34,154 nt of DNA from Eubacteriales bacterium (GTDB lineage Bacteria; Bacillota; Clostridia; Oscillospirales; Oscillospiraceae): contig JAUNND010000024.1 of NCBI GenBank assembly GCA_030531595.1, forward strand, positions 1 to 34,154, given 5' to 3'. Positions 1-34,154 of this stretch are shown piece by piece. A model generated the notes under the pieces. The model had not been told where the DNA came from. It worked only from the letters and a program-made list of their open reading frames with translations, and did no database searches. Each line of letters opens with the position of its first letter. Positions within the stretch are counted from its first letter, which is position 1. The position numbers were made by a program, and so were the translations under genes.

Positions 1-364
1 GAGCGGTCGACGGTGTGGGTTTGACTGTGGGAGCGGTCGACGGTGTGGGCTTTGCAGTCGGCGTGGGCGTGGGTTTGGATGCAGAGGATGTATCATTATA
101 TGTTACCACAGTCTGCGGCGCACCGTCCTGCAGCAAATCTCCTTCGATTTCCACAACGCCAAATGAAGCCGTTACCGTTCCCTCTTCATTCATGATCACC
201 GTAGCCGGTTCCGGGGTGGGCTCCGGAGTAGGCTCGGGGGTCGGTTCCGAGGTCGCGGTAGGCTCCGGACTTTCGGCGGGTGCTTCCGTCTTCGCGCCGC
301 AGGCTGCTATGAAGACAGCGAGCGCAAGAACGAGAAATACGGTAAGGATTCTTTGTTTTTTCAT
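1..364 (-). CDS. Pro-Thr-rich lipoprotein, 3' end cut off by the window edge
   Basis: The N-terminus is a bacterial lipoprotein signal: MKKQR, a hydrophobic stretch, then a lipobox (FIAAC) with the lipidated Cys at residue 22. The mature part opens with an acidic Pro-Thr-Glu linker (repeated EPTPEPTP), then a short non-repetitive stretch (about residues 53-90, beginning VIMNEEGTV), then another Pro-Thr/Pro-Ser repeat that runs off the window, so the functional domain is not visible. The start is ATG at 364-362 with AGAAAGGA about 10 nt upstream. It lies 32 nt downstream of the PqqD-like gene on the same strand and could be its operon partner. The function is not recognisable; a membrane-anchored extracellular protein is certain only from the signal sequence. 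Confidence 0.8.
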   Translation of the reverse strand, partial: MKKQRILTVFLVLALAVFIAACGAKTEAPAESPEPTATSEPTPEPTPEPTPEPATVIMNEEGTVTASFGVVEIEGDLLQDGAPQTVVTYNDTSSASKPTPTPTAKPTPSTAPTVKPTPSTA

Positions 365-396
365 TATCGAACATTCCTTTCTGTTATTGTGTGGGT

Positions 397-663
397 TCAC
401 TCTGTTATGCAGCCGGTCTCACGCAGTTTTGTGACAAAGGCTTCTATATCGGTTCTCGCCTGCTGTTCGGATACATCGTACTCGGCGAGAATATTTTTCA
501 GAATTTCATCGAGCGTTGTCTCGTTTTCGAGCATATTCCAGATCGTCTGGCCCATATCGTTAAGGTTTATTATCGATTTGAAGTTTGCCGCGGCTTCGCC
601 TACGGGAACGAGAACGTGGTTATCCGCCACGTCGGTCATGATAAAATCGGGATTCTGTCTCAT
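397..663 (-). CDS. PqqD family peptide-binding protein (RiPP recognition element type)
   Basis: This 88-residue protein has the PqqD fold signature as seen in Firmicutes: an N-terminal winged-helix beta part (NPDFIMTDVADNHVLVPVG), then a central LNDMGQTIWNML helix, then an acidic stretch and a C-terminal helix ending KLRETGCITE. PqqD-type proteins bind the leader of a ribosomally made peptide and hand it to a modifying enzyme. I chose the ATG at 663-661: MRQNPDF matches the usual family start and has GAAAGGA about 12 nt upstream. Start codons at 675 and 684 would leave almost no room for a ribosome binding site. An HprK-like kinase gene lies upstream and a lipoprotein gene downstream. The gap to the kinase gene (194 nt) is filled with repeats, so cotranscription is likely but not assured. 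Confidence 0.87.
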   Translation of the reverse strand: MRQNPDFIMTDVADNHVLVPVGEAAANFKSIINLNDMGQTIWNMLENETTLDEILKNILAEYDVSEQQARTDIEAFVTKLRETGCITE

Positions 664-731
664 ATTGACAAGCATTCCTTTCATATAAAATGCGTATTCC
701 TGCCTTCCCCACTGGGAAAGCCATGTGCGCT

Positions 732-786
732 GTGCCTCCCTCTTTGAGGGAGGTGGCACGGCTGAAAGCCGAGACGGAAGGAGGCA
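732..786. repeat. Intergenic palindromic repeat, family C
   Basis: The stretch begins with a hairpin built from GCCTCCCTC / GAGGGAGG around a TTT loop. It continues with GGCACGGCTGAAAGCCGAG and ends GGAAGGAGGCA, which resembles its beginning in inverted form. I associate this sequence type with dispersed intergenic repeats in gut Clostridia. Only one copy is in this window, so the family assignment rests on memory. It abuts a copy of repeat family A, making a composite block between the hprK-like and pqqD-like genes. Confidence 0.5.
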
Positions 787-793
787 ATGTCGT

Positions 794-863
794 CAGGGCT
801 TGCTCGCGCCGTAACATCGCGGGAAATCCAACTTTTCGGCGGGAGCAAGCCCCCGCCCTACAG
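794..863 (-). repeat. Palindromic repeat family A, copy 1 (left arm degenerate)
   Basis: The right arm at 837-861 (CGGCGGGAGCAAGCC through CCGCCCTAC) is the reverse complement of the left arm found at 10345-10369 and 23794-23818. The opposite arm (794-811) is shortened and partly degraded. The internal spacer matches the reverse complement of the spacer in the 10345 copy, so this copy is inverted relative to that one. Its outer edge overlaps the stop codon of the HprK-like gene (860-858). Confidence 0.8.
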
Positions 864-1547
864 TGTGAAATCGTTAGCTAAACGCATGGCGTTATAGGTG
901 ATCATTTCCGCGCCGTCGTCGGCGTGGTTATAAAATTCAAACACGGGCACTTCCGTGACAAGTAAATTCACGAGCCGCATAAGCTTTTTCGCAAGCTCGG
1001 GCGTTCTTCTGCCGGTTGTCTGCTGCAGGACATAGCCCGCCGCCTGCAAAGGGGCAAGGCGATTTATCTGCGTGTCCCCACGGTGGAGGAAGCATATGCC
1101 CGCGACGGGGGCGCTGCTGTTATCATTAATGCCGTCCTTGCCGCACCACGGGGTACCGTAGGCGTACCACTTCCCGTCTATGCGTCTGAGGGCGGGCTTG
1201 TCGTCGTTTATAATAACTGCGTCGGGGAAGGTTTTCAGATATTTTTGTGTGTGGGTGGATTTGCCCATACCGCACGGGCCGGAAAACAGGTAGGCATAAC
1301 CGTCCACCACCACACAGGAGGCATGGAGCATCATGCCGTCAAAGTCCATCAGCTTCCGGTAAAACTGAAAGCCGCTCTCTAAATAATAATTATCACTTTC
1401 GGAAAGTTTTTCCCAGTAATCGGAACGCATTTCGTCCCGGTCAAGAATGATATCTAAATGGACGTCGGCAAGATATGACTTGCATCTCTCGGGCATATCC
1501 CCCACGGGAGGCACATCCACTCCTAATCCGGCTATTTTACAAATCAT
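858..1547 (-). CDS. HprK-like P-loop kinase (HPr kinase homologue of peptide-modification cassettes)
   Basis: This 229-residue protein carries an HPr-kinase-type P-loop (SGPCGMGKST, about residues 89-98). An INDDKPALR segment and YGTPWCGK (about 130-137) follow, as in HprK-related proteins of peptide-modifying gene clusters. True HPr kinase/phosphorylase is about 310 residues with an N-terminal DRTGG domain, which is absent here. Homologues pair with PqqD proteins in several cassettes, including lasso peptide clusters where an HprK homologue phosphorylates a precursor serine, and the cyanobacterial Scm cassettes. The likely role is ATP-dependent modification of a peptide, with the 36-residue peptide encoded just upstream as candidate substrate (inference). 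The start is ATG at 1547 with only a weak ribosome binding site (TGGAAAA). The stop codon TAG lies in the edge of a family A repeat. Confidence 0.82.
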   Translation of the reverse strand: MICKIAGLGVDVPPVGDMPERCKSYLADVHLDIILDRDEMRSDYWEKLSESDNYYLESGFQFYRKLMDFDGMMLHASCVVVDGYAYLFSGPCGMGKSTHTQKYLKTFPDAVIINDDKPALRRIDGKWYAYGTPWCGKDGINDNSSAPVAGICFLHRGDTQINRLAPLQAAGYVLQQTTGRRTPELAKKLMRLVNLLVTEVPVFEFYNHADDGAEMITYNAMRLANDFTL

Positions 1548-1599
1548 TGTTTTTATTTTCCATATAATCTTTTTTTGGGGTTATGCGCTTAACCGGACA

Positions 1600-1654
1600 C
1601 AGGACGGGAGCTAATGCTCCCGTCCTGCTCTTCTCCCCCGAAGGGGAGAAGAGC
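1600..1654 (-). other. Two tandem perfect hairpins between the 36-residue peptide and the kinase gene
   Basis: In the minus-strand transcript the first hairpin is a 12-bp stem (1643-1654 with 1627-1638) closed by UUCG, with a C-G closing pair: the hyperstable tetraloop class. The second is a 12-bp perfect stem (1616-1627 with 1600-1611) with an ATTA loop. They share base 1627, so they would stack or compete for it. No U-tract follows either, so they are not a classical intrinsic terminator. Position suggests an RNA stabiliser or partial attenuator that sets more peptide than kinase. Confidence 0.7.
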
Positions 1655-1707
1655 TTGTTGTTCAGTAGTCCTCTGAAACGAGGACTTGGGTTTGATATCC
1701 CATGTAA

Positions 1708-1818
1708 TCAACCGAGAGGATTATAAGACTTCAATCCAGTTTCGGGATCATCCAGTGTATAAATGTTTTCAGCTTCCAATTCAACGATTTCTACTGTAGG
1801 AACTTGATATTCTTTCAT
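1708..1818 (-). CDS. 36-residue peptide, candidate modified-peptide precursor
   Basis: The reading frame starts at ATG 1818-1816 and ends with TGA at 1710-1708. It has one of the best ribosome binding sites in the window (GAGGAG, then TATAAA, then ATG). The N-terminal two thirds is acidic and helix-prone (MKEYQVPTVEIVELEAEN). The C-terminal part is polar and turn-rich (DDPETGLKSYNPLG) with Ser, Thr and Tyr but no Cys. A conserved-looking acidic leader plus a variable short tail is what a RiPP precursor looks like. Similar short MKxYxxPxxEIxE peptides recur in Clostridia near surface proteins; this is from general knowledge. It lies 21 nt downstream of the giant secreted protein and just upstream of the HprK-like and PqqD-like genes. 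Function as a substrate is an inference. Confidence 0.72.
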   Translation of the reverse strand: MKEYQVPTVEIVELEAENIYTLDDPETGLKSYNPLG

Positions 1819-1839
1819 TTTATACTCCTCACTTTCTAA

Positions 1840-4800
1840 TTATTTAGATATCAGCGCTCCGTTTATAGACGATATCATATTAGTTGTTTCATTGTAAATC
1901 TCAAAGCTTCCCTGCAGCTTTGCGTTAGTAAGAGACTCCAATCCGGTAAATTTGGCATACAGCGCTTTGCTTCCTTTTGCATTGGCATATTCAATTAACA
2001 GGGAATCACTGAATGTGAATGTCTGCTTTCCACTGATACCACTCTGGCTGTCCCAAGTTACAGTTACAACAGCCTTAGCCCTTCCTAATTTAAGGGCATC
2101 ATAAACTTCTGCTGCTTCGGTGTCACTTTTCTGCAGCGCAAACAGGAATTGGTCATTTTCATTAGTATCCCATGCATTTGCAACAGCGAGATCATAGAAC
2201 TGATATCCTGTTCCGTTGTAAACAGGCAGATATATCTTTTCTCCATCCCCGCCTCTCGGGAGCACATAACCGTCTGCACTTACAATGCCCTTGGTCGCTG
2301 CGGTCGTCATGGAATCCTTGATACTACCGGTGACATACATCATTGTTGCGCCGGAGATGTTGTGGCCAGCAAGATCAAGAGTGACATTGGTCTTGACAGT
2401 GACATACTCTTCATCACTGATGTCAGCCAGAAGCTGGACTTCCTGATCTTCGCCGGCATCCTTTGCTTCCTTAAGTGCTGCAGTGAGGGTGGTGTATACC
2501 TTTCCGCTGCCGACATTCTTGGCGACTACATCCTGTACTTCGGACACCTTGAGCTCGAATTCGGAGAAGTGGTCGCTTGCAAGCTCTACGTATCTGTCGG
2601 GACTGATGCCCTGAACCTGACGCAGACCCAGGTCTGTTCCAGAAGGATTGTTCACAGGATCGTCATAGTGGATCACTTGGACAGCCTTAACATCGCCCAT
2701 GGATGCGGGAACCGCGAGACGGAACTTGAGAGATACGCCGGCTTCTCTAAGCTCATCATTGGTGATCTTGCGAGTTTCTGTCTGATCACCATTCTGAATA
2801 GTGACCCAAGGCTCGACATCGTAGGTTGCCTTGGTGGTGGTCACTGTCTTTGCACTGATTGCACTTACCTCTGTCTTTTCAGTGGTAGCGGCAACAGACT
2901 TGACGGTGATCTTCAGCTGCTCGGACTTTTCAAGCAGACTCTTAAGGCTTTCAACATTCTGGAGCTTGTCTTCAACCTCTTTACTCTGGATGTTGGTTGC
3001 ACCCTCAGCGGTTACAGCCTCATTCTTAGTGATCTCGCTAAGAACCTCATCAACAACTGCCGCGGGAACACCTTCCTGTGCGCCTACGGGAACTTCAATA
3101 TTTTCCTTGCTTGCTTCCTTGAATTCCTTTTCGTCAACTATCGGTTTTACGGGATCGACATCGGTCTTTGCCTCGCCGATGGTGTAGAGGTAACCTTCTG
3201 CCAATGTCGTTTCATCGGTGTTGGCAACGCAAGCCTTACCCTCGACGATGTAAGCAGCATCGACTTCACTGCTGAACAGACCGCCGGAGATAGCGAATGA
3301 TCCGGTTTCGTCAGCCATGTAGAGCTTACCGATAAATTTACCGCCGCTGATCATTGCATCACCGCAATCGCCATAGCCGTTGTTCAGTTTAATGACATAG
3401 TCGAAGTTGGTGAATGTGCCATTGGTAATGGTCAGTTTGCCAAGATTTTCATCACCGGAATCGCCGCCGCTGGAGATCGCAGTAGAACCTGAAACTCCAT
3501 TGCCGATGAATTCACCGCCGTTGATGGTTACATCCGTCCAGCTGTTGACCACAGAATACTGGGCGTTCTCGGTTTCCTGCTTAAAGGTACCGCCGTTGAT
3601 GGTGAGGTAGGAAGTGTGGACATTCTCTCCGTTGACATTTTTCTCATCACCGTCATTCTTGACAACATTGCAGCCATACTTGGAGGTAAAGGTGCCGTTC
3701 TCAATGGTCATGGTACCGAGGTTTCTGATCAGAGAGGAGTTGTCTCCATCGTCTGCATCGACGAAGAAGCCGTTACCTATAATGGTCAGTGTACCCTGGT
3801 TATCAATGTTGTAGGACGAGATAGTGTTATCGCTGGATTCTGTCAGAGTGAATCCCGCCATATCAAGGGTGAGAATTTTGCCCGGACGTACAAGAACGCT
3901 TTCCGTGACACTGGTCAGCAGCGTGACGGTGTCATTGTCTTTTGCTGCGTCAAGTGCCGCCTGAAGGGTCTCATACTTCTGGCCGCCAATGATCTGGGCG
4001 ACAGCTTTACCGATAGTATAGGGGTAATCTGCCTTGGTCGCGTCATCGGTGTTGACAACGCAAGCCTGACCCTCGACGATGTAGGCAGCGTCAACTTCCT
4101 GACTGAACAGACCGCCGGAGATGAAGCCGGTCTTGTCGAACTGCTCGGAGACCATGAAGTCGGAGGTCTTGTCTGCGCCGCTGCCGATCATGCCTCCATT
4201 GATCTTAATGCTCTTCACGGAGCTTTCCGTCGTGCCGCTTGCAACGTATTCATAGATCGCAACGCCGTTTTCACTGGTGACCTTTGCGCCATTGTTGATA
4301 TCGATCATGATATTGCCGGCATAGCCAATGTTGCTTTCGATCTGGATAGCTGCGCCGGAGGCATTCACGCCGCTGCTGTGCTCAGCGGTGGGAGTGGTAT
4401 CCTCGCCTGTGCAGGTGACTTCTGCGCCATTATTGATATACAGCTTACCTGCCTTGATAGCTATACCACTATCTTCGCCGGTGATCTTGCCGGCGACCAC
4501 AGTATTTGCATAGCCGGCTAAGTAGAGACCGCCTTTGACGGTGGCAACTTTACCGATCACGATGTCGGGGCGGTAAAAATCTGTAACATTCTTGATCTGA
4601 CCGTTGACCGTCACGCCGTAGTTAGTGTCGATGATGACATTTCCGGTTTCACCCTGAGCAGGCTCACCTATTCTAACAGTTACACCGTTGGCATAGCCGT
4701 TGTTGTTCATGACTGCGACGCCGTAGGTATCGCCGCCCTTGATCGTTACATAGTCATTAACCTCAAGCTCGGTGTAGCCGGAGGACTTATTTTGGGTCGT

Positions 4801-7800
4801 ACCCACGACCTCGATGCCGTAGTATTCGCCCTTGCCGTATTCGGAGTTGAGGTTGATCGTGCCCGTGCCATTGATCTTGAGAGTTGCCTTCTCGATCCGG
4901 AAGAGATCATTGGTCTCGCCGGTAGAGATGTCGTGACCGTTCATGTCAAGGTCAATGGAAGGATTGAAATATTTCCAAGCCGTATCGGAGACACCGGAAA
5001 CATTGATCTTCTGATCGACTGTAACGTTGTCAAGCAGAGTGATCGTTCTTGTTGTGGAGTCATAGTCGCCGTTCTGCTTCAGTGCTGCGGCGAATGCTTC
5101 TGCGAGGGTGGCGTACTTCACATCGCCGATCTGGGCGACAGCTTTACCGATAGTATAGGGGTAATCTGCCTTGGTCGCATCATCGGTGTTGGCAACGCAA
5201 GCCTTACCCTCGACGATGTAGGAAGCGTCAACTTCCTGACTGAACAGACCGCCGGAGACGAACTTGGTGACAGGTTCGTAGGTTTCATCCTTGGTAATGG
5301 CCATGACCGCAACTCCATGCGTGCTCTTGAATTGTCCGCCGGAAATAGAAACATTTTCGATGCCATTCGGATAATTGCAGCTGTCGATCACGAGTGCGTC
5401 GCCGGTAGCTGCGCAGCCATTGCCGTCAAACTTATACTCCTTCTTTGCACCGGTGCCGATGATGGTACCGCCGGTGATGTTGAGGTTGGTGGACTTGAAG
5501 TACACCGCCGTCTCGCCGGTAATGGTACCGCCGGTGATGTTCAGAGTGCCGTTGGGGATGTAGACAGAAACATCGATTCCATCTCCTGTAGCGACAATGT
5601 TCGCGCCTTCTTTGATGTTGACAATGGAGCCTGCGTTGTATGCGTTGCCGTTGGTTGCAATGTAACCTTTGACTGTGCCTTCAACATTCAGGGTGTTCAC
5701 ACCAAATACAGCGACAACACCGTTTACGGTTGCGCCGGTTCCGATGGTCAGATCGCTGCCCTTGATCTTGGTGCCTTCCTTGTTCTCGCCGACACGAACC
5801 TGTCCGTTTACAGTAGTGCCGCTTCCGAGAGTTACTATACCGCCGGTGGCCTCGACCTTACCGTTGATCACGGATGTGCCGGTCACGTTGACAGTGGGTG
5901 CGGTGTAATTCTGGTTTCCATCATAGTAGGAGTCAAATGCAAAGTCGCCATTTGCTGCGGTGATGGTGGTGGTGTTCTTAATAGTTGTTGTGCCGTTGTT
6001 AACGGACAGAACGTAACGAGGAGTGGTGCCGCCGTTGCGGGAAACATTGGTACCGTCAACGGTCATGTTGTCCAGAGTCAGATCGCAGTAGTTCTGGATA
6101 ACAAATGCTATGCCCTTCGGATCACCTGTCCAGGTATAATCCTTGTTTTCCGCTGCAACATTGATGGTACCATTCTGGAAGACGATCGTGCTGCCCTTCA
6201 GGAGCTGGAATGCCTGGGTCTTGGTATTCGTAGAACCTGCGCCGGGCTTGTTCACGGTGTAGGTGTGATGCTGGAAGTCGACCGTGAAGTTCTTGTTGCC
6301 GGAAACGGAGATACCCTTTGCATTGGTCTCGTCTGCGATCATCTTGATCTCTGTTGCCGTCTGGCCGTTCTCAGGAACCGCTGCGATTGCTTCTGCGAGG
6401 GACTCGTACTTGTCATCGCCGATCTGGGCGACGTAGGTCTTGGGAGCCAGCACCTTTGCGCCGTCTTCTCCATCGACCCACTTGTAATCTGCGGGAGCTT
6501 CGGGAAGCATGGTTTCGGGTGCCTTAACCTTAACGTTGAGTACATCGCGGTCGCCGCCAACCTCGACCTTGCCGGTCACGGTAACGTCTTCCTCAATGGT
6601 GAGGGAAACGCCGGTGTATGCAGTGCTGCCGCTTGCCCAGTCATAGAGGTCGTATGCAACGCCGCCTTCGGCTGCGATGATCTTGGTGCCGGTCTTGAAT
6701 AAGATATTGCCGTTGTTGTTGGAAAGGGTGTACTTAGTACCGATGAGGTTGGTGCCGTCCAGCTTAACATTGTCCAAAGTGAGATTGGAGTAGTTCTGGA
6801 TGAGCATCTTTGCCTGTGCTTCTGCGGTGGTGGTGATGGTACCGTTCTTGATGGTAACATTGTTGCCTGCGAGAAGCTGGAATGCCTGAGTCTTGGTTCC
6901 GGTGGAGCCGGTGAGGTTACCGTTTACGGTGTAAGTATAGTTATTGAGATCAATGGTCAGGCTCTTATTGATCTTGATGCCGTCGCCGGTTGCATCCTGC
7001 AGCAGCTTGATGGTATCGCCGCTCTGTGCTGCTGCGACTGCCTCGGCGAGAGAGCTATAAGGTTCTGCGCCGATCATTGCCACTGTCGGCTCCGCAGTCA
7101 TCAGAATGTTGGAGAAGTGGTGGATGATCAGAGTGACCTTCTTTGCGGTTTCATCGTATACAAAGGTACTGCCGGAAGGTGTCTGACCCTTTGTATAAAC
7201 GCTCTGTTCGCCGTCATCAGCAATATGAATAACTGTCTTTGGCTCAAAGTCGGAGAAGATATTGACCGTGATGTTCTGGGTCTGATCGATCATTTCGTTG
7301 GTAACTTTGATGCCTTCGACCGTTGCGGTCACACTATCTCCACTCTTAGCGATAACCGTTGCAACGGGAGTCAGGTCGAATTTCAGGGTGTTTTCAGCTT
7401 CATAGCCCGTAGGTGTGACAACAACGTCAACCTCAACCTTGATCTCATCAGCTGCTTTGATCGCTTCGACTTTTTCGGTCTTCAAAGCTTCATTAACGAT
7501 CTGCTGAACGCCGGAGACAACGCCCTCGGTGGTCTTCAGCTCCACGCCGGAAACGCTGGTGCTGGCTTCGACTTCTTCTTTGTTGAGACCAGCGGGAATT
7601 TCTTTATCATCAACAGAGGAGGTCTGCTCGGTGGTGACAGTAGTCTCTTTTGAGGGGTCGTCGGGGTCAACTACAACAACAGACTTTCCGTCGGTGAAGT
7701 ATGCGGTGAGCTGATTGACATTTACAGCTTCCTCTGCCTTCACCATTTCGCCGCTATCAATATAGAACTTGCCGGCGGGGATGGGTGTACCTTCGTCTGC

Positions 7801-9549
7801 TGTCCCCGCAACAGTGTAATCTACAGCATTTTTGGGGATCGCGCCGTTCTTTGTCAGCTTGTACTGGATTTCTTTAATAGTGTAAGTATTTTCACCTTCA
7901 ATATAAGCACTGGAATTCTGAATCAGTTCAGGATCATTGAAATTATCAGGATCAAAGATTCTGAGTTTGACGGTCATTGTGGTGTCGTTGTTTGCAGAGC
8001 TGAGGTTGAACGCACCGCAATAAAACTCGCCGACATATTCAATGATCTGGTTATAAGTCCAGTTGCTGTTATTCATCATGGTGTTCAGCAGGGGGATTTC
8101 TACGTTTGCCGGAATTCCCCTAGGTGCAAGGAAACCGAGTCCGATTCCCCATGTTCCGTAATAGCCCACAAGACCCATGGAATCCTTTGCAACAGGCTTA
8201 TCAAAGGAGATGGTGTAGTCTGCGAACCAATTACCGTAGTCGGATTCGCCTACTTCCTCAGTAGCCGCAAACTTGTACGCGCAGTCGGGGATCTGAAGCG
8301 TGTACAGACCGCTGCCGCTGAGAGACACGCCATTGCTGAAGTCGCAAATGGGGAAGCCATCCTGTCCGACAACCTTTGCCAGTGCGGCAAGATGCTCAGG
8401 ATTTGTGAGGTCATAGGTCGTTACTTCCGCAACGGGAAGCTTCTTTGCCTCGACCTTTGCGCCGTTTTCGTAGACCTTGACACCGTCTAAATACACAGTG
8501 ATGTTATGTACATCCGATTCTGTCTTGACATCGTCAACCTGTACAAGCGGACTGAGAGCAAGACCAGTCGTACCGTCTCCATTGTCCCAACTATCTCCTG
8601 CTGCAGGGAACATAGTAGGATCACCTACTGAGCAGTTAGAAATTGAAACGTCATAGTAAAGCTGATTATTATTGCAACACGAATCTTTGACATTAAATGC
8701 TGCCTTATTCTTTACATCCGAATTGAAAGTGCATCCTGATGCAGTAATTACCCAAGAACCATTGCCTTCATTGTAGACATTGAAGAATTTTCCATGTCCA
8801 TAGAAAATGCAATCCGTAAAGGAGCATTGCTTTCCGTAAAGCCACATGCAATAATCGCCATCAGGACCATTGAAAGTGCAGCCGGTGAAGGTCATATTAC
8901 CATAAGAGAAGAACTTGCCATTCAGAATACAGTTCTTCATGGTAATATCGCCCGCGCCCTGGAAGCCATGATAGTTTACGCACCCAAAATTGAATGTTAC
9001 ATTATCAAATGTGCATCCATTAGGAACAGACGCAACACTACCTGATGTTGTATGCTCGAACACTACGCCGTCAACAGTGCCCTTAATGGTGATGTTGTTG
9101 GGAATGTTGGGCAGAGTGTAGGTGCCAGCCACAGTGATTTCAACAGTATCACCTGCATTTGCCGTTGCAACAGCAGTATTAAGCTCATCCTGTGTTGCTG
9201 CCTGACGAGTCGTGCCATCAGCCGGAGTCAGATACCGCTTCATCTCATTGGAAGCATTCACTTCTTCCTCTTCGACGGACTCTGCGACGACATCAGTCAG
9301 AGTCTCGACGACATCTGTCAGGATCATGGGATCCTCATTTAATTCGGGAACTACGGCGTTGTCTGCCACAGTCTCCTCGATAACCTCCGGAATCTCCGGA
9401 ATTACGATCTCTTCAACCTGTGCATCAAGCTGCTCTTCAACGACCTCAGCAACGTTTTCTTCCGCGAAAACCGCTGTCGGTAACAGAGAAAGAGACATCA
9501 CAACTGCAAGGAACAGGCAAAAAAATCGCTTGCTCATTTTTGTCTTCAT
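1840..9549 (-). CDS. Giant secreted right-handed beta-helix repeat protein (2569 residues)
   Basis: A type I signal peptide (MKTKMSKRFF, hydrophobic core, PTAVFA before EE at 30-31) shows export. A Glu-rich segment (about 30-100) is followed by a Cys-containing beta-helix (about 110-310) with recurring GCTF, NCIL and DCIF turns. An unrecognised domain follows (about 390-540). Two related segments at about 640-820 and 2150-2340 end in a shared DHFS/HHFS motif. Between and after them lie five modules of the type QIGDxKYxTLAEAxAA...TIxLLxD...LDLxG, beginning near residues 824, 1040, 1472, 1850 and 2345. Each is followed by Gly-Thr-rich beta-helix coils (NGTI, ITGGT). There is no LPXTG motif, no SLH or cell-wall repeat, and no C-terminal membrane helix, so surface retention is unexplained. 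The start ATG has AAGGAGG 5 nt upstream. The likely role is an adhesin or glycan-binding surface fibre; no catalytic site is evident. Confidence 0.92.
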   Translation of the reverse strand: MKTKMSKRFFCLFLAVVMSLSLLPTAVFAEENVAEVVEEQLDAQVEEIVIPEIPEVIEETVADNAVVPELNEDPMILTDVVETLTDVVAESVEEEEVNASNEMKRYLTPADGTTRQAATQDELNTAVATANAGDTVEITVAGTYTLPNIPNNITIKGTVDGVVFEHTTSGSVASVPNGCTFDNVTFNFGCVNYHGFQGAGDITMKNCILNGKFFSYGNMTFTGCTFNGPDGDYCMWLYGKQCSFTDCIFYGHGKFFNVYNEGNGSWVITASGCTFNSDVKNKAAFNVKDSCCNNNQLYYDVSISNCSVGDPTMFPAAGDSWDNGDGTTGLALSPLVQVDDVKTESDVHNITVYLDGVKVYENGAKVEAKKLPVAEVTTYDLTNPEHLAALAKVVGQDGFPICDFSNGVSLSGSGLYTLQIPDCAYKFAATEEVGESDYGNWFADYTISFDKPVAKDSMGLVGYYGTWGIGLGFLAPRGIPANVEIPLLNTMMNNSNWTYNQIIEYVGEFYCGAFNLSSANNDTTMTVKLRIFDPDNFNDPELIQNSSAYIEGENTYTIKEIQYKLTKNGAIPKNAVDYTVAGTADEGTPIPAGKFYIDSGEMVKAEEAVNVNQLTAYFTDGKSVVVVDPDDPSKETTVTTEQTSSVDDKEIPAGLNKEEVEASTSVSGVELKTTEGVVSGVQQIVNEALKTEKVEAIKAADEIKVEVDVVVTPTGYEAENTLKFDLTPVATVIAKSGDSVTATVEGIKVTNEMIDQTQNITVNIFSDFEPKTVIHIADDGEQSVYTKGQTPSGSTFVYDETAKKVTLIIHHFSNILMTAEPTVAMIGAEPYSSLAEAVAAAQSGDTIKLLQDATGDGIKINKSLTIDLNNYTYTVNGNLTGSTGTKTQAFQLLAGNNVTIKNGTITTTAEAQAKMLIQNYSNLTLDNVKLDGTNLIGTKYTLSNNNGNILFKTGTKIIAAEGGVAYDLYDWASGSTAYTGVSLTIEEDVTVTGKVEVGGDRDVLNVKVKAPETMLPEAPADYKWVDGEDGAKVLAPKTYVAQIGDDKYESLAEAIAAVPENGQTATEIKMIADETNAKGISVSGNKNFTVDFQHHTYTVNKPGAGSTNTKTQAFQLLKGSTIVFQNGTINVAAENKDYTWTGDPKGIAFVIQNYCDLTLDNMTVDGTNVSRNGGTTPRYVLSVNNGTTTIKNTTTITAANGDFAFDSYYDGNQNYTAPTVNVTGTSVINGKVEATGGIVTLGSGTTVNGQVRVGENKEGTKIKGSDLTIGTGATVNGVVAVFGVNTLNVEGTVKGYIATNGNAYNAGSIVNIKEGANIVATGDGIDVSVYIPNGTLNITGGTITGETAVYFKSTNLNITGGTIIGTGAKKEYKFDGNGCAATGDALVIDSCNYPNGIENVSISGGQFKSTHGVAVMAITKDETYEPVTKFVSGGLFSQEVDASYIVEGKACVANTDDATKADYPYTIGKAVAQIGDVKYATLAEAFAAALKQNGDYDSTTRTITLLDNVTVDQKINVSGVSDTAWKYFNPSIDLDMNGHDISTGETNDLFRIEKATLKINGTGTINLNSEYGKGEYYGIEVVGTTQNKSSGYTELEVNDYVTIKGGDTYGVAVMNNNGYANGVTVRIGEPAQGETGNVIIDTNYGVTVNGQIKNVTDFYRPDIVIGKVATVKGGLYLAGYANTVVAGKITGEDSGIAIKAGKLYINNGAEVTCTGEDTTPTAEHSSGVNASGAAIQIESNIGYAGNIMIDINNGAKVTSENGVAIYEYVASGTTESSVKSIKINGGMIGSGADKTSDFMVSEQFDKTGFISGGLFSQEVDAAYIVEGQACVVNTDDATKADYPYTIGKAVAQIIGGQKYETLQAALDAAKDNDTVTLLTSVTESVLVRPGKILTLDMAGFTLTESSDNTISSYNIDNQGTLTIIGNGFFVDADDGDNSSLIRNLGTMTIENGTFTSKYGCNVVKNDGDEKNVNGENVHTSYLTINGGTFKQETENAQYSVVNSWTDVTINGGEFIGNGVSGSTAISSGGDSGDENLGKLTITNGTFTNFDYVIKLNNGYGDCGDAMISGGKFIGKLYMADETGSFAISGGLFSSEVDAAYIVEGKACVANTDETTLAEGYLYTIGEAKTDVDPVKPIVDEKEFKEASKENIEVPVGAQEGVPAAVVDEVLSEITKNEAVTAEGATNIQSKEVEDKLQNVESLKSLLEKSEQLKITVKSVAATTEKTEVSAISAKTVTTTKATYDVEPWVTIQNGDQTETRKITNDELREAGVSLKFRLAVPASMGDVKAVQVIHYDDPVNNPSGTDLGLRQVQGISPDRYVELASDHFSEFELKVSEVQDVVAKNVGSGKVYTTLTAALKEAKDAGEDQEVQLLADISDEEYVTVKTNVTLDLAGHNISGATMMYVTGSIKDSMTTAATKGIVSADGYVLPRGGDGEKIYLPVYNGTGYQFYDLAVANAWDTNENDQFLFALQKSDTEAAEVYDALKLGRAKAVVTVTWDSQSGISGKQTFTFSDSLLIEYANAKGSKALYAKFTGLESLTNAKLQGSFEIYNETTNMISSINGALISK
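3991..4121 (-). repeat. Long direct repeat inside the giant gene, copy 1
   Basis: This 131-nt segment matches 5128-5258 with 4 differences counted by eye (about 97% identity). It encodes the linker ending one beta-helix block and starting the next (SGGLFSQEVDA, IVEGQACV, YPYTIGKAVAQI). The DNA identity is far higher than the surrounding modules show, which points to recent duplication or gene conversion. Confidence 0.9.
5128..5258 (-). repeat. Long direct repeat inside the giant gene, copy 2
   Basis: This is the partner of 3991-4121. A third, clearly diverged copy of the same linker lies at about 3170-3290, where YPYTIGKA has become YLYTIGEA. Recombination between copies 1 and 2 would remove 1137 nt, a multiple of three, so the reading frame would be kept. 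Confidence 0.9.
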
Positions 9550-9570
9550 AAAAACCTCCTTAATTAGTTT

Positions 9571-9624
9571 TTACGTTTTTTTGAAATGGGTATTTGCCGG
9601 GTATCGCCGTTTCAGCCCTGTCAC
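9571..9624 (-). CDS. Possible 17-codon upstream reading frame in the leader
   Basis: A GTG start (9624-9622) lies 5 nt after a perfect AGGAGG (9635-9630). The frame ends with TAA at 9573-9571, 21 nt before the ATG of the giant protein. The peptide is short and basic (TGLKRRYPANTHFKKT after the start). It could be a leader peptide coupling translation to the giant gene, or the AGGAGG could be a chance part of the structured leader. Only the ribosome binding site supports it. Confidence 0.3.
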   Translation of the reverse strand: MTGLKRRYPANTHFKKT

Positions 9625-9639
9625 GACCACCTCCTAATA

Positions 9640-10036
9640 CGACCGTAAACAAAATTCCCGCCGCCGCACCCCTCGGCTTAAACGGTGCTCTACGACACCA
9701 CCGGAGGGAAATCGGGCGGGTAAACGTTCGTTTACTGCCATTTTGCGATCTGTTTCGCTCTTCTCTGCACTGCATACTCAGCAGCTACGCGCCGGCTGTT
9801 GAGCATACGCCGGTTCAAAAAGCCGCACGGGTCGCCGTGCCGACAACGATCCTCCCTCCCCTTTCCGCACACCGTGCGCCGTAACTCCGCAAGGGTCATT
9901 CCCCGCACAGCACAGGCACACAACGGCAAAACAAGAGCCAAGATCTTCGTCAGCACACAATATTCGCTTTTATATCTCCGACGGGTCTTTCCGCCCCGAC
10001 GGTAAATAACACCGGCGTCCGAAAACGTCCGTGCTG
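9640..10036 (-). ncRNA. Candidate large structured leader RNA upstream of the giant protein gene
   Basis: This GC-rich block lies inside the roughly 630-nt stretch between the promoter at 10185-10212 and the giant gene. On the transcribed minus strand many nested stems can be drawn. An outer CAGCAC/GTGCTG pair joins 10036-10031 with 9956-9951. CGCAC/GTGCG sits inside CCCTT/AAGGG, and GCACGG pairs with CCGTGC. GTATGCTCA pairs with TGAGTATGC. There is a perfect palindrome GTAAACGTTCGTTTAC at 9720-9735. A three-layer stem (CCCGCC/GGCGGG, CCCTC/GAGGG, CGGTG/CACCG) spans 9657-9720. It fits no riboswitch class I know. Pairings were found by eye, so significance is unproven. Confidence 0.38.
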
Positions 10037-10184
10037 TTTACTTTATGCACAATTTTACCATTTCGTACTTTTTTCGGACTATTCGTCAGATATTCCGATA
10101 GAAAAACGGAAAATGCTAAATATTGTGAAAAGTTAACATAATTTAGTGAAAAAAATTATGCTTTTCGCCTTGTATACATCATTT

Positions 10185-10212
10185 ATTATACCTTTTCTTT
10201 CCTGAAAATCAA
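10185..10212 (-). promoter_or_regulatory. Sigma-A promoter for the giant protein operon
   Basis: On the minus strand TTGATT (10212-10207), a 16-nt spacer and a perfect TATAAT (10190-10185) lie in AT-rich DNA. Transcription from about 10178 would give a 5' leader of roughly 630 nt. The flanking stretch from 10213 to about 10300 holds no gene. Confidence 0.65.
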
Positions 10213-10342
10213 GTCCTTTTTAATGAATAATGGTAAATTTTTTCTTCTCAGCTGGCAGGAGTGGATATTATACCGTTTATTTTTCTGTTTTCCGGCGAAA
10301 CGTAGGGGACGGTTCTCAATGGCGGTAAGTTAACGTTTTCAT

Positions 10343-10421
10343 CTGTAGGGCGGGGGCTTGCTCCCGCCGGAAAGTCGGAGTTTCCGTGCGGTTACGGCGG
10401 GAGCGAGCCCCCGCCCTACAG
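10343..10421 (+). repeat. Palindromic repeat family A, copy 2 (complete)
   Basis: Arms of 25 nt at 10345-10369 (GTAGGGCGGGGGCTTGC...) and 10395-10419 are near-perfect reverse complements around a 25-nt spacer. The outer ends are TGTAGGG and CCCTACA. The same arms occur at 23794-23867 and, partly degraded, at 794-861. No reading frame lies inside, so it is MITE- or REP-like. The surrounding 10300-10499 is gene-free and also holds a lone half of family B at about 10303-10318 (GGGGACGGTTCT). Confidence 0.85.
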
Positions 10422-10448
10422 ATACGCTTTTCTTAAATTCCCGACATT

Positions 10449-10491
10449 GGGGACGGTTCCATGTGTGGCAAGCACACATGGAACCGTCCCC
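10449..10491. repeat. Palindromic repeat family B, perfect 19-bp hairpin
   Basis: The stems at 10449-10467 and 10473-10491 are perfectly complementary (GGGGACGGTTCC, then ATGTGTG) around a GCAAG loop. It starts 8 nt past the stop codon of the Wzt-like gene on the minus strand, so it forms the 3' end of that transcript. There is no U-run after it, so it is not a standard terminator. Related GGGGACGGTTC elements are at about 10303, 29947 and 30025. Confidence 0.85.
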
Positions 10492-10499
10492 TGTGTGGC

Positions 10500-11756
10500 T
10501 CATGACCACACTTCCGTATCCGGAAGGGCGATATACCCGTGGGTATTCGTGTCCCAGACCGGAAGAGACTGTATTTCCAGTTCAAAGGCGCGGGTTATAT
10601 GCGTGAGAGTAAAATGCCGCCCAAGCTCGTCTACGCGGTACAGCCCGATGCTCACATAGAACTTCCCGCCGCCAAAGTCCGACAGCGGCAGCGCAAAATC
10701 AAGCTCCCGCCGCCCCGGCTCCGACGAGACGAACGGCTTTGACCACGACGTCGCTATCGCCGCATCGCTCTGACTGCGAAAAGTCAGGCGCAGACAGAGT
10801 TTTTCCGTCGCCTTTCGGTCTATGACCGCCGTCAGTCGCAGTCTCAGCAGCTCCTCCGGCACATACACCGGCGTGACCTTGTCCGTCAGCACAAGACGCT
10901 CCATTATAACGCCGTTCTTCCCCGCGTCCTTGCCGCTCAGGTCGATGTCCACAGGGTCGCCGTCAAGATTGTAGTTCATATAGACCGATATCGCCTGCTC
11001 CACATCGCCGTCATAGATCACCCGACCCTGATTGAGCACGATGCAGCGGTCACACAGGCGGCGGATCGTGTCCATATTGTGGCTGACATACAAAACCGTC
11101 TTGCCCTCGGTATCTGCCGCCTCGCGCATTTTGTCAAGACACTTGCGCTGAAACGCCATGTCTCCTACCGCGAGGACTTCATCCATCACAAGGATCTCGC
11201 TGTCCAGAAAAGCCGCCACCGCAAACGCAAGCTTTACATACATCCCCGAGGAATACCGCTTCACCGGCGTGTCGATAAACTCCGCGATCTCCGAGAACTC
11301 TATGATCTTATCGAGCTTCGAGTCGATCTCCGAGCGCGACATACCGAGAATAGCGCCGTTCATATAGATATTTTCGCGCCCCGTCAGCTCACGGTGAAAT
11401 CCCGTGCCGATCTCCAGAAGGGAGCTTATGCGTCCCGTAATGTCGATCTCGCCCTCCGTCGGCGCAGTTATGCGGCTCAAAAGCTTCAAAAGCGTCGATT
11501 TTCCCGCTCCGTTGCAGCCGATGATGCCCACACGTTCACCGGCAAAGATCGTCACGTCAATGCCGTTGAGCGCCCAGAACTCCTGCCCGACACGGCTCAC
11601 ATCCGCGCCGATACGGATGTTCGGGTCTTCCCTGCCGCGCCTTTTCGCCCACCGGCTCTGCAGCTCCGCACGAAGCGTCGTCCCGCCGATCACGCCGAGA
11701 CGGTACCGCTTCTTCACGCCCTTTATTCTGATGGCAATCTCTCTCTGTTCGTCCAT
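10500..11756 (-). CDS. Polysaccharide/teichoic acid ABC exporter ATP-binding protein (Wzt/TagH type)
   Basis: The protein (418 residues) is the ATPase of an ABC-2 glycan exporter, acting at the inner face of the membrane. It has an N-terminal segment typical of Wzt/TagH (VKKRYRLG), Walker A GCNGAGKST (80-88), signature YSSGM (168-172), Walker B ILVMDE (188-193) and the switch motif SHNMD. The last ~160 residues form a beta-rich domain resembling Wzt C-terminal domains, which in some O-antigen systems read a terminal glycan modification. Its start is 10 nt downstream of the permease stop, so the two are an operon. No glycosyltransferases are in the window, so the exported glycan is unknown. 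The gene ends 8 nt from a family B hairpin. Confidence 0.92.
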   Translation of the reverse strand: MDEQREIAIRIKGVKKRYRLGVIGGTTLRAELQSRWAKRRGREDPNIRIGADVSRVGQEFWALNGIDVTIFAGERVGIIGCNGAGKSTLLKLLSRITAPTEGEIDITGRISSLLEIGTGFHRELTGRENIYMNGAILGMSRSEIDSKLDKIIEFSEIAEFIDTPVKRYSSGMYVKLAFAVAAFLDSEILVMDEVLAVGDMAFQRKCLDKMREAADTEGKTVLYVSHNMDTIRRLCDRCIVLNQGRVIYDGDVEQAISVYMNYNLDGDPVDIDLSGKDAGKNGVIMERLVLTDKVTPVYVPEELLRLRLTAVIDRKATEKLCLRLTFRSQSDAAIATSWSKPFVSSEPGRRELDFALPLSDFGGGKFYVSIGLYRVDELGRHFTLTHITRAFELEIQSLPVWDTNTHGYIALPDTEVWS

Positions 11757-11766
11757 ACGCGCTTCC

Positions 11767-12600
11767 TCAGACCGTATCCATAAAGGTGCGCTCCACCTTG
11801 TTGAATATCATTATCCCGAAAAATACGACCGCCGCCGTAAAAACGAGCGACCACACAAGACTCCAGACGCACACGTTTCCACTCCCGAACAGCGCAAGCC
11901 GGAACAGCTCCACCGGCGCAGTGACCGGATTGAGCCAAAACAGCGTCCGCAGAGCGCCGCCGACCGAGCTCATGGGATATACTACCGGTGTCGCATACAT
12001 CCAGAGCTGAAGCCCAAAGTCCACCAGTACCGTCAGGTCGCGGTATTTCGTCGTCAGCGACGATATGATGATACCCACGCCCATGCCCATCAGCCCCAGC
12101 TCCGCGATCACCGGCAGCACCGTCAGCAGCATCGGCAGATCGGGACGCACGCTTCCTTTTAAAAGGAAGTAAATATAGAGCACCAGCACCAGCAGCATCT
12201 GGATGGCAAAGCGCACAAGCCCGCTCAGAATATCCGAGATCGGTATCACAAGGCGCGGAAAATACACCTTTCCGAAAAGATACGCGTTGTTGGTAAAGGT
12301 GACGGAGTTTTCTTTCACTCTGCCCGAGAAAAAGCCCCAGACGGCATTGCCCGCCATATAAAACAAAAGCTGCGGCACTCCCTCCGTGGACAGCTTCGCA
12401 ATGTTCCCGAAAAGAATGACATACGTGACCGACGTCAGCAGCGGATTGATCAGCAGCCACAGCGGTCCCAATATCGTCTGTTTGTAGCTGACCTGAAAGC
12501 TGCGGCGCGTAAAGAGAAATATAAGCTCCCAATACTCCCGCACCTCGGAGAGCTTGAGGTCGAACAGATCATGTTCGGCACTGATATGTGTATGTTTCAT
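11767..12600 (-). CDS. Polysaccharide/teichoic acid ABC exporter permease (Wzm/TagG type, ABC-2)
   Basis: This is a 277-residue membrane protein with the ABC-2 permease layout. It has a cytoplasmic N-terminus and an amphipathic start. WELIFLFTRRSFQVSYKQTILGPLW is split by the family-typical RRSFQVRYKQ-like loop before the first membrane helix. About six hydrophobic segments follow, including LLINPLLTSVTYVILF and LMGMGVGIIISSL. The family hallmark WLNPVTAPVELFR precedes the last helices. It pairs with the ATPase encoded directly downstream to move lipid-linked glycan across the membrane. It is transcribed from the promoter at 12638-12666, divergently from the sortase-like gene. Confidence 0.92.
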   Translation of the reverse strand: MKHTHISAEHDLFDLKLSEVREYWELIFLFTRRSFQVSYKQTILGPLWLLINPLLTSVTYVILFGNIAKLSTEGVPQLLFYMAGNAVWGFFSGRVKENSVTFTNNAYLFGKVYFPRLVIPISDILSGLVRFAIQMLLVLVLYIYFLLKGSVRPDLPMLLTVLPVIAELGLMGMGVGIIISSLTTKYRDLTVLVDFGLQLWMYATPVVYPMSSVGGALRTLFWLNPVTAPVELFRLALFGSGNVCVWSLVWSLVFTAAVVFFGIMIFNKVERTFMDTV

Positions 12601-12637
12601 ATTTCATCTCATAATTATCTCAAAAGTGTTACAATAT

Positions 12638-12666
12638 ATTATATACTACAACACCGAAATTGTAAA
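12638..12666 (-). promoter_or_regulatory. Sigma-A promoter for the glycan exporter genes
   Basis: Minus strand TTTACA (12666-12661), a 17-nt spacer and TATAAT (12643-12638). It lies 38 nt upstream of the permease start and diverges from the promoter at 12700-12728. Confidence 0.75.
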
Positions 12667-12699
12667 GAGCGTCGTTTCCTCTTTTCACTCTTTTAGCTC

Positions 12700-12728
12700 T
12701 TGAAACTTCGAAGATAAAGCGATACAAT
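12700..12728 (+). promoter_or_regulatory. Sigma-A promoter for the sortase-like gene
   Basis: Plus strand TTGAAA (12700-12705), a 17-nt spacer and TACAAT (12723-12728), about 30 nt before the TTG start at 12760. Confidence 0.7.
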
Positions 12729-12759
12729 TGATATATCATCGAAAAACAGGAGAAAATGC

Positions 12760-13443
12760 TTGAAAAGAAATCCTTTCCTTCCTATATATATAACGCTTAT
12801 ATGCTTCGGTCTGGCGGGTTTTATTCTGTTCTTTGCCGGAGTGAGGGAGTCGCTCGAGCGCCATCAGCCGCCCTCTCCCACCGTGACCGTCTCTCCCACA
12901 CCATCACCGACACCAACGCCGACACCGACGCCCACGCCCACTCCTACACCGATCCCGCCGGAGGCCGCCGCGATGCTTCTGAGGACAAAGTTTGTAGAAG
13001 CGGAGGCGTGCAGCCGCTACGGTATGTTCGGCAGGCTTGTGATACCCGAGGTCGGCATCGACGTCGCCGTTTTTAACGACGGATACGGAGAGAGTACGGA
13101 GAGCATACGCCAGAACGTGTGCGACGCGGAGGACAGCGCACTGCTGTACTATTCCCCCGAGGAGGGCATGGTCATCGCCGACCACAATACGCAGGCCTTT
13201 GCGACTCTCATAAATGTCGAACCGGGAAACAGAGCGTATATCATCACCGGTGAGAAGGTCGTCGAGCTTGAATGTACAAGGCTTACCGACGGTCACAACA
13301 ACAACCACGCCGGACTTGTGGACGGAGAGTACAACTCCATCGGCACAGACCACGACTTTGTCCTATATACCTGCATGGACGTCTGGACGAATATCCGCAT
13401 CGTCGAATTTGATACCGTCAGGGAATATCAAAACATTTTATGA
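12760..13443 (+). CDS. Sortase family protein with Pro-Thr linker
   Basis: A membrane anchor (residues about 8-27) is followed by a pure Pro-Thr repeat linker (about 38-66) that could span the wall. A compact domain of ~155 residues matches the sortase fold: GRLVIPEVGIDVAVF at the start, the catalytic His in IADHNTQAF (H142), the catalytic Cys in VLYTC (C205, the TLxTC motif) and the catalytic Arg in NIRIV (R213). All three catalytic residues are present, so a transpeptidase that cuts a sorting signal outside the cell is expected. The start is TTG at 12760 with AGGAGA 6 nt upstream; an overlapping ATG at 12756 is out of frame. The class is unclear. No protein in the window has a visible LPXTG-like signal, so the substrate is unknown. 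Confidence 0.85.
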   Translation: MKRNPFLPIYITLICFGLAGFILFFAGVRESLERHQPPSPTVTVSPTPSPTPTPTPTPTPTPTPIPPEAAAMLLRTKFVEAEACSRYGMFGRLVIPEVGIDVAVFNDGYGESTESIRQNVCDAEDSALLYYSPEEGMVIADHNTQAFATLINVEPGNRAYIITGEKVVELECTRLTDGHNNNHAGLVDGEYNSIGTDHDFVLYTCMDVWTNIRIVEFDTVREYQNIL

Positions 13444-13460
13444 ATTTATCGCTCTGAATA

Positions 13461-13489
13461 TTGCGCATAATACCTGTAAATGGTATATT
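13461..13489 (+). promoter_or_regulatory. Probable promoter for hflK-hflC
   Basis: TTGCGC (13461-13466), a 17-nt spacer and TATATT (13484-13489). Transcription would start at about 13496, which lies past the ATG at 13480 and so favours the GTG start at 13525. Confidence 0.5.
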
Positions 13490-13524
13490 CGTCTCGGAAA
13501 TATTTACAGAAAGGAACGTTTCGC

Positions 13525-14505
13525 GTGAACAATAACGGCACCTATCAGGATGCCCAATACAGCGGCGGCGGAAGAAAGAGCTTCAATTTCTCCAAGGGAT
13601 TGATCATCGTCATAGCCATCGTGCTTATCGCCGGTCTGCTCGTATTCGACTCCTACTACACTCTGAAAGATGACCAGTACGCGGTCATCACGACCTTCGG
13701 CAAGCCCACAGCGGTCTCTGCCTCCGGATTGCAGTTCAAAATTCCCTTTATCCAGCAGGTCACAAAGGTCTCCAAGACAATTCAGGGCTTCCCTCTCGGC
13801 TATCGCAGCGACAGCAACGTCAACGTGGACGAGGAGTCCCTGATGATCACCTATGACTACAATTTCGTCAATGTGGACTTCTACGTCGAATACCGTGTGA
13901 CCGATCCCATCAAGTTCCTCTACAACTCCGAGGATCCCGTCGGTATCCTGAAAATGCTCTGCCAGAGCTATATCCGCGATACTATCGGTCTTTATGACGT
14001 CGACAGCGTCATTACCACCGGCAAGAGTGAAATCCAGTCCTCCATCAAGGAAAAAGTCGTCAACCGTCTGGAGAGCGAGGACATCGGTCTCCAGCTCACC
14101 AACATCACCATTCAGGACGCAGAGCCGCCAACCTATGAGGTACAGCAGGCATTCACCGCCGTCGAGACCGCAAAGCAGTCCGCCGACACGACCGTGAACA
14201 ACGCCAAGAAGTACGCCAATCAGGTCACTCCCGCCGCCAAGGCCGACGCCGACGAGATAATCAAGAAGGCCGAGGCATACAAGCAGAGCAAGATAAACGA
14301 AGCGGAGGGTCAGGCAGCGCGTTTCTCGGAGCTGTTCAATGAGTACGAAAAATACCCGCTCATAACAAAACAGCGTCTCTTCTACGAGGCGATGGAGAAA
14401 ATTCTGCCCGATATGAAGCTTTATATCATCGACGCCGATACCGGTGTGCAGACCGCTCTGCCCCTTGATAACTTTGCGGAAATAGGAGGCGTTGAGACAA
14501 AATGA
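13525..14505 (+). CDS. hflK: SPFH-domain membrane protein HflK
   Basis: This is a 326-residue SPFH/band 7 protein. A short polar cytoplasmic N-terminus (NNNGTYQDAQYSGGG) precedes one membrane helix (LIIVIAIVLIAGLLVF). Next come the SPFH domain starting DDQYAVITTFGKP, with FKIPFIQQV, and a long Ala/Lys/Glu-rich helix (PAAKADADEIIKKAEAYKQ). HflK and HflC form a membrane assembly that encloses and tunes the FtsH protease in bacteria where it has been studied. The start is GTG at 13525 (GAAAGGA 10 nt upstream); the in-frame ATG at 13480 would sit before the likely transcription start. The stop overlaps the hflC start by 4 nt (ATGA), so the two are translationally coupled. ftsH is not in the window. 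Confidence 0.88.
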   Translation: MNNNGTYQDAQYSGGGRKSFNFSKGLIIVIAIVLIAGLLVFDSYYTLKDDQYAVITTFGKPTAVSASGLQFKIPFIQQVTKVSKTIQGFPLGYRSDSNVNVDEESLMITYDYNFVNVDFYVEYRVTDPIKFLYNSEDPVGILKMLCQSYIRDTIGLYDVDSVITTGKSEIQSSIKEKVVNRLESEDIGLQLTNITIQDAEPPTYEVQQAFTAVETAKQSADTTVNNAKKYANQVTPAAKADADEIIKKAEAYKQSKINEAEGQAARFSELFNEYEKYPLITKQRLFYEAMEKILPDMKLYIIDADTGVQTALPLDNFAEIGGVETK

Positions 14506-15374
14506 AAAAAGCACTGAAAATAGTCATTCCTCTCGTCGCGCTCCTTCTGATCGTGTGCATCATGGGCGGCTGCTTCGTCGTCACCCATCAGAATGAGTAC
14601 ACCATCGTGCGCCAGTTCGCCGCCGTCGTCAAGATCATCGACCACCCGGGTCTGTCGCTCAAGGTCCCCTTCATCCAGACTACGAGCACCCTGCCGAAGA
14701 CCGAAATGCTCTATGACCTCGCCGTCAGCGATGTCATAACGAGCGATAAAAAATCCATGGTCGCCGACAGCTTCGTTCTCTGGCGCATCTCCGACCCGCT
14801 CAAGTTCATTCAGTCTCTTTCGGGAAACATCGGAAATGCAGAATACAGGATCGATACGGTCGTCTACAACAGTCTGAAAACCGTCATCAGCTCCATGAAG
14901 CAGGAGGATGTTATCTCCGGCCGTGACGGACTTCTCGCGCAGAAGATAATGGCCAACGTGGGCAATACCTTTGAAAAGTACGGTATAACCGTTCTCGCCA
15001 TCGAGACAAAGCGCATCGACCTGCCGGACGAGAACAAGTCCGCCGTCTATGAGCGTATGATCTCCGAGCGCGGAAACATCGCCGCTTCATTCGTCGCCGA
15101 GGGCGAGGCCGAGGCAAAGAGAATACGCAACGAAGCGGACAAGTCGGTTGAGATAACCATTTCCAAGGCCAACTCCGACGCTGAGAAGCTCAAGGCCGAG
15201 GGCGAGGCAGAATATATGCGCATCCTCTCCGAAGCCTACAACACCCCCACCGAGGCTGATTTCTATGAATTCATGAGAGCGCTCGACATGGCGACCGCCT
15301 CCATGGGCGGCGGCAACAAGACGCTCGTCGTCTCCTCCGAGTCCCCCCTCGCAAAGCTGTTTACCGGCAAATAA
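14502..15374 (+). CDS. hflC: SPFH-domain membrane protein HflC
   Basis: This 290-residue partner of HflK has an N-terminal membrane helix (IVIPLVALLLIVCIMGG). The SPFH domain begins NEYTIVRQFAAVV, with LKVPFIQ, and the family-typical DKKSMVADSFVLWRISDP. A C-terminal coiled helix (AEGEAEAKRIRNEADKS) precedes a region ending FEF-like YEFMRALD. This order is that of HflC. The start overlaps the hflK stop by 4 nt. An intrinsic terminator follows 6 nt after the stop, so hflK-hflC is a closed two-gene unit. Confidence 0.9.
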   Translation: MKKALKIVIPLVALLLIVCIMGGCFVVTHQNEYTIVRQFAAVVKIIDHPGLSLKVPFIQTTSTLPKTEMLYDLAVSDVITSDKKSMVADSFVLWRISDPLKFIQSLSGNIGNAEYRIDTVVYNSLKTVISSMKQEDVISGRDGLLAQKIMANVGNTFEKYGITVLAIETKRIDLPDENKSAVYERMISERGNIAASFVAEGEAEAKRIRNEADKSVEITISKANSDAEKLKAEGEAEYMRILSEAYNTPTEADFYEFMRALDMATASMGGGNKTLVVSSESPLAKLFTGK

Positions 15375-15380
15375 AAAAAC

Positions 15381-15411
15381 AGGAACGCTGCGGCAGCCGC
15401 GGCGTTCCTTT
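15381..15411 (+). terminator. Intrinsic terminator after hflC
   Basis: AGGAACGC (15381-15388) pairs with GCGTTCCT (15402-15409), with GCG/CGC pairing inside, followed by TTTAT. An A-run precedes it, so it may also end the convergent ydcF-like transcript. Confidence 0.75.
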
Positions 15412-15436
15412 ATGATGTCTGTATAGATTATGTAAA

Positions 15437-16102
15437 CTAAGCCAGTTGTCCGCCATAGCCAAGCTCCACGAGCGTGTTGAAGGCGTCCCACGCCTCCTGC
15501 GGGATATACTGACGGCTCTGCCAGCCCTTGTCGGCGTACAGTTCCATGCGCTGAAAATCCCCCACGATCTCCTCTACGACCATTTTCTCCGTCACACCGT
15601 ACATAACGGCATGGTCAAAGAACGTCGGTTTATCGATCTCAAGAGACGTTGTCAGCAGCTCGACCTCGCTCCATGTCACATCAAAGGCCGAGGCGATGCG
15701 CCGCTCCATAAACGGCTGGTGGACGGCGATAAGCGTCTTTGCGAATATACCGTTTTCTTCAAGGAGCTTTTTTGTGAAGAGGATATTCTCCGCCGTGTTA
15801 GTCGAGCGGTTTTCGATCAGGATATCGCACTCGGGAACGCCGTGCTTCATGGCAGTCTCGGCAAAGCGCTCCGCCTCGGTGGTGCTCTGTATGCCCAGAG
15901 TATTGCGGCCGAGTCCGCCGGAAAAAATGACCTTCTCGGCGTAGCCCTGATGATAAAGCTCGGCGGCTCTGATGCCTATATCGCAGTTATAATTGCCGAA
16001 GCCCGCGATGCAGTCGGCTTTCTTCATCTCCGACGGGCGGCGCAGATAGTCCCAGATGACACACAGCGGCTTGTAAAAGGGTTTATTTAATATATCGCTC
16101 AT
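15437..16102 (-). CDS. YdcF/SanA/ElyC family protein (DUF218)
   Basis: The 221-residue protein shows the DUF218 pattern: KADCIAGFGNYNCDIGIRAAELYHQGYAEKVIFSGG is read here in pieces as ADCIAGFG, then GIRAAELY and VIFSGG. STTEAERFAETA and ENRSTNTAENI (the Glu-rich switch region) follow, and LIAVHQPFMERR near the centre. Family members are linked to envelope maintenance and polysaccharide metabolism, but no reaction is firmly known. There is no signal peptide or membrane helix, unlike SanA and ElyC, so this is a cytosolic YdcF-like form. The start ATG (16102) has GAGG 8 nt upstream. It follows tRNA-Leu but is separated from it by a terminator. Confidence 0.82.
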   Translation of the reverse strand: MSDILNKPFYKPLCVIWDYLRRPSEMKKADCIAGFGNYNCDIGIRAAELYHQGYAEKVIFSGGLGRNTLGIQSTTEAERFAETAMKHGVPECDILIENRSTNTAENILFTKKLLEENGIFAKTLIAVHQPFMERRIASAFDVTWSEVELLTTSLEIDKPTFFDHAVMYGVTEKMVVEEIVGDFQRMELYADKGWQSRQYIPQEAWDAFNTLVELGYGGQLA

Positions 16103-16147
16103 TTTCCGATCCTCACCGTATCAGCTTTAAAACTCGATCAGCTCAAC

Positions 16148-16180
16148 AAAAAAGCACTTGCATGAAGCAAGTGCTTTTTA
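16148..16180 (-). terminator. Terminator of the tRNA-Leu gene
   Basis: An 11-bp perfect stem (16151-16161 with 16167-16177; GCACTTGC/GCAAGTGC core) has an ATGAA loop. On the minus strand it is followed by a T-run. The flanking A- and T-runs make it work in either direction. Confidence 0.85.
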
Positions 16181-16184
16181 TAAG

Positions 16185-16266
16185 TGCGAGAGAGGAGACT
16201 TGAACTCCCACGTCGGTTGACACACGCCCCTCAAACGTGCCTGTCTACCTGTTCCAGCACTCTCGC
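16185..16266 (-). tRNA. tRNA-Leu, anticodon GAG
   Basis: The gene folds as a class II tRNA with a long variable arm. The acceptor GCGAGAG (16266-16260) pairs with CTCTCGC (16192-16186), with discriminator A at 16185. The anticodon stem CACGT/GCGTG carries loop TTGAGGG, giving anticodon GAG (codons CUC/CUU). The T-arm contains GTTCAAGTC. CCA is not encoded. A promoter and a terminator flank it, so it is a single-gene unit. Confidence 0.93.
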
Positions 16267-16337
16267 ATATCACCAAGGCTTCGACCGCATTTAAGACCGT
16301 TTGCCTTTATCGGTGCGCCACATTTAAGGCATAAGTG

Positions 16338-16365
16338 ATTATAACAGAAAACATTAAAATGTCAA
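16338..16365 (-). promoter_or_regulatory. Promoter of the tRNA-Leu gene
   Basis: Minus strand TTGACA (16365-16360), a 16-nt spacer and TATAAT (16343-16338): both hexamers are perfect. Transcription would start about 65 nt before the mature tRNA. Confidence 0.8.
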
Positions 16366-16456
16366 TAGTTTTTCTCAACTTTTTTCTTTTATTTTTACGG
16401 CCTGCTCCGCGTTGATTTTTCGCTTTTCGAAAATGTGCCGTTTTCGGATAATTCTC

Positions 16457-16485
16457 TTGAAAAGAAAGGTAAATCATGCTATCTT
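16457..16485 (+). promoter_or_regulatory. Promoter of the NTPase-CYTH gene
   Basis: Plus strand TTGAAA (16457-16462), a 17-nt spacer and TATCTT (16480-16485), about 20 nt upstream of the coding start. Confidence 0.55.
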
Positions 16486-16513
16486 TATTATATCTTGTTT
16501 TTGATGGGGAGCA

Positions 16514-17617
16514 GTGAAAAAGTTGAAAAATATTACTCGCATCGTTCTCACAGGCGGACCTGCAGCCGGCAAAACCACTCTGATCAGCCGTATTCTGAAA
16601 GAGTTTAAACAGGAGGACGGCTGGAAGGTCATCACCATTCCCGAAACGGCGACCGACCTTATTTCCGGATTCGGTATAAAGCCCTTCGGAAACTGTGTCT
16701 CCATGGAGGACTTTCAGTATTTTGTTATCGAAGACCAGCTCCATAAGGAGCGTCTGGCCTTAAAAGCAGCGCAGATGGTGCCGGAGGAAAATGTTCTTAT
16801 CGTCTACGACAGGGCGGTCTTTGACGACAAGGCATACATCTCCGACGAGCAGTTCGTCAAGACCCTCGCCTTCTTCGGCAAGACCGAGGACGAGATCTTA
16901 GCCGGTTACGACGCGGTACTGCACCTTGTGACCTGCGCCAAGGGAGCGGAGTTTGCCTACAACTTCGGAAACGCCGCCAGATATGAAAGCGTTGAGGTGG
17001 CAAGGGAGAAGGACGATCTGACTCTCCGTGCATGGTCAAAGCACCCAAGAGTGCGTATCATCGATAATTCGGTCGACTTTGACGAAAAGATCAACCGTGC
17101 CGTGAACGAGATATACTCTCTCGTCGGGCGCTCCGTGCCGCAGTCCGCCAAACGGAAATTCCTCATCGAAAGACCCGACTGTGACGGTCTCGTGAGCACT
17201 TACGGCGCCGCTTCCGTTGATATGATGCAGACCTATCTCGCCTCGCAGAACCCCCGGATCGAGCGGCGCATACGTCAGCAGAGAAACGGGACGGAGTATC
17301 TCTATTTCTACACGGAAAAGCGTCTCGGCGAGGACGGTACGCGCTGGATCACCGAGCGTCCCATATCCGAAAAGGAGTATGTCGCATATCTTATGGAGAG
17401 CGATATGTCCCTGCGCAGTGTGCGTAAGACCAAATACCGCTTCGTCTGCGGCGACTGCCGGATGGAGATAGACATATACCCCTTCTCGAACGATCATGCC
17501 ATTCTGTTCGTCTACGGCGATTACGGCGCTGTTCCCGACGGTATCAAAATACTCAAGGAAGTCACGGGCATTGCGCAGTTCAAAAACCGCGCTCTCGCCG
17601 AATCTCAGAAGCTGTAA
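16514..17617 (+). CDS. P-loop NTPase fused to a CYTH-like domain (Ttd14-like)
   Basis: The N-terminal ~200 residues are a NadR/thymidylate-kinase-like P-loop domain: LTGGPAAGKTT (about 12-22), VITIPETATDL, then VLIVYDRAVFDDKAYI with the Walker-B-like Asp, and a later RAWSKHPRVRIIDN. From about residue 210 a CYTH/triphosphate-tunnel-like domain follows (KRKFLIERP, then paired Arg/Lys and Glu strands such as RRIRQQRNGTEYLYFYTEK, cited here only by its ends). This order matches the Ttd14 protein of animals, which binds GTP and phosphatidic acid; bacterial homologues are uncharacterised. Two starts are possible: GTG 16514, with GGGGAG only 2 nt away, or TTG 16523, with 11 nt. A terminator follows, so the gene stands alone. 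Confidence 0.8.
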   Translation: MKKLKNITRIVLTGGPAAGKTTLISRILKEFKQEDGWKVITIPETATDLISGFGIKPFGNCVSMEDFQYFVIEDQLHKERLALKAAQMVPEENVLIVYDRAVFDDKAYISDEQFVKTLAFFGKTEDEILAGYDAVLHLVTCAKGAEFAYNFGNAARYESVEVAREKDDLTLRAWSKHPRVRIIDNSVDFDEKINRAVNEIYSLVGRSVPQSAKRKFLIERPDCDGLVSTYGAASVDMMQTYLASQNPRIERRIRQQRNGTEYLYFYTEKRLGEDGTRWITERPISEKEYVAYLMESDMSLRSVRKTKYRFVCGDCRMEIDIYPFSNDHAILFVYGDYGAVPDGIKILKEVTGIAQFKNRALAESQKL

Positions 17618-17633
17618 CGCTCATAGAACGATT

Positions 17634-17660
17634 AAAGGGACGCGATGCGTCCCTTTATTG
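17634..17660. terminator. Bidirectional terminator between convergent genes
   Basis: A 10-bp stem (AAAGGGACGC at 17634-17643 with GCGTCCCTTT at 17647-17656) around GAT is followed by ATTGTTTT. The upstream A-run serves the minus-strand lipoprotein gene ending at 17663. Confidence 0.8.
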
Positions 17661-17662
17661 TT

Positions 17663-18766
17663 TTATTGAATTGTGGAGAGCTTTGGCACATACAGTGCGC
17701 TTTCTATCGCGCTCGTATATCCGAATGCGTCCTGGCCTGAGATCACGGTCTCCGGCGCACCGGCGTTATACTGGGTATAATACCAAACTGCCTCTGCATT
17801 ATCGTTCAGATCGCTTCTGAGCCCCTCAAGCTGAACAAGCGTGCCGTTGGAGTTGAGGCCGAGAACGTAATACTGAGTGTAGGCAGCGCCGGAGGAGCCG
17901 ACGTTGTATATAAGATTATCGCTTCTCAGATAGTAGCGGTCACGGGCAGAGCTGATACATACGGTCTGGGCGATGCCGTTGACCTGCGTGCATATCTCAT
18001 AAATTATATTGCCCGAATTGTTGTTATTGCCTGTACCGGCAATTACAAGCTCCTGTACGCCGTCGGAATTCAGGTCTACAAGAGCATAGCCTGCGGCACT
18101 GCTGTAAGCTGCCATTTCACTGTAGCCGGAAATGTATGCGGCCTGCTCGTTTACACCCGAGACATAGGCGTTTGCGTACTTATCGATAACGCCCTTATAG
18201 GCATCCGGTACTTCTTTTACGGTAAGGGTCGCGGCATCGGTCTTAACGGAGCCGATATTATTTGAGTAAACCGCAAATACGCCCCATTTATCGAGAGTCT
18301 TCGGCACCTTGCTGACATAGATGGTATCGTAGGTCTGGGTATTGACTTCAAGTCCGGGATTGGCCGCGATCGTGTCGTTTACGGAAAACTCAGCGCCGTT
18401 GGGGTCGCGGAACATCCACGTGATCTTGGCGGCATTGTCCGCGTGCGCGATAAACAGAGTCTTTCCGCCCTCATAGAGTGTCTCGCCGCTGGGATGCTTG
18501 GTGATCGTAATTGCGGGATCGACCGGTACGGGAGTAGGCGTCGGTGTGGGAGCCGGCGTCGGAGTCGGGGCGGGCGTAGGCGCGGGAGTCGGTACCGGCG
18601 TGGGTGCGGGAGTAGGTTCCGGAGTGGGTTCCGGAGTTTCAAGTGCGGGAAGCTCCGTGGGCTGTGCCGTGGGAGGAGTCGTATACTTCGAAATGTCGTC
18701 CTCATTGCAGGCGCACAGTGTAAGGACCATCGCCAGAAGCAAAACAAGTGCTGTTATCTTTTTCAT
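17663..18766 (-). CDS. Pro-Thr-rich lipoprotein with Ig-like domain
   Basis: This is a 367-residue lipoprotein: MKKITALVLLLAMVLTLCAC puts the lipidated Cys at position 20. A Pro-Thr-Glu/Pro-Thr-Ala linker (about 32-84) lifts an Ig-like beta domain (about 85-190; ITWMFRDPNG, WGVFAVYSNN) from the membrane. The C-terminal part contains LVDLNSDGVQELVIAG, a D-x-N-x-D-G loop like those in FG-GAP/VCBS repeats, which often bind calcium, and then repeated Tyr-rich strands. The function is unknown; adhesion or sensing outside the cell fits. The ribosome binding site is GGAGG, 8 nt before ATG. The promoter is a perfect consensus, suggesting high expression. The linker resembles those of the lipoprotein at 1-364 and the sortase-like protein. 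Confidence 0.87.
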   Translation of the reverse strand: MKKITALVLLLAMVLTLCACNEDDISKYTTPPTAQPTELPALETPEPTPEPTPAPTPVPTPAPTPAPTPTPAPTPTPTPVPVDPAITITKHPSGETLYEGGKTLFIAHADNAAKITWMFRDPNGAEFSVNDTIAANPGLEVNTQTYDTIYVSKVPKTLDKWGVFAVYSNNIGSVKTDAATLTVKEVPDAYKGVIDKYANAYVSGVNEQAAYISGYSEMAAYSSAAGYALVDLNSDGVQELVIAGTGNNNNSGNIIYEICTQVNGIAQTVCISSARDRYYLRSDNLIYNVGSSGAAYTQYYVLGLNSNGTLVQLEGLRSDLNDNAEAVWYYTQYNAGAPETVISGQDAFGYTSAIESALYVPKLSTIQ

Positions 18767-18805
18767 TTCTATTCCTCCAAAGTATTATGTTAACACTTTT
18801 TTGTA

Positions 18806-18834
18806 ATTATAGCTTTATTCGCTCTGCTTGTCAA
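18806..18834 (-). promoter_or_regulatory. Perfect consensus sigma-A promoter of the lipoprotein gene
   Basis: Minus strand TTGACA (18834-18829), a 17-nt spacer and TATAAT (18811-18806): a full match to consensus with optimal spacing, about 40 nt before the start codon. Confidence 0.85.
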
Positions 18835-18897
18835 CTGATTAGTACAAAATGAAGCACCTTACGCGGGAAAATTCCATGCGCTGCATCCTTGGGTCGG

Positions 18898-18921
18898 ACG
18901 GAACGGTCAGGACCGTTCCCT
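18898..18921. repeat. Short palindrome related to GGTTCC-type repeats
   Basis: GGAACGGTC (18900-18908) and GACCGTTCC (18911-18919) form a perfect inverted repeat with a 2-nt centre, in otherwise featureless DNA from 18835 to 18960. It resembles family B loosely but lacks the GGGGAC start. Confidence 0.4.
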
Positions 18922-18961
18922 ACGGTCGGGGGAGGCTTCGGTGAATAGGCGCGGCAAAATG

Positions 18962-18990
18962 ATTTGCCCTGTCAAAACGACAGGGCAAAT
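18962..18990 (-). terminator. Terminator of the pseudopilin genes
   Basis: A 12-bp perfect stem (ATTTGCCCTGTC at 18962-18973 with 18979-18990) is followed on the minus strand by CATTTTG. It lies 40 nt past the stop of the mini-pseudopilin. Confidence 0.7.
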
Positions 18991-19030
18991 TTACGTCTTT
19001 TACTGTTTTTCAATAAAGTACAGAACTTTT

Positions 19031-19141
19031 TTATTGATCATCGGTAACAGTCGGGGTTTCCTTCGGGGCTTTGATGAGTATGACCAGAGCACAGAGAAGC
19101 TCGGTCAGTGTATAGCCTTTGTTGTTTTCAAGCTTTTTCAT
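19031..19141 (-). CDS. Mini-pseudopilin of 36 residues
   Basis: The frame runs from ATG 19141-19139 to TAA 19033-19031, with AGGGA upstream. It encodes MKKLENNKG followed by YTLTELLCALVIL: a class III prepilin signal with cleavage after Gly9 and the conserved Glu at +5. In place of the usual globular domain there are only about a dozen polar residues (KAPKETPTVTDDQ) before the stop. It lies 28 nt downstream of the larger pseudopilin gene. It may be a truncated gene, or a real minimal pilin-like peptide inserted in the membrane. Prepilin peptidase and assembly ATPase genes are not in the window. Confidence 0.6.
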   Translation of the reverse strand: MKKLENNKGYTLTELLCALVILIKAPKETPTVTDDQ

Positions 19142-19169
19142 GGCATTCCCTTCCCTCTGTCAGCCGTGA

Positions 19170-19475
19170 TCACGACTCCGGTTCGGCGGCAGTATAGTAA
19201 TAATAGCTGTATCCCTCATTTTTTTCATTCTTGCAGACATAGAGCTGTGCGTTTTCGCTGCCCGAATACCCGTCTTTAACTGTCACGTTTATACTGCCCT
19301 GAGGGCCGGGGGAATACGTAAACGGCTGATCGTAGCTGTCCGTTTTCTTTTTCAGCTCACTTGCCTTGGTGATCGAGTTTACAAGGAAGACAAAGGTGAG
19401 GGTGATCACCAGAAGCGCTGCCAGCGTTTCAACGAGTGACTCGCCTTTTCTGCTTATCAGCTTTTTTTCATTCAT
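19170..19475 (-). CDS. Type IV pilin-like (pseudopilin) protein
   Basis: This 101-residue protein begins MNEKKLISRKG followed by ESLVETLAALLVITL: a prepilin peptidase site after Gly11 with the Glu at +5, then a hydrophobic helix to about residue 33. The small C-terminal domain contains GSINVTVKDGYSG and a Tyr-rich end (YSYYYYTAAEPES). It is a minor pilin of a type II secretion/type IV pilus-like machine by signature only. The start ATG overlaps the stop of an upstream pilin remnant (8-nt overlap), and a 36-residue mini-pseudopilin follows. The cluster therefore looks like the tail of a once longer operon. Confidence 0.72.
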   Translation of the reverse strand: MNEKKLISRKGESLVETLAALLVITLTFVFLVNSITKASELKKKTDSYDQPFTYSPGPQGSINVTVKDGYSGSENAQLYVCKNEKNEGYSYYYYTAAEPES

Positions 19476-19596
19476 TTATCCCCCGTCCCTTGTCTATGCT
19501 GCTTTTGTGCCATTTGCCGCCGGAGTAAGTCATTTTTACCGTGAGATTGTAATCTGTATGCTCTATATTAAATGCCTTCTTATATGAAGAAAGCAG
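19468..19596 (-). pseudogene. 3' remnant of a pilin-like gene
   Basis: An open frame of 42 codons, with no usable start, ends TGA at 19470-19468 inside the first codons of the pseudopilin gene. Its text (IEHTDYNLTVKMTYSGGKWH, then KSSIDKGRGINE) reads like the end of an extracellular beta domain and resembles the VTVK...YSG segment of the next gene. An in-frame TGA at 19599-19597 ends the frame upstream, and what lies beyond is AT-rich with no coding signal. The likely history is loss of the 5' part by deletion or decay. An internal ATG (codon 22) without a ribosome binding site makes a real short gene less likely. Confidence 0.4.
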
Positions 19597-20068
19597 TCAA
19601 TATCGGTAAAACAAACGGAAAACCAAATTTGAAATTGCTTCTCTGTTATTCATTTTGAAGCAGAACATTCTCTCCAAAATGTAATAAGTATTCATTATGT
19701 AAACCAATTCATAATTTATATAAACTAAATAGGTTTATTTTCATTAAAACACGTTCAATTGCATTTGTAAATATATTTGTTTAATTATTTTTTAAAAAAT
19801 GTAATTCTCGACGTTGAATGTGTCATTCAAGCCATATCTTTGTAACAAAATATCCCTTTTGCTGTAATTGATGTCCATTTTTTGTTTATATTCTCTTTTT
19901 TATCGAAACGCATTTAATCTCTGCGAATTTGTATATTTATTCTGTTTTATATGAATTTTATTCAAAATATTTTGCATAAGATTTTGAATATATCATTTTT
20001 GCAGCTGTCAAACGGTTTTTTTCTTTAAGCTCAAAACGGTAAACGCTCGTTTTCTCGCCATGTTTTCC
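19597..20068. other. AT-rich stretch without genes
   Basis: About 470 nt are much richer in A+T than either side and carry many stops in every frame. No ribosome binding site with a following frame, no tRNA and no family A or B repeat is visible. The only function I can support is at its right end, the ribokinase promoter. It may be decayed coding DNA of the pilin cluster. Confidence 0.6.
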
Positions 20069-20097
20069 TTGACTGTTTCTGCTCTGTACGATATAAT
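20069..20097 (+). promoter_or_regulatory. Promoter of the ribokinase gene
   Basis: TTGACT (20069-20074), a 17-nt spacer and TATAAT (20092-20097). The leader to the start at 20218 is about 115 nt and shows no obvious riboswitch. Confidence 0.78.
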
Positions 20098-20217
20098 CTT
20101 TTATATAATTTCAGCTTCGAGGATGCCAAAAATTTTCCATATGCTCTCAACTTATATTTATGACAGCGCGTATTCTGAGCATGGGAATTTGCCAAATAAA
20201 GGGGGAAAACAGTCAGA

Positions 20218-21117
20218 ATGAAAGTCCTCAATTTCGGTTCTCTGAACATTGATAGGGTATACAATGTCACCCACCATGTTCTGCCCGGGGAGACGATCAC
20301 CGCCGCTGATCTGAATACCTACGCCGGTGGAAAGGGTCTCAACCAGTCGATCGCGCTCGGAAGAGCCGGGGCGGAAACAGTACACATAGGTGCCATAGGT
20401 GAAGACGGTGATTTTCTTCTCGAACTGCTGACCGGCGCCGGCGTCGATACGCACCTTGTACGCCGCATCGGAGGAAGCAGCGGTCACGCCATCATCCAGG
20501 TTTCTCCCGATGGTCAGAACTCCATCGTTATTTTCGGCGGTGCAAACCGCACTTTTACGGAAGAATATGTCCGCGAGTGTCTCACGCAGGCTGATAAGGG
20601 CGACTATGTTCTGCTCCAGAATGAGACAAATGAGATATCTGCCGTTATTACAGAAGCGGCAAAGCGCGGAGCAAAGGTCGTTTTCAACCCTTCCCCTATT
20701 ACGGAAGATATTCTCTCTCTGCCGCTTAAAAACGTCAGTCTCTTCATGGTCAACGAGATCGAAGGGGCACAGCTTGCCGGGATGAGTCCCGATGATGAGC
20801 CCCGTGACATTCTGGACACGCTCTCCGTACGTTATCCCAATGCCGACATCGTGCTGACGCTCGGCAGCCGCGGCGTAATCTGCAAGGTCGGCGGGGAAGT
20901 TTTCTCTCAGCCGATTTTCAGGGTCACGCCTGTCGATACCACCGCTGCCGGCGATACCTTCTGCGGGTACTTCCTCGCCTGCCGGTGCAAAGGCATGTCT
21001 GTCCCCGATACGCTCCGCTTTGCCTCTGCCGCCTCTGCCATCACCGTTTCCCGCGCCGGCGCCGCGCCGTCTATTCCCGCATGGTACGAGACGACGGCTT
21101 TTCTCTCAGAGAGTTAA
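20218..21117 (+). CDS. rbsK: Ribokinase (PfkB family sugar kinase)
   Basis: This 299-residue enzyme phosphorylates a pentose, most likely ribose to ribose 5-phosphate with ATP. It shows the PfkB signature 1 region (TYAGGKGLNQSIALGRAG, about 34-51). Signature 2, DTTAAGDTFCGYF, carries the catalytic Asp at residue 246 in the anion hole. SLNIDRVYNV at the N-terminus and VFNPSP in the middle are also typical of ribokinases. Length matches the family (about 300). It has its own promoter and is convergent with the rhamnose-type operon that ends in an RbsD-like pyranase gene, so the two may act in sequence on ribose. Other PfkB substrates such as ribulose or deoxyribose cannot be excluded. Confidence 0.85.
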   Translation: MKVLNFGSLNIDRVYNVTHHVLPGETITAADLNTYAGGKGLNQSIALGRAGAETVHIGAIGEDGDFLLELLTGAGVDTHLVRRIGGSSGHAIIQVSPDGQNSIVIFGGANRTFTEEYVRECLTQADKGDYVLLQNETNEISAVITEAAKRGAKVVFNPSPITEDILSLPLKNVSLFMVNEIEGAQLAGMSPDDEPRDILDTLSVRYPNADIVLTLGSRGVICKVGGEVFSQPIFRVTPVDTTAAGDTFCGYFLACRCKGMSVPDTLRFASAASAITVSRAGAAPSIPAWYETTAFLSES

Positions 21118-21182
21118 AATACCGCCGAAACATCCGGCTTTGACTTTTCCGGTGACACCATATTATTTTCAGGAAAGCTGTA

Positions 21183-21877
21183 ATGATAAAATCATATGAT
21201 CTTGCTAATTTCTTCTATCGCTTATGCTATGTTCTTGGTTTTTTAACGGTTTTTGTTTTCAATACCTTCTACGGGAAAAAATATAAAATCAAACCTCTCA
21301 AATCTTTTCTGTTCACGCTTGTCTCCTATCTTATTATTTCGGATGGTCGTACATACTCGCATGGATCATGAACGGGTTCGAATGGGGCCATCACAACGCT
21401 ATTCGTGTCTATATCTGGTTCCCGATCGTAATGCTTCTCACTTCCAGACTGTTCAATCTTGATTACCGTGACTGCTGTGAATATGTGACCCCGTCCACTT
21501 GTATCGTATATGGTATTGCACGTCTCGGCTGCATTTTTGCCGGATGCTGCAGAGGTTTTGCATGGGAACACGGTATGTACTGTGCCTTCGAAGATTATTA
21601 CTATTTCCCTGTTCAGCTTTGTGAAGCTGTTACATCTCTTGCCATTGCCGTTTTGATGATCTGCCTCGCAAAGAAGAAAAGCTACGACAGCAGTGATAAT
21701 ACGCTCTATCCTCTGATGCTGATCTTATATGGCGGGAGCCGCTTCCTTTGGGAATTTGCCGCAGATAACACAAAAGTCATCCGGAACATTTCAGAACTCG
21801 CTCTCTGGGCGCTGGCCACCTGCATTATCGGTATTATATGGTATGCCACGGCAAAAAAACATCAGAAAGCCGTATGA
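21183..21877 (+). pseudogene. Lgt-like membrane protein gene split by a frameshift
   Basis: Frame 1 (21183-21371) encodes a membrane N-terminus (MIKSYDLANFFYRLCYVLG...). Frame 2 (starting by ATG at 21368) carries the Lgt-like core: GIARLGCIFAGCCRG, FPVQLCEA and GGSRFLWEF, as in Firmicute relatives of prolipoprotein diacylglyceryl transferase with a GCCxG loop. Reading frame 2 backwards from its ATG gives GWSYILAWI, a natural continuation of frame 1 ...LVSYLII. The break therefore lies at about 21339-21341 and is explained by loss of one nucleotide (TTC GGA restored). The halves overlap by ATGA. It is either a pseudogene, a sequencing error, or a two-piece protein. It follows rbsK by 65 nt. 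Confidence 0.75.
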
Positions 21878-22035
21878 TTACCAAAGGAAAAAGTTTCATT
21901 GATACTGTTCCACGTAGAAAGGAAAGGATTTTTGCGAAAGAGTCGGCGCTGTCGAAATAAGACCTTGTCCGTTTTTAATGAATCAGTATGATATTCACAT
22001 ATATTATATGTTCTCCATCACAGAATAATTCGTAA

Positions 22036-22070
22036 AAAATTGCCCCAACTCAAAGAGTTGAGGCAATTTT
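22036..22070. terminator. Bidirectional terminator
   Basis: AAAATTGCC (22036-22044) pairs with GGCAATTTT (22062-22070), and CAACTC with GAGTTG inside around an AAA loop (one C/A mismatch). It separates the Lgt-like gene from the convergent rbsD gene. The 21878-22035 stretch before it holds no gene that I can support. Confidence 0.82.
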
Positions 22071-22080
22071 CAGCATTTTT

Positions 22081-22476
22081 TCAGAAATTAACGCCGCCGA
22101 TGAGGATGATATTGGCATAGGAGCTTGTCTCCCCTGTGCGCACAACACATTTGGCGTCAGCAAGGAGCTTTTTAAATTCCTCATGCGGAACGCTTGTGTA
22201 CGGCATCTCACCGAGGATTTCTTTTATTTCGGCAAGCTTTGAAGGGTTAACGGTCTCGATCTCTGAGGCAACGATATAGCTTTCGCTCACAAGCTCACTG
22301 TTTACCGTTTTCAGGGTGTCCGTAAACGACGGTACGCCCGCTGTCAGAGAGATATCAACGACATTTACGCCCTTTGGGATCGGCAGACCGCAGTCGGCGA
22401 TAACGAAATACTCCGTATGACCGAGGGAAGCGACCGCCTCTAAAATGTGCGGATTTAATAATCTGTCTTTTTTCAT
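22081..22476 (-). CDS. rbsD: D-ribose pyranase (RbsD family)
   Basis: The 131-residue protein matches RbsD: MKKDRLLNPHI, then LGHTEYFVIADCGLPIPKG with the catalytic His20 and Asp28, and the C-terminal VVRTGETSSYANIILIGGV. RbsD converts beta-D-ribopyranose to the furanose form used by ribokinase. The DCGLPIP loop favours RbsD over the fucose mutarotase FucU. The gene starts 3 nt after the rhaA stop, so it is coupled to the rhamnose operon. This is unusual and suggests a ribose branch, or a pyranase working on another sugar brought in by the same transporter. The gene is convergent with the Lgt-like gene and rbsK. Confidence 0.9.
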   Translation of the reverse strand: MKKDRLLNPHILEAVASLGHTEYFVIADCGLPIPKGVNVVDISLTAGVPSFTDTLKTVNSELVSESYIVASEIETVNPSKLAEIKEILGEMPYTSVPHEEFKKLLADAKCVVRTGETSSYANIILIGGVNF

Positions 22477-22479
22477 ATC

Positions 22480-23760
22480 TTACAGTCTCGCAAACTGGAC
22501 GGACTTTTCGTACTTGTCCATCTCTTCGATCCAGCTCATACCGATACCGGCGTCGTTTTTCAGACATACATAGTCCCACACAGCGTTGAGAGGCAGGTTC
22601 TTGCATTCCTCCAAAAGTGCCAGTCTCTTGCCGAGGTTGCCGGAATATTCGGCTTCCTTCATCATAGCGGTGGGTTCAAGCAGCGCCGCCAGCATGGCCT
22701 TGCCCGCGGCACGGGAACCGAGGATCCATGCGGTGACGCGGTTGATCTGTGCATCGAAGAAGTCAAGGCCGATGGCGACATTCTTGCTGAGCAGAAGATC
22801 GGCGCGTACAAGCTCCTGGAAGACCTGATAGAGTGCGTCTTCCTGAATGAGGGTATGGTCGGAGTCCCAGCGCACGCCTCTTGAAAGGTGGAACATGAAG
22901 CCGCCGAGGAAGGGCTTGAGGGCGGAGATCTTATCGGCAAAGTTCTCGGTGGGGTGGAAGTGACCAGTGTCGATAGTCAGACCGAGGTTATGCTTTGATG
23001 CGTAGGCAATGTAAAAATCATGGGAACCGGCGGTGAAGCACTCGTTGGCGATTGAGAAGACCTTGCCCTCCATGCAGTCGCAGATATAACGCTGGTCGAG
23101 CTCCTCGGCGTAGATTTTGTCGAGGGAGTCTTTCAGTCTCTCGCGGTAGCCCATGCGGTCAACGGTCAGATCCTTTACGCCGTCGGGAGTCCATGTGTTG
23201 TTGAACACGCGGCAGTCAAGCTCTCTGCCTATGCCCTCGCAGATGCGGCGGCCGTTGATACCTGCCTTGACCCAGTATTCGCGCACCGCGTCATCGGGGG
23301 ATGCGAGAGAGCAGCCGTCCTTCATCATGGGATGGGTGAAGTAGGATACATTATAGTCGACTGCCATGTTTCTTTCCTTGGCAAAATCTATATAGCCGCG
23401 GAAATCCTCCATATCGTAGTCACAGCGTTCCTTCTTTGTCTTAGGCTCGGCGTGCATACTCTGCAGCCCCAGACGGGAGGTACAGGGGGTGAACTTAATA
23501 GCCTGAGCAATATCCTGCCGCAGTTCATCGCCGTTGCGTGCCTTGCCGGGGTAGTTGCCGGTGACGGTATTTTCAGAATGGACAGCACCGTCGTGTACCT
23601 CAAAGCCGGTGACGTCATCGCCTGCCCAGCTGTTTATGGAGATACCTACCTTCTGAAAATCGGCGATAGCCTTCTCAGTATCCAGACCCAAAGATGCGTA
23701 GACTTCCTTTGCATCCTCGTAATTGCGCAGAATGACAGCTTCGCTTGGTGCTTTATACAT
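22480..23760 (-). CDS. rhaA: L-rhamnose isomerase
   Basis: This 426-residue TIM-barrel enzyme converts L-rhamnose to L-rhamnulose with divalent metal. The family text is clear: INSWAGDDVTGFE near the N-terminus, TPDGVKD, FSIANECFTAGSHDFY (metal-binding Glu), LTIDTGHFHPTE (Asp and His), FHLSRGVRWDSDHT (His, Asp) and GLDFFDAQINRVTAW. Length fits (about 420). I chose the ATG at 23760 (MYKAPSEAV) with AAAGGGG 8 nt upstream. The upstream in-frame ATG at 23778 overlaps that ribosome binding site. It sits between rhaM and rbsD. Rhamnulokinase (rhaB) and the aldolase (rhaD) that complete the pathway are not in the window. Confidence 0.95.
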   Translation of the reverse strand: MYKAPSEAVILRNYEDAKEVYASLGLDTEKAIADFQKVGISINSWAGDDVTGFEVHDGAVHSENTVTGNYPGKARNGDELRQDIAQAIKFTPCTSRLGLQSMHAEPKTKKERCDYDMEDFRGYIDFAKERNMAVDYNVSYFTHPMMKDGCSLASPDDAVREYWVKAGINGRRICEGIGRELDCRVFNNTWTPDGVKDLTVDRMGYRERLKDSLDKIYAEELDQRYICDCMEGKVFSIANECFTAGSHDFYIAYASKHNLGLTIDTGHFHPTENFADKISALKPFLGGFMFHLSRGVRWDSDHTLIQEDALYQVFQELVRADLLLSKNVAIGLDFFDAQINRVTAWILGSRAAGKAMLAALLEPTAMMKEAEYSGNLGKRLALLEECKNLPLNAVWDYVCLKNDAGIGMSWIEEMDKYEKSVQFARL

Positions 23761-23791
23761 TTTGCTTTCCCCTTTCATTTTTTAAAAAAGT

Positions 23792-23869
23792 ATGTAGGGC
23801 GGGGGCTTGCTCCCGCCGAGAGTTTGAGTAACCGAGTGTTTACGGCGGGAGCAAGCCACCGCCCTACAA
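23792..23869 (+). repeat. Palindromic repeat family A, copy 3, inside the rhamnose operon
   Basis: Arms at 23794-23818 and 23843-23867 are reverse complements with one mismatch (CCACC in place of CCCCC), around a 24-nt spacer. Outer ends are TGTAGGG and CCCTACA as in the 10343 copy. It sits in the gap between rhaM and rhaA, where a long hairpin in the message could alter expression of the two downstream genes. Confidence 0.85.
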
Positions 23870-23914
23870 CTCAGAATATTTGCTCAAATAAACTGTTGAC
23901 TGTTTTAGGTGGGT

Positions 23915-24244
23915 TTACTCATTATAGAATATCTGTTTCATGTCGAAATAGTAGTCCGCATCGCCGAATACCTTATTTTCAAAGCAGGGGTGAGTGCAGT
24001 CCCACCATTTCTGATTGATCTCGTCTGCCGCCATCTTTGCCATATCGGCCTCGTAATCGTCACCTACATATTCATAATAGGAGAAAACGAGATTCTCATA
24101 GCGGAAAATAGAGTAGTTTTCCAGATTGCAGTCGCGCAGAAGCCGACGGATATGAGGCCACGTGTTTGCGTGAAGAATCTCATATTCCTCTATCTTATCC
24201 TTTTTCAGCTTGCCGATCTGTCCGAAATAAGCCTTTTTTGCCAT
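23915..24244 (-). CDS. rhaM: L-rhamnose mutarotase
   Basis: This is a 109-residue dimeric alpha/beta protein of the RhaM/YiiL family, which interconverts alpha- and beta-L-rhamnopyranose so that the isomerase gets its preferred anomer. Visible family features are YFGQIGKLKKDKIEEYEILHANTWP with the conserved His25 before TWP (given in pieces: GKLKKDK, EYEILHANTWP), the strand YENLVFSYYEYVGDDYEADMA and the conserved NQKWWDC. The start ATG has AAGGAG 7 nt upstream. It follows the permease gene by 11 nt. A family A repeat separates it from rhaA. Its presence is the main reason for calling the transporter a rhamnose transporter. Confidence 0.9.
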   Translation of the reverse strand: MAKKAYFGQIGKLKKDKIEEYEILHANTWPHIRRLLRDCNLENYSIFRYENLVFSYYEYVGDDYEADMAKMAADEINQKWWDCTHPCFENKVFGDADYYFDMKQIFYNE

Positions 24245-24255
24245 GTTTTCACTCC

Positions 24256-25248
24256 TTATACCTTCTTATGCTGTCCGTTGGAGAAGTAGTCCATCACAAG
24301 GGCGAGGATAAGCACACCTCCCCAGATAAGGGAAATATAATAGCTGGAAATGTTGTGGAAACGGTTGATGCCGGATTCCAGGAGCTTGAGCAGAACGATC
24401 GCTGTGCAGACGCCGGAGAGCTTGCCGGTACCGCCGTTGGGGCTTACGCCGCCGAGAACGACGATAAGGATAGCCTGCATGGTATATTGGGAACCGTAGT
24501 CTGCTCTTACGGAGGCGTAGTTTGACATCATCAGCATACCGCCGAGAGCGGAGCATATACCGGCGGTGATATAGGTCTTCATCAGAAGCCCCACATTGTT
24601 GAGACCGGAGAACTTAGCGACATTCTGATTTGTACCTAAAAGCTTGATTTTAAGACCGTAATCCGTCTTTTCGAGCATGAACCAGATAACTATCGCCACA
24701 ACGATGAACATCACAAGTCTCACGGGAACTACTCCGCCGATATTTGTGGAAAACAGCTCGCAGAACTCCTTGGGGAAGGAGGACACGGGGCTGCCGCCGG
24801 TCAGAACGATGCTGATACCGGTGAGAAGCTCGTTGACGCCGAGGGTCGCAAGGATCGGCGGGACGCCGACGGTCGAGATAAGAAAACCGTTGAAGGCACC
24901 GGCCACAGCGCCGAGAACGACAGCCACGGCAAAGAGAACGACCGTATATCCCAAAGGCATGGAGCCTTCCGCGCCGAACTGAGCGATCAGCAGGTTGACA
25001 ACGAGAATAGAGGTGAGGTTTGCGACGCCTACGCAGGAAAGGTCAATGCCGCCTGTCATCATGCACAGCATACAGCCCAGAGCCATAAGACCGTATTCGG
25101 GAAACTGGCTTGCGATGGTCTGGAAGTTTTTGAAGGAATAGAACTTCTTGAATTTGGTGATGGCCATGAAGATCATCCACAGCACGATTATCAGAAGAAG
25201 GCGGTAAACCTCGCGGTTTTTGTTATAAATTCTTTTTACTGTATCCAT
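24256..25248 (-). CDS. Sugar ABC transporter permease 2 (RhaQ/RbsC family)
   Basis: The 330-residue integral membrane protein belongs to the BPD_transp_2 family of monosaccharide importers. It has about nine hydrophobic segments, GLMALGCMLCMMTGGIDLS with the conserved TGGIDLS, and GVPPILATLGVNELLTGI. The cytoplasmic coupling region is GLKIKLLGTNQNVAKFSGLN. It likely forms a heterodimer with the other permease and is driven by the ATPase encoded two genes upstream. Its start codon shares one base with the stop of the first permease (TAATG), so the two are translationally coupled. Confidence 0.9.
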   Translation of the reverse strand: MDTVKRIYNKNREVYRLLLIIVLWMIFMAITKFKKFYSFKNFQTIASQFPEYGLMALGCMLCMMTGGIDLSCVGVANLTSILVVNLLIAQFGAEGSMPLGYTVVLFAVAVVLGAVAGAFNGFLISTVGVPPILATLGVNELLTGISIVLTGGSPVSSFPKEFCELFSTNIGGVVPVRLVMFIVVAIVIWFMLEKTDYGLKIKLLGTNQNVAKFSGLNNVGLLMKTYITAGICSALGGMLMMSNYASVRADYGSQYTMQAILIVVLGGVSPNGGTGKLSGVCTAIVLLKLLESGINRFHNISSYYISLIWGGVLILALVMDYFSNGQHKKV

Positions 25249-26270
25249 TATGCTTTCTCCTGTCTGGCAAGCTCTGCGGCTTTTTCAGCTCTCTTGACCT
25301 GCAACGCGCTTATGCCGACGCCGATAACGATGAGAGCACCTGTGAATACATTCTTCCATGTAGTCGGGATACCCAGCATGATCATGGAGTTTTCAACCAT
25401 AACGATAAGCAGTGTGCCAAGGAAGCAGCCGGCAAGCGAACCGGAGCCGCCCGTGATGGCCGTACCGCCGAGAACAACACCGGCAATAACGTTCATCTCC
25501 ATGCCGAGCATATTCGTCGGGTGGCACTGCTGCATGACGCAGACTCGGCACAGGCCTCCGATGCCGGCGATTGCGCCGGAAATGACGTAGATAAGGAACT
25601 TTGTGCGCTCGACCTTATAGCCCGCGCATCTTGCGCTCTGCGGATTGCCGCCGATGGCATAGATAGCTCTGCCGAAGAAGGTGTAGTTGAGCAGAATGTA
25701 CGCCAAAATCAGGGCGACAACAAAGACGATAAACGTCATCGGCATTTTTGAGGTAAGACCCGACACGGGGTTTGTGGACACGAACAGCGCGTCAACACCG
25801 AACTTTTTCATACCCGCCGGAATAACGGCAAGCTGCTTTGAGTTCAGGGCGCCCTGCATGATGCCCTTGAAAACGGAGGACGCGCCGAGCGTGACGATCA
25901 TCGGTGTCAAATTCATGTAGCCGATAAGGAAACCGTTGAAGGCGCCGAGAACCGCGCCGATAACGATAACCATTATAAGCGGCAGGAAAATTCCGCCCTC
26001 GTAGCCCTTGTCGAGCAGCAGCTTTGTTGTGGCGTAAACCGTCAGCGACGCGGCGGCGGGGAAGGATACCTCGATACCGCCGGAGACAAGCACCATAAAT
26101 TCCGCTATGGCAAAAAGCCCGGGAACTATCATGGCGTTGAGGATATCGACAAAGTTGTTTGCGGTGAAGAACTGACCGGAAGCAATTTCGATGGCGATGG
26201 CAAGCACCACTATAATAAGGAAGGTATAGAATTCGCTCTTTCGCGTGAGCTTTTTCAGTGTTTTAGACAT
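25248..26270 (-). CDS. Sugar ABC transporter permease 1 (RhaP/RbsC family)
   Basis: This 340-residue permease is of the same family: SGGIEVSFPAAASL, corresponding to the conserved GGIDLS loop, LTPMIVTLGASSVFKGI, and the coupling helix FGRAIYAIGGNPQSARCAG. A last helix precedes a Lys-rich end (KRAEKAAELARQEKA). Two different permeases with one ATPase are typical of the rhamnose importer (RhaSTPQ), whereas ribose importers use a homodimer. That supports the rhamnose assignment. A good GGAGGAG lies 6 nt upstream of the ATG. The gap to the ATPase is 13 nt. Confidence 0.9.
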   Translation of the reverse strand: MSKTLKKLTRKSEFYTFLIIVVLAIAIEIASGQFFTANNFVDILNAMIVPGLFAIAEFMVLVSGGIEVSFPAAASLTVYATTKLLLDKGYEGGIFLPLIMVIVIGAVLGAFNGFLIGYMNLTPMIVTLGASSVFKGIMQGALNSKQLAVIPAGMKKFGVDALFVSTNPVSGLTSKMPMTFIVFVVALILAYILLNYTFFGRAIYAIGGNPQSARCAGYKVERTKFLIYVISGAIAGIGGLCRVCVMQQCHPTNMLGMEMNVIAGVVLGGTAITGGSGSLAGCFLGTLLIVMVENSMIMLGIPTTWKNVFTGALIVIGVGISALQVKRAEKAAELARQEKA

Positions 26271-26283
26271 CTTTTCTCCTCCC

Positions 26284-27768
26284 TTACATCATTTTCTCAA
26301 GGATGGCATCCTCGGATGCTTCCTCGGCGGACATTTCTGCGACAAATCTGCCCTCTTTGATGACAAGAATACGCGAGCAGTTCTGTAAAATTTCCGGCAG
26401 GTCGTCGGAAATGATTATGACCGCCATGCCGTCCTTTGCCTGCTTTTGAAGAATAGCGTGAATGTCGTGCTTGGAACCGATATCAACACCCACGGTGGGG
26501 CCGTTGAGGATCAGCACATCGGGGTTGACAGCCATCCACTTGGCAAGAACGACCTTCTGCTGGTTTCCGCCGGAGAGCGTTGAAGCCGCATTCTTATGAT
26601 CCAGAGTCTTGACGCCCAGCTCTTTTACCCAGAGCTGCTTTTCCTCGTCCGCTTTGGCAATATCGTATGTACCCATGCCGCCCCTGAGCTTGTCAAGCTC
26701 GGAGACAACGATATTGTCACCGATGGACTGAGGCAGGAACAGACCCTCGGAAAGTCTGTCCTCAGGGACATAGCCGATACCGGCACCGATAGCGTCTCTG
26801 GGACTGCTGAGCGTAACATCTTTTCCGTGCATCTTTATCTTGCCGCTGTCGGTCCTTTTCAGACCGAACATCGCAAGACCCAGCTCGGTTCTGCCGGAGT
26901 CAAGAAGACCTGTAATTCCGAGTATCTCGCCGCCGCGCACCGACAGGTTGATATCCTCAAAATAGCCCTTTAAGCCAAGATGCTCAAGCTCCAAAATGGG
27001 CTTTTCGGTGAGCTTTTCGGGGACAAACACGCGGTTTTCAAACTCACGGCCGGTCATATAGTAGGTAAACTTTCTGTCGTCAAGCTCCTTGGTGGAGCCG
27101 GTAACTACAAGCTCACCGCTTCTGAAAATGGTGAAGCGTTCGGAGATCTCAAAGACCTCGTTCAATTTATGACTTACAAACAGAATTGCAATGCCCTGCT
27201 CCTTGAGCTTGAGGATTATCTCAAAGAGAGCCTTGACCTCTTTCTTTGTCAGAGCGGTGGTCGGCTCGTCCATTATGATAAGCTTTGCGTCCGACATAAG
27301 AGCGCGGCTTATTGCAACCATTTGTTTTTCAGCGACAGAAAGGGAGCCGACAAGTGCATCAAGGTCTACCTTAAAGCCTATTTTTGCAACTGCGTCCTCC
27401 GCGATACGGCGCATTCTTTTCCAGTTAACGAACTTGCGGTTAGCTGCAAGCTCTGTATTTATCGCAAGATTTTCCATGACCGTGAGGTTGGGAAAAACCG
27501 CAAAGTCCTGATAAATAACCTGAATACCTAAAGCGATAGCCTCAGAGGGAGTGATTTTTGTAAACTTTTTACCGTTGAATTCAATATATCCCGAATCCAT
27601 CTGGTAAACGCCGGAGATGATCTTGATAAGAGTAGATTTGCCGCAGCCGTTCTCACCTGCAAGGCAGTGAATTTCGCCGGGCTTGATCTCAAGAGAGACA
27701 TTTTTCAGTGCGTGAACACCGGCAAAGGATTTGCTGATGTCTACCGCGTTCAGAAGTGATTGTGGCAT
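26284..27768 (-). CDS. Sugar ABC transporter ATP-binding protein (RbsA/RhaT type, two ATPase domains)
   Basis: This 494-residue tandem ATPase powers import of a monosaccharide. The first half has Walker A GENGCGKST (38-46), LSVAEKQMVAI as signature, and LIIMDEPTTAL as Walker B. The second half has a degenerate P-loop (TGLLDSGRTE, no Lys), which is normal for this family, a good signature LSGGNQQKV, and VLILNGPTVGVD where the usual Walker B Glu is Gly (DEPT is replaced by NGPT). The second site is thus doubly degenerate. GGAGG precedes the ATG by 4-5 nt. An attenuator-like hairpin lies between it and the binding-protein gene. Confidence 0.92.
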   Translation of the reverse strand: MPQSLLNAVDISKSFAGVHALKNVSLEIKPGEIHCLAGENGCGKSTLIKIISGVYQMDSGYIEFNGKKFTKITPSEAIALGIQVIYQDFAVFPNLTVMENLAINTELAANRKFVNWKRMRRIAEDAVAKIGFKVDLDALVGSLSVAEKQMVAISRALMSDAKLIIMDEPTTALTKKEVKALFEIILKLKEQGIAILFVSHKLNEVFEISERFTIFRSGELVVTGSTKELDDRKFTYYMTGREFENRVFVPEKLTEKPILELEHLGLKGYFEDINLSVRGGEILGITGLLDSGRTELGLAMFGLKRTDSGKIKMHGKDVTLSSPRDAIGAGIGYVPEDRLSEGLFLPQSIGDNIVVSELDKLRGGMGTYDIAKADEEKQLWVKELGVKTLDHKNAASTLSGGNQQKVVLAKWMAVNPDVLILNGPTVGVDIGSKHDIHAILQKQAKDGMAVIIISDDLPEILQNCSRILVIKEGRFVAEMSAEEASEDAILEKMM

Positions 27769-27785
27769 AGTACCTCCACTAACCT

Positions 27786-27817
27786 AAAAGCCGACCTCCC
27801 CCGAAAGGGAGATCGGC
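27786..27817 (-). terminator. Attenuator-like hairpin between binding protein and ATPase genes
   Basis: On the minus strand GCCGATCTCCC pairs with GGGAGGTCGGC (27817-27807 with 27800-27790, one G-U type pair), followed by TTTTAG. Its place right after the binding-protein gene suggests partial termination, giving more binding protein than transporter. Confidence 0.65.
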
Positions 27818-27861
27818 CCGAGGTTTATATTTCTTATAGAAAATTGCGGGAAAATTGCTGA

Positions 27862-28869
27862 TTAGAAGCCAAAGGAGTCAACGTTCTCTGCATCGATGGT
27901 GACCCAGCCCTGTCCTTCGAGGACGGTCTCGGAACCTTCGCGGAGCTGGAGTTCGGTGTAGCCGTCAACGCCGAGGTCAACAACATCGCCAAGCTCTTCA
28001 CCGTTGAGGACCTTGATTGCGAGGGAGACCATTGCCTGTCCTGCCAGTGCGGGATCCCACAGGGTCAGGGACTTGACAACGCCGGACTTGAGCAGCTCTG
28101 CATTGTCAGCAGGCATACCGGTGCCGGAGGTGAATGCCTTGTCAACAAGGCCGAGCTCTTCGATTGCACGTGCAACGCCCGGTGCGTCGAAGGAGGAGGT
28201 GCCCATGATGCCCTTGAGTTCGGGGTAGGTCTTGAACAGCTCTTTTGCTACGTTGTAAGCGGTGTCGCCGTTGTCGTGGGACTCAACGCGGGGCATAGCC
28301 TCGAGGAGGGTCATGTTGGGGTATGCTTCCTTCTGGTGAGCAACGCCGCCGTCTGCCCACTCGTTGTGGGAGCCGTTGGTCAGGTCAGCGACCATGGTGG
28401 TGTAGACGCCCTCTTCACCCATTGCCTGAGCGAGGTTGTCCATGATGAATGCGCCGTATGCGGAGTTGGAGAATGCTTCGATGTCATAGTTGACGTTGGT
28501 CAGAGCAGCGCCTTCGTGAGCGATAACAACGATGCCTGCATCCATTGCCTTCTTAAGAGCAGCGTCCATGGACTCGATGTCAACAGGAACGACACAGATA
28601 GCGTCAACGCCCTGTGCGATCAGGTCTTCGACGAGCTGAGCCTGCTTGGTGGCGTCGATCTCATCGGTGCCCTTCTGGTAGATCTCATGATCGGAGTTGA
28701 GCTCGGCGTACTCATCTACGCCTGCCTTCATGCGGACGAACCAGGGGTTGGAGGAATCCTTGGGGACGACGACGATTTCGTATTCGTCATCTGCTGCGAA
28801 AGCAGCGCCGGACATACCCAGAGCCATGATCATGGCCAGAGCGAGAACCATTGCTAAGAATTTTTTCAT
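27862..28869 (-). CDS. Sugar-binding protein of the rhamnose-type ABC transporter (RhaS/LsrB group)
   Basis: The 335-residue extracytoplasmic protein has a periplasmic-binding-protein type 1 fold: VVVPKDSSNPWFVRMKAGV, LVEDLIAQGVDAICVVPVD, NVNYDIEAFSNSAYG and SLTLWDPALAGQAM. The last two match the RhaS/LsrB group that binds rhamnose or AI-2 type sugars. I chose the ATG at 28869 (MKKFLAMVLALAMIMALG) with AAGGAAAA upstream. The upstream in-frame ATG at 28920 would put a charged extension before the signal. The signal ends AAFA before ADDE and has no Cys, so it is not a lipoprotein, which is odd for a Gram-positive importer. It is the first gene of the operon, after the candidate operator at 28927-28971. 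Confidence 0.92.
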   Translation of the reverse strand: MKKFLAMVLALAMIMALGMSGAAFAADDEYEIVVVPKDSSNPWFVRMKAGVDEYAELNSDHEIYQKGTDEIDATKQAQLVEDLIAQGVDAICVVPVDIESMDAALKKAMDAGIVVIAHEGAALTNVNYDIEAFSNSAYGAFIMDNLAQAMGEEGVYTTMVADLTNGSHNEWADGGVAHQKEAYPNMTLLEAMPRVESHDNGDTAYNVAKELFKTYPELKGIMGTSSFDAPGVARAIEELGLVDKAFTSGTGMPADNAELLKSGVVKSLTLWDPALAGQAMVSLAIKVLNGEELGDVVDLGVDGYTELQLREGSETVLEGQGWVTIDAENVDSFGF

Positions 28870-28926
28870 TTTGCTTTTCCTTTCTTTTCTTGTGATTTTA
28901 TATTCTGCGGTCTCCCGCAAATCACC

Positions 28927-28971
28927 GTAAAATAAATATGATATTTTACTAATTTAACGTAAAATAATCAA
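28927..28971 (-). promoter_or_regulatory. Probable promoter and operator of the rhamnose operon
   Basis: A minus-strand promoter TTGATT (28971-28966), 17-nt spacer, TAAAAT (28948-28943) is covered by three copies of one 8-mer. GTAAAATA occurs at 28927-28934 and again at 28959-28966, 32 nt apart. Its inverted form TATTTTAC is at 28942-28949. The half-sites overlie the -35 edge, the -10 box and the start region, as expected for repressor binding. No regulator gene is nearby. Confidence 0.5.
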
Positions 28972-29030
28972 GATCGTTTTATAGAGCTTTTTGACCAAAA
29001 AACAAGCATGAATTTAGTGCACTTTGCCAA

Positions 29031-29061
29031 AGAAAAACCGTATCCATGAAAGATACGGTTT
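29031..29061 (-). terminator. Terminator of the tRNA-Thr gene
   Basis: A 10-bp perfect stem (AAACCGTATC at 29035-29044 with GATACGGTTT at 29052-29061) has a T-rich end on the minus strand. It begins 4 nt after the tRNA. Confidence 0.8.
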
Positions 29062-29064
29062 CTA

Positions 29065-29137
29065 AGCTGGTAATGTGACTCGAACACACGACCCCTTCAT
29101 TACGAGTGAAGTGCTCTACCGACTGAGCTATACCAGC
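29065..29137 (-). tRNA. tRNA-Thr, anticodon CGU
   Basis: Acceptor GCTGGTA (29137-29131) pairs with TACCAGC (29072-29066). The D-arm is AGCTCAGTCGGTAGAGC. Anticodon stem CTTCA/TGAAG with loop CTCGTAA gives CGU (codon ACG). The T-arm contains GTTCGAGTC. Discriminator is U and CCA is not encoded. It has its own promoter and terminator. Confidence 0.94.
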
Positions 29138-29164
29138 AGACTGTGAATTTTTTGCAACAGGTGG

Positions 29165-29193
29165 ATTTTAGCACACTTCTTTTCAATAGTCAA
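29165..29193 (-). promoter_or_regulatory. Promoter of the tRNA-Thr gene
   Basis: Minus strand TTGACT (29193-29188), a 17-nt spacer and TAAAAT (29170-29165), about 28 nt before the mature tRNA. Confidence 0.7.
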
Positions 29194-29235
29194 CAGTTAT
29201 TTTTCCGCCGATGTACGGCGGGAAGCAGGGGCGCA

Positions 29236-29910
29236 TCATCTGAGAAAGCCCGAATCGGCATAGGAAGTATAGCTCTCTCCGGCAACGATGATATGATCCG
29301 CAAGTGTAATGCCGACTGTACGAAGGGTGTCCCGCACGAGCTGTGTGGATATATCGTCCTCTCTGGACGGCATCGCGATTCCGTTGGGATGGTTGTGCGC
29401 CATGATCACGGAGGTCGCACGGAATTTCAGCGCCGTTTCCACGATCCTGCGGACATTCGTCTCTACGGCGTTGACACAGCCGCGGCTTATCTCAATGCAG
29501 GAAATAATGCGTTTTGAGGAATCGATGCACACTATGAAAAGGATCTCTTCATTTTTATATAAAAACCGCGGTAAAAAATACTTTCCTGCATCTGCGGAGC
29601 TGTTTATGTACTTCATGTTCGCGGTACGGGAGACATAGCTTTTGCGCATGATCTGCGGGACAAGACTGATAAGGTTCGCGGCGCTCTCGCCCACTCCCTC
29701 TACCTGCATCAGCTCCTCCCGCTCGGCGCTCAGAACATTGCTGAGAGAACCGAAGGTATCAAGCAGACGGTGGGCGATCTCGTTTGTGTCGCGGCGGGGA
29801 ATGGCATAAAAGAGCAGCAGCTCGAGACTGTTCAGCTCATTGAAGCTGTCCAGCCCGTTTTCGACGAAGGATGTGCGCAGACGTTCTCTGTGTCCGTCAT
29901 GGATGCTCAT
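29236..29910 (-). CDS. radC: RadC/UPF0758 family JAB-domain protein
   Basis: The 224-residue protein has the normal RadC layout. An N-terminal helical region (HDGHRERLR, LELLLFYAIPRRDTNEIA) is followed by a helix-hairpin-helix (LMQVEGVGESAANLI). The C-terminal JAB/MPN domain has the metal-binding pattern AHNHPNGIAMPSREDD (H-x-H ... S-x-x-D). The molecular role of RadC is unsettled; the old link to DNA repair is weak, and a metalloprotease or nuclease-like activity has been proposed. The start ATG has AAGGAG 11 nt upstream. It sits between tsaD and tRNA-Thr and is separated from tsaD by a repeat block. Confidence 0.93.
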   Translation of the reverse strand: MSIHDGHRERLRTSFVENGLDSFNELNSLELLLFYAIPRRDTNEIAHRLLDTFGSLSNVLSAEREELMQVEGVGESAANLISLVPQIMRKSYVSRTANMKYINSSADAGKYFLPRFLYKNEEILFIVCIDSSKRIISCIEISRGCVNAVETNVRRIVETALKFRATSVIMAHNHPNGIAMPSREDDISTQLVRDTLRTVGITLADHIIVAGESYTSYADSGFLR

Positions 29911-29944
29911 TATATTCCGTTCTCCTTATTTCGTGATTTTGTGA

Positions 29945-29962
29945 CAGTGGGGACGGTTCTGT
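29945..29962 (+). repeat. Lone half-copy of repeat family B
   Basis: GGGGACGGTTCT at this place, followed by GTTGTC, matches the arm of the family B elements at 10449 and 30025 but has no partner arm nearby. It lies between radC and the complete element. Confidence 0.45.
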
Positions 29963-30015
29963 TGTCATTATACTCGCAAACAGCAAAATTACCATACATT
30001 TCAGAAAATTATTTT

Positions 30016-30095
30016 GAGTCAATAGGGACGGTTCTTTTTGACTCTTTTTTGAGAGCAAGGGCAAGTGAGTCAAAAAGAACCGTCCCCATTGACTC
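30016..30095. repeat. Palindromic repeat family B, long 29-bp inverted repeat
   Basis: Arms at 30016-30044 and 30067-30095 pair over 29 positions with one mismatch (A against C at the ninth base). The inner 20 bp are perfect (GGGACGGTTCTTTTTGACTC), and the loop is 22 nt. GAGTCAA occurs at both outer ends and again inside. It starts 4 nt past the tsaD stop codon. It holds no coding sequence. Confidence 0.88.
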
Positions 30096-30099
30096 CGAC

Positions 30100-31101
30100 T
30101 CATAATTCCATCGTAGCGTAGGCGTTGAGGTCGCTGCCGGCGGTGTGACCGGCTAAGTATTCGTAATAGCCCTGTGCGCCGACCATCGCGCCGTTGTCGC
30201 CGCAGAGCTTGAGGGGCGGGATATAAAGCTCAAAGCCGTTTTTCTCGGCTGCCGCCTTGAAATCGGCGCGGATGCGGGAATTTGCCGCCACGCCTCCCGC
30301 AACGACGACCTTTTTATAGCCCAGCTCCTTTGCCGCTTTCACGGTCCTCGGAACAAGAGAGTCACTCACGGCTTTTGTAAACGACGCCGCCAAAGAGGCG
30401 CGGTCAAGAGTCTCCCCCTTCTGCTCACAGTTGTGCGCAAGGTTGATAACGGCGGTTTTCAGTCCCGAAAAGCTCATGTCATACTCGTTTCCGTCCACGT
30501 GGGAGATTGGGAAGACATATTTTGTATCATCGCCCGTCTTTGAAAGCTCGTCGATGGGCTTGCCGCCCGGGTATGGCAGACCCAAAACGCGGGCGGTCTT
30601 GTCAAAGCACTCCCCTGCCGCGTCGTCGCGGGTCGCGCCCAGGATCTTCATATCGGTATAATCGCGCACATCGACAAGGATGGTATTGCCGCCGGATATG
30701 GCAAGGCAGAGAAAGGGCGGTTCAAGCTCCGGATATGCGAGATAATTTGCCGCGATATGACCGCGGATGTGGTGCACCGGAATGAGCGGCACATTCAGAG
30801 CAAGTGCGCAGGACTTGGCGAAATTCACGCCCACGAGCACCGCGCCTATAAGCCCCGGGGCATAGGACACGGCGACAGCGTCAATATCCTTTCTTGTTAT
30901 GCCCGCCGCGTCTATCGCCTTCTGAGCAAGTATCGAGATAGATTCCACATGACAGCGCGAAGCGATCTCCGGCACAACTCCGCCGTAAACGGCGTGCAGG
31001 TCAGCCTGAGAAAAGATCTGATCGGTGAGTATTTTTCTGCCGTCCTCGACGACGGCGACGGCTGTTTCGTCACAGGTAGATTCAAATGCAAGTATTTTCA
31101 A
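30100..31101 (-). CDS. tsaD: tRNA N6-adenosine threonylcarbamoyltransferase TsaD
   Basis: The 333-residue enzyme transfers the threonylcarbamoyl group to A37 of ANN-decoding tRNAs. Visible motifs are MKILAFESTCDETAVAVV at the N-terminus, the metal-binding VHHIRGHIAANY (H-x-x-x-H), SGGNT, AGECFDKTARVLGLPYPGG, FSGLKTAV, VVAGGVAANSRIR and LCGDNGAMVG. Length matches the family (about 335). The start is TTG at 31101 with GAAGG about 7 nt upstream. It lies 11 nt downstream of rimI, as in many tsaB-rimI-tsaD operons, but tsaB and tsaE are absent here and polA takes the upstream place. Confidence 0.96.
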   Translation of the reverse strand: MKILAFESTCDETAVAVVEDGRKILTDQIFSQADLHAVYGGVVPEIASRCHVESISILAQKAIDAAGITRKDIDAVAVSYAPGLIGAVLVGVNFAKSCALALNVPLIPVHHIRGHIAANYLAYPELEPPFLCLAISGGNTILVDVRDYTDMKILGATRDDAAGECFDKTARVLGLPYPGGKPIDELSKTGDDTKYVFPISHVDGNEYDMSFSGLKTAVINLAHNCEQKGETLDRASLAASFTKAVSDSLVPRTVKAAKELGYKKVVVAGGVAANSRIRADFKAAAEKNGFELYIPPLKLCGDNGAMVGAQGYYEYLAGHTAGSDLNAYATMEL

Positions 31102-31112
31102 AATAAAGCCTT

Positions 31113-31553
31113 CTATCTTTCAAAATATTTTGTCATGAGTATAGCATCTTCTTTGGGAAGTGCATAGTAGTTTTTTCGTCTTCCCACGGGAGAAAAGCCG
31201 TGCTTTGTGTAAAGAGCGATGGCGGGGGCGTTGCTCTCGCGCACCTCAAGCGTCACAAACGCGAGCTTCAGCGAGATACAGCGGCTTACAAGCTCATCGA
31301 TAAGCGCGTCGGCAATACCCTGTCGGCGGTGATCGGGCGAGACCGCCACGTTTGAGATATAGCCCTCGTCCAGCACATACATCATGCCGATGTAACCGGT
31401 CACGGTTTCTCCGTCAAGAGCGCAGATAAACTCATGCTGAGAGTCCTTTAACTGGCTTTTGAGCTGCTCCCATGTCCACGGCATCGAAAAGCACCGTTTT
31501 TCCAGCTTCACGATCTCGTCAAGCTGTTCAATATTTACATCTTCAATGATCAA
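31113..31553 (-). CDS. rimI: Ribosomal protein alanine N-acetyltransferase RimI-like
   Basis: This 146-residue GNAT-family acetyltransferase has EKRCFSMPWTWEQLKSQL typical of RimI, ISNVAVSPDHRRQGIADALI (the acetyl-CoA loop V-x-x-x-x-R-x-x-G-x-A) and FVTLEVRESNAPAIALYTKHGF, the RimI hallmark E-V-R-x-x-N. RimI acetylates the N-terminus of ribosomal protein S18 in E. coli; some homologues have broader targets. The start is TTG at 31553, overlapping the polA stop (TTGA), with a G-run 7 nt upstream, so it is coupled to polA translation. tsaD follows after 11 nt. Confidence 0.92.
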   Translation of the reverse strand: MIIEDVNIEQLDEIVKLEKRCFSMPWTWEQLKSQLKDSQHEFICALDGETVTGYIGMMYVLDEGYISNVAVSPDHRRQGIADALIDELVSRCISLKLAFVTLEVRESNAPAIALYTKHGFSPVGRRKNYYALPKEDAILMTKYFER

Positions 31554-34120
31554 TGTGCATCCCCCCAGCTGTGTCCGGAGTTCGCATCCGTGATCAGCGG
31601 AACCGTGAGCTTTGCGGCGTTCTCCATTTCCTCGTGCAAAACAGCAGTTACTTTTTCCGTTTCACTTTCGGGACACTCAACAATAAGCTCGTCGTGCACC
31701 TGCAAAATGAGTCTGGCTTCAAGCTTCTCCGCTTTCAGTCTGCGGTAGACGTTGACCATTGCTATCTTGATAACATCGGCGGCTGTGCCCTGAATGGGCA
31801 TATTCATAGCAACTCTCTCACCGAAAGAGCGCATATTGAAGTTTGAGCTTTTCAGCTCCGGCATATTGCGGCGGCGGCCGTACAATGTCGTTACATATCC
31901 GTCCGCCTTTGCCTGCTCCACCACGTTTTTCAGATAGTCGCGCACACCGTGGTACTTTGCCATATACGCGTCCATGTATGCCTTCGCCTCATTCTGGTAA
32001 ACACCTATATCCTGCGCAAGAGAAAAGGCGGAAATGCCGTAGACGATACCGAAATTGACAGCCTTTGCGCGGCTTCTCAGAACAGGCGTTACCTCATCGA
32101 CCGGCACATTGAACACATTTGAGGCTGTCACGGTGTGAAAATCCATGCCGCTTAAAAAAGCGTCCCTCATAGTCTCATCGCCGGAGATGTGAGCAAGCAG
32201 ACGAAGCTCTATCTGCGAGTAGTCCGCGTCCACAAGGGTCTTTCCCGCTCCCGCGACAAACATCCGGCGTATCTGTGCGCCCAGCTCCTTGCGGATGGGA
32301 ATGTTCTGCAAATTCGGTTCGGTGGAGGAAAGGCGGCCGGTTGCGGTGACGGTCATCTGGAAGCTCGTGTGTATTCGCCCGTCCGCACCGATCACCTTGA
32401 GAAGTCCGTCGGCATAGGTGGATTTCAGTTTAGTGAGAGTCCTGTATTCAAGTATCTCATTGATGATCGGATGCTTGCCGCGAAGCTTGTCCAACACGTC
32501 CGCATTTGTGCTCCAACCGGTTTTTGTCTTTTTTCCAAACGGGAGCATAAGTTCATCAAAAAGGACAGTTCCGAGCTGTTTGGGGGAGTTTATATTAAAT
32601 TCGTGACCTGTGTGCTCCCATATACTCTTTTGCAGACGGTCAATGTCGGCGTTGAGGCTCTCGCCGTATTCGTACAGCGCCTTTCTGTCCACAAGGAAAC
32701 CCGCGTTTTCCATGTCCGCAAGCACCTCGCACAGCGGAAGCTCCGCCGTGTTGAAAAGCTCACTCATATTAAGCTCCTCAAGCTTCTTTTCAAGGACGGG
32801 GCAGAGCAGAAAAACGGCCTCCGTCCCCTTCTTTTCCGCGCCTAAATACCCCTGTGAGAGTCTTTCAAGGGAATAATCGCTGTCGGTAGCCTCTATGAGA
32901 TACGCCGCAAGCGCGGTATCGAAAACAAAGCCCTCAACACTCAAATTTTCTTTCATCAGCAGACCCATGAGATCCTTGATGTTGTGACCGACTTTTTTGA
33001 CATCCGCGCTGAAAAGCGTTTTCAGGAGCTCGTTGTACTGTTCCCCGCACATACTCCACGCGGCTTTATAAACGCCTTTGCCGTCACATACCTCAACGGC
33101 GTCAAGCCCGTCAAGGGGCATTACCGCGACATATCCGGCGGAGCCTATTCTCTCAATAAGCTCTTTACAACCGTCTTCATCGGTGATTTCCGTATAGCTC
33201 ATTGAAGGGGCTTCCTCTTTTATCTCCTCCGTCTGCGTTGCTATACATTCCGAAATGCCCCACTTCTCTATGAACTTATTGAAGCCCAGACGTTTGAAAA
33301 TGCCGAAAAGCTCACTTTTGAAATTCCTGTTCCAGATGTTTTCAGCCGGTTCAAGCTCTATGGGCGCGTCACGCACGATGGTCGCCAGCCAGAAGGACTG
33401 ACGCGCACTTTCCTCGCCCTCAGTCAGTTTTTTCAGAACTCCCGCCTTCACATCAAGCGCGGACAGGTCGGAATAGATGTTGTCGAGCGTGCCGTAGGTC
33501 TGTACAAGACTCAGTGCGGTCTTTTCACCGATGCCGGGCACGCCGGGGATATTGTCGGAGGAATCGCCCATCAGTGCTTTAAGGTCTACCATGAGCTTCG
33601 GCTCAAAGCCGTACTCGGCGCGAAATACATCGGGCGTATACATTACGGTCTCCGTCTGACCCATGCGGGATTTTACGTTGCATACGGTCGTTTTGTCGGA
33701 AACAAGCTGCAAAGAGTCCTTGTCGCCCGTGACAATGACGCACTCCCAGCCCTTTTCCTCGCAGATACGCGCCGCGGTTCCCAGAATATCGTCCGCCTCA
33801 TAGCCTTCAAGCTCATAGCGGCGAATACCCATCGCGTCCAGAACCTCTTTCAGAACAGGCATCTGTACGGCAAGGTCGTCGGGCATACCCTTTCGCGTTG
33901 CCTTATAAAAGTCACACGCCTTATGTCTGAACGTAGGGGCTTTGAGGTCAAAGCTCACAGCCACGGCGTCGGGCTTTACCTCCTCATATATTCTCTGAAA
34001 AATGGCAAGAAAGCCGTAAACGGCGTTTGTGGGCGTACCGTCCGGCGCGGTAAGCGGACGCACACCGTAAAACGCACGGTTTACTATACTGTTGCCGTCC
34101 AATATCATAAGTTTCATCAT
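31550..34120 (-). CDS. polA: DNA polymerase I, proofreading site lost
   Basis: This is a full-length family A polymerase of 856 residues. The 5' nuclease domain (about 1-290) has LMILDGNSIVNRAFYG, EADDILGTAAR, VTGDKDSLQLV and GDSSDNIPGVPGIGEKTA. The 3'-5' exonuclease-like domain (about 300-470) lacks the usual D-x-E: YVAVMPLDGLDAVE stands where FDTET is expected, so proofreading is probably absent, as in many Gram-positive Pol I. The polymerase domain has DADYSQIELRLLAH (about 631), RAKAVNFGIVYGIS (about 690) and VHDELIVE (about 808). GGAGGAACG precedes the two ATGs at 34120 and 34117. It heads the polA-rimI-tsaD unit. Confidence 0.97.
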   Translation of the reverse strand: MMKLMILDGNSIVNRAFYGVRPLTAPDGTPTNAVYGFLAIFQRIYEEVKPDAVAVSFDLKAPTFRHKACDFYKATRKGMPDDLAVQMPVLKEVLDAMGIRRYELEGYEADDILGTAARICEEKGWECVIVTGDKDSLQLVSDKTTVCNVKSRMGQTETVMYTPDVFRAEYGFEPKLMVDLKALMGDSSDNIPGVPGIGEKTALSLVQTYGTLDNIYSDLSALDVKAGVLKKLTEGEESARQSFWLATIVRDAPIELEPAENIWNRNFKSELFGIFKRLGFNKFIEKWGISECIATQTEEIKEEAPSMSYTEITDEDGCKELIERIGSAGYVAVMPLDGLDAVEVCDGKGVYKAAWSMCGEQYNELLKTLFSADVKKVGHNIKDLMGLLMKENLSVEGFVFDTALAAYLIEATDSDYSLERLSQGYLGAEKKGTEAVFLLCPVLEKKLEELNMSELFNTAELPLCEVLADMENAGFLVDRKALYEYGESLNADIDRLQKSIWEHTGHEFNINSPKQLGTVLFDELMLPFGKKTKTGWSTNADVLDKLRGKHPIINEILEYRTLTKLKSTYADGLLKVIGADGRIHTSFQMTVTATGRLSSTEPNLQNIPIRKELGAQIRRMFVAGAGKTLVDADYSQIELRLLAHISGDETMRDAFLSGMDFHTVTASNVFNVPVDEVTPVLRSRAKAVNFGIVYGISAFSLAQDIGVYQNEAKAYMDAYMAKYHGVRDYLKNVVEQAKADGYVTTLYGRRRNMPELKSSNFNMRSFGERVAMNMPIQGTAADVIKIAMVNVYRRLKAEKLEARLILQVHDELIVECPESETEKVTAVLHEEMENAAKLTVPLITDANSGHSWGDAH

Positions 34121-34154
34121 CGTTCCTCCAAGCTCTGATAATAGTGTGGAGTGT

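Follow-up and report, generated by a model that had tools for sequence, protein, structure and literature searches.

A clostridial peptide, kinase and RRE cassette as a probable diverged variant of the linear polyphosphorylated peptide systems

What might be made by a cassette that joins the gene for a 36-residue peptide to genes for an HprK-like kinase and a PqqD-like protein, and where would the product act? The question is raised by a stretch of 34,154 nucleotides (the window) that makes up the entire contig C116 in the 2.3-Mb, 121-contig genome assembly (completeness 92.22%) of a bacterium of the Eubacteriales, related to the Oscillospiraceae. The original prediction for this DNA allowed for a minimal kinase-type RiPP system with no lasso cyclase, which was essentially right: systems of this kind were described in May 2026 under the name linear polyphosphorylated peptides (LPP), a RiPP family (PMC13381572). 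We conclude that the cassette is probably a reduced, diverged clostridial variant of an LPP-type system and that its product most likely acts at the cell surface.

As described for LPP, the lppA-K-B-S-D-N genes of Paenibacillus alginolyticus encode a pathway in which, judged from deletions in B. subtilis, LppK phosphorylates the precursor and LppS cleaves it, and in which LppB binds the YxxP leader (PMC13381572). The precursors are of 35–200 aa, with a YxxPxV leader and a variable C-terminus; the published leader continues as LxHQxIxFETxxS, with Ser3 phosphorylated, and Thr at the site is not accepted by LppK (PMC13381572). Thr is accepted by BsfK, which with BsfB1 forms an RRE-stimulated HprK-like kinase that acts on a YxxPxL precursor in a phosphorylated lasso system (PMC10368454).

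The window locus and its counterparts in the same genome

All three genes are on the minus strand, where the peptide comes first, then the kinase and then the RRE, as read from the frames in the window. The peptide frame (1708..1818, with its ATG at 1818 and its stop at 1708) is preceded by AGGAG at a 6-nt spacer, which bears out the excellent ribosome binding site that had been attributed to it. Its leader, YQVPTV, fits YxxPxV, with Tyr4 and Pro7 as the fixed residues, and its tail is acidic and variable. The RRE gene (397..663) has longer frames that begin at 675 or 759, but the start that agrees with homologues yields 88 aa, the length originally predicted for a PqqD-like protein, and the product matches PF05402 at 1.2e-17. 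An RRE profile matches TfuB1, PbaB1, TbiB1 and LppB, with LppB scoring lowest; the window RRE is no closer to LppB than to the RREs of lasso systems.

The kinase gene (858..1547) encodes 229 aa that retain His75, GxxGxGKS and NDDKP, and no N-terminal HPr-kinase domain was found in it. A Pfam search gave no HprK match, and the NCBIfam matches to ScmC (3.2e-5) and HprK_rel_A (0.034) both fall far below cut-off. These are the nearest named models, and the SynChlorMet ScmC and HprK_rel_A systems have other partners. PF07475 was matched by one of 45 kinase homologues, across which H75, G95, K96 and D116 are invariant and G93 is almost so. Against PDB sequences there was no match at a threshold of 0.01, and at a threshold of 10 there were weak PEPCK and HprK matches amid ABC proteins. 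The frame foreseen for an HprK-like P-loop protein without its N-terminal domain is thus present, and its assignment to HprK is one of remote homology with the catalytic residues kept. The His, the P-loop and the Asp-Asp motif are common to the window kinase and BsfK (PMC10368454).

Perfect or near-perfect inverted repeats lie between the three genes, at 796-852, which recurs in a second copy of the cassette on contig C111, and at 1600-1654, which consists of two perfect repeats between peptide and kinase (1600-1627 and 1627-1654). A terminator or attenuator between peptide and kinase was considered and rejected, the 12-pair terminator-like site being in the wrong orientation.

The trio is flanked on both sides by genes for secreted-type proteins, neither of which figured in the original description. 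Upstream, a gene on the same strand (1840..9549) encodes a 2569-aa protein with a Sec-type N-terminus, as judged by a hydropathy script, and stops 21 nt ahead of the peptide. Downstream, a lipoprotein-like gene (2..364, minus strand), of which the window holds the N-terminal part with a lipobox-like Cys recognized by eye and a Pro/Thr linker, leaves the contig at position 1. Farther away are a pair of ABC-2 type transporter genes, which precede that of the giant (10500-12600, minus strand), and two overlapping SPFH/Band_7 genes on the plus strand (13480-14505 and 14502-15374).

Two other loci in the genome carry a kinase with an RRE, one on C111 (kinase 83% identical to that of the window) and one on C58 (32%). 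The C111 locus repeats the order of the window, with a giant secreted protein (4357 aa, Beta_helix PF13229), a 33-aa peptide, the kinase, the RRE and a lipoprotein. DNA similarity between the two copies, at 84%, runs from the start of the kinase through the RRE and lipoprotein genes; neither the peptide nor the compared stretch of the giant shows a match. Within the kinase, pS falls from 0.77 in the first 60 codons through 0.39-0.48 in the middle to 0.16 at the end, and it is 0.13 in the RRE, a gradient such as gene conversion would give. Taken with a pN/pS of 0.21 for the kinase paralogues and the lack of a match in the peptide, the gradient suggests that the kinase and RRE module has been kept and homogenised, while the peptide and the giant differ.

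Where does the cassette go beyond position 1? The last gene fragment of C112 (C112:5794-6018) is the C-terminal part of a lipoprotein of the same sort, 82% identical in DNA to that of C111 over 180 nt. Given that the end missing from the window lipoprotein is probably there and that the contig has no overlap with the start of the window, C112 probably adjoins the window across the Pro/Thr repeat. An NTP transferase (PF14907) is likewise encoded on C112, which has no match to a protease model and no exporter that we could see by eye. Thus, of the larger cluster proposed to continue to the left, the lipoprotein does continue, probably onto a contig with an NTP transferase, but the protease and exporter of such a cluster are not found there. 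Nor is a linked protease or exporter seen beside the window or C111 copies. Elsewhere in the genome an orphan LppS-like protease homologue lies on C29 (1.2e-35) and a second, weak match on C89 (1.3e-4), and beside the C58 paralogue is a 605-aa protein that by its sequence resembles an ABC exporter.

Cassettes and precursor peptides of related genomes

With the window kinase as query, matches at 1e-8 were found in 39 of 200 family genomes; with an 11-row kinase profile at 1e-30, matches were found in 76 of 400 family genomes and 106 of 391 genomes of the class, the host genome included. Six named loci come from four Oscillospiraceae MAGs, one Clostridia MAG and one Anaerostipes, with sources given for two (water buffalo cecum and roe deer colon). 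We read 88 kinase loci, comprising 40 of the 57 rows found with the window kinase outside its own genome, eight family and 32 class rows (mostly the stronger ones) found with the profile, five of the six named loci (L080 repeats L039), the window and the two paralogous loci of its own genome.

In many of the relatives the order is peptide, kinase, RRE, a signal-peptidase-like protease of about 155 aa, an MsbA-type exporter of about 560 aa and an NTP transferase, which is the complete order of lppA-K-B-S-D-N (PMC13381572). A census of 114 neighboring proteins found MsbA-type ABC proteins in 19 and NTP_transf_5 in 11. The LppS-like protease is present at 49 of the 88 loci, in every case on the strand of the kinase, and at 24 of the 27 loci with a recognizable peptide versus 25 of the 61 at which none was detected by our pattern and leader model. 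It matches the archaeal-type signal peptidase I model TIGR02228 below the curated cut-off (3.1e-8 for L107, 0.0024 for L082) and SipW weakly, and its Ser, His and Asp are invariant. A PqqD-like gene lies no more than 1.5 kb downstream of the kinase at all 27 peptide loci. Elsewhere in the set, the L102 kinase frame (6506-7663, minus strand) encodes 385 aa that match the signal-peptidase-like model as well, so that kinase and leader protease are here naturally fused, and some cassettes are set among capsule genes such as Wzz and CpsB/CapC, as reported for Bacilli (PMC13381572). Carriage on phage or plasmid was rejected, two phage and three plasmid records having given matches below 60% identity.

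The 27 peptides (out of 88 kinase loci) are short frames on the kinase strand, 97 to about 1620 nt upstream of it, that carry the leader [YF]xxPxxE[VI]xxFxxE[DE]; 22 were found by pattern and five by a leader model built from those 22, whose matches below 0.02 all lie on the strand of the kinase. We left out weak frames at L005 and L104 and the Cys-containing peptides of seven loci of radical-SAM type (L061, L064, L065, L073-L075 and L084). The consensus is YxxPxxEVVxFxxEDI, followed by an acidic and variable tail. Position 0 is aromatic in 27 of 27 by construction, being the anchor, and there is Pro at +3 in 25, an acidic residue at +6 in 23, Phe at +10 in 21 and an acidic residue at +14 in 25. 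That the window peptide is more than a chance frame is indicated by the kinase 83% identical to its own that lies among the same neighbors on another contig, and by the leader model's discovery of upstream kinase-strand peptides in relatives, including five on which it had not been trained.

Purifying selection on the leader shows in three pairs of peptides. All come from relatives; a close orthologue of the window peptide was not found. In the tandem peptides of L092 pN/pS is 0.056 (13 synonymous and three nonsynonymous changes, one of them in the start codon); for L089 and L090, of one genus, it is 0.125 in the leader versus 1.15 in the tail; and for L107 and L109, also of one genus, it is 0.072 in the leader. 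The tandem genes at L092 are near-identical, at 323 and 112 nt ahead of the kinase frame, and GTG is the start codon of the second. The original prediction took the peptide to be the substrate and called for a search of homologous loci for the trio and for a leader conserved while the tail varies. Both were found, and together with homology they support the peptide as RRE-guided substrate of a kinase that would phosphorylate it.

Which residue would be modified? By alignment, Thr21 of the window peptide is nearest to the position at which the LPP and Bsf kinases modify Ser. A Ser is near this site in 16 of the 27 peptides and is absent there from the window tail; enrichment near the site is not significant for Ser and Thr together (P 0.24) but is significant for Ser alone (P 0.013). 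Aligned on LPP geometry, the border between leader and tail would fall near residues 18-20 of the window peptide, and the exact core once proposed, PETGLKSYNPLG, is not upheld.

Two kinds of locus stand apart. The diverged HprK-like kinases of L061, L064, L065, L073, L074, L075 and L084 lie by Cys-containing YxxP peptides, and a gene family is common to these loci, its representative at L084 being a radical SAM protein. Of these kinases, five are in our tree, where they fall within one supported group of six. At L005 (contig C58, 12556-12954, minus strand), near the third kinase and RRE pair and the ABC protein, a 132-aa protein with a leader-like start (EMEFVTFDAQDVIATSGG) is possibly a long precursor, matching the leader model weakly (0.18).

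Secreted proteins flanking the cassette

A tree of 84 of the 88 kinases (the rest having been removed by a length filter), whose bootstrap had not settled, places the window kinase in a supported clade of ten (100/99). All ten members have a peptide and a secreted partner encoded downstream of the RRE, nine have a giant directly upstream, and seven have the protease; of the other three, L081 is cut by a contig end. This linkage is new.

It extends in part to the wider set. With two of the 27 peptide loci untestable at contig ends, a large secreted-type protein ends no more than 200 nt upstream of the peptide at 20 of the other 25 (19 if at least 500 aa is demanded), and none is found at L058, L087, L089, L090 and L120. 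Eight of the 20 proteins are complete with a Sec-type N-terminus, 11 are cut by the end of the stretch and are of at least 585 aa, and L110 (390 aa in our frame) was counted for the 62% identity of its C-terminus to that of L108. Six of the cut giants, retrieved whole, have 2618-5012 aa and Sec-type N-termini; for secretion signals we relied on a simple hydropathy script and on inspection by eye. Among loci with no detected peptide, nine of 59 testable ones have such a protein under a looser distance and a 500-aa limit.

The C-terminal domain of the window giant (1843..2322) is common to seven further giants linked to cassettes, and has no match below 0.4 among PDB sequences. A profile from these eight was searched against nine genomes at 0.01. 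In the seven genomes that had supplied it, all eight matches are the eight cassette loci, which match their own profile by construction; what is informative is that these genomes have no other match. In G615, the genome of L092, there are three matches in three consecutive giant genes, the third internal to the 3026-aa frame next to the cassette rather than terminal, and G229, the genome of L087, where there is no giant upstream, has two weaker matches on other contigs.

The partners are lipoprotein-like in the window and at C111, have a short hydrophobic N-terminus at L082 and L092, and are SLH-like in the other members of the clade; the L039 partner, the sole one scanned singly, matches Pfam SLH at 0.054. 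In an alignment of nine partner C-termini, that of the window being taken from C112 and the cut L081 left out, a weakly conserved domain of about 55 aa follows a flexible linker. By these features the partners are likely surface anchors, and the linkage points to the cell surface as the site of action. Stretches of the partner genes at L083 (1155-2306, the end), L052 (5810-6619) and L092 (8113-8667) resemble the tail of the local peptide, and at L083 peptide and partner both end in NQLPLG. Copying of the tail from the partner is not general: over 14 loci the resemblance has a P of 0.03, and with these three removed a P of 0.70 over 11 loci.

A proposed pathway and its alternatives

The window cassette resembles LPP systems in its HprK-like kinase, its discrete RRE, its short YxxPxV precursor (here 36 aa), the variable C-terminus of that precursor and the lack of a cyclase (PMC13381572). 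It differs from them in having no linked protease or exporter, in having Thr rather than Ser near the site, and in a leader that after YxxPxV continues as ExVxxFxxEDI and not as LxHQxIxFETxxS; in addition, a giant secreted protein and a partner are linked to the window cassette, and its host belongs to the Clostridia (PMC13381572). We therefore call it an LPP-like variant and not a member, on account of the unlinked protease and exporter and the distal part of the leader.

We envision that the RRE would bind the YxxP leader and present the peptide to the kinase, which would phosphorylate a hydroxyl residue just past the leader, with Thr21 as the best-placed candidate. A signal-peptidase-like protease would remove the leader, and the linear peptide would be exported. 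Since neither protease nor exporter is linked to the window copy, both would have to act in trans, the protease being the C29 orphan and the exporter that beside the C58 paralogue. The product would then work, most likely at the cell surface, with the upstream giant and the downstream lipoprotein-like or SLH-like partner.

It is unlikely, if less so than the other alternatives, that the window contains an LPP-like system in decay, or an orphaned one, in which processing or export of the peptide has been lost, as the unlinked protease and exporter at both C116 and C111 and the missing Ser at the usual site could suggest. Against decay, purifying selection acts on the kinase copies (pN/pS 0.21), which resemble each other most toward the 3' end and in the RRE, the pattern expected of gene conversion; a strong ribosome site precedes the peptide; and the LppS-like orphan and the C58 exporter-like protein remain in the genome. 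More improbable still is that the giant or the partner is the target of the kinase and RRE, with the peptide as a regulator or decoy. The close linkage among the genes for surface protein, partner and kinase would fit such a scheme, as would the likeness of tail and partner at three of 14 loci, but that likeness is weak overall (P 0.03, and P 0.70 in the remaining 11), the YxxP motif that an RRE binds sits on the peptide, secreted proteins exit the cytoplasm, where the kinase should be, and in the LPP and Bsf systems it is the peptide that is the substrate (PMC13381572, PMC10368454).

Clusters for lasso peptides in ruminal bacteria do contain a kinase, a PqqD protein and an NTP transferase (PMC7533575), and paeninodin-type systems likewise pair an HprK-like peptide kinase with an RRE and an NTP transferase; these, however, have a lasso cyclase, a WxxP leader and a C-terminal Ser as the site (as cited in PMC7533575 and PMC13381572). 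A B2 protease and a lasso core belong to the Bsf system (PMC10368454), and we found neither here. The B2 leader peptidase, PF13471, has no match in the host genome (for which the completeness of 92.22% should be borne in mind) and none above cut-off in 24 genomes of relatives, two of which have weak matches below it. Asn_synthase has two partial matches in the host just above cut-off, at 25.1 and 21.2 bits on C108 and C45, in frames of 337 and 380 aa; they cover 40 and 102 of 354 positions and are not at any cassette. In lasso peptides an acidic residue stands at positions 7-9 of a core that starts with Gly, and these positions have none in the window peptide. That the window is the edge of a lasso cluster with a tailoring kinase is thus highly improbable, and we rejected it. 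The notion that the 36-codon frame is due to chance or is the read-through tail of the giant, with whose stop it is in phase in the window (gap 0), is of negligible probability, given its own Met and ribosome site, a leader that is conserved and under purifying selection in relatives, and in-frame placement at about the chance level (gap 0 in seven loci), for which last reason read-through of the giant's stop codon was rejected.

To return to the LPP-like variant that we favor, what might its phosphopeptide do? The first description of LPP gives their role as unknown, with speculation on biofilms from capsule loci, and reports experiments and genome mapping on Bacilli; its main text mentions neither "surface" nor "Clostridia," although its supplements may list Clostridia (PMC13381572). 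Among the open-licence papers that we consulted, on LPP, lasso and other RiPP systems and on unrelated subjects, we met no surface link for LPP-like cassettes, which may be reported elsewhere. A more specific and tentative idea, which we consider doubtful, is that the phosphopeptide serves, as a structural element or a switch, in a machine for surface display, in which a beta-helix giant with a dedicated C-terminal domain and a partner anchored in membrane or wall, whose own C-terminal domain sits on a flexible linker, would be coupled by the exported peptide. If true, this would provide a function for LPP-type peptides and a new way of attaching surface proteins. The linkage seen throughout the clade makes the question of LPP function testable, with eight loci that hold the sole copies of the C-terminal domain in their genomes, and the clade brings the LPP-like systems of the Clostridia into view.
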